From NCBI RefSeq assembly GCF_019237615.1, contig NZ_JAFAGT010000021.1, positions 1 to 64,000 on the forward strand: 64,000 nucleotides of DNA. The letters are read 5' to 3'. Shown one piece after another: positions 1-64,000 of the stretch. Below the pieces are notes generated by a model. That model did no database searches and had not been told where the DNA came from. It saw nothing but the letters and a program-made list of their open reading frames with translations. The translations under genes and the position numbers were made by a program. Each line of letters starts with the position of its first letter. Positions within the stretch are counted from its first letter, which is position 1. The stretch comes from Roseateles sp. Lineage in GTDB: Bacteria; Pseudomonadota; Gammaproteobacteria; Burkholderiales; Burkholderiaceae_C.

Positions 1-2
1 GC

Positions 3-65
3 CCCTTCGATCCTCGCGCCTTCGACGTCGACGAGATCAACGCCCGGTTCAACGCCCGCGAGTGA
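3..65 (+). CDS. C-terminal end of a truncated unknown gene
   Basis: An open frame enters the window from the left and ends at a TGA at 63-65. The visible 20 residues end in DEINARFNARE, a charged helical tail. Too little is present to name a family. It lies on the plus strand and faces the fic gene, whose 3' end is at 437, so the two are convergent. Coding status is inferred only from the clean frame and codon use. Confidence 0.4.
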   Translation, partial: PFDPRAFDVDEINARFNARE

Positions 66-436
66 GCGCGTCAACAACGGCCGTCACCGGACTATTACGA
101 CAGGACGGCAAGGCGATCCGCAATATCGACTTGGCGAGCAGGAGTCAGCAGGCGCCCAACAAGTGAAGTGGTTGCAGGCGCTTCGGGGGCGCCGATTCTG
201 GGCAGTGATGCTCGCGCACCCAATGTCCGTCCGTGAAGTCAGGCTCGCCGTCGGCAGCGCTCATGGTGCAGGCAAAGGCACGTCCGAGCCGAAGTCGGGC
301 CATCGCATGCGAGGGTCAGCCCGACGAGAGTCGATCAACTGCTGATCATTCGCGCGCCGTCGCGAGCCGCATAGGAGCATGGCGGCCGGTTGCTTGACGC
401 CTGAATGTCCATGTGCCCTGTGCCTGGTGGCTCCTG
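66..436. other. Gene-free stretch
   Basis: About 370 bases between the end of the truncated gene and the 3' end of fic. A 60-codon plus-strand frame at 163-345 has no recognisable domain, no convincing ribosome binding site and composition like spacer DNA. I see no terminator hairpin with a U-tract. It may be relic sequence of the same accessory island. Confidence 0.4.
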
Positions 437-1744
437 TCAGGTTTTCGAGCGCGTCCGACCGAACAGCGCGGGCGCCATTTCAGCGTGGGCCGCTTCTGGC
501 TCCGCATCCTTTTGAGCCTCTGGCCATAGGTCGGGAAAGTAAAACTGGAGCGCACGACGCGGAATGGCAAACCGCACCTTGCCATACGCTGAATCCGTAT
601 TTAGGTAGCCCTGTTTGAGTAGCGAGGACAGCAGGTCGGTGGCAACGCGGTCACCAAGGCCGGTCATTGTCTTGAAGTCCGCGCGTGCAAGCTCTGTTTG
701 GGTGGCGAACAAGTAGTGAAGCGGCTTCAGCGCTTCTCGGCGCACGCCTGCCTTCATTACTGACTCCTCATAGGTCAGCGCGGCTTCTATGCGTCCTTGC
801 ATCCCCTCGACGTTCAGCATGCTCGCCATGAAGTCGGCTTGGTCGATGCACATCTCCAGCGCGTAGGTCGTCCACTCGATCAAGCCAGCCTCAGTCAAAT
901 TCCCGCGGCCATCCAGGTCGCCGCGTCGATGCTCATCCGCTGCTTGGAGCAATGCCTTGTACTTCGTCTCTGTGCGAGCAAAACCCCGTAGTGGTGACCA
1001 CAAGCCGTGTGTAAGGCCTGCGGCGTGCAATACGAGGTGGGTATGCAGGCGGGCGACACGTCCGTTGCCATCTAGGAATGGATGTATCCACGCCAGGCGG
1101 TGGTGCGACGCCATCGCAGCAACAACAGTCGCCTCTCCACGCCTTGTACGACCGTAAACCTGCCCCCAGCGCTCGATGAAGCGAGGCACAGCCCCGAATG
1201 CGGGCGCCTCATGCCGCCCTACGGCGACCTGGCGCTCTCGCACTTGGCCGGGAACCATCTGGGACCCGTCGGAGAGCGTTAGGTCCTCAGGTCTAAGGCC
1301 GGCAAAGAGTCGCTCGTGCAGCCACTTCAGTGCTTCTTCCGAGTACAGGCTCTGTACCGCCTCAGCGCTGACGGCGCCGAGTTGTTCCTCGCAGTGCTTT
1401 TCGGTTTCGATGTGAGCAACCGCTAGCCGCTGCTTCCGCGCGACGTCAGCGTTGGCTGAGAAGTCCTGCTGAAGGGCTCGCTCGATGTCCGCTGGACGAG
1501 TGTGCTCCCCTTCGATGCGGTTGGTGTAGTACGAATTCATGCTGCGCAGCAGCGCACGCAGATCCCCGTGAACATTAGGTCCGGTCTGAGTACCGAGTGC
1601 TGTGGCAGCCCTCGTGAGGTCGCTAGCGAGCTCTAGAAGAGGTTCGAGCTGCTCCTGCCGTGGCATCAAAGGTTCGAACTGATGCGGCTGGTCGTACTGC
1701 AAGATCTTCTGCGCATCCATCTGCGAGATTGTATGCGCCCTCAT
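437..1744 (-). CDS. Fic family AMP-transferase (class II autoinhibited)
   Basis: Predicted Fic-domain protein of 435 residues. Such enzymes transfer AMP or related groups to hydroxyl side chains of target proteins. The catalytic signature HPFLDGNGRVAR lies at residues 221-232 with the catalytic His and anion-binding loop intact. An N-terminal inhibitory motif of the (S/T)xxxE(G/N) type, TNRIEG, is at about 74-79, which places it among self-inhibited class II Fic proteins that need no separate antitoxin. The C-terminal part (about 335-410) looks like a winged helix. The start is awkward: AGGAGG directly abuts the ATG, and a 12-codon upstream frame overlaps it by ATGA. It sits beside remnants of other toxin-antitoxin genes. 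The target is unknown. Confidence 0.9.
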   Translation of the reverse strand: MRAHTISQMDAQKILQYDQPHQFEPLMPRQEQLEPLLELASDLTRAATALGTQTGPNVHGDLRALLRSMNSYYTNRIEGEHTRPADIERALQQDFSANADVARKQRLAVAHIETEKHCEEQLGAVSAEAVQSLYSEEALKWLHERLFAGLRPEDLTLSDGSQMVPGQVRERQVAVGRHEAPAFGAVPRFIERWGQVYGRTRRGEATVVAAMASHHRLAWIHPFLDGNGRVARLHTHLVLHAAGLTHGLWSPLRGFARTETKYKALLQAADEHRRGDLDGRGNLTEAGLIEWTTYALEMCIDQADFMASMLNVEGMQGRIEAALTYEESVMKAGVRREALKPLHYLFATQTELARADFKTMTGLGDRVATDLLSSLLKQGYLNTDSAYGKVRFAIPRRALQFYFPDLWPEAQKDAEPEAAHAEMAPALFGRTRSKT

Positions 1745-1779
1745 CCTCCTATGAAAACTCTTATCTTCTTCCTCTTCAT
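1741..1779 (-). other. 12-codon upstream mini-ORF overlapping the fic start
   Basis: On the minus strand an ATG at 1777-1779 opens a 12-residue lysine-rich frame (MKRKKIRVFIGG) that stops at TGA 1741-1743, overlapping the fic ATG (1742-1744) as ATGA. The sequence CATCTGCGAGAT (plus strand) occurs both around this mini-ORF start and again inside the fic 5' end, so the region carries a short direct duplication. The strong AGGAGG (1745-1750 complement) is too close to the fic ATG for normal initiation, so coupled re-initiation is possible. No Shine-Dalgarno precedes the mini-ORF itself. Confidence 0.3.
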
Positions 1780-1882
1780 CTGCGAGATATCACGCTTGTT
1801 ATGCCTCTTCTAGGCATCACACTTGTTACTCGAATCAGCCCTCCTAGTGCGCCAACCCCCTTCTTAGGGACCTCGGGAAGGG

Positions 1883-2020
1883 TCAAAGTTGCCTACTTCT
1901 CCTCTCTGAGAGGTTGGATAGCGTGCCCCTGTCCCCCATCATCGCGAACACAGGCGTCTCGAAGATCGCTCGTGCGATGTCCAGCAGCAGCTGGACGGTT
2001 CGAACGTAGGCGTCGTTCAT
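1883..2020 (-). pseudogene. AbiEii-like nucleotidyltransferase toxin, N-terminal remnant
   Basis: A 45-residue frame beginning MNDAYVRTVQLLLDIA resembles the start of AbiEii-family nucleotidyltransferase toxins, whose opening typically runs YxxTVRLLLxxAPxVFxxPxFALKGGTAxNLF. Here the GGTA active-site entry has degenerated (FAMMGDRGTLSNL) and a stop follows, so the catalytic domain is absent. Its ATG overlaps by ATGA the stop (2017-2019) of an upstream frame ending SGERLNLKRPT, reminiscent of coupled antitoxin-toxin gene pairs. The family call rests on remembered consensus; a profile search would settle it. Confidence 0.5.
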
Positions 2021-2129
2021 GTCGGCCGCTTCAGATTGAGCCGCTCGCCGGACTTGGTGGTGGACAGCCGCAGCGTCATGCCCTGCACCACAACCGCGAT
2101 CGTCGAACTCGGTGCCGGCTCTGAGCGCG

Positions 2130-2296
<167 letters not shown>

Positions 2297-2300
<4 letters not shown>

Positions 2301-2654
2301 TTCGCGCTCTCACGCTTGATGGCCGCGGCAGTACGTCTGGACTTCGGCGGGGAGTCCATCTGGAGATCCTGCAGCTTCCTCCCGACCCGATCGTCGGCTG
2401 CCACCGCGTCGATATCCTTGTCCAAGCCGAGCACCGCAAGCACCCCGCAGATACGTGCCAAGCGTTGCACCGGGATCTCCGGCTTCGACGTTGTACAGCG
2501 AGGTGCGGGAAATGCCTGCTCGCTGCGCCACCGTTGTGGTGGTCAGCTTGCGGCGCAACCGGGCAAGACGCACGCGCTCACCCAGCGCAGCGAGCATGCG
2601 CTGCTCCTGGCGGAATATGACGGGAGGTCTGCTGGGCATTGGCTCGACCGGCAT
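2297..2654 (-). pseudogene. XRE-type HTH antitoxin (HipB-like), frameshifted
   Basis: The N-terminal frame carries a clear Xre/Cro helix-turn-helix (ARLRRKLTTTTVAQRAGIS) and reads to GTYLR. The expected continuation (VLAVLGLDKDIDAVAADD, then GRKLQDLQMDSPP) lies in the next frame and runs to TGA at 2297-2299. The frames are separated by one extra G in a four-G run (CCCC at 2443-2446, plus strand). Restoring it gives an antitoxin of about 114-119 residues whose stop overlaps the HipA start as ATGA. Start candidates are the ATGs at 2654 and 2639. It is either an inactivated antitoxin or a homopolymer sequencing error. Confidence 0.8.
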
Positions 2655-2703
2655 AGACAAAACGTTCACCATTACGGACAAGAAGAAATGCTTTTGTCCA
2701 TAG
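2652..2703. promoter_or_regulatory. Inverted-repeat operator candidate upstream of the HTH antitoxin
   Basis: CATAGACAAAA (2652-2662) and TTTTGTCCATAG (2692-2703) form an imperfect inverted repeat, with a further GGACAA half-site inside (2676-2681). The block covers the start region of the HTH antitoxin gene. HipB-type antitoxins autoregulate by binding inverted repeats at their own promoter, so this is a plausible operator. It is an AT-rich patch in otherwise GC-rich DNA. Function is inferred. Confidence 0.45.
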
Positions 2704-2942
2704 TGGTGATGCGCGCAGGCTGCCTCAAAGAGGAACGCTTTCGAGGCCAGGGCGGCGGACCGCCCCAAAGCTTCACAGTTTCTCGTCAGAGCCTTGCCTC
2801 TGTCCCGGCCATGCTGAAGCATGGCTCTACGGGAGAGCGGCACGAGCGGGACGTGAACCCATTGCCACGGCCACCCACCGCTCTCAATCACAGCTCAAAT
2901 CGCGGGCCATCCCAGCCTCGCCTGGCACCGCCGGCGGCGGCC

Positions 2943-3842
2943 TCACATGAAGCCAGGATTGCGCGGCAGATAGCGCGCCCAGTCACCGCAGTCGCGATCG
3001 GCCATCAGCACCATGGGGAGCATGAAGCGCAGGCCCTGGTCGGCCGCGATCGCGAGTGCATCGCTCGCACCGGGGACGAACACGGAAATCCACGGCGCAT
3101 CGCCCGCGACCGCCAGCGCCAGCGCCGTCCGGAAGGCCGCGGGCATGGCCCCGGCGTGCAGCACGGCCAGCGGGCCCACATGTCCCGTGCTGTCGACATA
3201 CGCATAGCCCACCCGCTCGCCGCCCTCCTCGAGGAACACGCCCGTCATCGCCACATCGCTCAGCAGGTAGCGGTGATGCTTCTCCCGTCCAACGCTCAGC
3301 GTCGCGAGGTCCAGTTGTCGCAACGTCTCGAGGTCGGCCGTCGTCGCCCGGATAGGGCTGGTGCGGAGCGTCGGGTCCCAGGCCCGGCGCGCCATTGCCC
3401 CGCGCTCGGCGCCGCACAGGTGGATGACCTGGCGTGGCAACAGGCCGTGCCGGACATACAGCCCCTGTGACGCGACATTGAACGCAAAGGTGATCAGGCC
3501 CTTGGTTGCCGCGCCGGCCTCGCGGGCATGCTGGAGGGCGCGGTCCAGCAGCTCGTTGCCGATGCCATCGCCCTGGCGCTCGGGAGCGACGAACAGCTCC
3601 GCAAGAAACCAGAGCCGATCGCAGGTCCAGCTCTGCGCGAAGCCGACCATTTCGCCGCCGTCCTCGGCCAGCCAGGTACCGCGCGCGTCGTCCCGCAGGC
3701 AGAAGGCCTGGAAGTTCGGCGGACGCACCCGGGCTATCGGCCCGAAGCCGTGGCGGGAGGTCAGGTCGTTGATGCTGCGAACGACCAGCTCCTGGGCACG
3801 CGCCAGATCGTCGGCGCGCGCAGGTCGCACGACATGCGGCAT
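2943..3842 (-). CDS. Double-GNAT-domain acetyltransferase
   Basis: A 299-residue protein with two GNAT folds in tandem. The N-terminal half has a typical acetyl-CoA pyrophosphate loop region (LFVAPERQGDGIGNELLDRAL) at about 93-113 and the NxxSQGLYxRHG motif that follows in active GNATs. The C-terminal half has the strand pattern of a second, more divergent GNAT without a clear loop. Substrate is unknown. I chose ATG 3840-3842 because GNAT homology begins at once (HVVRPARADDLAR); longer upstream starts add low-complexity arginine-rich sequence. It stands alone, with about 110 bases to the next gene on the same strand. Confidence 0.8.
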   Translation of the reverse strand: MPHVVRPARADDLARAQELVVRSINDLTSRHGFGPIARVRPPNFQAFCLRDDARGTWLAEDGGEMVGFAQSWTCDRLWFLAELFVAPERQGDGIGNELLDRALQHAREAGAATKGLITFAFNVASQGLYVRHGLLPRQVIHLCGAERGAMARRAWDPTLRTSPIRATTADLETLRQLDLATLSVGREKHHRYLLSDVAMTGVFLEEGGERVGYAYVDSTGHVGPLAVLHAGAMPAAFRTALALAVAGDAPWISVFVPGASDALAIAADQGLRFMLPMVLMADRDCGDWARYLPRNPGFM

Positions 3843-3955
3843 GGCACCAGCTCCGAAGCGGGGGCCTGCGTTGTATAGCAGAAGGCCTTGCCGGAGCCAA
3901 ATTCGCGGCCCGCGGCGTTCATGGGCCGATGCCGGCATTGGCGCCGGAGCCCCCG

Positions 3956-6900
3956 TCAATGGCGCTTGGGCACCTCGTCGTGTACGGACGCGCCGGCCTC
4001 CGAGACCTTGGCTGCCAGCTCGTAGTCGCGCAGCCAGCCCTGGAACTCGGCGGCCGGCATGGGTCTCGCGATGAAGTAGCCCTGCGCATAGTCGCAACCC
4101 AGCCGCACCAGCTGATCCCAGTGATCCGCGGTTTCTATGCCCTCTGCGACGATGCGGCGCCCGAGGTCATGTACCAGGTCTATGGTCGACCGCACGATGG
4201 TGGCCGAGTCCCTGCTGGTCAGCATGTCGCGAACGAAGGACTGGTCGATCTTGATGTAGTCCACCGGCAGGCGCTGCAGATAGCTCAGCGACGAGTAGCC
4301 GGTGCCGAAGTCGTCCAGGTAGAGCGGGATGCCCATGTCGCGCAGGTTACGCAGCACATGCAGTGCGAACTCGGCGTCCTCCATCACCGCGCTTTCCGTG
4401 ATCTCCAGCTCCAGCGTGCCCCGCGGCGCCGCGAACTCCGCCAGCAGGCGCCGAATCTGTTCCTGCAGTTCCACGTCCCTCAGGTTGCGGGCCGAGAGAT
4501 TCACCGCGATCGGCAACGCGCCGCCCTCGATGGCCCAGGCCCGGTTCTGTTGCAGCACCGCCCTGATCATCCACTCCGTCAGGGGCCGGATCAGGCCCGT
4601 GTGCTCGGCCAGCTCGATAAACTCCTGCGGCGAAACCATGCCGCGCATGGGATGCTGCCAGCGCACCAGGGCCTCGGCCCCGCAGACGCGGCCGCTGAAC
4701 AGCTCGACCTTGGGCTGCAGGTAGAGCCGGAGCTGGTCCTCCTCGATCGCACGGCGCAGCTCCGACGCCATGCTGAGCCGGCCCGGCTGCTCGGCCCCCC
4801 TGACGGGGTCAAAGATGGTCTGGCGCAGCCCGCGCTGCCGCGCCTGCTGGACCGCAATGTCCATGTGGCGGAAGAAGTCATGTGGCGTGGCGCCATGCTC
4901 CGGGAACAGCGCAACGCCGGTCTTGGAGGACACGTCGAGCGGAATGTCCGCGATCTGGAAGGGCTCGGACAGCACGTCGGCGACGCGGCGCGCGAACGTC
5001 GTCGCCGCGGTCCGGTCGCTGTCGGAGATCAGGATCGCGAACTCGTCGCCACGCAGCCGCGCGACCAGCGCCGGCTCGGGAGCGACGGCCCGCAACCTGG
5101 CGCCAAATTCACGCAGCATCTGGTCGCCCTGCTTGAAGCCGAGCGCGTCGTTGACCTCGCGCAGCCGGTCGATGTTGATCTGCAGCGCCGCAAACGGCTG
5201 CTGGGTCAGCTGGCTCCTCTCGATCGCCGCGCGCAGGCCCTCGGCGAATTGGGCTTCGTTGGGCAGCCCGGTCAGCGCGTCGAAGTAAGTCAGGCGGTAC
5301 AAGGCCTCCCGGTCTTGCTCCTGCTGGGTCTGCGACCTGAGCGTGGCGATGCCGAAAGCCAGGTCGTCGGCCGACTCGGTCAGCAGGATCGCCTCGTCGG
5401 CATCGAAGACCTCCGGCTCGACGTCGTAGATGGCCAGCGCCCCGACGACGCGGCCGTCCACCCGCAACGGGCAGGCCAGCGCCGACCGCTGCCCGCCGAG
5501 GTGCCGCCGCCATGCCCCGTACTTCGGGCTGGAGGCCATGTCGCCGACGACGGTGACCTCATCGTTGCGCACCGAGTGCGCCGCGGCGCCGCCGCTGAAC
5601 TCGCCCTCGCGCCAGCTGACGCGCAGCAGCCGCAGCGCAGCCAGCCCTCCCGGGTAGCCGCGCTCGGCCATGGGCATCAGCGTGCCAAACGCGTCGTCAT
5701 GGCGGAACCAGACAATGGCCATGCCATAGCCTCCAGTGGAGACGATGGCCTCGCACATTCCGTCCAGCAGCTCGGCCTCGGTGACAGCCCGCAACATGGT
5801 CCGGTTGCCCGCGCTGAGCGTGTGCAGCGCGCGCGTCGTGCGCTCGAGCTCGCGCACGCGCTGGGCGAGCTCGCCGTTCAGCGACTGGATATGCGCCTCC
5901 GAGCGCTTGCGTTCCGTGATGTCGGAGCCCAGCACGTAGTAGCCGCTGACCTTCCCATCGACGTCGCGCTGCGGCACATAGCTGATGACCTGCCAGACGT
6001 CCGGGAAGGGCTGCCAGTCGTAGGTCTGCGGCTCGCCCTGCAGCACCCGCTTGATCATGGGTTCGGCGATGGCATAGCGCGCTTCGCCGAGCACCTCGCA
6101 GACGGTGCGGCCGACGATGCTGCCCCCCTGGGACGCGAAGCGATCCTCGTACTGCTTGTTGACGTAGACGTAGCGCTGCTGCGCGTCGACATAGGCGATC
6201 ATGGCCGGCACATTGCTGGTGACGCTGCGCAGATGTGCCTCGCTCTGGCGCAGTTGCTCCGTGCGCTCGTCCACCCGCGCGGTCAGCAACCGGTTCTGCG
6301 CCTCGATGCCAAGCTTGGCACGTCGCTCCAACGTCACGTCCCGAAACGCCAGGACCATGCCGCGGATGTGCCCCAGCAGATCTTGCTTGGGCGTGGCTGA
6401 ATAGGCGATCTGGTGCTCGCTGCCGTCGCGCGCCAGCAGCAGGAGATCACTCTCCGCGTTCTGTGGCTCGCCACTGGCCATGACCGCGGGCAGCGGCCCG
6501 GGCAGCGGCACATGGTTGGTCCCGCTGCGCAGCGCAAACACCGCGTCAACATGCCGGCCAATGGCATCGGCGGCGGTCCAGCCGGTCATGCGCTCCGCCG
6601 CCGGATTGATGCGCGTGACCCTGCCATCGACATCGGTCGTCATGACGCCATCAGCGATGCAGCGCAGCGTGATGGCGAGCCGCCCCTCACTGTCCTCGAG
6701 CTGCTGGCTGCTCGCATCGAGGCGCTTGAGCTGCCTGCGGATCAGTCCATAGGTGGCCGCCAGCATGGCAAGCCACGCGCCGACCATCGCTCCGCCCACC
6801 ACGTTCAGCAGGCGGCCCTTCTCCTGTCCATTGGAGATCAGCAACTCGAGCCGGTGGCTCTCATCCTCCTCCATGGCATCCAGCAGGCGATGAGCGCGCA

Positions 6901-7357
6901 GGCGGGTCTCCTGAAGGGGAGCGCTGGCGACATAGGCGTCAGCCACCGCGCGGCCCTCGAAGGCGCGCAGCACCTCGATCTGGCGCGACATCGCCAGCCG
7001 CTGCGCCAGCACCGCGCGCAACTCCTGCCAGCGAGCCTGCTGCGCCGCGTTGTCGACCGTCCACTGCCCGATCTCGTCGAGGGACTGCTCGCGCCTGGCG
7101 ATGGCGAGATCGCGCGCCTGCAGATGCTCCGGGGCGGCCGTGATGCGGAAGCTCTGCGTGCTCAGCTCGATCTGCAGCGTGGCCGAGCGGGTATAGGCCA
7201 GGCCGTGCATCACCTTCTGAGTCCGCACGACCTGCCGCGCCGCTTCGGCGGCTTCGTTGGCCAGGTGCCAGATGACGAAGGACAGCCCAGCCACCATCGC
7301 GATGGCCAAGGCGAACGCGAAGCGAACCTGGCTCTCGAAGCTTGTGGTCTGTTGCAC
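3956..7357 (-). CDS. PAS-PAS-GAF-GGDEF-EAL c-di-GMP signalling protein
   Basis: An 1133-residue membrane sensor. Two membrane helices (about 13-31 and 183-207) bracket a helical CHASE3-like periplasmic region; PAS domains lie at about 220-340 and 375-490 and a GAF-like domain at about 515-670. The GGDEF domain is atypical: its signature reads RGDEF (from 769), lacking the first Gly. The EAL phosphodiesterase domain looks complete: EALVRW (895), Asn 953, Glu 988, DDFGTGYS (1015-1022), Lys 1036, Glu 1072 and Gln 1092. I infer it mainly hydrolyses c-di-GMP in response to a periplasmic or cytoplasmic cue. Monocistronic by context. Confidence 0.92.
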   Translation of the reverse strand: MQQTTSFESQVRFAFALAIAMVAGLSFVIWHLANEAAEAARQVVRTQKVMHGLAYTRSATLQIELSTQSFRITAAPEHLQARDLAIARREQSLDEIGQWTVDNAAQQARWQELRAVLAQRLAMSRQIEVLRAFEGRAVADAYVASAPLQETRLRAHRLLDAMEEDESHRLELLISNGQEKGRLLNVVGGAMVGAWLAMLAATYGLIRRQLKRLDASSQQLEDSEGRLAITLRCIADGVMTTDVDGRVTRINPAAERMTGWTAADAIGRHVDAVFALRSGTNHVPLPGPLPAVMASGEPQNAESDLLLLARDGSEHQIAYSATPKQDLLGHIRGMVLAFRDVTLERRAKLGIEAQNRLLTARVDERTEQLRQSEAHLRSVTSNVPAMIAYVDAQQRYVYVNKQYEDRFASQGGSIVGRTVCEVLGEARYAIAEPMIKRVLQGEPQTYDWQPFPDVWQVISYVPQRDVDGKVSGYYVLGSDITERKRSEAHIQSLNGELAQRVRELERTTRALHTLSAGNRTMLRAVTEAELLDGMCEAIVSTGGYGMAIVWFRHDDAFGTLMPMAERGYPGGLAALRLLRVSWREGEFSGGAAAHSVRNDEVTVVGDMASSPKYGAWRRHLGGQRSALACPLRVDGRVVGALAIYDVEPEVFDADEAILLTESADDLAFGIATLRSQTQQEQDREALYRLTYFDALTGLPNEAQFAEGLRAAIERSQLTQQPFAALQINIDRLREVNDALGFKQGDQMLREFGARLRAVAPEPALVARLRGDEFAILISDSDRTAATTFARRVADVLSEPFQIADIPLDVSSKTGVALFPEHGATPHDFFRHMDIAVQQARQRGLRQTIFDPVRGAEQPGRLSMASELRRAIEEDQLRLYLQPKVELFSGRVCGAEALVRWQHPMRGMVSPQEFIELAEHTGLIRPLTEWMIRAVLQQNRAWAIEGGALPIAVNLSARNLRDVELQEQIRRLLAEFAAPRGTLELEITESAVMEDAEFALHVLRNLRDMGIPLYLDDFGTGYSSLSYLQRLPVDYIKIDQSFVRDMLTSRDSATIVRSTIDLVHDLGRRIVAEGIETADHWDQLVRLGCDYAQGYFIARPMPAAEFQGWLRDYELAAKVSEAGASVHDEVPKRH

Positions 7358-7499
7358 GCTCCCCCCTTAGGCAGCGGCGGCGGCGCCCTTCCGGTCGACC
7401 GCCTCGTTCGGGAAGCGATTATTCGCCTCAGCCGGCCTTGCGTTCAACTGCCGCAGCAAACTGTGGCCGGCGCGCGCCACGCCTGGCCACGTCGGGGCC

Positions 7500-8390
7500 T
7501 CAGGCGCCGACGTGGCGCGACAGCCCCTCCACCAGGGCCTCGAAGACGACCCGACAGGCCGTGTTCTGGCGCAGGTCCTCGTGCATGGCGATCCAGGTCT
7601 CCAGCGGCCAGCAAAACTGGGCCGCCAGCACGCGCTCCAGCACCGGCTCGCGCCTTGCCAGCACCGCCTGGCAGATGCCTATGCCGGCACCGGCGCGCAG
7701 CAGCGCGAGCTGGGCCAGGTCCGAATCGCTGCGCAGCGCAAAGCTGTCGCGGCCAAGGCCGCCAAGGCGCTTGACGCCCATGCGGATGAAGGGCGTCGGT
7801 GTGTCGAAGCCGATCAGCGCGTGGCCGCGCAGCTCGGCCAGCGTCGCCGGCCGGCCGTGGCGGTCCAGATAGTCGGGCCGTGCATGCAGGCCCAGCTCGA
7901 TGCTGCCGATGCGCCGGGCCACCAGTTGGCCCTGCTCGGGCGCCGTCATGCGCACGGCGATGTCGGCCTCGCGGCGCAGCAGATCCTGCAGCTGGTTGCT
8001 CAACGCCAGCTCCAGCACCAGGCCCGGGTGGCGCTCGCGCAGCCCGGCCAGCACGCCGGCCAGCACCTCCACGCCTATGACCTCGCTGGCCGTCACGCGC
8101 ACCGTGCCGCAGACCTCGTCGCCGCGCGCCGTCGCCGCCCGCTGCAGCGCCGCGGCGGCGGCCTCCATCTGCTCGGCATGGCCGCGCAGCGCCAGCGCCG
8201 CATCGGTGGCCAGCAGGCCGGTCGGCGAGCGGGTGAACAGCGGCTGGCCCAACGCCTGCTCCAGCGCGGCGACATGGCGGCCGACAGTCGGCTGGGTCAG
8301 TCCCAGCACCCGCGCGGCACCCGACAGGGAGCCCTCTCGCAGCACGCCGAGGAAGGTGTGCAGCAGCTCCCAGGGCAGCGTCGATGTCAT
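7500..8390 (-). CDS. LysR-type transcriptional regulator
   Basis: A 296-residue LysR-type regulator. The N-terminal winged HTH (about 8-65) has the usual pattern with LTQPTVGRHVAALEQALGQPLF; a periplasmic-binding-like effector domain follows. It is divergent from the epimerase-like gene at 8487, the classical arrangement in which the LysR protein controls both itself and its neighbour. A palindrome overlapping its own start codon (8389-8402) could be the autoregulatory site. The effector is unknown. Confidence 0.9.
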   Translation of the reverse strand: MTSTLPWELLHTFLGVLREGSLSGAARVLGLTQPTVGRHVAALEQALGQPLFTRSPTGLLATDAALALRGHAEQMEAAAAALQRAATARGDEVCGTVRVTASEVIGVEVLAGVLAGLRERHPGLVLELALSNQLQDLLRREADIAVRMTAPEQGQLVARRIGSIELGLHARPDYLDRHGRPATLAELRGHALIGFDTPTPFIRMGVKRLGGLGRDSFALRSDSDLAQLALLRAGAGIGICQAVLARREPVLERVLAAQFCWPLETWIAMHEDLRQNTACRVVFEALVEGLSRHVGA

Positions 8391-8402
8391 ACACAAATGT
8401 AT
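8389..8402. promoter_or_regulatory. Candidate LysR-type operator (ATACA-N4-TGTAT)
   Basis: A perfect 5-bp inverted repeat, ATACA CAAA TGTAT, overlaps the start codon of the LysR gene in the divergent control region shared with the epimerase gene. It fits the loose T-N11-A rule for LysR sites with interrupted dyad symmetry. The role is inferred from position and symmetry only. Confidence 0.45.
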
Positions 8403-8486
8403 AGCTGCACCGCCATCTTTGGCAATTCTCAAATAGGTCGCTGGTTTCCAGAATGACGGCCATCGACAACGAACTGGAGTGCAGCG

Positions 8487-9512
8487 ATGCAGGACAAGGC
8501 AAAGACGGCCCTGGTGCTGGGTGCGAGCGGCGGTATCGGCGGAGAGGTGGCGCGGCAGCTGCACGACGCGGGCTGGCGGGTCTCGGGTCTGAAGCGCGGC
8601 CTGGCGGCGTCGCAGGAGACGCGCGACGGCATCCAATGGCGGCGCGGCGACGCGCTGAACGCGGCCGACGTCGCTGGCGCGGCCCATGGCTGCGGCGTCA
8701 TCGTGCATGCCGTCAATCCGCCCGGCTACCGCGACTGGGATCGCGTCGTGCTGCCCATGCTGGAGCACAGCCTGGCCGCGGCGCGGGCCGAGGGCGCGAC
8801 GCTGCTGCTGCCCGGCACGGTCTACAACTTCGGCCCCGACGCCTTCCCGCTGCTGCGCGAGGACGCGCCGCAACGGCCCCTCACGCGCAAGGGCGCGATC
8901 CGCGTCGAGATGGAGGCGCGGCTGCGCGCGGCCAGCACGGCGGGGCTGCGCGTCATCATCGTCAGGGCCGGCGACTTCTTCGGGCCACGGCCAGGCAACA
9001 ACTGGTTCTCGCAGGGGCTTGTGAAGCCGGGCCGGCCGGTGACGGCGATCGGCAACCCCGCCTCGCCGGGCACCGGCCACCAGTGGGCCTACTTGCCAGA
9101 CGTGGCGCGCACCATGGTCGAGTTGCTGGCGCGGCGCGACAGCCTGCCGGCCTTCGCAAGCTTCCATATGGCCGGCCACTGGGACGCCAACGGCCGCCAG
9201 ATGGCCGAGGCCATCCAGCGCGTCGTCGCTCGCCACGGCGGCAGGCCGCCGCGCATCACCGCCTTCCCCTGGTGGCTGCTGAACCTGGCCTCGCCCTTTG
9301 TCGCCACCCTCAGGGAGATGCGCGAGATGCGCTATCTCTGGCAGCAGCCCGTGCGCATGGACAACGCCCGCCTCGTCGCCACGCTGGGCAGCGAGCCGCA
9401 CACGCCACTGGACGAGGCCGTCGAAGCCGCGCTGCGAGGCCTGGGCTGCCTGCCGACGCCGATGACCGGCCGTAACATGGACTCCAGCTCATTCGTCGGG
9501 ACTCCGCCATGA
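8487..9512 (+). CDS. NAD-dependent epimerase/dehydratase-like (extended SDR) protein
   Basis: A 341-residue extended short-chain dehydrogenase. The N-terminal Rossmann dinucleotide motif is ALVLGASGGIGGEVA, and the rest resembles NAD-dependent epimerase/dehydratase proteins with a YNFGP segment near the active site. The substrate cannot be told. It is divergent from a LysR regulator, and its stop overlaps the Anbu start by ATGA (9509-9512), implying translational coupling. An alternative ATG at 8453 is in another frame and was not used. Confidence 0.82.
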   Translation: MQDKAKTALVLGASGGIGGEVARQLHDAGWRVSGLKRGLAASQETRDGIQWRRGDALNAADVAGAAHGCGVIVHAVNPPGYRDWDRVVLPMLEHSLAAARAEGATLLLPGTVYNFGPDAFPLLREDAPQRPLTRKGAIRVEMEARLRAASTAGLRVIIVRAGDFFGPRPGNNWFSQGLVKPGRPVTAIGNPASPGTGHQWAYLPDVARTMVELLARRDSLPAFASFHMAGHWDANGRQMAEAIQRVVARHGGRPPRITAFPWWLLNLASPFVATLREMREMRYLWQQPVRMDNARLVATLGSEPHTPLDEAVEAALRGLGCLPTPMTGRNMDSSSFVGTPP

Positions 9513-10246
9513 CCTACTGCGTCGCCATGCGCCTGCGTGCGGGCCTGCTGTTCGCGTCCGACACCCGCACCAACGCCGGGGTCGATCACATCGCCAGCTT
9601 CCGCAAGATGTACCAGTTCCAGGTCCCGCACCAGCGCGAGATCATCATCCTGACCGCGGGCAACCTGGCGACGACGCAGTCCGTCATCTCGGTTCTGAAC
9701 CAGCGCCTGCACGGCGATGGCGAGCACCTGCTCAACGTGCCGTCGCTGTACGACGCAGCCGTGCTGCTGGGCCGCACGCTGAAGGAGATCGTCGCGCGTG
9801 ACAGCGACGACCAGCAGGGCGGTGTGGACTTCAGCGCCAACATGCTGCTGGGCGGCCAGATCAAGGGCGAAGGTCCGCGCCTCTTTCACGTCTACCCGCA
9901 GGGCAACTTCATAGAGGCGACGGAGGACACGCCCTATTTCCAGATCGGCGAGAGCAAGTACGGCAAACCCATCATCGACCGCGTCGTCCGTTACGAGACG
10001 ACGCCGCTGGACGAGACCGCCAAATGCACGCTCGTCAGCTTCGACTCGACCATCCAATCCAACCTGTCGGTGGGCCTGCCCATCGACATGGTCATGCTGC
10101 GCGCCAACCAGTTCGAGCAGGCCATGGGGCCACCCAACCGCATCGAGCGCGACGACCCCTATTTCCAGGCGCTGCGCCAGGGTTGGAGCGCCGGACTCAG
10201 GAAAGTCTTCGACGATCTGCCCAACGAGCCCTGGTTCGAGGCCTAG
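9509..10246 (+). CDS. Anbu-type proteasome-like Ntn-hydrolase
   Basis: A 245-residue protein matching Anbu, the ancestral beta-subunit-like bacterial proteasome homologue. The N-terminus MTYCVAMRLRAGLLFASDTRTNAG has the conserved Thr2, which becomes the N-terminal nucleophile after Met removal, followed by the DTRTNAGVDHI signature of the family. Known Anbu proteins form helical or ring-like oligomers and often sit in operons with a transglutaminase-like protease, an alpha-E protein and an ATP-grasp enzyme. None of those is here; it is coupled instead to the epimerase-like gene upstream. Its proteolytic substrate is unknown. Confidence 0.92.
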   Translation: MTYCVAMRLRAGLLFASDTRTNAGVDHIASFRKMYQFQVPHQREIIILTAGNLATTQSVISVLNQRLHGDGEHLLNVPSLYDAAVLLGRTLKEIVARDSDDQQGGVDFSANMLLGGQIKGEGPRLFHVYPQGNFIEATEDTPYFQIGESKYGKPIIDRVVRYETTPLDETAKCTLVSFDSTIQSNLSVGLPIDMVMLRANQFEQAMGPPNRIERDDPYFQALRQGWSAGLRKVFDDLPNEPWFEA

Positions 10247-10252
10247 CCCCCT

Positions 10253-10320
10253 GCCGCCTGACGGCGGCTCCCTCAAGGGTGGCACCGCCAGCGGCCCGGC
10301 GGAGCCGGTTCCGCGGCAAC
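10253..10320. repeat. Palindromic intergenic element between convergent genes
   Basis: A perfect hairpin GCCGCC-TGAC-GGCGGC (10253-10268) begins seven bases after the Anbu stop, followed by CCCTCAAGGG and a GGCGGAGCC-GGTTCCGCGG imperfect dyad. There is no U-tract. It lies between convergent anbu and nadC and looks like the REP/BOX-type palindromic units common in related genomes; it could also slow transcription from both sides. No second copy was noticed in the window. Confidence 0.4.
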
Positions 10321-10355
10321 CGCCGGATGAGGTGACGCGCCAGCGCGCGTCGCCG

Positions 10356-11222
10356 TCAAATCGGGCCGAGCACGCGCATCGAGTAGTCGACGGCCCTGAC
10401 GTCCTTGGTCAGGCGCCCGATGGAGATGCGGTCCACGCCGGTGGCAGCGATCCAGCGCAGCTGCTCCAGCGCTACGCCGCCCGACACCTCCAGCAGCGCC
10501 CGACCGGCGTTGACGGCCACGGCCTCGCGCATCTGCGGCTCGCTGAAGTTATCGAGCAACACGCTGACGGCGCCGGCCTCCAACGCCTCGCGCAACTGCG
10601 CGATGGTCTCGACCTCGACCTGGATGTCCACGCCCGACTGCAGCGCCTGGGCCGCCCGCAGCGCCTCGCCCACGCCTCCGGCCGCGGCGATGTGGTTCTC
10701 CTTGATGAGAATGCCGGCATACAGCGCCAGCCGCTGGTTCTGGCCGCCGCCCACACGCACCGCGTACTTCTGCGCCAGGCGCAGGCCGGGGACGGTCTTG
10801 CGGGTGTCGAGGATGGCGCAGCCCTTGGCGTTCGGGCTGGCGCCGGCCACCGCGTCGACATGGGCACGCGTGATCGTCGCCGTGCCGGACAGCAGCTGCA
10901 GGAAGTTCAGCGCCGGCCGCTCGGCGCTCAGCAGCGCGCGGCCATCGGCCTCAATGCGGCAGACGATGCCGTCCGCCGTCATCGAGGCGCCCTCGTCGTA
11001 AAGCCAGGCTATGCGGGCCGTCGCGTCCAGCGCGGCGAACACGCCGTCGAACCAGTCGCGCCCGCACAGCACGGCCGCCTCGCGCACCCGCACCTGGGCG
11101 GCCACGCGCCGGCCCACGGGCACCAGCAGGGCCGTCCAGTCGCAATGGCCGATGTCCTCGGCCAGCGCCTCGTGGATGTTGCGGGCGCGCGCCTGCGCCA
11201 GCGTCTCCTCAGAAGAAAACAT
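10356..11222 (-). CDS. nadC: Quinolinate (nicotinate-nucleotide) phosphoribosyltransferase
   Basis: Catalyses quinolinate plus PRPP to nicotinate mononucleotide in de novo NAD synthesis, in the cytosol. The 288-residue product has the family landmarks: ARIAWLYDEGASM early on, DTRKTVPGLRLAQKYAVRVGG around the active site, NHIAAAGGV, and the C-terminal EVSGGV and GVDRISIGRLT phosphate-binding loops. A GTG at 11226-11228 follows the upstream stop directly, but GGAG is only 3 bases before it and 9 bases before ATG 11220-11222, so I prefer the ATG. It follows the FAH-family gene with essentially no gap, so they are probably one operon. Confidence 0.95.
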   Translation of the reverse strand: MFSSEETLAQARARNIHEALAEDIGHCDWTALLVPVGRRVAAQVRVREAAVLCGRDWFDGVFAALDATARIAWLYDEGASMTADGIVCRIEADGRALLSAERPALNFLQLLSGTATITRAHVDAVAGASPNAKGCAILDTRKTVPGLRLAQKYAVRVGGGQNQRLALYAGILIKENHIAAAGGVGEALRAAQALQSGVDIQVEVETIAQLREALEAGAVSVLLDNFSEPQMREAVAVNAGRALLEVSGGVALEQLRWIAATGVDRISIGRLTKDVRAVDYSMRVLGPI

Positions 11223-11228
11223 CGCCAC

Positions 11229-11927
11229 TCACTCCGCGGGGCCGACGATCAGCCGGATCTCGCCCAGGCCCTCGATGCGGCCCACCAGTTCGTCACCCGG
11301 CAGCACCGCGCCCACGCCGGCCGGCGTGCCCGTGTAGATCAGATCGCCGGGGTGCAGGTGGTAGAGATGCGAGAGGTTGGCGACGATCTCGGCGGCGTTC
11401 CAGATCATGTCGGCCAGGTCACCATGCTGCTTCTCCACGCCGTTGACGGCCAGCGTGATGGCGCCCTTGTCGAGGCGGCCGATGTCGGCCACGCGCGCAA
11501 TCTCGCCCAGGATGGCCGACTGGTCGAAGCCCTTGGCCGTGTCCCAGGGCTTGCCCGCCGCCTTGGCCGCGGCCTGCAGGTCGCGGCGCGTCATGTCCAG
11601 GCCCGTGGCATAGCCCCAGATCGCGGCCTGGGCCGCCTCGGGCGTGACCTTGAACACCGGCGCGCCCAGGGCCAGCACCAGCTCCATCTCGTAGTGGTAG
11701 TTCCGGGTTTCTGTGGGATAGGGCACCGTCGCGCCGGAGGGCGTCAGCGCCGTTGCCGGCTTGGTGAAGTAGAACGGCGGCTCGCGCGTCGGGTCGGCGC
11801 CCATCTCACGGGCATGATCGGCATAGTTGCGGCCGACGCAGAAGATGCGCCGCACCGCGTAACGGGCCTCGGTGCCACGCACCGCGGCACTGGGTATTTC
11901 GACCGGAGGAAAGACGAAGTTGCTCAT
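11229..11927 (-). CDS. Fumarylacetoacetate hydrolase family protein
   Basis: A 232-residue protein of the FAH superfamily. It contains IFCVGRNYADHAREM, the metal-site region YHYEMELVLALG, the ATGLDMTRRDLQ segment and the C-terminal GDLIYTGTPAGVG, all typical of this fold. Members hydrolyse or decarboxylate dicarbonyl compounds (acylpyruvases, oxaloacetate decarboxylases); the exact substrate cannot be read from the sequence. It is the first gene of a pair with nadC. Its start codon (11925-11927) overlaps the rlpA start on the other strand. Confidence 0.9.
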   Translation of the reverse strand: MSNFVFPPVEIPSAAVRGTEARYAVRRIFCVGRNYADHAREMGADPTREPPFYFTKPATALTPSGATVPYPTETRNYHYEMELVLALGAPVFKVTPEAAQAAIWGYATGLDMTRRDLQAAAKAAGKPWDTAKGFDQSAILGEIARVADIGRLDKGAITLAVNGVEKQHGDLADMIWNAAEIVANLSHLYHLHPGDLIYTGTPAGVGAVLPGDELVGRIEGLGEIRLIVGPAE

Positions 11928-12834
11928 GGCAAGGCATAGCCGATTGGGACAGACCGCACAGCATACTGGGCTGGCTTTTCTGCTGCTGGCACTGATGCTG
12001 CTGACCGGCTGCGCGACGCGCTCCGGCGGCAGCAGCAGCGAGCGCGACGGCCCCGAGCGCAACCCACCACCCCACCTCGGCAGCGTGCCTGACGCCGTAC
12101 CGCGCCTGGACCCCGTCCGCGTCGGCGGCCCCAACAAGCCCTATGAGGTGCTGGGCGAGCGCTACGAGCCGCTGAAGGGTGACGTCGCCTACGCAGAAAA
12201 GGGCCTGGCCTCCTGGTACGGCAAGAAGTTCCACGGCCGCCCCACAGCCAGCGGCGAGGTCTACAACATGTACGCGATGACGGCCGCGCACGCCACGCTG
12301 CCCATCCCCAGCTATGCCCGCGTGCGCAACCCGTCCAACGGACGCGAGGTCATCGTCCGCATCAACGATCGTGGCCCCTTCCACAAGGGCCGCATCATCG
12401 ACCTCAGCTACACCGCGGCGCTGAGGCTGGACGTGCTGCATGGCGTGACGTCGGTGGAAGTGCGGCGCATCACGCACGCCGAGATCCGCGCCGGCAACTG
12501 GGTCAAGCCTGCCGGCGAGCCCGTGCCGGTGTTCGTGCCCGACGCGCCGCCAGGCGGGCCGCTGCGCGAGACCACCTCGCCGGCCATGGCCGCGGGCGAC
12601 GGCGTGTACTGGCTGCAGTTCGGCACCTTTGCCAGGCTGGACGGCGCCGAAGGCCTGCGCCAGCGCGTTGCCGAGGCCGACCTCAGCCTGCTGCCGCTGC
12701 TGACCATCGTGCGAGAAGCCGGCCGCCACCATCTGCGCGCCGGGCCCTTCCCCAGCCTGGACGAGGCTCGCGCCACGGCCGCGCGGCTGCGCAACGCAGG
12801 CGGGATCGACGCGAGCCTGGTGGAGAAGCGGTGA
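11926..12834 (+). CDS. rlpA: RlpA-type septal lipoprotein lytic transglycosylase
   Basis: A 302-residue lipoprotein. A hydrophobic signal with lipobox LLTGC places the acylated Cys at 29. The double-psi beta-barrel domain begins GLASWYGKKFHGRPTASGE (about 93-111) and keeps His 122 and Asp 148 (INDRGPF), matching the catalytic pair of Pseudomonas aeruginosa RlpA. A C-terminal SPOR domain (about 220-300) would bind denuded septal peptidoglycan. The chosen ATG puts the signal peptide at the N-terminus; a longer frame from 11872 would lie inside the divergent gene. It probably acts in daughter-cell separation. Confidence 0.93.
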   Translation: MARHSRLGQTAQHTGLAFLLLALMLLTGCATRSGGSSSERDGPERNPPPHLGSVPDAVPRLDPVRVGGPNKPYEVLGERYEPLKGDVAYAEKGLASWYGKKFHGRPTASGEVYNMYAMTAAHATLPIPSYARVRNPSNGREVIVRINDRGPFHKGRIIDLSYTAALRLDVLHGVTSVEVRRITHAEIRAGNWVKPAGEPVPVFVPDAPPGGPLRETTSPAMAAGDGVYWLQFGTFARLDGAEGLRQRVAEADLSLLPLLTIVREAGRHHLRAGPFPSLDEARATAARLRNAGGIDASLVEKR

Positions 12835-12842
12835 AACGCGCT

Positions 12843-12867
12843 GCCCGCGCCCTGCGGGGCGGCGGGC
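12843..12867. other. GC-rich hairpin between convergent genes
   Basis: GCCCGC (12843-12848) can pair with GCGGGC (12862-12867) between the rlpA stop and the 3' end of the short-chain dehydrogenase. It has no U-tract, so if it ends transcription it is not a canonical intrinsic terminator. Confidence 0.3.
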
Positions 12868-13626
12868 TCAGCGCCCGCCCGCCACGTCCAGCAGCGCGCC
12901 CACCGTGTAGCTGGCCGCTTCGCTGAGCAGCCAGGCGATGGCCTCGGCCACCTCCTCGGCACGACCCAGGCGCTGGATGGGTATGGTGGATGCGGCGGCG
13001 GCCGCAGCCGCGCCCATGCCGCTGGCCGCATGGATGTCGGTCTCGATGATGCCGGGGCGCACGCCGTTGACGCGTATGCCCTCGCCGATCAGTTCGCGCG
13101 CCAGCCCCTTGGTCAGCGTGTCGACAGCGCCCTTGGTGGCGGCGTAGTCCACGTAGATACCGGCCGATCCGAACTCGGCGGCGCGCGAACTGAGGTTGAC
13201 GATGGCGCCGCCTGCGCCGCCATGCCGCGTGCTCATGCGCCGCGCTGCCTGCTGGCAGCAGCGTAGCGTGCCCAGCACATTGACTTCGAAGAGGCGGCGC
13301 CAGCGCTCGGTCGTCATCACCTCCAGCCGCGCGACGGGCGCCACGATGCCGGCGTTGTTGACCAGGCCCGCCAGCCGGCCGCCCTGGGCATCCAGCCGCT
13401 CGAACATCGTCGCCACCTGGTCCTCGTCGGCCACGTCGGCCTGCAGCGTGACAGCGCGACGGCCAAGCGCGCGCACCTGGCCTGCCAGCGCGTCTGCTGC
13501 GGCAGCGTCGCGCGCGTAGTTGATGGCCACATCCCAGCCCGCCGCGGCGCAGCGCAACGCCGTCGCAGCACCTATGCCCCGCGAACCGCCGGTGATCAGG
13601 ACCCAGTTCGACACGGGCGACATCAT
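12868..13626 (-). CDS. SDR family oxidoreductase
   Basis: A 252-residue classical short-chain dehydrogenase/reductase. The TGGSRGIG cofactor motif is near residue 13, NNAG lies at the fourth strand, the catalytic Ser is in VNLSSRAA, and YVDYAATK supplies the Tyr-x3-Lys pair. The sequence resembles sugar or 3-oxoacyl-reductase-like members, but the substrate is unknown. It lies 10 bases downstream of the M13 peptidase gene on the same strand and may be co-transcribed. The first two residues are both Met; either could start. Confidence 0.9.
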   Translation of the reverse strand: MMSPVSNWVLITGGSRGIGAATALRCAAAGWDVAINYARDAAAADALAGQVRALGRRAVTLQADVADEDQVATMFERLDAQGGRLAGLVNNAGIVAPVARLEVMTTERWRRLFEVNVLGTLRCCQQAARRMSTRHGGAGGAIVNLSSRAAEFGSAGIYVDYAATKGAVDTLTKGLARELIGEGIRVNGVRPGIIETDIHAASGMGAAAAAAASTIPIQRLGRAEEVAEAIAWLLSEAASYTVGALLDVAGGR

Positions 13627-13636
13627 GGCAGCGACC

Positions 13637-15682
13637 TCACCAGACCTTGCAGTGCTGGCCGGCCGGCTTCACGAGCTTGGCGCCCGGCTTGCACGAAAAG
13701 GCGTGCTCGAACTCGGGCATGTTGACGACGACGCCGTTGATGCGCCAGCGGGCCGGCGAATGCGGGTCCACCTTGGCCTGCACGCGCAGCGCCTCGGGAC
13801 GGGCGTCGGCGCAGTCCCATTGCGCGAAGCCGACGAAGAAACGCTGCTCAGGCGTCAGGCCGTCGCGGTTTTCCAGCGTCTTGCCGGTCATGTGGACCTT
13901 CCAGGCCTCCCAGGCGAGCACGAGGCCGCCGAGGTCGGCGAGGTCCTCGCCCAGCGTCAGCCTGGAATTGATCTTGATGTCGTCGACGACGGTGTAGGTC
14001 GCGTACTGGTCGGCCACGCAGGCGGCGCGCTGCTCGAAGGCCTGGCCGTCCTTCTTTGTCCACCAGTTCTTCAGGTTGCCCTGGGCGTCGAACTGGCGGC
14101 CCTCGTCGTCGAAGCCATGCGTCAGTTCATGGCCTATGGTGCCGCCGGTGTTGCCGTAGTTGGGCGCCTCGTCAAGGCGTGGGTCGTACAGCGGCGCCTG
14201 CAGCACACCGGCGGGGAAGTTGATGTCGTTCATCTGTGCGTCGTAGTAGGCGTTCACCGTCTGCGGCGTCATGCCCCACTCGCCGCGGTCCAGCGGCTGG
14301 CCTATCTTGGCCAGGCGGCGCTTGGCCTCGAACATGTTGCCGCGGATCACGTTGCCGAGGAAATCGCCGCGCTGCACGGCCAGCGCGGAGTAGTCGCGCC
14401 AGCGCTCGGGGTAGCCCACCTTGTTGACGATGGCCTTGAGCTTGGCCTGCGCGCGCGCCTTGGTCTCGGCGCTCATCCAGGCCAGGCCGTCGATGCTGCG
14501 CGCCATCGCGGCCTCGATCTCGTCGGTCATCTGCACGGTGGCGGCCTTCAGGTCGGGCGTGAAGTTGCGCGCGACGAACTCCTGGCCCAGCGCCTCGCCC
14601 AGCTGCAGGTCCACCAGCTGCACGCAGCGCTTCCAACGCGCCTTCAGCTGCGGCGTGCCGTGCAGGGTCTGGCCGTAGAAGTCGAAGTTGGCCTGCACGA
14701 AACCGTTGTCCAGCGCCGGAGCCAGGCTGCTGGCCAGTTGCCAGCGCAGATAGGTCTTCAGGTCGGCCAGGTTCATGGCGCGCAGCCGCGCGCCCAGCGC
14801 CTTGAAGAAGGCCGGCTCGGTGACGTTGTAGCGCGCCTGCGCGGGTGCGGTGCCCAACGCAACCTGGTAGGCCGCCCAGTCGAAGCCAGGCATCAAGGCC
14901 TGCAGGCCGCGGGCATCGACGACGTGGAAGGTCTTGTAGGGGTCGCGCTTGTCCACCTTGCTGAGCGACGCCTTGGCCAGCACCGTCTCGGTCGCCATCA
15001 CGCGGCGCGCGGCGGCCCGGGCAGCGGCCGGCTCGTCGCCCAGCAGCTCGAAGATCTGGGCCACATGGGCCTCGTAGGCGGCGCGTATGGTCAGCGTCTT
15101 GGCGTCGCGCTTGAGGTAGTAGTCGCGATCGGGCAGGCCCAGGCCGCCGGCCGAGGCGAAGGCAATCTGGCGTGTCGCGTCGGCGAAGTCCTGGCCCGAG
15201 CTGAAGCCGAAGAACAGGCGGTCGTTGCCGGCCGTGAGCTGCAGCTGGGCCAGCAGGGCGGGCAGTTCGCGCTTGTCCTGCAGCGCGGCGATGCGGTCCA
15301 GCAGCGGCTGCAGGCCCTTGAGGCCGGCGGCCTGCACTGCGGCCTCGTCCATGCAGGCGGCGAAGTAGTCACCCAGCTGGGCCTGGGCGGCCGTGCGCTC
15401 CCCTCCCGGCTCGCCGAGCTTGTTCAGCACGCCCCACAGGTAGCGCTGGTTCTCGTTGGCCATCTTGGCGTAGACCGACCAGCGCGACTGGTCCGCGGGG
15501 ATGGGATTGCCCTTGCTCCAGGCACCGCAGGCATAGCGGTACAAGTCGTCGCAGGGGTCGACGCTGCGGTCCATGGCCGTCACGTCCAGGCTGGGTGTGT
15601 AGGGCAGCGCGTCCAGCGGTGTCTCGCCCGCAGCACGGGCCAGCGTCGCCGCCAGCAGGGCGGTGAGCAGCAGTCGTTTCAT
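13637..15682 (-). CDS. M13 family zinc metallopeptidase (PepO/neprilysin-like)
   Basis: A 681-residue secreted metallopeptidase. A signal peptide (MKRLLLTALLAATLARAAG) is followed by the family N-terminal motif DPCDDLYRYACGAW. The zinc site GHELTHGFDD has the HExxH His residues at about 518 and 522, and the third ligand region GEDLADLGG (Glu about 579, Asp about 583) is intact. The C-terminus ends CKVW, the usual CxxW end of M13 enzymes. M13 enzymes cleave small peptides; this one presumably works in the periplasm or outside. ATG 15680-15682 gives the signal peptide. Confidence 0.95.
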   Translation of the reverse strand: MKRLLLTALLAATLARAAGETPLDALPYTPSLDVTAMDRSVDPCDDLYRYACGAWSKGNPIPADQSRWSVYAKMANENQRYLWGVLNKLGEPGGERTAAQAQLGDYFAACMDEAAVQAAGLKGLQPLLDRIAALQDKRELPALLAQLQLTAGNDRLFFGFSSGQDFADATRQIAFASAGGLGLPDRDYYLKRDAKTLTIRAAYEAHVAQIFELLGDEPAAARAAARRVMATETVLAKASLSKVDKRDPYKTFHVVDARGLQALMPGFDWAAYQVALGTAPAQARYNVTEPAFFKALGARLRAMNLADLKTYLRWQLASSLAPALDNGFVQANFDFYGQTLHGTPQLKARWKRCVQLVDLQLGEALGQEFVARNFTPDLKAATVQMTDEIEAAMARSIDGLAWMSAETKARAQAKLKAIVNKVGYPERWRDYSALAVQRGDFLGNVIRGNMFEAKRRLAKIGQPLDRGEWGMTPQTVNAYYDAQMNDINFPAGVLQAPLYDPRLDEAPNYGNTGGTIGHELTHGFDDEGRQFDAQGNLKNWWTKKDGQAFEQRAACVADQYATYTVVDDIKINSRLTLGEDLADLGGLVLAWEAWKVHMTGKTLENRDGLTPEQRFFVGFAQWDCADARPEALRVQAKVDPHSPARWRINGVVVNMPEFEHAFSCKPGAKLVKPAGQHCKVW

Positions 15683-15742
15683 GGTGTAAAGGCGGTATTG
15701 AAGTGCCACGATTGTGGGCGCGCTGGCCGATCCGGCCATTCG

Positions 15743-16306
15743 TCAGAGGAGGCGCCGGCCCTCGGCTGCGGCCGCGATCAGCAGCTCCAGCCGCCGCTCC
15801 CGCGTCACCGCCTGCTTGGCGCTCAGCACCCGGCGCAGCATCTGGCGCCGCCAGCCCGGCGGCTGGGCCTCGAACCAGGCCCAGGCCTTGGGCTGGCGCT
15901 TGAAGCGCTTCTCCAGTTCGGGCGGCAACACCGCCTCGCCCTCCTGCTCGTAGGCGTAGACGACGCTGCGCCGATCGGTCCGTTTCTCGAACGCCGCCAG
16001 GCCCGCCGGCCGCATGCGCCCCTCGGCGGTCAGCACGGCCACGCGGTCGATGTTGATGCGGCTCCAGATCGACGTCGGGCGGCGCGGCGTGAAGCGGATC
16101 TGGTAGCGCAGCTCGTCCACACGCTTGCGAACGCCGTCTATCCAGCCGACGCACAGCGCCTCGTCCACCGACTGCGGCCAGGTCAGGCTCGGCACGCCCG
16201 AGCCCACCTTGTGGAAGCCCACCACCAGCTCGGTCGCCGTGGCGGCATGCCGGGCCAGCCAGGCGCGGAATTCCTCAGGAGAAGCGAAGTAATGCGGTTC
16301 GGCCAT
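15743..16306 (-). CDS. YdeI/OmpD-associated family protein
   Basis: A 187-residue soluble protein of the YdeI (DUF1801/OmdA-like) group. Landmarks are WLARHAATATELVVGFHK, then TWPQSVDEALCVGWIDGVRK and the RFTPRRPTSIWSRIN block, and a C-terminal LEKRFKRQPKAWAWFE segment. The molecular function of the family is poorly known. It is divergent from the hydroxyacid dehydrogenase gene, with 33 bases between starts. Confidence 0.85.
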   Translation of the reverse strand: MAEPHYFASPEEFRAWLARHAATATELVVGFHKVGSGVPSLTWPQSVDEALCVGWIDGVRKRVDELRYQIRFTPRRPTSIWSRINIDRVAVLTAEGRMRPAGLAAFEKRTDRRSVVYAYEQEGEAVLPPELEKRFKRQPKAWAWFEAQPPGWRRQMLRRVLSAKQAVTRERRLELLIAAAAEGRRLL

Positions 16307-16339
16307 GATGCGCGCATTCTGATTGCCTCCGCGCCACCC

Positions 16340-17272
16340 ATGAACACCCTGCTGCTGCTCGTCGCCATCGTCGATGAACACAAGGCCCTGCTGCTGAACC
16401 GCTTCCGCGTCATCGACGCACCGACCGCCGCCGCACGCGCAGCCGCCATCGCGACCCACGGTCCCGACATCGATCTGGTGCTGACCAATGGTGCCACCGG
16501 CTTCACGGCCGCCGAGATCGCCGCCTGCCCGAACCTGAAGCTGCTGGCCGCCCAGGGTGCCGGCCATGAGAACGTCGATGTGGCGGCCGCCAAGGCGCGC
16601 GGCATCCTCACCTGCAACGGCGCCGGCACCAACGACGACTGCGTGGCCGACCACACTCTCGCGCTGCTGCTTGCCAGCGTGCGCGCCCTGCCCCAGCAGG
16701 GCGCCGCGCTGCGGGCCGGCGTCTGGCGCGACGCGCTGCCGCTGTTCCCGCAGTTCACCGGCCGGCGCCTTGGCATCGTCGGCCTGGGTGTCATAGGCCG
16801 CAAGATCGCCGCGCGCGCGGCGGCCTTCGGCATGGTCATCGGCTATCACAATCGCCGCCCCAGCGAGGCTGCCGGTGCAGCCACCTACTTCGACAGCGTG
16901 ACGGCGCTCGCCGCCTGGGCCGACGACCTCGTCGTCGCCACGCCCGGCGGCACGGCCACCAAGCACATCGTCGACGCCGAGGTGCTGGCCGCCCTGGGGG
17001 CCGGCGGTCACGTGGTGAACATCGCGCGCGGCAGCTGCGTGGACACCGCCGCCCTGGCCGCCGCGCTGCGGGCCGGCCGCATCGCGGGCGCGGCGCTGGA
17101 CGTCTACGAGAGCGAACCCCGGCCGCCCCAGGAGCTGCTGGGGCTGGACAACGTCATCCTCACGCCCCATGTGGCCGGCTGGTCGCCTCAGGCCATACGC
17201 GCGACGGTGGAGAACTTCATCGCCAACGTCGAGGCATGGCGGCGCGGCGCGCCGCTGCCCACGCCGATCTGA
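16340..17272 (+). CDS. D-isomer-specific 2-hydroxyacid dehydrogenase
   Basis: A 310-residue NAD(P)-dependent dehydrogenase of the D-2-hydroxyacid family, close in style to hydroxypyruvate/glyoxylate reductases. The Rossmann motif GLGVIG is at 148-153; catalytic residues are Arg 230 (NIARGS), Glu 259 (ESEP) and His 277 (TPHVAGWS). The region GAGHENVD at 74-80 is the substrate loop. It would reduce a 2-oxoacid to the D-hydroxyacid in the cytosol; exact substrate unknown. Confidence 0.92.
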   Translation: MNTLLLLVAIVDEHKALLLNRFRVIDAPTAAARAAAIATHGPDIDLVLTNGATGFTAAEIAACPNLKLLAAQGAGHENVDVAAAKARGILTCNGAGTNDDCVADHTLALLLASVRALPQQGAALRAGVWRDALPLFPQFTGRRLGIVGLGVIGRKIAARAAAFGMVIGYHNRRPSEAAGAATYFDSVTALAAWADDLVVATPGGTATKHIVDAEVLAALGAGGHVVNIARGSCVDTAALAAALRAGRIAGAALDVYESEPRPPQELLGLDNVILTPHVAGWSPQAIRATVENFIANVEAWRRGAPLPTPI

Positions 17273-17322
17273 GGCCGCGGCCGCGCAGCGGATGCCTCCC
17301 TGGATCGGGGGCAACCTGATGG

Positions 17323-17340
17323 CAACCCGCTACCGGGTTG
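17323..17340. other. Hairpin CAACCCG-CTAC-CGGGTTG
   Basis: A perfect 7-bp stem with a four-base loop in the spacer between the hydroxyacid dehydrogenase and the TolA-like gene. No U-tract follows, so an intrinsic terminator is unlikely. It may be a protein-binding dyad or an RNA structure at the 3' end of the upstream transcript. Confidence 0.4.
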
Positions 17341-17366
17341 GCCGCGCGCCTGACGACAATAGGCCC

Positions 17367-17459
17367 ATGCGGTTCACGCGCCACGCCCAGCCGAGCCAGC
17401 CCTGCCGGGGCCGGCTGACGCGTCACGGCCTGCGCGCAGCGGCGGCGGGGCCGGCTTGA
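17367..17459 (+). CDS. Possible 30-residue leader ORF before the TolA-like gene
   Basis: ATG 17367 opens a 30-codon basic frame (MRFTRHAQPSQPCRGRLTRH...) that stops at TGA 17457-17459, overlapping the TTG start of the TolA-like gene as TTGA. The layout would allow translational coupling to a weak start codon. No family is recognisable and its expression is unproven. Confidence 0.25.
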   Translation: MRFTRHAQPSQPCRGRLTRHGLRAAAAGPA

Positions 17460-18925
17460 GCCGCTGGTCCACCGGCCCCCGCCTCGCGCCGACGCCCGCC
17501 TCCACCCCGGCCGCTTCCTGGCCGCACGGGCGGCGTGGCGCCCCTGCGCACGCGCTGCTCGTCTCCCTGCTGGTCCACGCGCTGCTGCTGAGCCTGACCT
17601 TCGGCGGCGAAGGCCTGGGCCTGCCCGGCCTGACCCTGCCCTGGCAGGCCCGACGGGCCGAGGTGCCCGACCTGCGCGTCGTGCTCGTGACGCCGACTGC
17701 CGAGCCCGTGGGGGTGCCGGCACCGCCGGCCGAAGCCCCGACTACGCACGCGGCTACCACGCCAGCGCCTCAGGCCGAGGTCACGCAGGCCGTCGACGAT
17801 GCACCGCCCGCCGCCCCGGCGGCCCTCCCCGTCATCGCCGTCGACAAGCCCCGCGAGGCGACCTGGAGCGTGCCGCCCGCACCGCCGGCATCTGTCCCCG
17901 TCATCGCCGCCTTCGCCGCAGCCTCTGGCCCGCCGATCGAGGTGACGCGGTTGCGCGAGCCCGGCGACGCCAGCCGGGCTGCGCTGGAGCGCGGGTCCCG
18001 CGAGCGTGCCGTCGAACTGGCACGGCTCGACGGCGCCGGACGCGAGACGCAGCAACAGGCCCAGCAACAGGCCGAGCGTCTGGCGGCCGCCCAGGCCGAA
18101 GCCGACCGTCAGGAAGCGGCACGACTGGAAGCCGCAAGGCAGGAGGTCGCCCGCAAGGAGGCGGCACGGCTGGACGCTGAACGCCAGGAGGCCCAGCGCC
18201 AGGCTGCGGCGAGGCTGGAGGCGACCCGCGTCGAAGCGGCGCGCCTGGAGGCCGAGCGGCAGGAGAGCGCACGGCGTGCCACCGCACAACAGGAGGCCGC
18301 GCGCCAGGAAGCCGCCCAGGCCGAGGCGGCGCGCGCCGAAGCAGCACGCATCGAAGCAGCACGGCAGGATGCCATCCGCCAGGAGGCAGCGCGCCAGGAC
18401 GCGGCCCGCGCCGAGGCGGCCCGCGCCGAGGCGGCCAGGCTGGCCGCCGCCAAGGCCGCGGAGGAGTTGCGCGAGGCCAGGCTGCGCGCCATCGGCCAAC
18501 AGCTCAACGAGGAGGCCACCAGGCGCGACGCGGCCCGCCAGGCCCAGTCCAACCTGCCCTCCTCCTGGAGCAGCGCCCGCCGCGGCCGCCTCTTCGGGCG
18601 CGCCGACGCGAACGCCGAGATGGTGCTCTACGCCGAGGCCTGGGCACGCAAGATCCAGCTCAATCCCACCTTCGAGCTGGTGCGCGAGGCCGTCGGGCAG
18701 CCCCACACCGACCCGCTGGTGACGGTGGCGCTGCGCAGCGACGGCACGGTGGAATCGGTCAGCTTCGTCCGCTCCAGCGGCGTGCCGGCCATAGACGCCG
18801 CCGTCCGCCGCGTCGTCGAGAGCCAGGCCAACTACCCGGCCTTCCCGCCAGCGCTGGCGCGCGAGTACGACGTCATCGAGATCCGCCGCAGCTGGCACTT
18901 CGACACGGCGATACGGCTGTACTGA
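17456..18925 (+). CDS. TolA/TonB-like energy-transducing protein with alanine-rich coiled coil
   Basis: A 489-residue protein: short cytoplasmic start, one membrane helix (about 31-50), Pro/Ala-rich periplasmic stretch, a long Ala/Glu/Arg/Gln coiled coil of imperfect EAARQEAAR-type repeats (about 195-350), and a C-terminal TonB_C-like domain (about 385-489). It resembles TolA or TonB, which link the inner membrane to outer-membrane partners. No tolQ/R/B, exbB/D or receptor gene is nearby. The first usable codon is TTG 17456; no in-frame ATG precedes it. Confidence 0.8.
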   Translation: MSRWSTGPRLAPTPASTPAASWPHGRRGAPAHALLVSLLVHALLLSLTFGGEGLGLPGLTLPWQARRAEVPDLRVVLVTPTAEPVGVPAPPAEAPTTHAATTPAPQAEVTQAVDDAPPAAPAALPVIAVDKPREATWSVPPAPPASVPVIAAFAAASGPPIEVTRLREPGDASRAALERGSRERAVELARLDGAGRETQQQAQQQAERLAAAQAEADRQEAARLEAARQEVARKEAARLDAERQEAQRQAAARLEATRVEAARLEAERQESARRATAQQEAARQEAAQAEAARAEAARIEAARQDAIRQEAARQDAARAEAARAEAARLAAAKAAEELREARLRAIGQQLNEEATRRDAARQAQSNLPSSWSSARRGRLFGRADANAEMVLYAEAWARKIQLNPTFELVREAVGQPHTDPLVTVALRSDGTVESVSFVRSSGVPAIDAAVRRVVESQANYPAFPPALAREYDVIEIRRSWHFDTAIRLY

Positions 18926-18939
18926 AGTCGGTCGGCCGA

Positions 18940-19506
18940 TCAGGGCGGGGCGGGCCGGCAGCTGCCATACGCCTCCTGGTAAGGCCTGTCGAAGCATCGG
19001 GACAGGCCCGTGAGGACGTCCAGATTCGTCCGGTTCTCGGGGTGCTTCTCGGTCGCGATCCGGTGAGCCTCGTACTGGGCGTCGAAGGCGGCCCTGTCCC
19101 CGCGCAGAAAGGCCACGGTGGCCAGCGCATAGGTGTTCCAGCTGAAGCTCGGCTGCTGCCTGGCCTCGTCGGGCACCAGCGACTTGAGCGCCTCCTCGGC
19201 GGCACGTGCGTTGTCCCCGGACATCGCCAGCGTCTGCGCCAGATGCCAGCGCACGCCGCGCAGCTCGGCCTCCTGCTTCCTCACATAGCGGCCCAGCAGC
19301 TGGACGGCCTCGGGAAAGCAGTTTCCGAGCTGGCGCCAACCCGCTTCCGTCTGGTCGAACTCCCGATAGGGCAGCTTGATCGCGGCCGGCGCGACCTCCT
19401 TGTACTTGGCCTCGCAGGCCGCGGTCTCGGCTGCCGCCGCCGGCAAGGCCAGGCACAGCCCGATGACGAAGGCGGGCAGTGCTGGGAGCGGTGGCGCCTT
19501 CCTCAT
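18940..19506 (-). CDS. Periplasmic TPR-like hypothetical protein
   Basis: A 188-residue protein with a signal peptide (hydrophobic core about 10-24, AxA cleavage near 25) and a helical body with TPR-like spacing (LRGVRWHLAQTLAMSGDNARAAEEAL). A few Cys residues may form disulfides. Its ATG overlaps the stop of the upstream propeller-GGDEF gene by ATGA (19503-19506), so it is the third gene of that operon and may work with the sensors. I do not recognise a named family. Confidence 0.7.
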   Translation of the reverse strand: MRKAPPLPALPAFVIGLCLALPAAAAETAACEAKYKEVAPAAIKLPYREFDQTEAGWRQLGNCFPEAVQLLGRYVRKQEAELRGVRWHLAQTLAMSGDNARAAEEALKSLVPDEARQQPSFSWNTYALATVAFLRGDRAAFDAQYEAHRIATEKHPENRTNLDVLTGLSRCFDRPYQEAYGSCRPAPP

Positions 19507-22500
19507 GCGGGTTCCATGGTGTGAAGTTCCTGGGTCGGTCGCGAGGAGCGCAGCAAGGTCAGCCGGCCGCTGCCGGCCCAGGCGTCCAGCGGCCGGCGCA
19601 GGTCCTGGCGCAGCGCATCCTCGCCGTCGGCGCGGGCATCGAGCAGGCCCACCCAGGCGTCGCGGCCGTTGCCCTTGGCCTCGTACAGCGCCGCGTCGGC
19701 CAGATCGATGGCGGCACGCCAGTCAAGCGCACGCGGCAGTGCGGCACATAGCGGGAATGCCGAGAAGCCCACCGAGCAGGTCAGCGCCGCGCGCAGACCG
19801 CCGGCCAGCTCGAAGGGCTGGACCGACACGGCCAGGCGGGCTCGTTCGGCCAACTCGGCAGCACGGCGGCGCGGCGTACCGCGGGCGACGATGAGGAACT
19901 CCTCGCCGCCCCAGCGCACCAGGTAGTCGGTGGCACGGAAGACCTGCTCCAAACGGCCGCGCATCTGCATCAGCACGGCGTCGCCGGCCATGTGGCCATG
20001 GGCGTCGTTGATGCCCTTGAAATGGTCGATGTCGATGAGGAAGAACAGCAGGTCCTGCTCGCAGTCCTGGCCCGCGACGGCCGGCGGCTCGTAGTGGCGC
20101 AACGCCAGCGCCACGTCGGCGGGCATCTGGCGGTCCAGGAAGCGGCGGTTGCGCAGGCCGGTCAACGGATCGGTGAGGCTGGCCTCCTCCAGCTCGGCAG
20201 ACTTGGCCGTCAGCGCTGACTTGGCCGCCTCCAACGCCACGGTGCGCTCCTGCACGCGAACCTCCAGCACGCGGCGATGGCGCAGCAGCAGCCGCGTGCG
20301 CATGTTGACGATGCCGGCGACGAGCAGCGCGCCGGCGACGATGGCCCCCGCCAGGGCCCAGCGCGTCTGCCACCAGGCCGCGTGCACATCGATGCCGACC
20401 TTGAGCTCGCTGGAGCTCCAGGCGCCGTCGCGGTTGCTGCCCTGCACGCGCAGGGCGTAGCTGCCCGGCGCCAAGTTGGTGTACGCCGCCGAGCGGCCCA
20501 GCGCGCCGGCGTCTATCCAGCCGGCATCCAGGCCCTCGAGGCGGTAGCGATAGCGGTTGCGCCCGGGCTGGCTGTAGTCCAGCGCCGCGAAGGCCAGGCT
20601 GAAGCCGCGCTCGCCGGGCGCCAGCACGAGGGCACCACCCTCGGGCAGCACGCGCTCCTCGCCGTCCACGCGCAGCTCGGACACGACGAGCGGCGGCTGG
20701 TAGGTCCATGGCGCGAAGCGCTCGGGGTCGATGACCAGCAGGCCGCGCGCGCCACCGAACAGCATGCGGCCGTCGTCGAGCTTGGCATAGGCGCGGAACC
20801 AGCCGGTGCCCAGGTCGGCGCCGTCAGCCGCGCCCAGCTCGCGGCGCTCGCCGCTGCGCGGGTCGTACATGTTGCGCTGCGACCAGATGCGGCCCTGCTT
20901 GTCGAACAGCAGGTTGGCGCCGAACGCGCCGCCGATGTCGGAGGCGCCGATGGCCTCGAAGCGCGCACGCCGGCCGTCGCTCTCGACGAGGCGATGCAGG
21001 CCGGTGCCGGTGTCCACCCAGAGGCGGCCGGCCAGGTCGACGGCCATGCCCAGCACGGTCTGGCCGGTCAGGCCCTGGGGCTCAACCCATTCGGCCACGG
21101 GCTCGTCCGCGCCGGGCCTGGCGATGCGGAACAGGCCCGCCGCGCCGCCGGCCCACAGGCTGCCATCGGGCAGGGCCGCAAAGGCGTTGACTTCGCCGGT
21201 CCCGCCCACCAGCCCGGCCGTCGGTACGGGGCGCATGACGGGCCTGGCCGGCGTCCAGCGCATGACGCCGTCCAGCGTCGCGATCCACAGCGCACCGTCG
21301 GCGCCGGCGTGCAAGCGCCGCGGCACGGCGTTGCCGCTGCGCAGCGTCTCCTTCCAGTGGCCCTGGGCGTCGAAACGCAGCAGTTGGGTGTCGATGGCGA
21401 CCCAGACGGAGCCGTCCCGGGTCTGCCCAAGCGCATTGACCCGGCCCGGCGGCAGGCCGCCGGGGCCTTGGGCGACCAGGCCCAGCGGCTGGAGCTGGCG
21501 GTCGCGGCGCTCGATGCCGCCAGCCAGCGTGCCCAGCCAGATTTCGCCGTTGTCCAGCTGCAGGATGCTGCGCACGTCCAGCCCGCCGGACGGACCGCCC
21601 AGACCGTCACGCACCATGGACAGGCCCGGCAGCGATGGCACGTGGCGCATCAGGCCACCGCCATAGCTGCCGGCCCAGACGGTACCGGCCGGGTCGCGTA
21701 TCAACGCCCGCACGTCACTGCGCGGTGCCGATCCCGCGTTCGCGGCACCGGCTGCAGTCAGGCGCTCGATCAGCGCGCCGTCGGTCGCGCGCCGCCGTGA
21801 CAGGCCAGAGGCATCGCCGAACCACAGCTCGTCGGCGTCCGGCTGGGCCATGGCCATGACGGGCCAGGCGCCCGCGGTGGCGCCCGGCTGGGCGCCTGGA
21901 CTGAAGGGCAGCGGCTGGCCCTGCGGCGACAGCGCGCGCAGCCGCCCCTGGGCGGTGCCGACGATGACGCGGCCATCCAGCGCCTCACTGATCAGCGTGA
22001 CGAGCTGGTCGCCGACGCCCACGTCCAGTGTCTCTATGGGACCGTCCGGCGCCTTGCGCGCTAGGCCGCGCCAGGTGCCTATCCACAGCGTGCCCTGGCG
22101 GTCGACGAGCAGGGTCTGCACGCGCGGGTCGGGCAGGCCGTCGTCGCGGCCCCGGTGGTGGGTGAAGCGCTGGGTCTTGACGTCGAAACGGTCCAGTCCG
22201 CCGCTGCCGCCTATCCAAAGCGTGCCGTTCTTCTCCAGCGCCAAGCTGCGCACGGTGTTGGCGGCGGGCGCGGTCTCGTCGGCGGACTTGCCGTCGCGGG
22301 CCCAGCGGTCCCAGCGGCCGCTGGCCATGTCCATGCGCACCAGGCCGCTGTTGCCGGCCGCCACCCACATCCAGCCGCGCGGGTCGGGCAGCATGGCGCG
22401 CACGAACTGCTCGGGAAGCAGCCGGCCGTCGGGTCCGGCGAGTGGGTAGCGGCGAAAGGCGTAGCCGTCGAATCGCAGCAGACCCTCGGGTGAGCCAGCC

Positions 22501-22661
22501 CACAGCAGGCCGCGGGCGTCCAGCGCCAGCGCCGACACGACGTTGTCCCGCACGGCGCCGGGATCGCCGATGGACTCGAAGCGCGGCACCACGGCCCTGG
22601 CCGCCGTGCAGAGCCCCACGGCAGCCAGCAGAATCGCCCCCCACCTCTTCACGGATGTCAT
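19503..22661 (-). CDS. Propeller-sensor diguanylate cyclase (Reg_prop/Y_Y_Y/GGDEF), copy 1
   Basis: A 1052-residue protein: signal peptide, two seven-bladed two-component-regulator propeller repeats (many DxxGxLWxGxxxGL units), a Y_Y_Y domain (YRYRLEGLDAGW), one membrane helix (about 765-785), a short coiled coil and a GGDEF domain. GGEEF at about 918-922 is intact, and RATD five residues earlier fits an inhibitory I-site (RxxD), so it should make c-di-GMP and be product-inhibited. It follows its paralogue on the same strand with almost no gap. Starts at 22661 or 22676 are both possible; the latter begins one base after the upstream stop. Confidence 0.92.
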   Translation of the reverse strand: MTSVKRWGAILLAAVGLCTAARAVVPRFESIGDPGAVRDNVVSALALDARGLLWAGSPEGLLRFDGYAFRRYPLAGPDGRLLPEQFVRAMLPDPRGWMWVAAGNSGLVRMDMASGRWDRWARDGKSADETAPAANTVRSLALEKNGTLWIGGSGGLDRFDVKTQRFTHHRGRDDGLPDPRVQTLLVDRQGTLWIGTWRGLARKAPDGPIETLDVGVGDQLVTLISEALDGRVIVGTAQGRLRALSPQGQPLPFSPGAQPGATAGAWPVMAMAQPDADELWFGDASGLSRRRATDGALIERLTAAGAANAGSAPRSDVRALIRDPAGTVWAGSYGGGLMRHVPSLPGLSMVRDGLGGPSGGLDVRSILQLDNGEIWLGTLAGGIERRDRQLQPLGLVAQGPGGLPPGRVNALGQTRDGSVWVAIDTQLLRFDAQGHWKETLRSGNAVPRRLHAGADGALWIATLDGVMRWTPARPVMRPVPTAGLVGGTGEVNAFAALPDGSLWAGGAAGLFRIARPGADEPVAEWVEPQGLTGQTVLGMAVDLAGRLWVDTGTGLHRLVESDGRRARFEAIGASDIGGAFGANLLFDKQGRIWSQRNMYDPRSGERRELGAADGADLGTGWFRAYAKLDDGRMLFGGARGLLVIDPERFAPWTYQPPLVVSELRVDGEERVLPEGGALVLAPGERGFSLAFAALDYSQPGRNRYRYRLEGLDAGWIDAGALGRSAAYTNLAPGSYALRVQGSNRDGAWSSSELKVGIDVHAAWWQTRWALAGAIVAGALLVAGIVNMRTRLLLRHRRVLEVRVQERTVALEAAKSALTAKSAELEEASLTDPLTGLRNRRFLDRQMPADVALALRHYEPPAVAGQDCEQDLLFFLIDIDHFKGINDAHGHMAGDAVLMQMRGRLEQVFRATDYLVRWGGEEFLIVARGTPRRRAAELAERARLAVSVQPFELAGGLRAALTCSVGFSAFPLCAALPRALDWRAAIDLADAALYEAKGNGRDAWVGLLDARADGEDALRQDLRRPLDAWAGSGRLTLLRSSRPTQELHTMEPA

Positions 22662-22677
22662 GGGGTGATTCTGCATC

Positions 22678-25600
22678 TCAGTCGGATTGGAGTAAGCGCA
22701 GACGGCCGCTGGCGGCCCAGTCGGCCAGCGGCCGCCGGGTGTCGCCGCGCAGTTCGGCCTCGCCGGCGGCGCTGGCATCGAGCAGGCCCACCCAGGCGTC
22801 GCGACCGCCCTTCTTGGCCTGGTAGAGGGCCGCGTCGGCAAGGTCGACGGCGGCGCGCCAGTCCAGCGCGCGCGGCAACTCCGCACACAGCGGGAAGGCG
22901 GTGAAGCCAACCGAGCAGGTCAGCGACAGCCGCACGCCGCCACCCAGGTCGAAGGGCTGGCCGGCGATGCACTGGCGGGCCCGTTCGGCCAGCTCGGCAG
23001 CGCGGGTGCGCGGCGTCTCGCGGGCCACGACGAGGAACTCCTCGCCGCCCCAGCGCACCAGGTAGTCGGACGCGCGGAAGACCTGGATCAGCCGGCCGCG
23101 CATCTGCATCAGCACGGCGTCGCCGGCCATGTGGCCGTGCTCGTCGTTGATGCGCTTGAAATGGTCCACGTCGATGAGAAAGAACAGCATCTCGCGGCTG
23201 CGCTCCAGCGGCGCGGTGAGCGGCGCATGGCCATAGAGCTCGCTGCTCTCGTGGCGGCGCACGGCCAGCGCGACGTCGCCTGGCAGCTGCTGCTCGAGGA
23301 AGCGGCGGTTGCGCAAACCGGTCAGCGGGTCGGTAAGGCTGGCCTCCTCCAGCTCGGCCGACTTGGCGGCCAGCGCAGCGGTGGCCTCGGCGACGCGCGC
23401 CTCCAGCGCATGCTGGCGCTGCAGCAGCATGCGTGTGCGCAGGCGGAACGCCGCCAGCAACAGGCCCAGCGTCGCCAGGCCCGCGAGCACCTGCAGCCAG
23501 CGCGTCTGCCACCAGGCCGCCCGCACCTGCACGTCCAGGCGCAGTTCGTGCGGGCTCCAGTCACCCTGGCGGTTGCTGCCCTGCACGCGCATCACATAGC
23601 TGCCGGGTTCGAGGTTGGTGTAGGCCGCGCGGCGGGCGGTGGCGCCGGCCTCCAGCCAGCCGGCATCCAGGCCCTCCAGGCGGTAGCGGTAGTGGATGCT
23701 GGCCGGGCGGCTGAAGTCCAGCGCAGCGAAGCCGAGGCTGAAGCTGCGCTCGCCAGGCGCCAGCACCAGCGGCTGGCCGGCGGCCGGCAGCGGCCGGTTG
23801 ACGCCGCCCAGGTGCAGCTCGGTCGCGACGACCGGCGGCCGGTAGGCCCAGGGTGCGAAGCGCTCGGGCTGCAGGACCAGCACACCGCGCGCGCCGCCGA
23901 ACAGGAAGCGCCCGTCGGCCAGCCGCGTGTAGGCGCGGAACCAGGCGGTGCCGATGTCGGCGCCGTCCACGGCACCCAGCTCCTGGCGCTGGCCGCTGCG
24001 CGGGTCGAAAAAGCCGCGGTGCGTCCAGACACGCCCCTGCGCATCGGCCAGCAGGTTGGCGCCGAAGGCGCCGATGACGTCGTCGCCCGACGCGGCCGGG
24101 AAATGCTCGAAGCGCAGGCCCTGCGCGTCCGACACCACGGCGCCGCGGTGCAGGCCGGCGCTGGTGTCCACCCACAGCGCGCCCCGGCCGTCCACGGCCA
24201 GGCCGACGACGGTGCGGCCCACGAGGCCGGGCGTGGCCGGCGCGTCGGCCACGGGCTGGGCCGCATCGGGCCTGGCGATGCGCAGCAGACCGGCCGCGCC
24301 GCCCACCCACAGGCTGCCATCGCGCATCTCCAGCACGGCGTTGACCTCGCCACCGCTGCGCCTGCCATCCGCCAGCATGACCGGCAGCAGCTCGCTGCCG
24401 CGCGGCGGCAGCCGCCACAGGCCGTCGGTGGTGGCGATCCAGAGCTGGCCGTCGCGCGTGGCGACCATGCGGCGCGCTGTGACGCGGCCGGTGGCCAGCG
24501 TCTGGCGCCAGCGCCCGTCGGGGTCGAAGCGCATCAGCTCGGACTCGGTGGCCAGCCAGACGCCGTCGGGCGTCTGCGCCAGTGCGCCGATGCGGCCCAG
24601 AGGGGCCTTGCGGCCTGCGACCGTGACAATCTCGTCGACGGGCCGCAGCGCCGCGTCCAGCACGAGCACGCCGGCGGCCTGGGTGCCCAGCCAGACGCGG
24701 CCGTCGTCGAGCTGCAGCACGCTGCGCACGTCCAGGTCGCCGAAGCGCCGCCAGCGCTCGTCGTCGTTCTGCACCAGGGCCAGGCCCGGCAGCGGCGGCA
24801 CATGGCGCATCAGGCCGGAGCGGTAGCTGCCGGCCCAGATCGTGCCGGAGGGGTCGCGCAGCAGCGCGCGCACCTCGCTGCGCGGCACGGGCGCCGGGCT
24901 GCTGCCATCGTGCGGCAGGCGTTCGATGAGGGCCCCGTCGCTGGCGCGGCGGCGCTCGATGCCGTTGCGGCCGCCCAGCCAGAGTTCGTCGTCGCCGGCC
25001 TGCGTCATGGACAGCACGGGCCAGGCACCGTCGCTGGCGCCGCTGCGTTCGGCGAAGGGCAGCACACGGCCGTCCTCGGCCGACAGCATGCGCAGGTCGC
25101 CCAGGCCGGTGCCGACCAGCACGCGGCCGTCGCGCGTCTCGGCCAACAGCGTGATCTGCGGCCGGGCCAGGCCCAGCGCCACGGGCTCGATACGATCACT
25201 GCCGGCGCGCTTGCGGGCCAAGCCCTGCCAGCTGCCTATCCACAGCGTGCCATGGCGGTCACGCAGCAGCGCGGCGATGCGGTCGTCCGGCAGGCCCGAG
25301 CCTGCTCCGCGCATATGCGTGAAGCCGCGACGCTGCGGGTCCAGCCGCGAGAGGCCGCCTTGCGTGCCCACCCACAGGCTGCCATCGGGTTCCAATGCCA
25401 GCGCGCGCACGGCGTTGGAGGCCGGCGCCAGCGCGTCGATCGGGCCACCCTCGGTGCGGGCCCAGCGCGTCCACTGACCGGAGGCGGTGTCCAGCCAGGC
25501 CAGGCCGCTGTTGCCGGCCGCCACCCACAGGCCGCCGCGCGGATCGGCCAGCAGGCTGCGCACGAACTGGTCGACCGGGGCGCTATCCGCCGGGTCGCGC

Positions 25601-25824
25601 AGCGGATGGCGGCGGAAGCGGTAGCCATCGAAGCGCTGCAGCCCGTCGGGCATGCCCACCCAAAGGAAACCCTGGGCGTCCATGGCCAGCGCCGAGACGG
25701 CGCGGTCGCGCAGCGAATCGGCCTCGCCCACCGGCTCGAAGCGCGGCGTGACGGCCCATGCCGGACCGGCCAGGCCCGAGGCGATCAGCAGGGTGGCATA
25801 CCCCTTCCTCAGCAACACCCTCAT
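22678..25824 (-). CDS. Propeller-sensor diguanylate cyclase, copy 2
   Basis: A 1048-residue paralogue of the next gene with the same architecture: signal peptide, Reg_prop propellers, Y_Y_Y domain (YRYRLEGLDAGWL), membrane helix, coiled coil and GGDEF. GGEEF is at about 926-930 with RASD as I-site. The two proteins are nearly identical across the GGDEF core and much less so across the propellers, consistent with tandem duplication followed by divergence of the sensing part. It is the first gene of a three-gene operon (25824 to 18940). Ligands are unknown; related propellers in Bacteroidetes hybrid sensors bind polysaccharide fragments. Confidence 0.92.
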   Translation of the reverse strand: MRVLLRKGYATLLIASGLAGPAWAVTPRFEPVGEADSLRDRAVSALAMDAQGFLWVGMPDGLQRFDGYRFRRHPLRDPADSAPVDQFVRSLLADPRGGLWVAAGNSGLAWLDTASGQWTRWARTEGGPIDALAPASNAVRALALEPDGSLWVGTQGGLSRLDPQRRGFTHMRGAGSGLPDDRIAALLRDRHGTLWIGSWQGLARKRAGSDRIEPVALGLARPQITLLAETRDGRVLVGTGLGDLRMLSAEDGRVLPFAERSGASDGAWPVLSMTQAGDDELWLGGRNGIERRRASDGALIERLPHDGSSPAPVPRSEVRALLRDPSGTIWAGSYRSGLMRHVPPLPGLALVQNDDERWRRFGDLDVRSVLQLDDGRVWLGTQAAGVLVLDAALRPVDEIVTVAGRKAPLGRIGALAQTPDGVWLATESELMRFDPDGRWRQTLATGRVTARRMVATRDGQLWIATTDGLWRLPPRGSELLPVMLADGRRSGGEVNAVLEMRDGSLWVGGAAGLLRIARPDAAQPVADAPATPGLVGRTVVGLAVDGRGALWVDTSAGLHRGAVVSDAQGLRFEHFPAASGDDVIGAFGANLLADAQGRVWTHRGFFDPRSGQRQELGAVDGADIGTAWFRAYTRLADGRFLFGGARGVLVLQPERFAPWAYRPPVVATELHLGGVNRPLPAAGQPLVLAPGERSFSLGFAALDFSRPASIHYRYRLEGLDAGWLEAGATARRAAYTNLEPGSYVMRVQGSNRQGDWSPHELRLDVQVRAAWWQTRWLQVLAGLATLGLLLAAFRLRTRMLLQRQHALEARVAEATAALAAKSAELEEASLTDPLTGLRNRRFLEQQLPGDVALAVRRHESSELYGHAPLTAPLERSREMLFFLIDVDHFKRINDEHGHMAGDAVLMQMRGRLIQVFRASDYLVRWGGEEFLVVARETPRTRAAELAERARQCIAGQPFDLGGGVRLSLTCSVGFTAFPLCAELPRALDWRAAVDLADAALYQAKKGGRDAWVGLLDASAAGEAELRGDTRRPLADWAASGRLRLLQSD

Positions 25825-25885
25825 GCCCGCATTCTCAGCGACGGCGTGGGCGCCACCGCCGTGGCAATCGGCACGTTTCCCAGCC

Positions 25886-26869
25886 CTACTGGGCCAGGGG
25901 GCGTGTGATAGCGTCGATGCGTTCGACCACCTCCGGCGTGAGCCTGGGCGTCACAGCCAGTGCCCCGAGGTTGTCGCGCAGCTGCTCGAGACGGCTGGCG
26001 CCCAGGATGACGGTGGACACGCGTGGGTTGCGGTTGATCCAGGCAATGGCCAGTTGGGCCGTGTTGCAGCCCAGCTCGGCGGCGATGTCGGCCAACTGGC
26101 CCACCGCGTCGTTCTTGGTCTTGTCCTGCAGCTGCTCGCGCATCCAGGCCATGTTGTCCAGCGCGCCGCGGCTGCCGGCGGGAATGCCGCCGCGGTACTT
26201 GCCGGTCAGCAGGCCCGAGGCCAGCGGGCTCCACGTCGTCAGGCCCAGGCCGATGTCGTCGTACAGGCGCGCGAACTCCTGCTCGACCTTGCGCCGATGG
26301 AACAGGTGGTACTGCGGCTGCTCGACGACGGGCTTGTGCAGGTGGTGGCGCTCGGCGATCTCCCAGGCCGCGCGGATGTCGCCCGCGCTCCATTCACTGG
26401 TGCCCCAATACAGCGCCTTGCCCTGGCGGATGATGTCGCTCATGGCCCAGACCGTCTCCTCGATCGGCGTGTGCGGGTCGGGGCGGTGGCAGTAGATCAG
26501 GTCCAGATGCTCCAGCTGCAGGCGCTTCAGCGAGCCGTCCACGGCCTGCATCAGGTACTTGCGGTTCAGTGTGTCCTTGCGGTTGGTGGTCGTCACGCCG
26601 TCACGCTGCAGCCCCCAGAAGAACTTGCTGGAGACGATGTAGTCCAGGCGGTTCCAGCCCAGTGCCTTGAAGGCCTGGCCCATGACGACTTCGCTCTCGC
26701 CCTGGGCATAGATCTCGGCGTTGTCGAAGAAGTTGATGCCGGCGTCGAAGGCCGCGGCCAGCATCTCGGTGGCGGCCTTGGTGTCGACCTGGTTGTGGTA
26801 CGTGACCCAGGAGCCGAGGGAAAGTTCTGAGACCTGGAGGCCGGCGCGGCCGAGGCGGCGGTATTGCAT
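25886..26869 (-). CDS. Aldo-keto reductase (Kv-beta-like)
   Basis: A 327-residue NADPH-dependent aldo-keto reductase of the voltage-gated-channel beta-subunit-like group. The catalytic tetrad is visible: Asp 49 and Tyr 54 ([14 protein letters not shown]), Lys 82 (SSKFFW) and His 128 (IYCHRPD). The C-terminal [24 protein letters not shown] is the usual cofactor-binding region. It would reduce aldehydes or ketones in the cytosol. It stands divergent from the solute-binding protein gene. Confidence 0.93.
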
Positions 26870-26990
26870 GGGGAGTCCTATGACGGAAGGAAAGCGCGGA
26901 GCGCGCAGGCCGACAGCTTAAGCCCCGGCCACAATCGCCCCGCATGGGTGCCGCCGGCGCCCGGCGGCATCCCGAAGGGAACAGCCAAGC

Positions 26991-27725
26991 ATGCACTCGA
27001 TCCGACGCCGTCTGCTGCCGGGCGCCGCCCTGGCGCTGGCCGGGCCGTTGCGGGCCGCCGGGGCCGAGCCGCTTCAGGTGCTGGTGGACGGCAGCACGGA
27101 GCTGCCGCAGGCACTGGTGCGCGGCGACACGGTGGTCGACGGCCTGCAGCACAACCTCGCCGTCGAGATCGGCCGGCGCGTCGGCCGGTCGGTGCAGTTC
27201 CGGCTGCTGCCGCGCCGCCGCATCGCCGCAGCGCTGCTGGACGGCGAGGCGGACATGATCTGCGGCTACCAGCCGGCCTGGCTTTCCGGTCCGCTGCGGT
27301 GGAGCCACCCCTTCCTTGACGACGGCGACCTGCTCGTCACCGCCGCCCGGCACGGCGCACCAACGCGGCTGCGCGACGTGGCCGGCCAGCGCATAGGAAC
27401 GATCGCCGGCTTTGTCTACCCCGAGCTGGAGCAGCGGCTGGGCAGCGGCTTCGTCCGCGACGACGCGCCCAACCTGAGCAGCAACCTGCGCAAGCTGGCC
27501 AACCGCCGCGTGGACCATGCCGTGATCGGCCGCACCAACTTCGAATACCTGCTCCGGCGCGGCGAGCTGCCGGTCGAGGTGCATGCCCCGCTGCCCATCG
27601 CCCAATGGCGCAACGGCTGCGCGCTGTCGCCGCGCACCCCCCTGAGCCTCGCCGCGCTGAATGCCGCCATCATGGCGATGCAGGCCGACGGCAGCCTGAA
27701 GCGCATCCGCGACCGTTATCGTTGA
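26991..27725 (+). CDS. Periplasmic solute-binding protein, amino-acid type
   Basis: A 244-residue protein with an N-terminal signal (RRRLLPGAALALAGPLRAAG) and a family-3-type bilobal binding fold: a first strand LQVLVDGSTELPQALV, DGEADMICGYQPA, and a C-terminal MQADGSLKRIRDRY. No ABC permease or ATPase is adjacent, so it may be a stand-alone sensor or scavenging protein rather than a transporter subunit. The start is preceded by GAAGGGA. It ends 4 bases before the monooxygenase gene, so the two are probably co-transcribed. Confidence 0.8.
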   Translation: MHSIRRRLLPGAALALAGPLRAAGAEPLQVLVDGSTELPQALVRGDTVVDGLQHNLAVEIGRRVGRSVQFRLLPRRRIAAALLDGEADMICGYQPAWLSGPLRWSHPFLDDGDLLVTAARHGAPTRLRDVAGQRIGTIAGFVYPELEQRLGSGFVRDDAPNLSSNLRKLANRRVDHAVIGRTNFEYLLRRGELPVEVHAPLPIAQWRNGCALSPRTPLSLAALNAAIMAMQADGSLKRIRDRYR

Positions 27726-27729
27726 GGGC

Positions 27730-28911
27730 ATGAAGTTCGCAGTCATAGGCGCCGGCCCGGCCGGCCTCGCCCTCGCCCTGCTCGCCGCCGAGCGCCTGGG
27801 CGACCACGAGATCCACCTGTTCGACACGCGCGCGCTCGACCACGACGTCGGCCGCGACGCGCGCACGCTGGCGCTGAACCTGGGCAGCATCCGGCTGCTG
27901 CAGCGCCTGTCGGCCTGGGAGCCCGAGCGCGCCCAAGCCATCCGGGCCGTGCATGTCAGCCAGGCCCCGCCCGCGCCCATCGCCGGCGAGGTGCGCATCA
28001 GCGCCACCGAGCAAGGCCTGCCCCAGCTGGGCGCCGTGCTGCCCTATGGCGCCCTCGTTGCGCCGCTGCAGCAGCGCTGGCTGGCACTCGCCGGCGCCGC
28101 GCCGCAGCGGCTGTTCACGCGCTTCGGCACGGCGGTACATGCGATCCGCTCGCAGGCCGACGGCGTGGAGCTGGACTGCGGCGAGGGCCCGATCGTCGAT
28201 CGCTTCGACCTCGCCGTCGTCGCCGAGGGCGGCGTGTTCGCCGAGCAACAGCGCAAGTCCATACGCAGCGACTACCACCAGAACGCCTGGGTCGGCAGCG
28301 TGCGCCTGGCCACGCCGGGCCTGCAGGGCCTGGCCATCGAGCGCTTCACGCGCAACGGCCCGCTGGCCCTGCTGCCGCTGCCCGACGACGCGCAGGGGCC
28401 GCGCGCGGCGCTGGTCTGGTGCCTGCCCCAGGCCGAGGACGACATCGCCACGCTGAGCGACGCCCAGCGCCTGACCGTCATTCAGCAACAGCTGCCCGCC
28501 GCGGCGGGCCGGCTGACCGGCATCTCGGCGCTGAAATGCTTCCCGCTGGGCCTGAACGCCGAGACGCGGCTGCTGCAGGGCCGCGCGCTGCGCATAGGCA
28601 ACGCGGCCCAGACGCTGCACCCAGTGGCCGGCCAGGGGCTCAACCTCGGCCTGCGCGACGCCCAGGCCCTGGTGGACGCGCTGCGCGAGGCGGCCGAGAC
28701 CGGGCAAGACCTGGACGCCACGCTGGCCCGCGTCGAGTGGCAGCGCGCCCCCGACCGCTGGCCCATGATCGCCGCGACCGACTTCCTCGCCCGCAGCTTC
28801 GCCTGGCGCCTGCCGGGACTGCCGGCGCTGCGCGGCCTGGCGCTGGCCGGGCTGGAGCTGGCAACGCCGCTGAAGACGGCGCTGGCGCGGCGCATGATGT
28901 TTGGGGGCTGA
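27730..28911 (+). CDS. UbiH/Coq6-family FAD-dependent monooxygenase
   Basis: A 393-residue flavoprotein of the ubiquinone hydroxylase family. The FAD Rossmann motif GAGPAGLALALLAAE is at the N-terminus, and the second FAD motif RIGNAAQTLHPVAGQGLNLGLRDA near residue 290 is the UbiH/VisC signature. It likely hydroxylates an aromatic intermediate of ubiquinone synthesis; which ring position cannot be decided from sequence. It probably shares a transcript with the solute-binding gene upstream. Confidence 0.88.
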   Translation: MKFAVIGAGPAGLALALLAAERLGDHEIHLFDTRALDHDVGRDARTLALNLGSIRLLQRLSAWEPERAQAIRAVHVSQAPPAPIAGEVRISATEQGLPQLGAVLPYGALVAPLQQRWLALAGAAPQRLFTRFGTAVHAIRSQADGVELDCGEGPIVDRFDLAVVAEGGVFAEQQRKSIRSDYHQNAWVGSVRLATPGLQGLAIERFTRNGPLALLPLPDDAQGPRAALVWCLPQAEDDIATLSDAQRLTVIQQQLPAAAGRLTGISALKCFPLGLNAETRLLQGRALRIGNAAQTLHPVAGQGLNLGLRDAQALVDALREAAETGQDLDATLARVEWQRAPDRWPMIAATDFLARSFAWRLPGLPALRGLALAGLELATPLKTALARRMMFGG

Positions 28912-29250
28912 ATGGACATCCGTCCCACCCACCGGGGAGAGGTTGAGGCTGCGCGGCCGCTGCTCGCCCGGTCCCAGGTCGCGCCGGTGGCCGTGAAGGA
29001 CGTCCAGGTCGTCGGCTTCCTGCGCGCCATCACGGACAGCCTCTTCAACGGCCGCACCTCCATGGTCGTCGTCGCCGCGATTCATCGCGGCCGCGACATG
29101 GTCACGCGGCTGGCGCGGGCCACCATGGGCGAGCGAGAGCGCATGCACCGGGTGCTGCGCGCCGGGGGCGACGGCGTGTCGGCCTTCTACGAGACACTGG
29201 GGTTCCGCCGGTCCGGGGTCGCGATGAAGCGCCCCTGCCTGCGCCGCTGA
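28912..29250 (+). CDS. Shortened, probably decayed GNAT acetyltransferase
   Basis: A 112-residue protein that keeps GNAT landmarks (MDIRPTH, DVQVVGFLRAITD, SMVVVAAIHRG, VLRAGGDGVSAFYETLGFRRSG) but is about 25 residues shorter than relatives. The gap falls in the first helices (after LLARSQ), and the acetyl-CoA loop reads RGRDMVTRL instead of RGxGxG/A. It is open and in frame but probably not active. It starts at the very next base after the monooxygenase stop, so it is translated from the same transcript. Confidence 0.6.
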   Translation: MDIRPTHRGEVEAARPLLARSQVAPVAVKDVQVVGFLRAITDSLFNGRTSMVVVAAIHRGRDMVTRLARATMGERERMHRVLRAGGDGVSAFYETLGFRRSGVAMKRPCLRR

Positions 29251-29263
29251 CCTGGAGAACCGC

Positions 29264-29878
29264 TTGCGCCCCACCCTCACTCTCGCGGCCGGCCTGCTTC
29301 TGGCCGCCGCCCAGCCGGCCCTGGCCCAGCTCATCCCGCCGGCCAAGGCCATCGCCGGAGCGACCCAGGAAGAATGGTCCAAACGCTGGTGGCGCTGGGC
29401 GCTGTCCTTCGAGGACGTGGACAGCCCCGTCGCCGACGCGGACGGACGGCTGTGCGCCAGCGGCCAGTCGGGTCCGGTCTGGTTCCTGGCCGGCGCCTAC
29501 GACACGCGGCGCACGGTGCGCAGCTGCAGCGTCCCGGCCGGCAAGACGCTGTTCTTCCCGCTCGTGAACGTCATCGCCTTCCCGCCCGACGACGAGCGCG
29601 AAGCCTGCGCATCGCTGATGCTGCGCGCCGAGACGCAGATCGACGCGCCGGCCGCCCTGGTGCTGGAGTTCAATGGCCGGCGCTTCGACGGGCTGGGCGA
29701 GCACCGCCAGCCGACACGGGGCTGCTTCCTCGTCGCGCCGGACGACGACGCGCCCGCCGCCGGCAACGGCTATTACGTCGCGCTGGGGCCGCTCAAGCGC
29801 GGCCGCTACAAGCTGAACTTCGGCGGCATCCTGCCCGGCCTGTCGCAGGCCGTGACCTACACCCTTGATGTGCGCTGA
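29264..29878 (+). CDS. Secreted hypothetical protein
   Basis: A 204-residue protein with a signal peptide (TLTLAAGLLLAAAQPALAQ) and a tryptophan-rich early segment (EEWSKRWWRWAL). Four Cys residues are spread through the mature part. The start is TTG at 29264, supported by GGAG six bases upstream (CTGGAGAACCGC); no better ATG gives the signal peptide. It resembles conserved secreted proteins of unknown function in related bacteria. No catalytic motif was recognised. Confidence 0.7.
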   Translation: MRPTLTLAAGLLLAAAQPALAQLIPPAKAIAGATQEEWSKRWWRWALSFEDVDSPVADADGRLCASGQSGPVWFLAGAYDTRRTVRSCSVPAGKTLFFPLVNVIAFPPDDEREACASLMLRAETQIDAPAALVLEFNGRRFDGLGEHRQPTRGCFLVAPDDDAPAAGNGYYVALGPLKRGRYKLNFGGILPGLSQAVTYTLDVR

Positions 29879-29903
29879 GTGGTCGGCCTAGACTGGACCG
29901 CCC

Positions 29904-30389
29904 ATGACGCCCGCCCCCATCCCCGCCAACGACGCCGAGCGACTGCGCGCGCTACGCGAGCTGCTGATCCTAGACACGCCGCCCGAGGAGCGCTTTGACC
30001 ACTTCGTCGAATTCGCCGCCAGCGAGTTCGACGTGCCCATCGCGCTGATCTGCCTCGTCGACAGCGACCGCCAATGGTTCAAGGCCAGTGTCGGCCTGGA
30101 GGCCTGCGAGACCTCGCGCGAGGTCTCCTTCTGCGGCCACACCATCGTGCAGCGCGAGCTCTTCGAGGTGCCGGACGCGACGCGGGACCCGCGCTTCGCC
30201 GACAACCCCCTGGTCGCCGGCGCGCCCTTCATCCGCTTCTACATCGGCGCGCCGCTGACACTGGCCTGCGGCGCGACGATAGGCACGCTGTGCCTCATCG
30301 ACACCCGGCCGCGCCACCTCGATGCGCTGGACCGCCGCATCCTGTGCACGCTGCGCGACCTCGTCGTCGCCGAGCTGGGCGCGCCATGA
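29904..30389 (+). CDS. Stand-alone GAF domain protein
   Basis: A 161-residue protein made of one GAF domain: start NDAERLRALRELLILDTPPEERFD, then FDVPIALICLVDSDRQWFKA, REVSFCGHTIV and PFIRFYIGAPL, the pattern common in the GAF modules of bacterial sensor kinases and cyclases. It has no output domain. Its stop overlaps the start of a receiver-like gene by ATGA, so the pair may be a split sensor and receiver. A short signal TAGACT lies upstream near 29888. Ligand unknown. Confidence 0.85.
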   Translation: MTPAPIPANDAERLRALRELLILDTPPEERFDHFVEFAASEFDVPIALICLVDSDRQWFKASVGLEACETSREVSFCGHTIVQRELFEVPDATRDPRFADNPLVAGAPFIRFYIGAPLTLACGATIGTLCLIDTRPRHLDALDRRILCTLRDLVVAELGAP

Positions 30390-30796
30390 GCACCGTCGTC
30401 ATGCCCAAGGGTCGGCTGTTGCTGATGGAGCCGCAGTTCGTGCTCAGGCGCACGGTGGCACTGCTGGCGCGGGACATGGGCCTGACCGACGTACTGGAGG
30501 CGACCAGCCCCGCCACGGCCGAGAAGCTACTGCACGAGCGCCGCTTCAATGCACTGCTGATCGCCATCGACGACGACGGCCAGGCGCTGGAGCTTCTGCG
30601 CCAGCTGCGCGCCGGCAGCACCTCGCAGATCCCCGGCCTGCCGGTCGCGGCCACGGCGGCGAGCTGCGACATCGAACTCGTGCTGCGGCTCAAGCAGCTC
30701 GACGTCTGCCGGCTGCTGCTCAAGCCCTTCAAGGTGCGCGGCATGCTGGACGCCATCTCCGCGCTGGGCGCCCCGGCGCCGTGGCCCGAGCCCTGA
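30386..30796 (+). CDS. Receiver-like protein (degenerate REC domain)
   Basis: A 136-residue protein with receiver-domain spacing: first strand GRLLLMEPQFVLRRTVALL, third strand NALLIAIDDDGQAL with a possible phosphoacceptor Asp, VAATAAS for the switch residue, and LLLKPF for the conserved Lys-Pro. The paired acidic residues that normally bind Mg in strand 1 are reduced to one Glu, so phosphorylation is uncertain. No output domain. Translation is coupled to the GAF protein upstream. Confidence 0.65.
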   Translation: MSTVVMPKGRLLLMEPQFVLRRTVALLARDMGLTDVLEATSPATAEKLLHERRFNALLIAIDDDGQALELLRQLRAGSTSQIPGLPVAATAASCDIELVLRLKQLDVCRLLLKPFKVRGMLDAISALGAPAPWPEP

Positions 30797-30864
30797 TAAA
30801 GCCCCTGCGACACCCGCTTTTGCGGACACCACCGCGGCGGCGCGGGCCTAGCATCGGCCCAGCC

Positions 30865-31419
30865 ATGCGCCACCCCGCCCTCTTCACCGCCGCTCTGCTG
30901 GCCTCGCTGCTGGCCGGCTGCGGCACGCCCAGCCAGCCGTTGCCCATGGCTGTCACGGCCGCGGGCGCACTGCAGATCCGAGGCTGGGTGCCGCAGGCGC
31001 TGAAGGCGCAGGTCGCCCTCGCCGCGGTGACGGGCGGCCAGGAGACCGGGCGCTGGTGGGGCTCCAAGGTCAGCGCCGTGGCGCTGCAGCTGGCGCTGGA
31101 CGACTCCCTGTATGCCGTCGGCATGAAGCCGCCCTCGCCCGAGACCGCGCCACGCTTCGAGCTGCAGGCCGAACTGCTGCAGCTGGACCAACCCGTGCTG
31201 CCGGTCGCCGGCGTGTCGGTCGGCGTCGCCGTGCGCTACACGCTGGTCGACAAAACGGACGGCAAGACGATCTACCAGCGCCGCATCGCCAGCAGCGACG
31301 AGGCCCGTTTCAGCGAAGCCCTCGTGTCGCCCAACGAGCGGCTGCGCATCGCCAACGAGCGCGCGCTGCGCGCCAACATCGAGATGCTGCTGCGCGACCT
31401 CGTCACGCTGCGCCCCTGA
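30865..31419 (+). CDS. Lipoprotein of unknown function
   Basis: A 184-residue lipoprotein: signal MRHPALFTAALLASLLAGC with lipobox LAGC, Cys 19. The mature part has beta-rich segments (GVSVGVAVRYTLVDKTDGKTIYQRRI) resembling the YajG or LptE-like lipoprotein style, but I cannot assign a family. It converges on the MFS gene, and the two 3' ends overlap by 17 bases (31403-31419). Confidence 0.7.
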   Translation: MRHPALFTAALLASLLAGCGTPSQPLPMAVTAAGALQIRGWVPQALKAQVALAAVTGGQETGRWWGSKVSAVALQLALDDSLYAVGMKPPSPETAPRFELQAELLQLDQPVLPVAGVSVGVAVRYTLVDKTDGKTIYQRRIASSDEARFSEALVSPNERLRIANERALRANIEMLLRDLVTLRP

Positions 31420-32662
31420 CCTCGTGCCGGCGACGCCCGGCGGCCCACCACAGCAACAGCGAGAAGACGAAGCCCGCCACGCTGGTTAGGCCGAAGAACC
31501 ACATCATGGCGTCGTAGCCCGCCGGGTTGGCCGCGCCCGCGCCGGCCTGATCGTTGAGCCAGCCGGCCGCCATGTTCGCGCCGCTGATGCCTGCGTTCTG
31601 CACCACCCACATCAGCCCGATGGCCGTGCCGAAGCGATGGGGAGCGACCAGCTTGCTCGTCAGCGGCCACATGACAGCCGGCACGAGGGAGTAGCTGATG
31701 CCGATCAGCGCCGTCGGCACCCACAGGCTCCAATCCGTCAGTGCCAGCACGGCCAGCGCCACCGGCAGCAGCAGCGCGCCGAAGGCGAGGAAGGGCGCGT
31801 AGCGGCGCAGGCGGTCGCACATCCAGCCGAAGACTGGTGTCGCGAACACGGCGGCGAGGAAGACATAGCTGTTCATCTCCCCGGCAGCGGCCAGGTCCAG
31901 TCCATGGGCGTGCTGGAAATACTTGATCGAGAAGGTGCTGCGGAAGGCCAGGATGACCGAGTACCACAGCACGCACAGCGCCAGCAGATACCAGTAGGCG
32001 CGGCCGAAATGCAGCAGGTCGCGCCAGGCGAACTGCTCCGCCGACTTGCCGGTGGGCAACAGGCCGGCGCGACGCGGGCCGCGGTCCACCCACCAATAGG
32101 CAAGGGCCGCCGCGAAGGCCAGGGCCGCGATCGCGGCGGCGATGACCAGCGGCGGCTGCCAGCCCTGGGCATAGGCGGCGGCGAACCAGGTCGGCGACAT
32201 GTCGGCGCCGTAGGAGCCCATGCGGCCCACGGCCAGCTCCACGCCCATCGCGAGCGCGAGGCTGCGGCCACCGAAGTAGTCGGCCACGGCGGCCAGCGTC
32301 GCGATGTTGAAGGTCTCGGCGCCAATGCCGAACAGCAGCCGGCCCGCGGCCATGCCGGCGAAGTCCGGGCTGAAGGCCGTCAGCGCCGCGCCGAGCGCGC
32401 AGATGCCGGCCGTGATCAACGTCATGCGCGCCGCGCCGAAGCGGTCCACCAGCACGCCGCCGACGAGGATGAGGACGACGTTGGGCAGGCTGTAGATCGC
32501 GTTCAGCAACGCGATCTGCGTGTCGGCGAAGCCGCGCTGCTGCTGCAGCAGATCGGCCACGGGGCCGATGGAGTCGTAGACGTAGAAGTTGCCGAACAGC
32601 GAGATCGCCACCAGCAAGCCGACGATCCAGGCCGTGGCCCGGGGCGGTTGCACGGCGCTCAC
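31403..32662 (-). CDS. MFS transporter
   Basis: A 419-residue major facilitator with about 12 predicted helices. The loop 2-3 signature is GGVLVDRFGAARM, and the equivalent C-half loop reads GWMCDRLRRYAP. Substrate is unknown. The start is GTG 32660-32662, overlapping the stop of the upstream S41 protease gene as GTGA, so it is translationally coupled to that gene. A peptide or amino-acid product of the protease is a possible substrate, but that is inference. Confidence 0.88.
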   Translation of the reverse strand: MSAVQPPRATAWIVGLLVAISLFGNFYVYDSIGPVADLLQQQRGFADTQIALLNAIYSLPNVVLILVGGVLVDRFGAARMTLITAGICALGAALTAFSPDFAGMAAGRLLFGIGAETFNIATLAAVADYFGGRSLALAMGVELAVGRMGSYGADMSPTWFAAAYAQGWQPPLVIAAAIAALAFAAALAYWWVDRGPRRAGLLPTGKSAEQFAWRDLLHFGRAYWYLLALCVLWYSVILAFRSTFSIKYFQHAHGLDLAAAGEMNSYVFLAAVFATPVFGWMCDRLRRYAPFLAFGALLLPVALAVLALTDWSLWVPTALIGISYSLVPAVMWPLTSKLVAPHRFGTAIGLMWVVQNAGISGANMAAGWLNDQAGAGAANPAGYDAMMWFFGLTSVAGFVFSLLLWWAAGRRRHEVRGAA

Positions 32663-35600
32663 TTGCCGAGCAGCGACTTCACGGCCGCTTCCAGTTGCTG
32701 GTCCTCGCCGGCGTCCAGCCTGGCCTTGTCATTGGGCACAAGGAGGTCCGGCGTGATCAGGGCGCGCTCCATGAACTCGCCGTTCTGCGCGCGGAAGCCC
32801 ACCTGCGGGATGCCGAAGACGGTGGCGCCGTCCTGCAGCGTCTCCCACCAGACGGCGGTGCCGGTACCGGCCACCGGCATGCCGATGAGCTTGCCGATGC
32901 CGAGATGCTTGTAGGTCCACGGGAACAGGTGGGCGTCGGAATAGTTGCTCTCGCTGATCAGCACGACCGAAGGCTTGACCCATTTGCCGACCGGCTCCCA
33001 GCCCAGGCTCTGGCCACGCGGCAGGAACTCCAGGTACTTCTTGCCGGACAGCAGCGTGGCCAGCTCATCGTGCAGGTTGCCGCCGCCGTTGAAGCGGGTG
33101 TCGACGATGAGGGCTTCCTTGCCGCTGGCACGGCCCAGCGCCTCGCCATAGGTCTGGCGGTAGCTCGCGTCGTCCATGCCGCGCACATGCACGTAGCCCA
33201 GGCGGCCGCCGGAGAGCTTGTCCACCAACGCTCGTTCCTGGCGCACCCAACGCTTGTAGAGCAGCTCGCGCTCGGCGCCCTGGCTGATGGCCTTGAGCGC
33301 CTGCTCGAAGCGCTTGCCGCTGGCCGGGTCCAGCACCTCCAGCACGACCTGCTTGCCGGCCTTCAGGTTGAGCATGGAATCGAACTCGGCGCCGGCCGCG
33401 ATGGCCTCGCCGTCGATGGACTCGATGATCATGCCGGCCTTGAGTCTGGCGGTGGCCGTGTCCAGCGGGCCACCCTCGATGACCTCGCCCACCTTGACGC
33501 CCGCGCCCTGGTGGGCCGGCTCGTAGAACAGGCCCAGGGCCGCCGTCGCGTCGCCGCGCGGCGCGGGGCGATAGCTGCCGCCGGTGTGCGAGACGTTGAG
33601 CTCGCCCAGCATCTCGCTCAGCAGCTCGGCGAAATCGACGCCGTCGGCCACGAAGGGCAGCTGGCGTTCGTAGACCTCGCGGTAGCCAGCCCAGTCAACG
33701 CCGCCCATGTCGCTGACATAGAGCTTCTCGTAGGTCTGGCGCCAGACATGGTCGAACATCTGCGCGCGCTCGGCCGTGTGATCGATGCGCAGCTCGGCCG
33801 TGAACTTGAGCGCCTCGGTCTTCACGTCGCCCTTGCCGTCGTCACCGGGCAGCTTGAACTTCTGCACCTTGCCGCCGGTCATGACGAACCCCGTCGAGCC
33901 CTTGGCGTCCAGCGCCAGGCTGACCGCCTCGATGCGGCCGCCGGGCAGGGAGGCCAGGCGGCGGCCCTCCTTCTCTCGCAGGCGCACCTGCCACAGCTCA
34001 TGCCCTTCCTCGGTCTTGACGACGTAGAACAGCTGCTCGCCGTCCGGCGTCATCGCGTAGTCCTTGATGTCGCCCGACACCGTGGTCAGGCGCGCCGTGC
34101 GGTTCTCCAGGCCCTCGAGCTCGACGACGACAGGCTTGGGCGGCTCGGGCTTCGGCTCTTCCTGCTTGGCGTCCTTCCTGCCCCCGTCCTTCTTGTCGTC
34201 CTTCTTCTCGTCCTCCTCGCGCTTCTTCAGCTGGGCATACTCGGCCTTGTCGAGCCGGTAGCGGTCGAAGGCAGCGCGGGTCAGGAACATCGCGTAGACG
34301 TCGGCGTCGTTGCGCGCGCCGCCGCCATTGCCGTGCAGGCCATGGCGGTCGGAGGTCCAGATCATCATCTGGCCCTGGCGCGCGAACAGCGGGCGCACGT
34401 CCTCATAGCCGCTGTGAGTCAGGTTGACCAGCTTGCCGCTGCCGTCGGCCGGCACCACGCCCACCTCCTGGCCCCAGCGGTTGCGGTCCACGAACTGCAC
34501 CAGCAGGCTCTTGCCGTCGGGCGCCCAGTCGAACCACTGGTCGCCGTCCTCGTAGGAGTAGTTGAAGTCGCTGGACAGCACCTGGCGCGTCTTGCCGCTG
34601 GCGACATCCAGCACATGCAGCGCCGCGCGGTCCTGAAGATAGGCCACCTGCTTGCCGTCCGGCGAGTAGCGTGGCTGGAAGTTCTGGTGGGCGTTCTGCA
34701 GCAGCACCTGGGTCGTCACGCGCGGCGCGTTGAAGAAGCCAGGCACGGCCTTCTTGTCGCCGACGATCGCCGCCTCGCACAGGCTCCACCGACCGTTCTG
34801 CTCGCAGGCGTAGAGCAGCTTGCGGCCGTCGGGACTGAAGCTGACCGAGCGCTTCTGGCCCGGGCCGTCGGTGATGCGGCGCGTGTTGCCGAACTCGCTC
34901 GATGCGACGAAGACCTGGCCACGCACGACGACGGCGACCTCGCTGCCGTCGGGACTGACGGCCATGTCGGTGGCGCCCTCGGACAGCTTGAGGTTCTCGA
35001 CACGCGGCGCCAGCGCGTCGGCCGCGATGCCGACGCCGACCTTCTGCGGCGCGGCCTCGTCGCCGGCCATCGTGTAGAGCTCGCCGTCGTAGCCGAAGCT
35101 CAGCGTGCCGTCGTCCGCGACGGACAGGAAGCGCACCGGGTTCTTCGTGAAGCGGGTGATCTGCCGCGCCGCCTCCGGGCGCTCCAGCGGCATCTTCCAG
35201 ACATTGAAGGAACCGCTCTTCTCGCTGAGGTAGTAGACCGACTTCTCGTCTGGCGACCAGACCGGGTTGCGGTTCTCGCCGCCGGTGGCGGTCAGCTTGC
35301 GGTGCTGGCCGCTCCTGGCGTCCCACAGCCAGAGGTCGCGCGCCACCGGCGAGACATGGTGCTTGCGGAAGTTGTTCTCATAGCCCTTCCAGTCCTCGTA
35401 GACGAGCTGGCTGCCGGCCTTGTTGTAGCGCCCGGCCAGGGCCGGCTCGCTGAAGACCTGCTCGGGCCGGCGGCCGCCGTCGATGCCGACCCGGTAGAGC
35501 TCGCCCAGGGCCGGCGACGGGAAGGCCATGCTGGTGCGTGCGTCCTGGCGCGCGGCCGAGAACAGCACCGCCTGGCCATCCGGGGTGAAGGCGATGGGCG

Positions 35601-35952
35601 TCTCGGACGCCGAATGCGTCGTCAGCCGCCGCGACGGCCCGCCCTCGGCGGCAACGAGGAAGACGTCGTTGTTGCCGTAGACGTCGGCCGCATAGGCCAG
35701 CAGCCTGCCGTCGGGCGACCAGACCGGCGCCGTGACATGGTTGCCGTTGGCCACCAGCAGCCGCGCCGTGCCGCCCACGGCGGGCACCACGTAGAGGTTG
35801 CCCTCGAAGGTGAAGGCGATCTGCCTGCCGTCCGGAGAGATGCTGGACTGGCGCAACCACAGCGGCTGCGTCACGGGGCCCAGCGGGGCGGCGGCGAAAG
35901 CGCAGAGAGCGGTCGACAGCGCCAGGGCGGCGCCCGCGAGTTTGAAACGCAT
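32659..35952 (-). CDS. Tricorn-like S41 peptidase with beta-propeller and PDZ domains
   Basis: A 1097-residue secreted protease. A signal peptide (KLAGAALALSTALCAFAAA) precedes WD40/PD40-like propeller repeats (SPDGRQIAFTFEGNLYVVP and many others), a Lys/Glu-rich linker (about 580-610), a Tricorn C1-like core (AQMFDHVWRQTYEKLYVSDM), a PDZ domain (GVKVGEVIEGGPLDTATARLKAGM) and the S41 domain. The nucleophile is probably the Ser in NYSDAHLFP, about residue 1005. It would degrade peptides in the periplasm. It lies between a nitrilase gene and an MFS gene on one strand. Confidence 0.92.
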   Translation of the reverse strand: MRFKLAGAALALSTALCAFAAAPLGPVTQPLWLRQSSISPDGRQIAFTFEGNLYVVPAVGGTARLLVANGNHVTAPVWSPDGRLLAYAADVYGNNDVFLVAAEGGPSRRLTTHSASETPIAFTPDGQAVLFSAARQDARTSMAFPSPALGELYRVGIDGGRRPEQVFSEPALAGRYNKAGSQLVYEDWKGYENNFRKHHVSPVARDLWLWDARSGQHRKLTATGGENRNPVWSPDEKSVYYLSEKSGSFNVWKMPLERPEAARQITRFTKNPVRFLSVADDGTLSFGYDGELYTMAGDEAAPQKVGVGIAADALAPRVENLKLSEGATDMAVSPDGSEVAVVVRGQVFVASSEFGNTRRITDGPGQKRSVSFSPDGRKLLYACEQNGRWSLCEAAIVGDKKAVPGFFNAPRVTTQVLLQNAHQNFQPRYSPDGKQVAYLQDRAALHVLDVASGKTRQVLSSDFNYSYEDGDQWFDWAPDGKSLLVQFVDRNRWGQEVGVVPADGSGKLVNLTHSGYEDVRPLFARQGQMMIWTSDRHGLHGNGGGARNDADVYAMFLTRAAFDRYRLDKAEYAQLKKREEDEKKDDKKDGGRKDAKQEEPKPEPPKPVVVELEGLENRTARLTTVSGDIKDYAMTPDGEQLFYVVKTEEGHELWQVRLREKEGRRLASLPGGRIEAVSLALDAKGSTGFVMTGGKVQKFKLPGDDGKGDVKTEALKFTAELRIDHTAERAQMFDHVWRQTYEKLYVSDMGGVDWAGYREVYERQLPFVADGVDFAELLSEMLGELNVSHTGGSYRPAPRGDATAALGLFYEPAHQGAGVKVGEVIEGGPLDTATARLKAGMIIESIDGEAIAAGAEFDSMLNLKAGKQVVLEVLDPASGKRFEQALKAISQGAERELLYKRWVRQERALVDKLSGGRLGYVHVRGMDDASYRQTYGEALGRASGKEALIVDTRFNGGGNLHDELATLLSGKKYLEFLPRGQSLGWEPVGKWVKPSVVLISESNYSDAHLFPWTYKHLGIGKLIGMPVAGTGTAVWWETLQDGATVFGIPQVGFRAQNGEFMERALITPDLLVPNDKARLDAGEDQQLEAAVKSLLGK

Positions 35953-36028
35953 GGCAGGGCGGAAATGAGGCTGAGGCCAGCGAGTCTAGGAGTCTCGCTT
36001 CGCAGCGCGGAAAGTCACCGCCCGTGGA

Positions 36029-36826
36029 TTACCCCAGCTTGCGATGGGCCAGCGCCGGCAACTGCTGGCGCACCTGGGTCAGGCGTGCCGGGTCCACCTC
36101 GGCGACGACGACGCCCTCGCCCTCCGCCAGCACGCTGAGCACCTGGCCCCAGGGGTCGACAACCATGCTGTGGCCCCAGGTGCGGCGGCCGTTGGCATGC
36201 TGGCCGCCCTGGGCGGGTGCGACGACATAGCACTGATTCTCGACCGCGCGGGCACGCAGCAGCAGCTCCCAATGGGCCTGGCCGGTCGTGTAGGTGAAGG
36301 CGGCCGGCACGGCCAGCAGGTGGCAGCCGGCATAGCTGCGGTAGAGCTCGGGGAAGCGCAGGTCGTAGCAGACCGACAGGCCCACGCGCAGGCCGCCGGC
36401 CTCGAAGGCGGTCGGCTGGCTGCCTGGCTCCAGCACGCGGCCCTCGTCATAGCTCTCGCGGCCGTTGTCGAAGGCGAAGAGGTGGATCTTGTCGTAGCGC
36501 GCGACGCGCTCGCCGGCTGGCGAGAACACCAGCGTCGAATTGCGCACGCGCTCGGCCGTAGCCGACCTGATGGGCAGCGTGCCGCCGATGATCCACAGGC
36601 CCAGGTCGCGCGCCGCCGCGGCCAGCATGGCCTGGATGGGGCCGCTGCCCTCCGCCTCGGCCAGGGCCAGCTTGTCGCCGTCCTGCAGCCCCATCAGGCA
36701 GAAGTACTCGGGCAGGGCCGCCAGCTCGGCGCCGCGGCGGGCGGCGTCCTCCAGCAGGCGGCGGGCGGCGGCGAGGTTGGCGGCCACATCGGGGCCGGAG
36801 ACCATCTGGACGGCTGCGATCTTCAT
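36029..36826 (-). CDS. Nitrilase-superfamily amidase (Nit1/deaminated-glutathione-amidase-like)
   Basis: A 265-residue carbon-nitrogen hydrolase. The Glu-Lys-Cys triad is Glu 40 (LPEYF), Lys 113 (YDKIHLF) and Cys 153 (VCYDLRFPE). The sequence style matches the Nit1/YafV-like branch that repairs deaminated glutathione, a housekeeping metabolite-repair role, though other omega-amidases look similar. It is 76 bases upstream of the tricorn-like protease on the same strand and could be the first gene of that transcript. Confidence 0.9.
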   Translation of the reverse strand: MKIAAVQMVSGPDVAANLAAARRLLEDAARRGAELAALPEYFCLMGLQDGDKLALAEAEGSGPIQAMLAAAARDLGLWIIGGTLPIRSATAERVRNSTLVFSPAGERVARYDKIHLFAFDNGRESYDEGRVLEPGSQPTAFEAGGLRVGLSVCYDLRFPELYRSYAGCHLLAVPAAFTYTTGQAHWELLLRARAVENQCYVVAPAQGGQHANGRRTWGHSMVVDPWGQVLSVLAEGEGVVVAEVDPARLTQVRQQLPALAHRKLG

Positions 36827-37014
36827 GGTCCCGATGCTAGTTCACCCTCTCGTCAGCGGATGTGTATTCATCGGCCGGACGCAATACTCATCCCCCACCT
36901 CACGCCGTTCATCGCAAGTCCGTTCCAGCCGCCGCCCTGGCTCCGCACAGTGGCGCCGCGGTGCCTTCAAGCGCGCGACCCCTCGCGCTGCATCCGCGCT
37001 CATGGACGGCTGCG
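36827..37014. promoter_or_regulatory. Divergent control region (nitrilase / haloperoxidase module)
   Basis: 188 bases separate the starts of the nitrilase gene (minus) and the haloperoxidase-like lipoprotein gene (plus), so both promoters must lie here. The sequence near 36850-36895 is locally AT-richer (GATGTGTATTCATC). I could not pick a convincing -35/-10 pair. If the LytTR regulator controls its own module, its binding repeats should be sought here. Confidence 0.4.
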
Positions 37015-38310
37015 ATGAAGCGATCTTTCGTGACGATGAATCCCATGGTCTGGATGCTGTTCTGCATGATGTCGATTGCGGCCGGCTGCGGTGGTTCTGC
37101 CGGGGTGGAGGCCGAGCCGGTGGTCATAGGCGCCGGAACGCCCAACGCCGTCTCGGCCTGGAACGAGGCGGCGACCACCACCGTGAACCAGCCGAATGCC
37201 GCTGCCGGCACCCCGGAGGAGATGCAATCGGTGTACGCCGTCGACCTGGCCAGCGTCCACGTGGCCATGTATGACGCCGCCGTCGCGATCGCCGGCGGCC
37301 ACCAGCCCTTCTACGTGACGCCCCGGGCGCGCGCCGACGGCGCCTCGCCGGAGGCCGCCATCGCCGCGGCGGCCTATGGCGTTCTCAGGGGCTTGTTCCC
37401 GAGCCGGGCTGCCTTCTACCAGCCGGTCTACGACGCCCAGCTCGCCGCGCTGCCGGACGGCGACGCCAAGCAGCAGGGGCTGGCGCTGGGCGCCGAGGTG
37501 GCCGCCGGCGTGCTGGCCGCACGCGCCAACGACGGCCGCATGACGCCGCTGGCCCCATTCGTCGCCGGCACCGGCCCGGGCCAGTTCCGCGGCCCCGCCC
37601 TGGTGGGCCGTTCCTACCCCTTCATCCGGCCGTTCGCGCTGGACGCCGCGGCCCAGTTCCGCCCGGCGGGCGCGCCGGCACTGGTCAGCGCGCAGTACGC
37701 GGCCGACTACGCCGAGACCCGCGCCCTCGGCGGCAGCGCGAGCACGTCGCGCAGCGCCGAGCAGGCCACCGCCGCCCGCTTTCATAGCGAGCCGCCCTCC
37801 GCCTTCTGGCCGCGCAATCTGCGCCGCTTCGTGATGACGGAGCGCCCGCTGGCGGAGCAGGCCCGCCTGGGCGCGCTGCTGTGGGTCACGCATGCGGACG
37901 CGACCATTGCCTGCTTCGAGGCCAAGTACCACTTCCTCGCGTGGCGCCCCTTCAGCGCCATCAACCTCGGCGACACCGACGGCAACGACGCCACCGCCGC
38001 CGACGCCGCCTGGACGCCCTTGCTGCCCACGCCGCCGCACCCGGAGTACCCGGCCGCCCATGCCTGCGTGGCGGCTGCGGTGGCCCAGGCGCTGCGCCTT
38101 CACTTCGGCACGGCCCGGGTCAGCTACGACTTCGACAGCAAGGCCAGCGCCAGCACTCAGCACTATGCCGACGTCGAGGCCCTCCTCACCGACGTCACGA
38201 CGGCGCGCATCGCCGGCGGCATGCATTTCCGCAGCGCCCTGGTCGACGGCGCCGTCCTCGGTCGCGGCGTCGCCGCCTGGACGTCGAACCGGCGCTTCCA
38301 GTCACGATGA
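37015..38310 (+). CDS. Vanadium-haloperoxidase/PAP2-like lipoprotein
   Basis: A 431-residue lipoprotein (lipobox IAAGC, Cys 25) related to vanadium-dependent haloperoxidases and PAP2 phosphatases. The vanadate/phosphate site is nearly complete: Lys 304 and Arg 311 (seven apart, as in the Curvularia enzyme), His 349 in EYPAAHACV, Arg 398 and His 404 (six apart, in RIAGGMH). The Ser-Gly before the pocket His is Ala-Ala, so activity may be altered toward phosphatase-like or other chemistry. Its stop overlaps the LytS gene by ATGA. It heads a signalling operon, which is unusual for this family. Confidence 0.82.
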   Translation: MKRSFVTMNPMVWMLFCMMSIAAGCGGSAGVEAEPVVIGAGTPNAVSAWNEAATTTVNQPNAAAGTPEEMQSVYAVDLASVHVAMYDAAVAIAGGHQPFYVTPRARADGASPEAAIAAAAYGVLRGLFPSRAAFYQPVYDAQLAALPDGDAKQQGLALGAEVAAGVLAARANDGRMTPLAPFVAGTGPGQFRGPALVGRSYPFIRPFALDAAAQFRPAGAPALVSAQYAADYAETRALGGSASTSRSAEQATAARFHSEPPSAFWPRNLRRFVMTERPLAEQARLGALLWVTHADATIACFEAKYHFLAWRPFSAINLGDTDGNDATAADAAWTPLLPTPPHPEYPAAHACVAAAVAQALRLHFGTARVSYDFDSKASASTQHYADVEALLTDVTTARIAGGMHFRSALVDGAVLGRGVAAWTSNRRFQSR

Positions 38311-39386
38311 ACACCATGCCGGAACGCCTGCGCGAGGGCTGGCTGCGGCACCGGCGGTCCCTCGCGCTACTGGCCTTCTCGGCGTTCTACCTGTCGACTC
38401 AGATGCTGCTGCAGAGCCTGCTCTTCGAGTTCTGGACGCCTGCGGACATCGCGCAGGCCTGGCTGGACTACCTGCTGGAGCTGACGCTGCTGGCACTGCT
38501 GCTGTACGGCGCCTACCTCGGCGTCGATGCGACCTGCACCCGTGCCGGGCGCTGGACGCGGCTGGCCTGGATGGCGCTGGCGCTCTACCTCGTCAGCTGG
38601 GCCTTCATGCTGGCCAACGCACTGTGGCGCAGCCGGCTGGCCGCGGTTCCCGATCTCTCGCTCTGCGCCGCCCTCGCCGGCCGGCTGGCCATCGTGCCGA
38701 TCTACATCGTCGGCGTGCAGACGCTGTGGCAGCGCGCTCGCGAAATGGAAGCCCGAGAGTCCGATTCGCGGCAGTCCGCCGACGCGCTCGAGCGCGAGTC
38801 GCGGCGCATGCGGCTGCAGCTGCTGAAGGCGCAGATCGAACCGCATTTCCTGTTCAACACGCTGGCCAACATGCGCCAGCTGTACCGCACCGACCCCGAC
38901 CAGGCCGCGCCCGTCATGCGCAGCCTGCAGCGCTACCTGCGCGCCGCCTTGCCGCGCGTGCGCCGCGACGACGCGACGCTGGCCGACGAGCTGGACCTCG
39001 TGCGTGCCTATCTGATGCTCGTCGCCATGCGCATGCCCGCGCGGCTGGCCTACCGCGTGCACGACGGCTCGGGCTGCGCGGCCCTGGTCTTCCCGGCCAT
39101 GGTGGTGCTGACGCTGGTGGAGAACGCGATCCGCCACGGCATCGAGCCCTCGGCCGCCGGCGGCCGCGTCGACGTGACGGCCAGCACCGCGCAGGGCTGG
39201 CTGTCCATCCGCGTGCGCGACGACGGTGTCGGCTTCGGCGCCGCCCAGATCGGCGGCAGCGGCGTCGGCCTGGCCAATGTGCGCCGCCAGCTGCAGGCCA
39301 GCTTCGGCACGCGCGCGCGGCTGCTGCTGGCCGAATGCGCGCCAGGCGTCGAGGCCACCCTCGTCGTGCCCATGGAGGGCGCATGA
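38307..39386 (+). CDS. LytS/YehU-type sensor histidine kinase
   Basis: A 359-residue membrane kinase of the His_kinase (LytS/YehU) family. About four membrane helices occupy residues 17-141, followed by a coiled coil and the phosphoacceptor motif KAQIEPHFLFNTLANM with His 180. The ATP-binding half keeps the N-box LVENAIRHG (Asn 273), DDGVGFG and GVGLANVRRQL. There is no obvious periplasmic sensor domain, so sensing is probably in the membrane. It overlaps both neighbours by ATGA and should phosphorylate the LytTR regulator downstream. Confidence 0.92.
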   Translation: MNTMPERLREGWLRHRRSLALLAFSAFYLSTQMLLQSLLFEFWTPADIAQAWLDYLLELTLLALLLYGAYLGVDATCTRAGRWTRLAWMALALYLVSWAFMLANALWRSRLAAVPDLSLCAALAGRLAIVPIYIVGVQTLWQRAREMEARESDSRQSADALERESRRMRLQLLKAQIEPHFLFNTLANMRQLYRTDPDQAAPVMRSLQRYLRAALPRVRRDDATLADELDLVRAYLMLVAMRMPARLAYRVHDGSGCAALVFPAMVVLTLVENAIRHGIEPSAAGGRVDVTASTAQGWLSIRVRDDGVGFGAAQIGGSGVGLANVRRQLQASFGTRARLLLAECAPGVEATLVVPMEGA

Positions 39387-40408
39387 ACGGGCGCCGGCCG
39401 CCGTCGCTGCGAGACGACCTGCTGCTGGCCGCTGCGGCCGTCGGCGCCACGGCGGTGCTGTTCCTGCCCGGTGCCTGGCTCGTCGCGGAACGGGTCTCGC
39501 CCGAGCTGCTGCTGTTCTCGCTGCTGCAGCCGCTCAACTGGGCCGCCATCGTGCTGGCGCAGGTCGCCGCGCTGCGTCTTGCCGACCGGCACCTCGCGCG
39601 GCCCGGCGTTCCCGGGCAGTTCTGCATCGCGGCCCCGGTCGGCATGGCCGTGGCCGCCGGGCTGTGCGCCTGGGTCGACCCGCCGGCGGTGCGGCTGGGC
39701 CTGCTCGGCGAGACCGGCAACACCCGGCTGCTGGGTGCCTGGACCGCGGCGCTGATCGCGGCCTTCATGGTCTGGTCGCGCGAGGCCTGGACGCGCCACG
39801 CGGCCTCCGTCGAACGGCTGCGGCGCGTGCAGCAAGCGCAGCTCTCGGCACGCCGCGAGGCGGTCGACGCCCAGCTGCGCGCGATGCAGGCGCGCATCGA
39901 TGCCCAGCAGTTCTTCAAGGCGCTGGACGCCATCGAGCGCCTCTACGGCAGCGACGCCGGGCGCGCGGACGCGCTGTTCGACGCCCTGGTGCTGTACCTG
40001 CGCGCGGCCGTGCCCAGCCTGGACGGCGGCGCGTCGACGCTGGGCCGCGAACTGGCACTGGCGGCGGCCTGCGTGCGCATGCACGCGCTGGCCACCGGCC
40101 GCGACGTCGCGCTGGAGATCGACGTCGCCGCGCCGCTGCGGTTGCTGGCCTTCCCGCCGGGCGTGCTGCTGCCGCTGCTCGGCGGCGCGCTGGCTGCGGG
40201 TCAGAACGCCGGCCCTCTCGCCGTCGTCGCCCGCCCGGCCGGCGCTCGCGCCCTGACGCTGACGCTGCGCGCGCCGCCTGGCCCCGACGAGGCGGGGCTG
40301 CGGCAGGCCGGCCGGGCCCTGGCGGCACTGTACGGCGCGGCGGCAACGCTGCGCCGGGAGGCCGGCCTCACCCTCGTCCATCTCGAGCTGCCGCATGGAT
40401 CACGCTAA
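39383..40408 (+). CDS. Catalytically dead LytS-like membrane protein
   Basis: A 341-residue protein with four predicted membrane helices (about 11-132) and a cytoplasmic part aligning with LytS kinases: MQARIDAQQFFKALDAIERLYG matches KAQIEPHFLFNTLANMRQLY. The phosphoacceptor His is Gln 175, and the invariant Glu-Pro before it are Asp-Ala. The N-box (LLGGALAAG instead of LVENAIRHG) and both Gly-rich ATP motifs are lost. It should not phosphorylate anything; it may tune the neighbouring kinase as a heterodimer partner. It overlaps the kinase gene by ATGA and the regulator gene by 14 bases. Confidence 0.78.
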   Translation: MNGRRPPSLRDDLLLAAAAVGATAVLFLPGAWLVAERVSPELLLFSLLQPLNWAAIVLAQVAALRLADRHLARPGVPGQFCIAAPVGMAVAAGLCAWVDPPAVRLGLLGETGNTRLLGAWTAALIAAFMVWSREAWTRHAASVERLRRVQQAQLSARREAVDAQLRAMQARIDAQQFFKALDAIERLYGSDAGRADALFDALVLYLRAAVPSLDGGASTLGRELALAAACVRMHALATGRDVALEIDVAAPLRLLAFPPGVLLPLLGGALAAGQNAGPLAVVARPAGARALTLTLRAPPGPDEAGLRQAGRALAALYGAAATLRREAGLTLVHLELPHGSR

Positions 40409-41159
40409 GCCCCCGACCGCCGTCATCGCCGAGGACGAGCCCCTGCTCGCCGACGAGTTGCGCCGCAGCCTCGCCGCCCTGTGGCCGCAGCTGCGGATCG
40501 CCGCGCAGGCATGCGACGGCGCGCAGGCGCTGCTGGCCATCGACGAGCACCGGCCGGACGTCGCCTTTCTCGACATCCGCATGCCGGTGCTGTCCGGGCT
40601 GGACGTCGCGCAGCGCGTCGCTGGCCGCTGCCACGTCGCCTTCCTCAGCGCCTACGACCAGCATGCGATCGCGGCCTTCGAGGCCGGCGGCGTCGACTAC
40701 GTGCTCAAGCCGCTGTCGCCGGCGCGGCTGGCGGTGACGGTCGAGCGCCTGAAGTCCCGCATCACCGCCACGCCCGCGGCGCTGGAGCGGGCGCTGCAGC
40801 AGCTCGCCGCCCAGGCGCCCACGGGGCCGCGCGCCCACCTGCAGTGGATCAATGCCTCGCATGGCCGGGCGGTGCAGATCATCACGGTCGACGAGGTGTT
40901 GTACTTCCGCGCCGACACCAAGTGCACGCTGGTCGTCACCGCGCAGGGCGAGGCGGTGATCCGCAAGACGCTCAAGGAGCTCGGCGACGAGCTCGACCCG
41001 ACGAGCTTCTGGCAGGTGCACCGCTCGGCCATCGTCAACGTGCATGCCATCGACCATGTGCGCCGCGACGGGCGCGGCAACATGCAGCTGCGCCTGAAGG
41101 GACGCGCCGAGACGCTGCCGGTCTCGACGCAGTACCAATCGCTGTTCCGGCAGATGTAG
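40395..41159 (+). CDS. LytTR-family response regulator
   Basis: A 254-residue response regulator. The receiver (1-115) keeps the acidic pair in IAEDEP, phosphoacceptor Asp 60 (FLDIRMP), Ser 85 and Lys 105 (VLKPLS). The C-terminal LytTR DNA-binding domain (about 150-250) has EVLYFRADTKCTLVV and FWQVHRSAIVNVHAID. It is the natural partner of the LytS-type kinase two genes upstream. Targets are probably near direct repeats; its own operon promoter is the first candidate. Confidence 0.93.
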   Translation: MDHAKPPTAVIAEDEPLLADELRRSLAALWPQLRIAAQACDGAQALLAIDEHRPDVAFLDIRMPVLSGLDVAQRVAGRCHVAFLSAYDQHAIAAFEAGGVDYVLKPLSPARLAVTVERLKSRITATPAALERALQQLAAQAPTGPRAHLQWINASHGRAVQIITVDEVLYFRADTKCTLVVTAQGEAVIRKTLKELGDELDPTSFWQVHRSAIVNVHAIDHVRRDGRGNMQLRLKGRAETLPVSTQYQSLFRQM

Positions 41160-41170
41160 GAAAGAACGCC

Positions 41171-41578
41171 ATGAAGCCATCCCACGGCCCCCTCGGCCGC
41201 CGCCATGCGCTGGCACTGCTGTCGGCCCTAGGCGTGCCGGCCGGCGCGCTCGCGCAGGACCCGGTGCGCGCCGACCCACGCGGCTATGCCGTGCTGTTCG
41301 AGAACAAGCGCCTGCGCGTGCTGCTGTTCACGAGCCGGCCCGGCCTGGGCATCTGCGGCCAGGGCGTGCACTCGCATCCGGCCCATCTGAACATCGCGCT
41401 GACGCCGATCAAGGCGCGCATCCGCCTGCCTGACGGCAAGACCCTCGTGGCCGAGAACAAGGCGGGAGACGTGTTCTGGGAAGAGGCGGTCAGGCACTCT
41501 GTCGAGAACCTCGGTGGCGCCGACGCCAGGGCCTACATGATCGAGCTGAAGGACACGCAGCCCAGCCGCAAGGCCTAG
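41171..41578 (+). CDS. Small secreted cupin-like protein
   Basis: A 135-residue protein with a twin-arginine-like or Sec signal (GRRHALALLSALGVPAGALAQ). The body has a single beta-barrel cupin pattern: RVLLFTSRPG, GVHSHPAHLNIALTP with two His close together as possible metal ligands, and GDVFWEEAVRHSVENLG. It lies 11 bases after the LytTR gene on the same strand and is probably the last gene of the module. Function is unknown; a metal-binding periplasmic partner of the haloperoxidase-like lipoprotein is one guess. Confidence 0.7.
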   Translation: MKPSHGPLGRRHALALLSALGVPAGALAQDPVRADPRGYAVLFENKRLRVLLFTSRPGLGICGQGVHSHPAHLNIALTPIKARIRLPDGKTLVAENKAGDVFWEEAVRHSVENLGGADARAYMIELKDTQPSRKA

Positions 41579-41591
41579 CTGGCAACAGACC

Positions 41592-44500
41592 CTAAGGCGC
41601 GCTGGCGGCCTTGGCGGCCGGGCCCTCGACCTTCTCCACCTTGGGATCGTTCCAGGTGCCGGTGATGAGGAACTCGCGCGTGTTGGCCGCGGCCACCGGT
41701 CGGCTGAGGATGAGCTGGGCCAGGAAGGCGCCCAATGCGACGGCCGGATTGATGGCCGCATAGGCCAGCGACGCCCCGCCGGCCGACACCTCGGGCACGA
41801 CGACGACGCGCAGCTTCTGCGTCTCGGCCGCGAGGTCGGTGCTGCCATCGACCAGCACGGCCGCCTGCAGGCCGCGGATGCGGATGTTGTCGCTGCGGGC
41901 CACACCGGCGGCGATCTTCACGTCGCCGGTCACGCCGTCGAAGGTGAAGCCCTCGGCAAAGACGTCGCGGAAGTCCAGCAGCAGCCGGCGCGGCAGCGAC
42001 TGCAGGCTGAGCACCCCCAGCAGCCGGCCGACGCCGGGTTCGGCCTTCAGGAAGGTGCCGGTGTCGAGCTGGATGTTGAGCGCACCGGCCATGCTGGCGT
42101 AATGGGGCGCCAGCGGCGAGCCGTCCCAGCCGACCTGGCCGGCCATATGGCCCTTGCCGCCGCGCAGCACCTGGCCCTGGCCCAGGCGCTCCAGCAGCTT
42201 GCCGCCGTCGGCGATGTCGAGCTTCCAGTCGAGCTGGGTGCGGCGCCGGGCGGCGCTCTCGCCGCCCGTCACCGCGGCCCACAGGCCGCTGGCGTGCAGC
42301 GTCGCCTCGGGCGACTGGATCTGCAGCTTCTCCAGCTTCCAGTCGCGCGCGGCGGCCGGCGCCTGGGCCAGCACCTCGAGGCGGCCCATGTGCTTGCCGC
42401 GCAGCTCGAAATCGTCGACCTCGATGTCCAGCGACGGCAGCGGGCCGCCGGCCGCGTCGGCCTTGCCCGGGTCTATGAGTTCACTGACCGAGTCGGCCTC
42501 CTGGCGCGGCAGTGACAGCCGCGCCAGCCGCGCCTGTACGGCGTCGATCTGGCTGCCCCGCACGCCCTTCAGCTCGATGCGACCGGCGATCTGCTCGGCA
42601 TCGACGTTGATGCGCCAGTTGGCACCGTCGCGCGCGACCTGCGCGGCCACCCGGCCCAGCTGACGGCCGCCGACCTTGAGCGCCTGGCTGCGCAGCGCGA
42701 TCTGGCTGGGCAGCAGGCCCGCATCGTCGCCGGCGCCGCCATGGCCGCCGGCCAGCGCACCCAGGCGCTGCTGCCAGGCGTCCAGATCCAGCGCCGCAAC
42801 ATTGACCTGCAGAAGCACGCCGCTGGCCGGCAGCGCGGGCAGTTTGTCCTGCACGGCCAGCGCGCCGCGCAGCACCTGCGAACTCGCCGCCGACACGTCT
42901 CGTTGCAGTTGGGCCTGCAGCAGCGGCGCCGCGCCGGCGCCGACCTCGATGCGGATCTCGTCACGGCCCGCGGCGGTGGGCGTCATCAGCAGGCGCAACG
43001 GCAGCTGGGCCTCGGCCTCCTTGCGCGCCGGTGCCGGCAGGTCCAGCGCCAGGCCCTGCAAGCTGCTGGTGACGCTGAGCTCGCTCTGCCCGCCCGCAGG
43101 AATCGCGAGCTGGAAGCGATAGGCCGCCTGGCCGCTGGCAGCCTGGGCCAGGCGGGCCACGGCACCCAGCTCCGTGGCATGGCGCAGGCCGTCGGCGGTG
43201 GCCTGGCCCTGCACGGCAAAGCGCAGGCCGCCGTCGCGCTGCGTGCCCCCCTCGATGCCGGCGTCGCCGCCCAGCAGGCGGGCCGTCACGCCGGCCAGCT
43301 GCAGGCCGCGGCGGTCGAAGTCGATGCGGCCGCGCACGCCGGCCAGCGCCGGCAGCTCGGGGCGCAGCTTGAGGTCGACGCCGCCCAGCTGCAACTGGCC
43401 CTTCAGCATCGTCTGGTTGGTGTCGTCCAGCGGAATGCCTATGCCCAGCTTGAGGCCGACCTGGCCCTGGGCCGTGGTCGCGCTCAGCGCGTGGCCCAGC
43501 CATTCGTCCAGCGGCGAGCCGCGCACGAAGCGCAGCAGGTCGGCGCCGGCACCCTTGCCCGCGCCATCCAGCTGCAGCACGCGGCCATGGTGCAGATCCT
43601 GGATGCCGCCGTTGACGCCGCTCAGCTCGTAGTCCAGCACCTTGGCGCGGCCGCCCTTGATGAACATGCCGGCACGCTCGAAGACGAGTTCGGCGTCGAC
43701 GTTCTCCATCGCCGGCCAGTTGGTGCCGACGTCGCTGGGCGGCACATAGGCCAGCGTGACGCCCTGGGCCTGGGTGGCTACGCGGAAGACCCCGCTGGAT
43801 CTGGGGGCGTCGAAGGGGAAGTCCGCCAGCTCGCCCTTGAGCCTGACGCTGACGTTGCGCGCCTCGCCAGCCAGCAGCGCGCGCTGTAAATAGCTGCGCG
43901 TGGCCGGCAGGCTCTGCGGGATGTAGCGGGCCACGCGCGTGGCCTCCACACGCTGCACATGGCCGCTCAGGTCCAGGAAGCCCGGCGACGATGTGTCGTT
44001 CTTTGCCCCGGCTGGCCGCCGCCAGGCGAGGTCGAACTCGCCGCTCAGGTCGGGCGTCTGCAGCTGCAGGTCGCGCAGCCTCAGCTCGACGTCGCCGGCG
44101 CCCTTGCCGCCGGCCTTGGCGGGCGGCGGCAGCTGCCAGCTCATTTGCGTGGACAGCCGAGTGATGGGCAGGCGCGGGTCCTCGAACAGTCCCGGCAGCT
44201 CGACCTCGCCGTCGCGCAGGGCCAGCCGGGCCGAGCCGCCGCGCTCGCTGGCCTCCAGCGCCAGGCTGGCACCCCGCAGGCCGGGGCGGCCGAGATGGTC
44301 GGGCTGTTCAGCCGGCTTGGCCGCCAGCGCCAGGCCGTCGAGCTGGGCCTTGACGCGGTAGCTGCGTGGCGCGTCCAGCGCACCCTGCCACTGGCCGGAC
44401 AGGGCCGTCAGCACGCCGCGCGGCTCAAGCTCGGCCAGCAGCTGGTGGGCGCGCTCGCCCAGCGGCAGTCGCTGGGCGATCTGGGCCATCAGCGCGAAGT

Positions 44501-45656
44501 CCAGGCGCTGGGCATTGACCTCGCCGCCCAGCACTTCGTCGCCCGGACCCAGCTGCAGCGCGACGCCCCAGTCCGAGCGCGGCCAGACCACGCCGTCGCC
44601 GCTGACAAAGCCGAGCTGACGGGCCTGCAGGCTCAGGCGATCGCTGGCACGGGCCAGGTCCAGCCTGCCCTCGATATGATCCAGGTTCAGCTCGGGGGCG
44701 GACTCCAGCAGCTTCAGCCGCACCGAGCGCAGCGCCAGGTCCAGCGTTGCCGCGACCGGCTGGCCGTCCTTGATCTGGCCCCAGGCGCGCACCGCGCCGT
44801 CGCCCTCGCTGAGCTGGAAGGGCAGGTTCACATGGCGGCGCAGCTGGCTGAGGTCGGCACGTGGCAGCTCGGCGTAGAGCTGGCCGCTCCAATGCTGGAG
44901 CTCGGACGGCCGCTTCAGCACGTTCTGCGTGAACTGGCCACGCAGCGTGAAGCGCCGGCCCCAGTCGGCGGGCGGCGTCGCGTCCAGGCGCAACTGATGG
45001 CGGCGCAGGCCGTTGCGCATGATGAAGTTCAGCTCGGACAGCTCCAGCGCCGGTGCGCCGGCGCGCCGCTCGTCGATCCAGCGCACGCGGCCGCGCACGA
45101 TGGCCAGTTCGGGCTGGCTGAACAGCCAGTCCAGCCCGGCCTCGGTGGCCGAGGCGTCGCTGCGCTCGGCGTCCAGCAGGCCTAGGCCGGCAACGAAGAT
45201 GCGGCCCTGCGCATCGCGGCGTATGACCAGCTCGGGCGCGTCGACCAGCAGCTGCGAGAAGCGCGGCTCCAGTACCACCAGCGACTGCACCGACAGCACG
45301 GCCGCGATGCGCGGCAGACGCAGGGCCGGCCGGCCGGCGGCGTCCAGCACCTGCACGTCGCCCAGTTCCATGCGCGGCATCCAGCCGCCGGACTCGACCG
45401 TGATGCGGCCTATGCGCAGCTCTACCCCCAGCGCCTTTGAGGCTTCCTTTTCCAGCCAGGGGCGCCAGTCATTGGCGTGCGGGAGAATGGCCCAGTGCAA
45501 CACGGACCAAGCCACCACCACCAGCACCCCGGCCAGGGCCAGGACCAGCAGCAGCCCACGCAGGGCTTTCCCGCACAGGCTCAAGGGCCGGCGCGCAGCA
45601 CGATTGCAGTGGTGGAGGACGGCCGAAAAGAAGTCAAACACGTTGTCTGGGGGCAC
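41592..45656 (-). CDS. YhdP-family AsmA-like envelope protein
   Basis: A 1354-residue protein of the YhdP (DUF3971/AsmA_2) family. One membrane helix (about 34-55) anchors a very long periplasmic part with the regular beta-strand pattern of bridge-like lipid-transfer proteins. Characteristic segments include AFLAQLILSRPVAAANTREFLITGTWNDPKV at the C-terminus and GVTGDVKIAAGVARSDNIRI before it. In E. coli, YhdP with TamB and YdbH moves phospholipids to the outer membrane. The start is GTG 45654-45656. It is divergent from glnE with 37 bases between starts, so the two promoters overlap each other's genes. Confidence 0.9.
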   Translation of the reverse strand: MPPDNVFDFFSAVLHHCNRAARRPLSLCGKALRGLLLVLALAGVLVVVAWSVLHWAILPHANDWRPWLEKEASKALGVELRIGRITVESGGWMPRMELGDVQVLDAAGRPALRLPRIAAVLSVQSLVVLEPRFSQLLVDAPELVIRRDAQGRIFVAGLGLLDAERSDASATEAGLDWLFSQPELAIVRGRVRWIDERRAGAPALELSELNFIMRNGLRRHQLRLDATPPADWGRRFTLRGQFTQNVLKRPSELQHWSGQLYAELPRADLSQLRRHVNLPFQLSEGDGAVRAWGQIKDGQPVAATLDLALRSVRLKLLESAPELNLDHIEGRLDLARASDRLSLQARQLGFVSGDGVVWPRSDWGVALQLGPGDEVLGGEVNAQRLDFALMAQIAQRLPLGERAHQLLAELEPRGVLTALSGQWQGALDAPRSYRVKAQLDGLALAAKPAEQPDHLGRPGLRGASLALEASERGGSARLALRDGEVELPGLFEDPRLPITRLSTQMSWQLPPPAKAGGKGAGDVELRLRDLQLQTPDLSGEFDLAWRRPAGAKNDTSSPGFLDLSGHVQRVEATRVARYIPQSLPATRSYLQRALLAGEARNVSVRLKGELADFPFDAPRSSGVFRVATQAQGVTLAYVPPSDVGTNWPAMENVDAELVFERAGMFIKGGRAKVLDYELSGVNGGIQDLHHGRVLQLDGAGKGAGADLLRFVRGSPLDEWLGHALSATTAQGQVGLKLGIGIPLDDTNQTMLKGQLQLGGVDLKLRPELPALAGVRGRIDFDRRGLQLAGVTARLLGGDAGIEGGTQRDGGLRFAVQGQATADGLRHATELGAVARLAQAASGQAAYRFQLAIPAGGQSELSVTSSLQGLALDLPAPARKEAEAQLPLRLLMTPTAAGRDEIRIEVGAGAAPLLQAQLQRDVSAASSQVLRGALAVQDKLPALPASGVLLQVNVAALDLDAWQQRLGALAGGHGGAGDDAGLLPSQIALRSQALKVGGRQLGRVAAQVARDGANWRINVDAEQIAGRIELKGVRGSQIDAVQARLARLSLPRQEADSVSELIDPGKADAAGGPLPSLDIEVDDFELRGKHMGRLEVLAQAPAAARDWKLEKLQIQSPEATLHASGLWAAVTGGESAARRRTQLDWKLDIADGGKLLERLGQGQVLRGGKGHMAGQVGWDGSPLAPHYASMAGALNIQLDTGTFLKAEPGVGRLLGVLSLQSLPRRLLLDFRDVFAEGFTFDGVTGDVKIAAGVARSDNIRIRGLQAAVLVDGSTDLAAETQKLRVVVVPEVSAGGASLAYAAINPAVALGAFLAQLILSRPVAAANTREFLITGTWNDPKVEKVEGPAAKAASAP

Positions 45657-45693
45657 GTGAAGAACCGGCCGGCAGGCAATCTAGCACAGGGTC

Positions 45694-48414
45694 ATGAGCG
45701 CACTGTTTCCCGTTTTTGCTGAGCACAGCCGCTACGTCCAGCGCGTGCGCCGCCGCTATGCGGCGGAACTGGCGTTGCTGCCCCCCGGCCTGCCCGACCG
45801 GGCCGTCATCTCGGCGCTGATCGAGACCATGCTCGCGCAGCGGCCTCTGGCCGCTGCGCTGCGCGTGGCCCGTCACCTGGTGCTTGAGCGTCTGGCGGTC
45901 CTGGACATCGAACAGGGCGCCAGCGTGGCCGATGTCACGCTGGCCATGACCCACCTGGCCGAGGTCACGCTGGACCGCGCGCTGGCCGCTGCGCGCACCG
46001 AACTGGACGAGATCCACGGGCCGCCGCGCAACGCCGACGGCGGCGACATCGCCTTCTGGGTACTGGGCATGGGCAAGCTGGGCGCGCGCGAGCTGAACGT
46101 GTCGTCGGACATCGACCTCATCTACGTCTACGAGGACGAGGGCGCCACGCAGGGACCGCGGCCCACTTCGGCCCATGAGTACTTCTCGGCCGTCGCCAAG
46201 CGCCTCTACGCGCTGATCGGCGACGTGACCGACGACGGCCAGGTCTTCCGCGTCGACCTGGCGCTGCGCCCCAACGGCAAGAGCGGCCCACCGGTCGTCA
46301 GCCTGGGCATGCTGGAGGAGTATTTCTTCGTGCAGGGCCGCGAATGGGAGCGCTTCGCCTGGCTGAAGAGCCGCGTCGTCGCGCCGCTCAGCGGCCCCGG
46401 CGCGCCGGGTGACGCACGCACGCTGGCTCTGCGCAACCTCGTCACGCCCTTCGTCTACCGCCGCTATCTGGACTACGGAGTCTTCGAGGGCTTGCGCCAG
46501 CTGCACGGCAAGATCCGCAGCGAGGCCAAGGCCCGCGCGGCAGGCCGGCCCGAGCGCGCCAACGACGTCAAGCTATCGCGCGGGGGCATACGCGAGATCG
46601 AGTTCATCGTGCAACTGCTGCAGGTGGTGCGCGGCGGCCAGTTCCCCGAGATCCGCACCCGCTCCACCGTCAAGGCGCTGACCCAGCTGGCCGCCGGCGG
46701 GCTGATGAAGGCGGAGACCGCGCAGAAGCTCCGCGAGGCCTACGTCTTCCTGCGCCGTGTCGAGCACCGCATCCAGTTCCTGGACGACCAGCAGACGCAT
46801 TGCCTGCCGCAGGGCGATGCCGACCTGGCCTGGATCGCCGCATCCCTGGGCCTGAAATGTTCGAGGGATGCCTGCGAGCTGTTCGAGCAGCTGGGCGAGG
46901 TGCGCGAGCTGGTCGCGACCGAATTCGACGCGCTGCTGCACGAGGGCGGCAAACCCCCGGGCGCTTGCAGGAACGGCCAGTGCAGTGGCCCCAAGCCGGC
47001 CGTGGACGGCGAGGACTTTCTGCAAGGCCTGCCCGCGCCGCTGGCCGCGGCCGTGCGCGCGCTGGCCGACACGCCACGCGTGCAAGGCCTGCGCGAGGAG
47101 TCGCGCCAGCGCCTGGCCAAGCTCTTCCACCGCGCCGCCCAGGCCGTGACGGCCGAGGAATGCTCGCTGGACGCGGCGCTGCGCTTCGTCGATTGGGTGG
47201 GCCCGCTGCTGCGCCGCGAGAGCTATCTCGCCCTGCTCGTCGAACGCCCCGCCGTGCAGCAGCGCCTGCTGCGCCTCCTGGGCCTGGCGCGCTGGCCCAT
47301 GCGCTATCTGATGCAGCACCCGGGCGTCATCGACGAGCTGGCCGACCCGCTGCTCTTGACTGCCCGCTTTGACCGCCAGGCCTTCATCGACGACCTGCTG
47401 GACCGCGAGCAGGGCTGGGCACGCAGCGGCGAGGCCGACGAGGAGGCCCTGCTGGACACACTTCGCCGCGCCCACCATGCCGAGGTTTTCCGCACGCTGG
47501 TGCGCGATGTCGAGGGTCGCATCACCGTCGAGCAGGTGGCCGACGACCTGTCCTCGCTGGCCGACGCGGTGCTGCAGATCGCCATCCAATGGGCCTGGGC
47601 CCGCTTCGGCAAGGCCCATCGCGAAGAGCCCCGCCTTGCCGTCATCGCCTACGGCAAGCTGGGCGGCAAGGAGCTGGGCTATGGCGGCGACCTGGACGTG
47701 GTGTTCGTCTTCGACGATGCGGACGAGAACGCCAGCGAGATCTACGGCGCCTTTGTGCGCCGCCTCATCACCTGGCTGACGCTGCGCACGGCGGCCGGCG
47801 AGCTGTTCGACATCGACACGGCGCTGCGGCCCAACGGCAACTCCGGGCTGCTGGTCACGTCGCTGGCCCACTTCGAGGCCTACCAGACCGGCCGCGGCAG
47901 CAACACCGCCTGGACCTGGGAGCACCAGGCCATCACGCGGGCGCGCTTCTGCGCCGGCAATGCCGAGCTGGCCGCGCGCTGCGAGAGCGTGCGCCGCCAG
48001 GTGCTGACGGCGCCGCGCGACGCCCAGGCGCTCAAGCGCGAGGTGCAAGCCATGCGCGAGAAGGTGCGCGCGGCACGCCCGGTCAGGGACGATCTGTTCG
48101 ACGTCAAGCACAGCGAGGGCGGCATGATGGACGCCGAGTTCGCGCTGCAGACGCTGGTGCTGACGCAGGCGGCCGTCCACCCCGGGCTGCTGGACAACCT
48201 CGGCAACATCGCGCTGCTGCAGCGCTGCGAGGCCGTGGGCCTGCTGCCGGCCGGCGTAGGCGTAGGGGCCGCGAATGCCTACCGCGAGCTGCGCCGCGTG
48301 CAGCACAAGGCGCGGCTGGACGAGCAGTCCACCGCGCTGGATGCCGCGGCCGCCGTGCCGCTGGCTGTGCACCGCGACGCCGTGCGGGCGCTATGGCGAG
48401 CCGTGTTTGGCTGA
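45694..48414 (+). CDS. glnE: Bifunctional glutamine synthetase adenylyltransferase/adenylyl-removing enzyme
   Basis: A 906-residue enzyme that adds AMP to and removes it from glutamine synthetase, under control of PII protein. Both nucleotidyltransferase halves are intact: GMGKLGARELNVSSDIDLIYVY (deadenylylating half, about residue 125) and YGKLGGKELGYGGDLDVVFVFD (adenylylating half, about residue 650), each with the DxD metal motif. Length is typical. The gene overlaps the next gene by 22 bases. Confidence 0.96.
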   Translation: MSALFPVFAEHSRYVQRVRRRYAAELALLPPGLPDRAVISALIETMLAQRPLAAALRVARHLVLERLAVLDIEQGASVADVTLAMTHLAEVTLDRALAAARTELDEIHGPPRNADGGDIAFWVLGMGKLGARELNVSSDIDLIYVYEDEGATQGPRPTSAHEYFSAVAKRLYALIGDVTDDGQVFRVDLALRPNGKSGPPVVSLGMLEEYFFVQGREWERFAWLKSRVVAPLSGPGAPGDARTLALRNLVTPFVYRRYLDYGVFEGLRQLHGKIRSEAKARAAGRPERANDVKLSRGGIREIEFIVQLLQVVRGGQFPEIRTRSTVKALTQLAAGGLMKAETAQKLREAYVFLRRVEHRIQFLDDQQTHCLPQGDADLAWIAASLGLKCSRDACELFEQLGEVRELVATEFDALLHEGGKPPGACRNGQCSGPKPAVDGEDFLQGLPAPLAAAVRALADTPRVQGLREESRQRLAKLFHRAAQAVTAEECSLDAALRFVDWVGPLLRRESYLALLVERPAVQQRLLRLLGLARWPMRYLMQHPGVIDELADPLLLTARFDRQAFIDDLLDREQGWARSGEADEEALLDTLRRAHHAEVFRTLVRDVEGRITVEQVADDLSSLADAVLQIAIQWAWARFGKAHREEPRLAVIAYGKLGGKELGYGGDLDVVFVFDDADENASEIYGAFVRRLITWLTLRTAAGELFDIDTALRPNGNSGLLVTSLAHFEAYQTGRGSNTAWTWEHQAITRARFCAGNAELAARCESVRRQVLTAPRDAQALKREVQAMREKVRAARPVRDDLFDVKHSEGGMMDAEFALQTLVLTQAAVHPGLLDNLGNIALLQRCEAVGLLPAGVGVGAANAYRELRRVQHKARLDEQSTALDAAAAVPLAVHRDAVRALWRAVFG

Positions 48415-48956
48415 CGCTGTGCGCGGCGCTGGCCACGCTGTCGCTGCTGGCCTGGCCGCTGCCGCGCGACGCGCTGGACTGGCAGCCGGCGCTGGCCGCG
48501 GCGCAACCCTGGCGGGCAGTCAGCGCCGCCTTCGTCCACTGGACGCCGCTGCACCTTGCGGCCAACCTCGCCGGCTGCGCGGTGCTGGCGCTGCTGGGCT
48601 GGCGCGCCGCGCTGGGCCCGCGCGAGGCCCTGGCCGGGCTGCTGGCGCTGCCGCTGACGCAGCTGGGCCTGCTGCTGCGCCCGGAGCTGGCGCGCTACGC
48701 CGGCCTCTCCGGCGAGCTGCATGCGCTGGCCGCCATCGCGGCGCTGGCGCTGCTGGCGCGGCCGGGGAGGGAGCGGCGAGTCGGTGCCGGCATCGCGCTC
48801 GGCCTGGTCGCCAAGCTGGCGCTGGAGGCGCCGCTGGGCCCGCCGCTGCGCGCCACGCCCGGGTTCGACTTCCCCGTCGCGCCGCTGGCCCATCTCACGG
48901 GTGCGCTGGCCGGCGCCCTCGCCTGGGGCCTGACAATGCGCCGCTCCGACAGATAG
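48393..48956 (+). CDS. Rhombosortase-like rhomboid protease
   Basis: A 187-residue membrane protein with about five helices. FVHWTPLHLAANLAG near residue 47 matches the rhombosortase N-terminal signature, the catalytic serine motif is GLSGELHALAA (GxSG) near 109, and the His partner is in PLAHLTGALAG near 168. Rhombosortases process secreted proteins carrying GlyGly-CTERM tails. No such tail was noticed among proteins here. The start lies inside the glnE 3' end (22-base overlap). Confidence 0.8.
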   Translation: MASRVWLTLCAALATLSLLAWPLPRDALDWQPALAAAQPWRAVSAAFVHWTPLHLAANLAGCAVLALLGWRAALGPREALAGLLALPLTQLGLLLRPELARYAGLSGELHALAAIAALALLARPGRERRVGAGIALGLVAKLALEAPLGPPLRATPGFDFPVAPLAHLTGALAGALAWGLTMRRSDR

Positions 48957-48974
48957 AGATAGCGAGGAGCCCGC

Positions 48975-49586
48975 ATGGGACGTGAAGCCAGTTGTACCGC
49001 CCGCGTGGGCAGCCAGAACGCCGAGGAAAGCGCCGAGGTCGCTGCCCTGCTCGAATCGACCACCGTCGTGCTGCGCGGCGCGATCAAGCGCAAATGGGAT
49101 ATCGCCGCGCTGCGCAACCTGCGCGTGGCCGACGAGGCGCTGCTGTTCGAGGCGGGCGATGAAGCGGTCGCCCTCGCGCTGGGCGAGAAGGAGGCCCAGC
49201 GCTGGCTGAAGAAGCTGCAGACGCCGCCACCCACGCTCGCCGCCAAGCTGGGCGTCAGCGCCGACAACCCGGCGCTGCTGATCGGGCCCACAGTGGGTGC
49301 GCTGGACCCGGCACTGGCCGAGGCGCTGGCCCATGGCCTGACTGGCAACGTCAAGGCCGCGCGGATGCTGGTGGCTGTCATCAGCAAACCCGGCGAGCTG
49401 GAGCGCATGGCCGACTTCCACGCCCAGATGATCTGCAAGACCGTGTGGGTGGTGCACCCCAAAGGCCCCGGCGCCTTCCCATCGGATGCCGAAGTGCGCA
49501 GCGCGATGCGCGGCTGGGGCTATGTGGACAACAAGACCAGCGCCGTATCGGAGCGGCTCACCGCCACGCGCTACGTCAAGCGCTAA
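48975..49586 (+). CDS. Conserved hypothetical protein
   Basis: A 203-residue soluble protein of no assigned function. A Cys early on (REASCTARVG) is followed by VLRGAIKRKWDIAALRNLRV and LALGEKEAQRWLKKLQTPPPTLAAKLG, a pattern I recall from conserved hypothetical proteins of related bacteria. A GAGGAG-type ribosome binding site (GCGAGGAGCCCGC) precedes the ATG. Its 3' end overlaps that of the minus-strand regulator by 4 bases. Confidence 0.7.
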   Translation: MGREASCTARVGSQNAEESAEVAALLESTTVVLRGAIKRKWDIAALRNLRVADEALLFEAGDEAVALALGEKEAQRWLKKLQTPPPTLAAKLGVSADNPALLIGPTVGALDPALAEALAHGLTGNVKAARMLVAVISKPGELERMADFHAQMICKTVWVVHPKGPGAFPSDAEVRSAMRGWGYVDNKTSAVSERLTATRYVKR

Positions 49587-50227
49587 GCGATCAGCAGCTC
49601 GCGCGAGCGCACGTGCAGCAGGCGCACCAGGCGCCAGATGCGGCGCTCGATCTCGGCGCCGTCCAGCGCCCACAGCGCCGCGATCTCGGCCAGCAGCAGG
49701 CCTTGCGCCAGCAACGTCAGCAGATGGCGACTGGCCTGGTCGATCTGGCGCCCGGCTGGGCTGACGTCCCGCGGCGCCGCGGCCTGGCTCGCCGTGACGA
49801 TGGGGCTGCGCGCGATGCCGAAGGCGGCCAGCGCCTGGCGCGCGAGCTGGGGGCTGAGCATGGCGCGGCGGCCATGCAGCCGCCACAGCGCCTCGACCAG
49901 GCCAGTGCCGCCGCCGTCGTCCACGTGATAGGCGTTGGCGCCGGCGCTCAGCGCCGCGAACAACTGCAGGTCGTCGGCGGTAGGCGCCAGCAGCAGCAGC
50001 TGGGGGCGAACGGCCAGACGGCCCAGCTCGTGGGCGACGCGCATCGCATGGCTGTCCACCAGGCGCAGGTCGCAGGCGACGATGTCGGGCGCCAGCGCGC
50101 CGATCTCGTCGAGCGCATCGGCCAGCACATGGTGGCTGCCGGCCAGCGCCAGCCCCCCGGCCTGCAGCAGGGCCTGCGTGCGCCGCTGCGGGGCCTCGCC
50201 GAGACGGAGGAGATAGACGGAGGGCAT
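49583..50227 (-). CDS. NarL/LuxR-type regulator with degenerate receiver
   Basis: A 214-residue protein with the NarL layout: receiver (about 1-120) and C-terminal LuxR-type helices (HLLTLLAQGLLLAEIAALWAL then RIWRLVRLLHVRSRE). The receiver keeps an Asp at 53 (IVACDLRL) but lacks the strand-1 acidic pair (YLLRLGEAP) and the conserved Lys (AYHVDD), so phosphorylation is doubtful. The LuxR DNA-recognition part is also divergent. No kinase is adjacent. I chose ATG 50225-50227, where receiver homology starts. Confidence 0.65.
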   Translation of the reverse strand: MPSVYLLRLGEAPQRRTQALLQAGGLALAGSHHVLADALDEIGALAPDIVACDLRLVDSHAMRVAHELGRLAVRPQLLLLAPTADDLQLFAALSAGANAYHVDDGGGTGLVEALWRLHGRRAMLSPQLARQALAAFGIARSPIVTASQAAAPRDVSPAGRQIDQASRHLLTLLAQGLLLAEIAALWALDGAEIERRIWRLVRLLHVRSRELLIA

Positions 50228-50325
50228 GGCGGCGGCGGAAGGCGTCCGCATTGTGCGCGGTTCGCGCGCCGCCTCCCTAACTTGCAGCCGTCATCCCCCA
50301 CGTCCAGGCGGTTGCCCGGGCGGCC

Positions 50326-52008
50326 TCACGCCGCCTGGCCTGCTGGCCGGCCAGCCTTGGGCAGGCGCTCTATCGGGCCCTGCGGCGCAAAGCTGTGGGC
50401 GCTGGCCAGCGGCCAATAGATCCTGAAGGTGTTGTGCGGCAGCTCGCCGCGCAGCAGCACGCCGGGCTCGACGAAGGGCAGCAGGTTGGCCAGCAGGCGC
50501 ACCTCGTGCTTGTCCAGCCGGTGCACGATGTGCTGGGCCGTGATCTCCTGCGGGTGGCACAGGCCCGCGGCCTCGACCAGTTCCTTCAGCGCCTTCAACG
50601 TGTTCTGGTGGAAGTTGGCGACGCGCTGGGCCTTGTCGGGCACAACGATGGCGCGCTGGCGCACCGGGTCCTGCGTCGTCACGCCGGTGGGGCAGTGGCC
50701 CGTGTGGCAGGCCTGGGCCTGGATGCAGCCCAGCGCGAACATGAAGCCGCGCCCGGCATTGCACCAGTCCGCCCCCAGGGCCATCAGGCGCACGATGTCG
50801 AAGGCCGACGTCACCTTGCCGGCGCAGCCCAGCTTGACCTTGTCGCGCAGGTCCAGGCCTATCAGCGTGTTGTGTACCAGCAGCAGCCCTTCCTGCAGCG
50901 GCGCGCCGACGTTGTTGGTGAACTCCAGCGGCGCCGCGCCGGTACCGCCCTCTGCGCCGTCGACGACGATGAAGTCCGGCGTGATGCCGGTCTCCAGCAT
51001 GGCCTTGGCCAGCGCGAACCATTCCCAGGGGTGGCCGATGCAGAGTTTGAAGCCTGTGGGCTTGCCACCGGACAGCGTGCGCAGCTTGTCGATGAACTGC
51101 ATCATCTCCACTGGCGTCGAGAACGCGCTGTGGCGGGCCGGCGAAATGCAGGCCTGACCCACCGGAACGCCGCGCGCGGCGGCGATCTCCTCGGTCACCT
51201 TGGGGCCGGGCAGCACGCCCCCATGGCCGGGTTTGGCACCCTGGCTGAGCTTGAGCTCGATCATCTTGACCTGCGGGTCGCGCGCGGCGGCCTCGAAGCG
51301 CTCGGCGCTGAACGAGCCGTCATCGTTGCGGCAGCCGAAGTAGCCGGAGCCGATTTCCCAGATCAGGTCGCCACCATGCTGGCGGTGGTGCACGCTGATG
51401 GAGCCCTCGCCTGTGTCGTGCGCGAAGCCGCCGATCTTGGCGCCCTTGTTCAGCGCCAGGATGGCGTTGGCGCTCAACGCGCCAAAGCTCATCGCCGAGA
51501 TGTTGAAGACGCTGGCCGAATAGGGCTGGGCGCGACCGGCGCCTATGGTGATGCGGAAGTCGTGGCTGGTCAGGTGCGTGGGTGCCAGCGAGTGGTTGAT
51601 CCACTCGTAGCCGCGTGCGCTGACGTCCAGCTGGGTGCCGAAGGGGCGCTGGTCGGGGTCGCCCTTGGCGCGCTGGTAGACGATGGATCGCTGCGCGCGC
51701 GAGAACGGCGCGGCGTCGTTGTCGCCCTCCAGGAAGTACTGGCGGATCTCGGGGCGGATGAACTCCAGCAGGAAGCGCAGATGCCCGATAACGGGGTAGT
51801 TGCGCAGGATGGAGTGGCGCTGCTGGCGCATGTCGCGCAGGCCCAGCAGCGTGAGCGCGAGAAAGACCAGCACCAGCGCGCCGTTGCCCAGCCCCACCGT
51901 CCAGCCGACGGCGAAGCACAGCGCCAGCAGGCCGCACAGCATCCAGGTCAGATAGCGCAGCGGGAAATGCTCGTTGATGCGTCTCGTCCAGCCGGGCCAA
52001 GCAAGCAT
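50326..52008 (-). CDS. FMN-binding glutamate synthase-like protein, membrane anchored
   Basis: A 560-residue protein of the stand-alone glutamate-synthase central/FMN domain family. Two N-terminal membrane helices (about 18-60) are followed by the (beta/alpha)8 barrel: SAMSFGALSANAILALNKGA, KMIELKLSQGAKPGHGG, VDGAEGGTGAAP and the Fe-S cluster segment CIQAQACHTGHCPTG with three Cys. It lacks the glutaminase domain of GltB, so it is not a full glutamate synthase; related proteins act on other amino donors. AGGA seven bases before ATG 52006-52008 supports this start. Substrate unknown. Confidence 0.88.
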   Translation of the reverse strand: MLAWPGWTRRINEHFPLRYLTWMLCGLLALCFAVGWTVGLGNGALVLVFLALTLLGLRDMRQQRHSILRNYPVIGHLRFLLEFIRPEIRQYFLEGDNDAAPFSRAQRSIVYQRAKGDPDQRPFGTQLDVSARGYEWINHSLAPTHLTSHDFRITIGAGRAQPYSASVFNISAMSFGALSANAILALNKGAKIGGFAHDTGEGSISVHHRQHGGDLIWEIGSGYFGCRNDDGSFSAERFEAAARDPQVKMIELKLSQGAKPGHGGVLPGPKVTEEIAAARGVPVGQACISPARHSAFSTPVEMMQFIDKLRTLSGGKPTGFKLCIGHPWEWFALAKAMLETGITPDFIVVDGAEGGTGAAPLEFTNNVGAPLQEGLLLVHNTLIGLDLRDKVKLGCAGKVTSAFDIVRLMALGADWCNAGRGFMFALGCIQAQACHTGHCPTGVTTQDPVRQRAIVVPDKAQRVANFHQNTLKALKELVEAAGLCHPQEITAQHIVHRLDKHEVRLLANLLPFVEPGVLLRGELPHNTFRIYWPLASAHSFAPQGPIERLPKAGRPAGQAA

Positions 52009-52094
52009 GAAAAATCCTCGTAAACCATGACCGACGGAGCTTAAGCCCGCGGGCACGCACAATCGCCACGCATCAACCCTCAAGGTGGCCGCCC
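52009..52094. promoter_or_regulatory. Divergent promoter region (glutamate-synthase-like / sppA)
   Basis: 86 bases between divergent genes. CACAAT at 52058-52063 is a plausible -10 for sppA. The same arrangement, CTTAAGCCC followed shortly by CACAATCGCC, appears upstream of the solute-binding gene (26917-26939), though with a different internal gap (9 versus 4 bases). Confidence 0.4.
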
Positions 52095-53978
52095 ATGAAG
52101 TCCCTGTTCTCCGCAATCGGCTGGTTGTTCTCCAAGGCCTGGTGGCTGCTCGACGGCACGCGTCGGGCGCTGATGAACCTGTTCGTGCTGCTACTGGTCG
52201 TCATCGTCGCGACGGCCCTGCTGACGCGAGGCCCCAAGGCCCTGGCCGACAAGACCACCCTCGTCCTCAAGCTCGACGGGAACCTCGTCGAGCAGTTCTC
52301 CGGCAGCCCGCGCGAGCAGCTGCTGGCCCAGGCCCAGGGCCGCGGCACGCCCAAGCAGACCCGGCTGCGTGACGTGCTGGCCGCACTGGAGCTGGCAGCC
52401 AAGGACGACAAGATCAGCAGCGTGCTGCTGGACGTGGAGGACCTGCAGGGCGCCGGCCTGGCCGGCCTGCACGAGGTCAGCGCCGCGCTGCAGCGCTTTC
52501 GCAAGACCAGCGGCAAGCCCGTCGTCGCCTACGCCGACAGCTACAGCCAGCGCGGCTACTTCCTCGCGGCCCAGGCCGGTGAGGTCTACCTGCACCCCAT
52601 GGGCATGGTCATGCTGGAGGGCTTCGGCCGCTGGCGCACCTACTACAAGGACGCGCTGGACCGCATCGGCGTGACGCCCCATGTCATCAAGGTCGGCACC
52701 TACAAAAGCTTTGCCGAGCCCTATACCGCCACCGGCCCCAGCCCCGCGACGATGGAGGCCGAGGGGCTGGTCTACGGCGAGCTGTGGAGCGGCTTCACGG
52801 GCACGATCGAGACGGCGCGCAAGCTGGAGGCCGGCGCCATCGGCCGGAGCATCGACCAGATCCCGCAGCTGTTGGCCGCCGTGAAGGGTGACGCGGCCCA
52901 GCTGGCCGTGCAGGCCAAGCTCGTCGACGGCCTGAAGACGCGCGACCAGATGCGCGAGCTGCTCATCGCCAAGGGCGCCCGAGACGAGGACAGCAAGAGC
53001 TTCCGCCAGGTGTCGCTGGCCCAGTACATGGCCTATGTGAAGGACGCCGGCGCGCCGAACAAGCTGCAGCCGGGCGTCGGCATCGTCGTGGCCGAGGGCG
53101 AGATCGTCGACGGCGATGCCGGCCCGGGCCGCATTGGCGGCGACTCCACGGCCCGCCTGATCCGCAAGGCACGCGAGGACGAGGCCATCAAGGCCGTCGT
53201 GCTGCGCGTGAACTCGCCCGGCGGCAGCGCCTTCGCGTCCGAGATCGTTCGCCGCGAGCTGGAGCTGACGCGCCAGGCCGGCAAGCCCGTTGTCGTCTCC
53301 ATGGGCGACGTGGCGGCCTCCGGCGGCTACTGGATCTCCATGGCCAGCGACGCCGTCATCGCCGACGCCGGCACCATCACGGGCAGCATCGGCGTGTTCG
53401 GCATCCTGCCCACGGCCGAGGGCCTGATGAACAAGCTGTCGCTGCATACGGGCGGCGTCACGACGACCTGGCTGGCCGGTGGCTTCGACCCGCGCCGGCC
53501 GCTGGACCCGCGGCTGCAGGCTGCGGTACAGGCCGGCATCGACCACATCTATGCCCGCTTCACCGGCCTCGCCGCCCAGGCGCGCAAGAGCACACCGGAG
53601 AAGATCGACACCGTCGCCCAGGGCCGCATCTGGACCGGCGCTCAGGCGCGCGAGCGAGGCCTGGTGGACCGTCTGGGCAGCTTCGACGACGCAGTGCAGA
53701 CAGCGGTGCAGTTGGCCAAGTTGGAGGTCAAGGCGGGCGAGAAGCCGCGCGTGACCTATGTGGAGCGCGACCTCAGCCGCGGCGAACGCCTGCTCGCGTC
53801 GCTGACCGACGTGATGGCGCCATCCCTGGCCCGGGCCGTCGGGCAGTCGCTGGGCTTGGACGCGCTGCCGGCGCCCGTCGTCGAGGAACTGGCCGTGCTC
53901 AAGGATCTGTCCAAGGTGGCGGCGCGCGGCCAGTGGGACCGCGCCGCGGCCGTTCACTGTCTCTGCGGCGCGCCTTAG
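52095..53978 (+). CDS. sppA: Signal peptide peptidase SppA, 67-kDa type
   Basis: A 627-residue inner-membrane serine protease that degrades cleaved signal peptides. One membrane helix (about 29-46) precedes two tandem S49 repeats. The general base Lys 204 ([10 protein letters not shown]) and nucleophile Ser 409 (VAASGGYW) match the Lys 209/Ser 409 pair of E. coli SppA. Its 3' end overlaps the convergent permease gene by 4 bases. Length and domain order are normal. Confidence 0.95.
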
Positions 53979-55102
53979 TCGAGCGTCCGGCGGTAGCGCA
54001 GCAGCGCCACGCCGCCCGCCACCGCCAGGAAGGCCAGCATGGGCCACAGCTCGGGCAGCAGTTCCGCGGCGCCCGAGCCCTTCAGCATGACGCCGCGCAC
54101 GATGCGCAGGAAATGCGTCAGCGGCAGCAGCTCGCCCAGCGCCTGGGCCCAGGCCGGCATGCCGCGGAACGGGAACATGAAGCCCGACAGCAGCATGGAA
54201 GGCAGGAAGAAGAAGAAGGTCAGCTGCAGGGCCTGCAGCTGGTTGCGGGCCAGCGTGGAGAACGTGAAGCCCACGCCCAGGTTGGCCAGCATGAAGACGC
54301 CGATCAGGGCCAGCAGCAGGCCGATGCTGCCGACCATGGGCACGCTGAACAGCAGCCAGGCCGCCCCCAGGATGACGCCCAGCTGCACATAGCCCAGCAC
54401 CACATAGGGCAGGATCTTGCCGACCATGACCTCGATGGGCCGCACGGGCGTGGCCAACAGGTTCTCCATCGTTCCCCGCTCGCGCTCGCGCGTCATGGCC
54501 AGCGCCGTCAGCATCACCATGGTCATGGTCAGGATGGTGCCGACCAGGCCAGGCACGATGTTGTAGCGCGACAGGCCCTCGGGGTTGTAGCGGCGCTGGA
54601 TGCGCACCTCGAACGGCGGCGCCTGCGGCGCCAGCGCAGCCAGTGCGCCGCGCAGGTCGCGGCTCAGCGCGCTCTGACCCAGCTGGCTCAGCGCGGCGAT
54701 GGCGTTGCCGGCGGCCGAGGGGTCGGTCGCGTCGGCGGCGATCAGCACGGCCGGCTTCTCGCCGCGCACGACGCGGGCGCCGAAGTCGTCCGGCACGACG
54801 ACAAGGAACTGGATGTCGCCACGCTGCAGCAGCGCATCGCCGCGCGACTCCGCGATGCCGCTCTCGACGACGCGGAAATAGCCGCTGGTCTGCAGCGCCG
54901 CGACGAGGCTGCGCGCCATCGGGCTGGCGTCCTGAGACACGACGGCCGTCGGCAGGCCCTTGGGGTCGGTGTTGATGGCATAGCCGAACAGCACCAGCTG
55001 CATGATGGGCACGCCCACGGCCATCGCGAACGTGAGCTTGTCGCGCAGCATCTGCTGCACTTCCTTCAGCGCGATGGCAAAGGTGCGGGCCAGGGCTTGC
55101 AT
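53975..55102 (-). CDS. ABC-2 type permease (YbhR/YhhJ-like)
   Basis: A 375-residue ABC-2 exporter permease: N-terminal helix (about 25-45), a large extracytoplasmic domain (about 50-175), then five helices, with the typical [24 protein letters not shown] segment and a CPxP-like [16 protein letters not shown] near the C-terminus. It is coupled to the ATPase gene (TGATG overlap at 55100-55104). Together with the membrane-fusion lipoprotein it forms a tripartite exporter; an outer-membrane channel is not encoded here. Confidence 0.92.
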
Positions 55103-55848
55103 CAGCCAGCCTCGGCAAAGTTGTCGGTGGCCTGACCGACGAGGCGCACGAAGGCGTCCTCGAGGTCGCTGGCGCCGGCGGCCTCGACGATGGACGCTGC
55201 CGTGCCGCGCGCCAGCACCCGGCCATAGGCGATGTAGACCAGCTCGTCGCAGCGCTCGGCCTCGTCCATGTAGTGGGTGGACACCAGCACGGTGATGCCC
55301 TCGCCGGCGAGACGATGGATATGCTCCCAGAACTCGCGGCGGGCCTTGGGGTCGACGCCGGCCGTGGGCTCGTCCAGCAGCAGCAGGCGCGGCCGGTGCA
55401 GCAGGCAGGCGGCCAGCGCCAGGCGCTGCTTCCAGCCACCGGACAGCGCGCCGGCCAGCTGCTTCTCGCGGCTGGCCAGCCCCAGTCGCTGCAGCGCGGC
55501 GGCCACGGCCTCACGACGGTCGGCCATCGAGAACAGCCGCGCGATGAAGTCCAGGTTCTCGCGTATCGACAAGTCCTCGTAGAGGCCGAATCTCTGCGTC
55601 ATGTAGCCGACCTGGCGCTTGACCTCGGTGGCCTGGCGGCGGAAGTCCAGGCCCAGCACCCGCCCGTCGCCGGCATCGGGCGTCAGCAGGCCGCAGAGCA
55701 TGCGCAGTGAAGTGGTCTTGCCGCTGCCGTTGGGACCAAGGAAGCCGACGATGCGGCCGGCCGCGACCTGCATGTCCACACCATCGACGACCTTGCGGCC
55801 GCCGTAGGACTTGCTCAGCCCCTTCACGTCGATGGTCAGCTCGGTCAT
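55102..55848 (-). CDS. ABC transporter ATP-binding protein
   Basis: A 248-residue ATPase of the drug/ABC-2 export type. Walker A is GPNGSGKTT (about 40), the signature [12 protein letters not shown] and Walker [15 protein letters not shown] follow, and the H-loop is in [12 protein letters not shown]. Only one nucleotide-binding domain is present, so a dimer is expected. Overlaps: ATGA with the upstream fusion-protein gene, TGATG with the downstream permease. Confidence 0.95.
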
Positions 55849-56789
55849 GGTGTCACATCCAGCGGCTGGCCCGGATGCAGCCGCTCCGCATCCTCGGCCT
55901 TCAGCGGCCGCGCCTCGACGAGGAAGACCAGCTTGTCGCGCTGCTGGTTGGAGTAGATGACGGGCGGCGTGTACTCCGGCCCTGCGGCGATGAAGCTGAT
56001 GCGCGCCGGGATGGCCGCGCCGCAGCCGTCGCAATGCAGCTGCACGATCGCATCGGGCTTGAGCCGGCCGACGGCTGACTGCGGCACGTAGAAGCGCGCC
56101 TTGCGGTGAGCCGGTGGCAGCAAGGCCAGCACGGGCTGGCCGGCCTGCACCCACTCGCCGGGACGCAGGAAGACGTCTTGCACGCGGGCCGGCATGGGCG
56201 CGCTCTGCCGCTTCTGCTCGACGCGCCAGGCCGTCTGCGCGCGGCTGCTCTGCGCCGCCTCGGCGAGCGCGCGGGCGGCGCTGCGCTCGTCCTCGCGCGA
56301 GGGCAGCCGGGCGACCGCGAGCGCCGCCTCCAGTTCGGCGACGCGGGCGCGCGCCTGGGCCAGCGTCGTCGCCGCGTCGTCCACGCGGGCCTGGGCCACG
56401 AAGCCCTGCATCAGCAGCTGCTGCTGGCGCTGGAGGTCCACGCCTGCCAGGCGCTCGGCGGCACGGGCCTGCTCCAGCTGGGCCCGGGCGACCGCCAGCT
56501 CGGGCGCGCGCCTGCCCTTGTCTGTGTCCCGGGCCTGGGCCAGCGCGCTCTGCGCTCGCGCCCGGGCCTCGCTGTCGGCCGCGAGATCGGGCGTCGGGTC
56601 CAGCTCGAACAACGGCTGCCCCGCCGCGACTGCGTCGCCCGAGCGCACCGCCAGCGTTGCCAGCCGCCCGGCCACCGGTGGAGCGATGTAGACCAGCTCG
56701 GCCTCGGCATAGCCCGTCCAGCCTTCGCTCGGCTTGTCACCGCAGCCGGCCACCAGCACGGCCACCACCGGCAGAAAGATTCGCTTCAT
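55845..56789 (-). CDS. HlyD-family membrane fusion lipoprotein
   Basis: A 314-residue periplasmic adaptor: signal with lipobox LVAGC, a biotinyl-lipoyl-like part (VAGRLATLAVRSGDAVAAGQPLFELD), a long coiled coil (about 70-180) and a second lipoyl half (VFLRPGEWVQAGQPVLALL). It is the first gene of the exporter operon and is coupled to the ATPase gene by ATGA. Substrate may be a drug or lipid; YbhG/YhiI-like systems are the closest analogues. A longer N-terminal frame from 56843 would hide the lipobox, so I start at 56789. Confidence 0.9.
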   Translation of the reverse strand: MKRIFLPVVAVLVAGCGDKPSEGWTGYAEAELVYIAPPVAGRLATLAVRSGDAVAAGQPLFELDPTPDLAADSEARARAQSALAQARDTDKGRRAPELAVARAQLEQARAAERLAGVDLQRQQQLLMQGFVAQARVDDAATTLAQARARVAELEAALAVARLPSREDERSAARALAEAAQSSRAQTAWRVEQKRQSAPMPARVQDVFLRPGEWVQAGQPVLALLPPAHRKARFYVPQSAVGRLKPDAIVQLHCDGCGAAIPARISFIAAGPEYTPPVIYSNQQRDKLVFLVEARPLKAEDAERLHPGQPLDVTP

Positions 56790-56941
56790 GACAACAACTC
56801 CACGAGGGGCGGGACTTTTCGCCAAGTGTTCGGCAAATCGCAAGGCGTGGCCAAACTCTTGTTGCCGGCATCAATCCGATCACTAGCATTCTCACGAGGA
56901 GGCCGCACCCGGCGGTCTGGCAAGGAGCAAGGAGCACGGCC

Positions 56942-58273
56942 ATGAATGTCGCCACCTGGATGCGCAGTTTCACGATCAGAACCCGGATGCACGGGGCCAT
57001 CGCCATGGTGTTGCTGATGTTCGCGGCGCTGGCCCTGACGGGACTGCTGGGCGGCCGCCAGCTGACGGCCCTGCAGGCCGAGGCCACGACGCGCACGACG
57101 CAGGACCTCCAGCAGCTCGCCGCCATCCGCCAGGCCCTGGCCGAGGTGCACCAGGCCGAGGGCCTGCCGGAGATCCCCAGGCAGACGCTGCGCGACATCG
57201 AGAAGCGCGTGGAGAAGCTGGCTGGCGTCGCCGACGGGCAGGTCAAGGCGGCCGAGGCCGCGTTCAGCGCAGAGATGCTGCGCATAGGCTGGCGCGCGCT
57301 GGCCGTGTTGACCCTGGTGCTGGTACTGGTCGTGCCGCTGACGCTGATCAATTCCTCCACCATCACCACCCCCATGCGCTATGCCTGCACGGTGGCCCAG
57401 TCCATCGCCAGCGGCGACCTGAACAACGATGTGCGCATCGCCGGCCGCGACGAGGCGGCCGACCTGCTGCGCGCGCTGGATGCCATGCAGGCCAGCCTGC
57501 GCGGCCTGGTCAGCCAGGTCAAGACCTCGGCGCTCAGCATAGAGACGGCCAGCGACGAGGTGGCCGCGGGCAACCACGACCTCAGCCAGCGCACCGAGCG
57601 CACCGCCTCCAGCCTGCAGCGCACGACCAATTCCATGGACGAGCTGACCCTGGGTGTGCGCCATGGCGCCAACGCGGCGGGCAAGGCGCGCGAGCTGGCC
57701 GCGGGCGCGGCCGAGGTGGCGCAGCGCGGTGGCCAGGAGGTGTCCGAGGTCGTCGCGACGATGGATGAGATCAACGCCAGCTCGCGCCGCATCGGCGACA
57801 TCGTGGGCCTGATCGACAGCATCGCCTTCCAGACCAACATCCTGGCGCTGAACGCGGCCGTCGAGGCGGCGCGCGCCGGCGAGCAGGGCAAGGGCTTCGC
57901 CGTCGTCGCCACCGAGGTGCGCTCGCTGGCGCAGCGCTCGGCGGGTGCGGCGCGCGAGATCAAGTCTCTGATCACCGCCAGCGTCGAGCGCACCGAGGCT
58001 GGTGCGCGCCTGGTGCAGCAGGCCGGCGCGACGATGCAGGACATCGTGGACAACGTGCAGAAGGTCAGCGACATGATCGGCGAGGTTGCCACCGGCGCGG
58101 CCGACCAGAGCACGCGCATCGGCCAGATCAACGGCGCCGTCAACCAGCTCGACGACATGACGCAGCAGAACGCCGCACTGGTGGAGCAGTCAGCCGCTGC
58201 CGCCGACAGCCTGCGCCAGCAGCTGCAGCTGCTGACCGGCGCAGTGGCGCAATTCCGGCTCGAAGGACGCTGA
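56942..58273 (+). CDS. Methyl-accepting chemotaxis protein, Tar/Tsr-like with short sensor
   Basis: A 443-residue chemoreceptor. Membrane helices at about 17-37 and 117-137 enclose only about 80 periplasmic residues, roughly half of a normal four-helix-bundle sensor. A HAMP domain (about 138-190) and the signalling hairpin ([46 protein letters not shown]) follow. There is no C-terminal CheR-binding pentapeptide of the NWETF type. It signals to CheA; ligand unknown. GGAGCA about 6 bases before the ATG is the ribosome site. Confidence 0.92.
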
Positions 58274-58279
58274 AAGCGC

Positions 58280-58300
58280 GGACCGCCTAGAATGCGGTCC
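58280..58300 (+). promoter_or_regulatory. Hairpin with embedded TAGAAT, likely metX promoter region
   Basis: GGACCGC (58280-58286) and GCGGTCC (58294-58300) form a perfect 7-bp dyad just after the chemoreceptor stop. Its loop contains TAGAAT (58288-58293), which fits a -10 hexamer that would start RNA just before the SAM-II aptamer. No good -35 was seen. It could be an operator dyad over the -10 or, from upstream transcription, an RNA hairpin; there is no U-tract. Confidence 0.4.
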
Positions 58301-58302
58301 CA

Positions 58303-58358
58303 TAGCGCCGATTTGTTCCGGATTGCGGGCGCTCTACAAATGCCGCTAAACAGGACTC
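58303..58358 (+). ncRNA. SAM-II riboswitch aptamer
   Basis: The sequence follows the SAM-II (metA-type) consensus. P1 is AGCGCC (58304-58309) with GGCGCT (58328-58333). The loop begins GATTTGTTCC, passes GGATTGC, and P1 is followed by CTACAAATGCCGCTAAACAGGA, all in the same order and spacing as the crystallised metX SAM-II RNA (GAUUU, UUGC, AAAUG, GCUAAA, AGG). UCC (58317-58319) can pair with GGA (58353-58355) as the pseudoknot. It senses S-adenosylmethionine and lies directly upstream of metX, the expected target. SAM-II is best known from alphaproteobacteria. Confidence 0.85.
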
Positions 58359-58372
58359 CGAAACCGGCGTCC
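58353..58372 (+). promoter_or_regulatory. Antiterminator hairpin candidate
   Basis: GGAC (58353-58356) pairs with GTCC (58369-58372) and CCG (58358-58360) with CGG (58365-58367), around an AAAC loop with one mismatch. It uses the GGA needed for the SAM-II pseudoknot and the left arm of the terminator that follows, so it cannot coexist with either. Confidence 0.6.
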
Positions 58373-58396
58373 GCAAAAGTGGCCGCCGGTTTTTTA
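58361..58396 (+). terminator. Intrinsic terminator between riboswitch and metX
   Basis: AAACCGGCG (58361-58369) pairs perfectly with CGCCGGTTT (58384-58392), followed by a run of six T (58390-58395). This is the only textbook intrinsic terminator noticed in the window, and it stands 14 bases before the metX start, so it must act conditionally. Confidence 0.9.
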
Positions 58397-58409
58397 TTGG
58401 AGTGAGGCC

Positions 58410-59578
58410 ATGACGGGCCGAAGCGTCGGCGACGTGTCGCCGCAGAGTTTTCATTTCGACGAGCCGCTGCCGCTGCGCAGCGGCGCCAGCCTGGGGCCCT
58501 ACGACCTGATGGTCGAGACCTATGGCCGGCTCAACGCCGAGCGCAGCAACGCGGTACTGGTCTGTCATGCGTTGAACGCCAGCCACCATGTGGCCGGCAG
58601 CTACGCCGGCCAGGCCAAGAGCGAGGGCTGGTGGGACAACCTCATCGGCCCGGGCAAGCCGCTGGACACCGACAAGTTCTTCGTCATCGGAGTCAACAAC
58701 CTCGGCTCCTGCTTCGGCTCCACGGGCCCCATGCACGCCAATCCGGCCACCGGCCGGGCCTGGGGCGCGGACTTTCCCGTCGTCACGGTGCAGGACTGGG
58801 TGGATGCCCAGGCCCGTGTCGTCGAACGCTTCGGCATCCTCAAGCTGGCGGCCGTGCTGGGCGGCTCGCTGGGCGGCATGCAGGCGCTGGACTGGGCGCT
58901 GCGCTACCCCGAGCGCCTCGCCCATTGCATCGCGATCGCGACGGCGCCCAACCTGTCGGCGCAGAACATCGCCTTCAACGAGGTGGCGCGCCGCGCCATC
59001 GTGACCGACCCCGACTTTCACGGCGGCCACTTCTACGCCCATGGCGTGGTGCCCAAGCGCGGCCTGCGCGTGGCGCGCATGATCGGCCACATCACCTATT
59101 TGAGCGACGACGTGATGGCCGAGAAGTTCGGCCGCGAGCTGAAGTCGGGCGAGCTGGGTTACTCGACGCAGGACATCGAGTTCCAGATCGAGAGCTACCT
59201 GCGCTACCAGGGCGACAAGTTCAGTGACTATTTCGACGCCAACACCTATCTGCTGATCACGCGCGCGCTGGACTACTTCGACCCGGCGGCCGAGCATGGC
59301 GGCGACCTCGCGCGCGCATTCGCCAGCGCGCGGGCCAAGTTCCTGGTGGCGAGCTTCACGACCGACTGGCGCTTCTCGCCGGCGCGCTCTCGAGAAATAG
59401 TCAAGGCGCTGCTCGACAACCGCCTGGACGTGTCCTACGCCGAAATCGATGCGCCGCATGGCCACGACGCCTTCCTGCTCGACGACCCGCGCTACCACGG
59501 CGTGCTGAGGGCCTACTTCGAGCGCATCGCGGGCGAGCTGGAAAGGCCTGCCGTGCTGCAGTTCAAGGGGGTGGCCAT

Positions 59579-59582
<4 letters not shown>
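58410..59582 (+). CDS. metX: Homoserine O-acyltransferase MetX
   Basis: A 390-residue alpha/beta hydrolase-fold enzyme that acylates homoserine in methionine synthesis. The nucleophile Ser 153 lies in [13 protein letters not shown], and the Asp and His partners in the C-terminal SFTTDWRF and [12 protein letters not shown] segments. MetX enzymes use acetyl-CoA or succinyl-CoA, which I cannot separate by eye. GGAG at 58399-58402 is well placed before the ATG. The transcript is preceded by a SAM-II riboswitch and terminator, so high SAM should lower expression. The stop overlaps metW by ATGA. Confidence 0.95.
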
Positions 59583-60154
<572 letters not shown>

Positions 60155-60157
60155 CGG

Positions 60158-60346
60158 TCAGCCCAGCGTCTTCTTGTGGGCCTTCTTGTGGCCCTTCTTC
60201 TTGTGCTTGACCTTGGCGGGCTTCTTCTTGCCGGCGGCGGCCTGGGCGCTGACGGCATGGCCAGCCGTCCGGGCCTCGGCGGCCGGCGCCGCGAACGCGG
60301 CGGTCAGGGCGATGGCGAGGGCGGCGGCAGCGGTCTGGATCTTCAT
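60158..60346 (-). CDS. Small Lys/His-rich secreted protein
   Basis: A 62-residue protein: signal peptide (MKIQTAAAALAIALTAAFAAPAAEA) and a mature part of about 37 residues ending in KKKPAKVKHKKKGHKKAHKK. Net charge is strongly positive. It may bind nucleic acid, anionic envelope polymers or metals. It is convergent with metW, 3 bases from its stop. Many such small basic secreted proteins exist in related genomes without known function. Confidence 0.65.
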   Translation of the reverse strand: MKIQTAAAALAIALTAAFAAPAAEARTAGHAVSAQAAAGKKKPAKVKHKKKGHKKAHKKTLG

Positions 60347-60384
60347 GGCAGGTGCTTTCAAAAAACGGATGCCGCCAGCCTAAC

Positions 60385-60876
60385 TCAGGGCAGCGGCGTT
60401 GCCTGATAGAAGACCGTCAGCCAGCGGCCATCGATGCCGCGCGACCACATGGACGAGGCCAGGTAGCCGACCGGGCCACCCGGCGTCGTGATCTCGGCCC
60501 GGTAGCTCAGCACCAGGCTTTGCTCGTTGTTGCGCACCACCCGCATGACCCCGAGGCGGTAGCGTGCGCCGGGCCGTCCGTTCAGGTGGGTGGTCAGCTC
60601 CGCGTAGCTTGTCTGCGTGACGCCTGTGGGGCCGAGGTTGACGGCATGTAAGTCCGGCGCGGCGTAGCTCAGCAGCCGCGCCACCTGGGCCGGGCTGCGC
60701 CCGGCGTCGAAGCACACCGCCGCCTTGTCCCTTTCCTGGGCCTGCAGGCGCCGGATCACATCCTCTATGCTTTCCTCGGCCGCGCCGGCGCGGCCGCCGA
60801 GTACCGCCAGCAGGCCAGGCAGCGGCAGCGCCAGCAGCAGCCGACGCGGGACGGGGAAGGTGGAGATGAGCTTCAT
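60385..60876 (-). CDS. Secreted SnoaL/DUF4440-like hypothetical protein
   Basis: A 163-residue protein with a signal peptide (PRRLLLALPLPGLLAVLGGRAGA) and a cone-like fold pattern resembling NTF2/SnoaL proteins (ESIEDVIRRLQAQERDKAAVCFD, then LVLSYRAEITTPGG and the terminal DGRWLTVFYQATPL). AGGAG six bases before ATG 60874-60876 sets the start. Function unknown; the family call is tentative. Confidence 0.6.
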   Translation of the reverse strand: MKLISTFPVPRRLLLALPLPGLLAVLGGRAGAAEESIEDVIRRLQAQERDKAAVCFDAGRSPAQVARLLSYAAPDLHAVNLGPTGVTQTSYAELTTHLNGRPGARYRLGVMRVVRNNEQSLVLSYRAEITTPGGPVGYLASSMWSRGIDGRWLTVFYQATPLP

Positions 60877-61416
60877 GGTGGACTCCTTGAGCGGGTTCCG
60901 GTCGACGTCCATCGCCGCCGGGGCACCGAGGTGCTGCCCGCAGGCTAGGCACCGCCTCTCGTGCGGCTCTCGTGCGGGCTGGCCGCCGTGCTGAGGCTGC
61001 TGGCGCCGCTGCGCGGCGAAGCTCGCTTCCAGGCGCTTCGGCGCGAGATCGGGCTGGCCTAGCTGCTGCCCCTCGCGGCCCGGCGGCTGCTACGCCGCCA
61101 ACGGCGCCGTGAACCGAGAGCCGAGGCGGTCGGGGCCTCGTCGATGGCAGCGCCGGGGGGCGACGGAACTCGGTCGGCCGAGCACGTCTGGAGGCATCGG
61201 GCGGCTCGGTGCCGTTCAGCAGGGGAATGACCGGGCCACCCCGCCCTGGAACCGGTTTGCCGGGGCGGAGGGCAGCGGCAGGGCCGGCACCAGGCCGAGC
61301 AGCACGCCGGCAGTGGGCAGGGAAAGGCGGGTCAGACGCATGGGCGGACGGGGGGCGGGCCATTGTCGGAGCGCCTAAACTGGCCGGTCGCGCCACAAGC
61401 GCACCAGGAGCCCGCC
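60877..61416. other. Gene-poor stretch with a possible gene relic
   Basis: About 540 bases without a convincing gene. On the plus strand about 61000-61062 reads LLAPLRGEARFQALRREIGLA-stop, which resembles the usual C-terminal end of TPR-carrying regulators and cyclases (LRxxPRFQxLLRRxGL). I see no start or body for it, so it is probably a deletion remnant. From 61063 to 61400 nothing was recognised. The M20 peptidase promoter must lie in the last part; its CAGGAG site is at 61405-61410. Confidence 0.4.
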
Positions 61417-62892
61417 ATGAATGCCCGTGATCCCCACCTGCCCCTGCAAGCCGACGAGGCCCGCGCGCTGGGCCAGTTTGCCGAGCGCGTTTGGGACGAG
61501 GAAATCGTCCCGGCGCTGACCGACTACATCGCCATCCCCGCCAAGAGCCCGATGTTCGACGCCGACTGGGCGGCGCATGGTCACATCGAGAAGGTGCTGA
61601 CCCAGGCCGCCGCCTGGGTGGAGAGCAAGAAGGTCGCCGGCCTCAAGCTGGAGGTGGTGCGCATTCCCGGCCGCACGCCGGTCATCTTCTTCGAGGTGCC
61701 GGCCACCAAGGCGGGCTCGACGGACACCGTGCTGCTCTACGGACACCTGGACAAGCAGCCCGAGTTCAGCGGCTGGCGCAGCGACCTGGGCCCATGGACG
61801 CCCAAGTACGAGAACGGCCTGCTCTACGGCCGCGGCGGCGCGGACGACGGCTATGCCGTCTACGCTTCGCTGACGGCCATCATGGCGCTGGACCAGCAGG
61901 GCATCCCGCGGCCGCGCTGCGTGGGCGTCATCGAGACCTGCGAGGAGAGCGGCAGCTTCGACCTGCCGGCCTACATCGACCTGCTCAAGCCCCGCCTGGG
62001 CAATGTGTCACTGGTCGTCTGCCTGGACTCCGGCGCCGGCAACTACGAGCAGCTGTGGCTGACGACGTCGCTGCGCGGCATGGTGTCGGGCGTGCTCAAG
62101 GTGGAGGTGCTGACCGAGGGCATACACAGCGGCGACGCGTCGGGCGCCGTGCCGTCGAGCTTTCGCATCCTGCGCCAGGTGCTGGACCGTCTGGAGGACA
62201 GCAAGACCGGGCGGCTGCTGCCCGAGAGCTTCCACTGCGAGATCCCCGGTGCGCGCCTGGAACAGGCCCGCGCGACGGCGGCCATCCTCAAAGACGAGGT
62301 CTACAAGCGCATGCCATGGGCCTGCGGCGCGGACGGCGGCCCGGTGCTGCCGGTGACGACCGACCCGGTCGAGGTGCTGCTGAACCGCACCTGGCGGCCG
62401 ACGCTGTCGGTGGTCGGCGCCGATGGCTTCCCGGAGCTGAAGAACGCCGGCAACGTGCTGCGCCCCTACACGGCGTTCAAGCTCAGCCTGCGCCTGCCGC
62501 CGCTGATCGACGGCAATGCCGCGGCGCTGCGGCTCAAGGCCTTGCTGGAGGACAACGCGCCCTACAACGCCAAGGTCACGTTCACGCCCGACGGCCGCGC
62601 CGGCGCCCTCGGAGCCACCGGCTGGAACACGCCCGACCTTTCGCCCTGGCTGAGCCAGGCGCTCAACGATGCCAGCCAGGCGCATTTCGGCGCGCCGGTC
62701 GGCTACATCGGCCAGGGCGGCACCATCCCGCTGATGAGCATGCTGCAGAAGGGCTTCCCGGCCGCGCAGATGATGGTCTGCGGCGTGCTGGGCCCCAAGA
62801 GCAACGCCCACGGGCCCAACGAGTTCCTGCACGTGCCCTATGGCAAGCGGCTGACGGCTGCAGTCGCCCAGGTGATGGCGGCCCATCCCTGA
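61417..62892 (+). CDS. M20 family zinc dipeptidase
   Basis: A 491-residue metallopeptidase of the M20/carnosinase-like group. The first metal motif is LLYGHLDKQPE (His and Asp ligands), GRGGADDGYAVYA supplies the bridging Asp, ETCEESGS the catalytic Glu and next ligand, and a C-terminal GPKSNAHGPNE the last His. It likely cleaves dipeptides in the cytosol. CAGGAG before ATG 61417 supports the start. A LysR gene follows after 10 bases on the same strand. Confidence 0.93.
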   Translation: MNARDPHLPLQADEARALGQFAERVWDEEIVPALTDYIAIPAKSPMFDADWAAHGHIEKVLTQAAAWVESKKVAGLKLEVVRIPGRTPVIFFEVPATKAGSTDTVLLYGHLDKQPEFSGWRSDLGPWTPKYENGLLYGRGGADDGYAVYASLTAIMALDQQGIPRPRCVGVIETCEESGSFDLPAYIDLLKPRLGNVSLVVCLDSGAGNYEQLWLTTSLRGMVSGVLKVEVLTEGIHSGDASGAVPSSFRILRQVLDRLEDSKTGRLLPESFHCEIPGARLEQARATAAILKDEVYKRMPWACGADGGPVLPVTTDPVEVLLNRTWRPTLSVVGADGFPELKNAGNVLRPYTAFKLSLRLPPLIDGNAAALRLKALLEDNAPYNAKVTFTPDGRAGALGATGWNTPDLSPWLSQALNDASQAHFGAPVGYIGQGGTIPLMSMLQKGFPAAQMMVCGVLGPKSNAHGPNEFLHVPYGKRLTAAVAQVMAAHP

Positions 62893-62902
62893 TCGAGGAA
62901 GG

Positions 62903-63859
62903 ATGGACCAGCTCCGCGCCATCAAGGTCTTTGTCCGCGTCATCGACGAGGGCAGCTTCGCCGCAGCGGCGCGGGCCCTGGACTTGGCGCCGGCCGTCGT
63001 CACCCGCCTGGTGGCCGAGCTGGAGGACCACCTCGGCACGCGACTGCTGAACCGCACGACGCGGCGCCTGTCGCTGACCGAGATCGGCGAGGCCTATCTG
63101 GAGCGGGCGCGGCGCATCCTGGCCGACGTCGACGAGGCCGCGGCCCTGGCCGCCTCGGCCACGCAGGAGGTTCGCGGCCTGCTGCGCGTGCTGTGCCCGC
63201 CGGCCATCGCTGTGCACCAACTGGCCAAGCACCTGCCCAAGTTCCACCGCGCCTATCCGCTGGTGACGCTGGAGATCGCCTCGCCCGGCCCGGTCGAGAC
63301 GGTGGACGACGGCTATGACCTGACCATCTTCCTGTCCCGGGACCCGCTGGACGGCGACTTCATCGCCCGGCGCCTGGCGCGCAGTGAGTTCATCATGTGC
63401 GCGTCGCCCGATTACCTCGACCGGCGCGGCCGCCCCCAGCACCCCTCCGAGCTGAAATGCCACGACGCGCTGCTGCCGCCCACGCCCTCGCTGATGCGCG
63501 GCCTGACGCTGCAGCGTGGCGACGGCGGCGAGGAGATCACGCTGCCCATCGTGCCCTCGCGCGCGACGCTGTCGACGACGCACATGGACACCAACTACGC
63601 CGCAGCCCTGCATGGCCTGGGCGTGGCCGGCCTGCCCAGCTTCATGGTCGAGGACGCGCTGCTGGAGCAGGCGCTGGAGCGCGTCATGCCGCAGTGGCGC
63701 CTGTTCGGCACGACGCTGTGGGCCGGCATGCCCACGCGCAAATACGTGCCCGCACGCACCCGGGCCTTCCTCGACTTCCTGCTGGAGATCTTCGGCGGCG
63801 AGGACAGGGACCCGTGGCTGGTCGCCGCAGGCTGCGCGACCGTCCCTAGCGCAGGCTGA
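62903..63859 (+). CDS. LysR-type transcriptional regulator
   Basis: A 318-residue LysR-type regulator. The HTH at about 1-60 has FVRVIDEGSFAAAARALDLAPAVVTRLVAELEDHLGTRLL, and the effector domain follows with LRVLCPPAIAVHQLAKHLPKF. It resembles the DsdC/CrgA-like branch common in Burkholderiales. It lies in the same transcription unit as the M20 peptidase, not divergent from a target, so its regulon is not obvious. Its 3' end overlaps the convergent partial gene by 14 bases. Confidence 0.9.
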   Translation: MDQLRAIKVFVRVIDEGSFAAAARALDLAPAVVTRLVAELEDHLGTRLLNRTTRRLSLTEIGEAYLERARRILADVDEAAALAASATQEVRGLLRVLCPPAIAVHQLAKHLPKFHRAYPLVTLEIASPGPVETVDDGYDLTIFLSRDPLDGDFIARRLARSEFIMCASPDYLDRRGRPQHPSELKCHDALLPPTPSLMRGLTLQRGDGGEEITLPIVPSRATLSTTHMDTNYAAALHGLGVAGLPSFMVEDALLEQALERVMPQWRLFGTTLWAGMPTRKYVPARTRAFLDFLLEIFGGEDRDPWLVAAGCATVPSAG

Positions 63860-64000
63860 AGCCCAGCTCGAACAACTCCGGGAAGCTGGCTTCCATCGCG
63901 CGCTTCAGCGGCGCCAGCGCGACGTAGCGGCTGGCCGTCTTGGCGACATGGGCCAGCAGCCGGCGCTCCTCGGCATGGCCGCGGCCCAGCAGCACGAGGT
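63846..64000 (-). CDS. C-terminal part of an unknown gene
   Basis: A minus-strand frame enters from the right edge and ends at TAG 63846-63848. The visible 50 residues read LVLLGRGHAEERRLLAHVAK at first and end in MEASFPELFELGFSLR. Codon use is that of a real gene. I do not recognise the family. It converges on the LysR gene. Confidence 0.6.
   Translation of the reverse strand, partial: LVLLGRGHAEERRLLAHVAKTASRYVALAPLKRAMEASFPELFELGFSLR

Follow-up and report, generated by a model that had tools for sequence, protein, structure and literature searches.

A SAM-II leader with predicted mutually exclusive antiterminator and terminator folds upstream of metX-metW in a Roseateles-group betaproteobacterium

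Does the short leader preceding metX in a Roseateles-like genome sense S-adenosylmethionine (SAM), and how would ligand binding be conveyed to the transcribing polymerase? The locus lies within a window of 64,000 nt, the whole stretch of DNA that was analysed, to which all coordinates refer (plus strand unless stated). metX, encoding a homoserine O-succinyl/acetyltransferase, occupies 58410-59582, and its end is overlapped by metW at 59579-60154. Both genes had been proposed as the target in a preliminary description made from the sequence, and both were confirmed by family models (NF047916 MetX_succinyl, 671 bits, cut-off 560; TIGR02081, 236.1 bits, cut-off 189.5). The open reading frame upstream of the leader ends at 58273 and resembles methyl-accepting chemotaxis proteins at 335.8 bits, under the curated cut-off of 900. 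A scan of the metX leader for a sigma-70 consensus promoter found none. TAGAAT at 58288-58293 is a probable -10 element with a weak -35, which would place the transcription start near 58300. In 20/20 same-genus leaders a hexamer resembling TATAAT at 4-5 of its 6 positions begins 17-24 nt 5' of GATTTG, a figure that is the best match of a search carried out with no shuffle control. Translation is predicted to begin downstream of a Shine-Dalgarno-like GGAG (58399-58402), located 7 nt 5' of the ATG. MetX shares 94% identity with its counterpart in Pelomonas sp. Root1217, and a quick tree built from 81 MetX rows places the two proteins together, joined next by Inhella and after that by Roseateles and Paucibacter. 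By its MetX sequence the host is a Roseateles/Pelomonas-group betaproteobacterium, the type of organism initially suspected.

Screening with the covariance models of Rfam release 15 yielded a significant match to SAM_alpha (SAM-II, RF00521) at 58295-58370, with 39.8 bits against a gathering score of 36 (E 1.8e-5 for the window) and an alignment spanning the whole model, positions 1-79. The preliminary description had assigned the leader to SAM-II and named this search as a check, and its class call holds. RF00521 is the sole Rfam family to reach its gathering score in the 64-kb window, and the 4.8-Mb genome contains one RF00521 match only, that before metX. Rfam SAM-V gave no match in the metX leader. 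The SAM-II core letters GAUUU, UUGC, AAAU and GCUAAA are present in the expected order, every pair of the H-type pseudoknot (P1 plus P2/P2a) is possible, and a methionine gene, metX, starts 3' of the match. P1 joins 58304-58309 to 58328-58333 over 6 bp, and its 5' strand is invariant in all 22 rows of alignment A1, which comprises 20 genus leaders, among them that of the window, and two from Inhella. By homology with SAM-V and SAM-II structures (PMC6061858, available part), GAUUUG at 58310-58315, invariant in 22/22 A1 rows, would form the third strand of the P2 triplex; UUGC at 58323-58326, also invariant in A1, would pair as the P2 5' strand with GC(U)AA at 58345-58349; and the GCUAAA core at 58345-58350, invariant in alignments A1 and A2, would provide the SAM-contacting U and A. 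P2a is 3 bp only, formed by UCC at 58317-58319 and GGA at 58353-58355, the latter exactly where it had been placed before.

The RF00521 match clears its gathering score by just 3.8 bits, and a simple pattern scan for terminators at the metX leader returned 0 sites (shuffles average 0.4), probably, we think, because the terminator stem contains a mismatch. Both observations would suit a chance similarity, in which a plain terminator or hairpin between genes coincides with a false Rfam match. We attach next to no credence to this explanation and rejected it on four grounds. RF00521 has no match in 14 control genomes. It was found in 19/19 other same-genus genomes searched; its wider distribution, own genome included, is 39/60 relatives, 89/274 genomes of the class and 36/200 of the phylum. 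The model R1 matches near metX in 76/80 named metX loci (72 full-length matches of at least 48 bits, four weak or partial ones), with no match at L068, L071, L073 and L130; three of the 80 loci belong to the window's genus, and further ones may be close to R1 training genomes. Finally, the pseudoknot covaries in the class.

This last point required wider leader sets, since so little varies in the 22 genus and Inhella leaders, where P1 is constant and P2a is paired in 98.5% of alignment cells. From 219 loci we obtained 210 unique leaders, 20 from the genus, 125 from other genomes of the family, order and class (the class set) and 65 from named metX loci; 12 of the 219 loci had no leader and were dropped, as were duplicate leaders, and the regular expression used to find leaders was loose. 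In the class set, a 3-bp P2a helix whose 5' strand ends 3 nt before UUGC and whose 3' strand begins 2 nt after GCUAAA forms in 51/118 unique combinations versus 31.4 with swapped partners (0/3000 shuffles), using 17 pair types. Five spacings were tried per set, and this class result is the best of five and the only clear one. The named metX set gave a weak signal, 16/56 versus 12.5 swapped (100/3000), with an expectation of 11.8 at another spacing. Covariation across related genomes, a check proposed at the outset, was seen in the class set and is weak within the genus and among named metX leaders. Collectively, these sequence comparisons indicate that the metX leader aptamer is an ordinary, well-conserved member of the known class SAM-II, and from this membership we infer that it binds SAM.

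How the aptamer would be connected to transcription is suggested by the RNA downstream. An intrinsic terminator at 58361-58395 is built from the strand 58361-58369 paired to 58384-58392 and a further, upper stem, and it leads into U58390-58395; its coordinates were correctly given at the outset. Its computed energy is -20.9 kcal/mol and it is paired in 97.1% of cells over 22 rows, compared with 27-62% when the partner is slid. The competing fold has three helices, 58342-58347:58378-58383, 58353-58356:58369-58372 and 58358-58360:58365-58367, and reaches -20.0 kcal/mol. Its inner part is the hairpin at 58353-58372 noted earlier (GGAC:GUCC plus CCG:CGG; 97.4% of cells paired, 22 rows). Its outer part is a 6-bp helix between GCCGCU at 58342-58347 and AGUGGC at 58378-58383, the latter doubling as terminator loop and right arm. 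This helix is present in the lowest-energy fold of RNA ending at 58383 and is paired in 99.1% of cells, with two rows gapped. Over the 22 rows the antiterminator as a whole is paired in 98.1% of cells versus 31-61% with the partner slid. In leaders L011 and L015 the terminator is shortened and the outer helix missing. By computation the two folds are mutually exclusive and closely balanced, as well as conserved in the 22 rows, in keeping with the arrangement first described; in the growing RNA, the lowest-energy fold changes from the antiterminator at 3' end 58383 to the terminator at 58396. A weak window match to P17 (12.5 bits) covers the hairpin alone and was taken as chance.

The outer helix changes what is competed for. 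The preliminary description had taken the inner hairpin as the sole antiterminator, competing with the aptamer for GGA alone. That GGA is common to P2a and the hairpin stands, the hairpin is kept in 22 rows, and a GGAC..GTCC pattern, sought with a loose expression, occurs in 12/20 genus leaders, the window included (~0.3 expected). This account is nonetheless incomplete, and as a full explanation we consider it unlikely. By itself the inner hairpin has -9.5 kcal/mol, far weaker than the terminator and less than half of the energy of the full form, and its 4-bp helix alone is uninformative (20/20 genus leaders versus 16.7 in shuffles). A 5-bp partner for the outer strand (NNGCU) exists in 18/20 genus leaders versus 7.9 in shuffles. 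Because the outer helix captures the GCU of the GCUAAA core, the two-part antiterminator would exclude P2 and the SAM site, not just three bases of P2a. Ligand binding and read-through would then compete for the same bases, those of the ligand-binding strand that the antiterminator occupies.

Within the genus, covariation is too low to prove the antiterminator. Both-sided changes number 0 for antiterminator pairs and 1 for terminator pairs, and partner shuffling left the antiterminator figures unchanged (500/500), the pairs being mostly invariant there. The wider leader sets were used for this reason. Terminators under -12 kcal/mol occur in 20/20 genus leaders versus 1.3 in single-base shuffles, in 97/125 of the class set versus 4.7, and in 57/65 named metX leaders versus 3.3. 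A 7-bp downstream partner for GCUAAA plus one base was found in 73/125 class leaders versus 7.0 in single-base shuffles and in 29/65 named leaders versus 3.0, but in 0/20 genus leaders (0.4 expected). In about half of the non-genus leaders (102/190), the sequence indicates that an antiterminator could form with the SAM-binding strand itself, again more than the inner hairpin would explain. The window's genus appears to retain this strand-taking principle by means of a different helix; the 5-bp partner for the NNGCU strand is found in 56/125 class leaders versus 36.3 and 19/65 named leaders versus 15.1 in shuffles. The motif UUURGC lies downstream in 94/190 non-genus leaders, and the positions after GCUAAA vary jointly with it, reading GCG:CGC or GCG:UGC in many leaders and GAC:GUU in others, including Comamonadaceae. 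Covariation was found at t2 (24/36 unique combinations versus 15.5; 4/2000 shuffles) and t3 (26/36 versus 19.0; 19/2000) and was not clear at t1 and t4 (128 and 678 of 2000 shuffles).

Antiterminator duplexes were also compared with swapped ones. Among 104 cluster representatives, 23 with no good terminator were dropped, and in the remaining 81 own duplexes beat swapped duplexes (-15.95 versus -13.80; 0/5000). As cluster representatives are still related, such shuffle counts are not true probabilities. The antiterminator tail excluding GCUAAA did no better than swaps (z -0.89). Dinucleotide shuffles placed the window's antiterminator duplex in the best 5/100, a rank reached in only 10/19 genus, 50/125 class and 35/65 named leaders. 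On the MetX tree, the GCUAAA-type antiterminator needs 6 changes versus 24 with labels shuffled. Terminators and GCUAAA-taking antiterminators recur in relatives above shuffle levels.

With a probability of about 0.88, we propose that plentiful SAM turns metX-metW off through a SAM-II riboswitch coupled to a transcriptional attenuator, the OFF direction and the kinetics being those expected of the class. When SAM is scarce, nascent RNA extending to about 58383 would fold the 3' aptamer strand into the long antiterminator. Because this structure uses the terminator left arm, polymerase would read into metX, and metX-metW would be on. When SAM is bound, GCUAAA would be held in P2 and GGA in P2a, so that the antiterminator could not form; the equally stable terminator stem at 58361-58392 would fold, and transcription would stop at U58390-58395, leaving metX-metW off. 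The terminator is favoured at full length even with no ligand, so the antiterminator would have to win kinetically. Attenuation of this kind has precedent, as most SAM-II riboswitches are described as transcriptional (PMC6061858, available part) and the S. meliloti metZ SAM-II is predicted to be transcriptional, with a ~100-nt RNA that fits a terminated leader (PMC9373788, available part).

SAM-II could instead act mainly on translation or RNA stability, with the hairpin constitutively terminating a fraction of transcripts and so giving rise to a short leader RNA. The S. meliloti metA SAM-II precedes a terminator and acts partly on translation (same source, as far as available), and the terminator is the more stable fold in the window. 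We regard such a mode as quite improbable at this locus, since the aptamer ends ~55 nt before the metX ATG and excludes GGAG, and since the terminator left arm lies inside an antiterminator whose strands, across lineages, pair more strongly with their own partners than with swapped ones. Transcriptional attenuation remains the reading that we prefer for metX-metW.

Is metX the only SAM-related gene of this genome with such a leader? Elsewhere in it R1 has two further matches, of 38.4 and 37.1 bits (L221:1503-1564 on G000:C27 and L222:1503-1564 on G000:C52), both before metK genes (TIGR01034, 591.7 and 589.9 bits), with the GCUAAA ending 72 and 62 nt 5' of metK. The genus motif is nUCGCC-GAGUUA..ACUUGC-GGGGCGAn..GCUAAAGCGUUCGCC, with variations in farther relatives; GAGUUA, rarely GAUUUA, replaces GAUUUG, followed by ACUUGC and, in most cases, GCUAAAGCGUYGCC. 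No Rfam family, RF00521 and SAM-V included, matched the element itself at E<=1 in L221, L222 or 20 variant loci. Because the element has no RF00521 match, we call it SAM-II-like rather than SAM-II. When the L222 leader was used as a DNA query, the element turned up in the own genome and in 18/19 same-genus genomes. Searching with model R2 gave matches in 82/150 genomes of the order at E<=1e-4, ordinary SAM-II included, and 18 of 30 loci fetched from this search (L266-L295) lie before metK; the R1 tally of 108/150 genomes mixes SAM-II with metK-type elements and is unusable as a SAM-II count. The P1 closing pair of the metK element is A-U, G-C or U-A, with a covariation score reached in 0/500 shuffles (19 distinct rows), and its 3-bp P2a forms in 22/22 unique combinations versus 17.9 swapped (0/3000), appearing by eye as GAAC:GUUC, AGAC:GUCU and CGAC:GUCG.

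A T5 run is present in only 5/41 unique metK leaders, making translation control likelier. On balance, we lean towards a betaproteobacterial two-part circuit of the SAM-II superfamily, in which a transcriptional attenuator would govern metX-metW and an undescribed SAM-II-like aptamer, probably translational, would precede both metK genes here and other Burkholderiales metK genes. No title or abstract describing a SAM-II-like element before metK was found in our literature search. A 2014 survey of beta-proteobacteria, in the part available (PMC4239095), reports an unsuccessful search for a regulator of metK, the gene before which this unannotated element lies. The tail following GCUAAA, GCGUUCGCC, has ~10 bp of complementarity with the metK start (GUGGCGAACG) in L221, L222 and L237. 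Some members of the genus show a single mismatch in this pairing, and farther relatives have different partners. Read simply, it would create an ON switch for SAM, which is unexpected for a SAM synthetase.

Several leaders carry more than one aptamer. In the tandem leaders L040, L282, L296, L298, L286 and L280 a SAM-II is succeeded by another aptamer, either SAM-II or SAM-II-like, and in some genomes an element resembling that of metK lies just 3' of a terminating SAM-II, again as a tandem. One genome, G306 (L040, L150-L153), has five RF00521 matches, and by pattern a second aptamer follows in 4/5. SAM aptamers of two types share a leader at L271:1501-1719 (minus strand), where a SAM-I/IV riboswitch match of 44.9 bits (cut-off 41.1) precedes the SAM-II-like element by ~34 nt.

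The strand opposite the metX leader drew a weak match (18 bits; 58303-58395, minus strand) to RF02424, the Burkholderia sRNA Bp2_Cand287. We attribute this match to the SAM-II leader, of which it is the complementary strand. Among 150 genomes of the order, 28 contain 29 RF02424 matches. Judged by eye against the R1 matches listed, 27 of the 29 overlap R1 on the opposite strand; the remaining two, G549:C3 and G523:C53, fall outside that listing. The RF02424 cut-off was passed by one match only, at L224 (107.5 bits), where R1 on the strand opposite covers model positions 4-32 only and RF00521 has no match at E<=1. By eye, L224:1501-1703 resembles a SAM-II with a ~30-nt hairpin inserted between P1 and GCUAAA. 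Since RF02424 lies opposite SAM-II-type matches, at loci including L224-L235, the family is probably a wrong-strand version of the SAM-II leader. No paper was found under the name Cand287.

A close published counterpart of the window leader is the 'novel' metXZ element, with a pseudoknot and a terminator, reported before metXW in beta-proteobacteria, including 10/11 Comamonadaceae (PMC4239095, available part). The same source describes an Rfam scan of 2014 that found SAM_alpha only in Rhizobiales and Rhodobacterales. As far as the accessible text goes, metXZ shares with the window leader a position upstream of metXW, two pseudoknot pairings, a terminator thereafter and one copy per genome, and it occurs in Comamonadaceae and other beta-proteobacteria, the group to which the window's host belongs. 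In that text it is not called SAM-II, and regions 3 and 4 are proposed for the antiterminator, whereas our evidence points to GCUAAA, the final conserved segment, together with the sequence 3' of it. Of 11 loci from the Comamonadaceae group, 10 show RF00521 at the expected position, but at 23.8-31.7 bits (E 0.0024-0.33), under the cut-off, with no match at L120; R1, built from other loci, matches all 11 at E 1e-12 or better. The Rfam cut-off therefore missed every one of them. From the published description and these model matches, metXZ is very probably the same RNA as SAM-II. A literature search on metXZ and riboswitches found only PMC4239095, and no title or abstract linking metXZ to SAM-II. 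Separately, an Mn2+ (yybP-ykoY) riboswitch scores over cut-off upstream in 9/11 of the Comamonadaceae-group metX loci and just under it in a tenth; such matches lie ~700-1000 nt before metX in L104, L094, L132, L120 and others.

Among known systems, SAM-V has a core that superimposes on that of SAM-II, with the same pseudoknot and ligand mode (PMC6061858, available part). The metY SAM-V described there is translational, and neither the window leader nor the metK elements match Rfam SAM-V. The tandem leaders recall the SAM-II/SAM-V tandem of Pelagibacter (PMC11508383). The SAM-II transcriptional riboswitches of alpha- and beta-proteobacteria (PMC2258182; S. meliloti metZ, PMC9373788, available part) resemble the window leader in aptamer, methionine-gene target and downstream intrinsic terminator. 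The window leader differs in having a P2a of just 3 bp and a predicted two-part antiterminator, GCCGCU:AGUGGC plus GGAC:GUCC, in place of the 7-bp duplex with GCUAAA plus one base present in 73/125 leaders of the class set.
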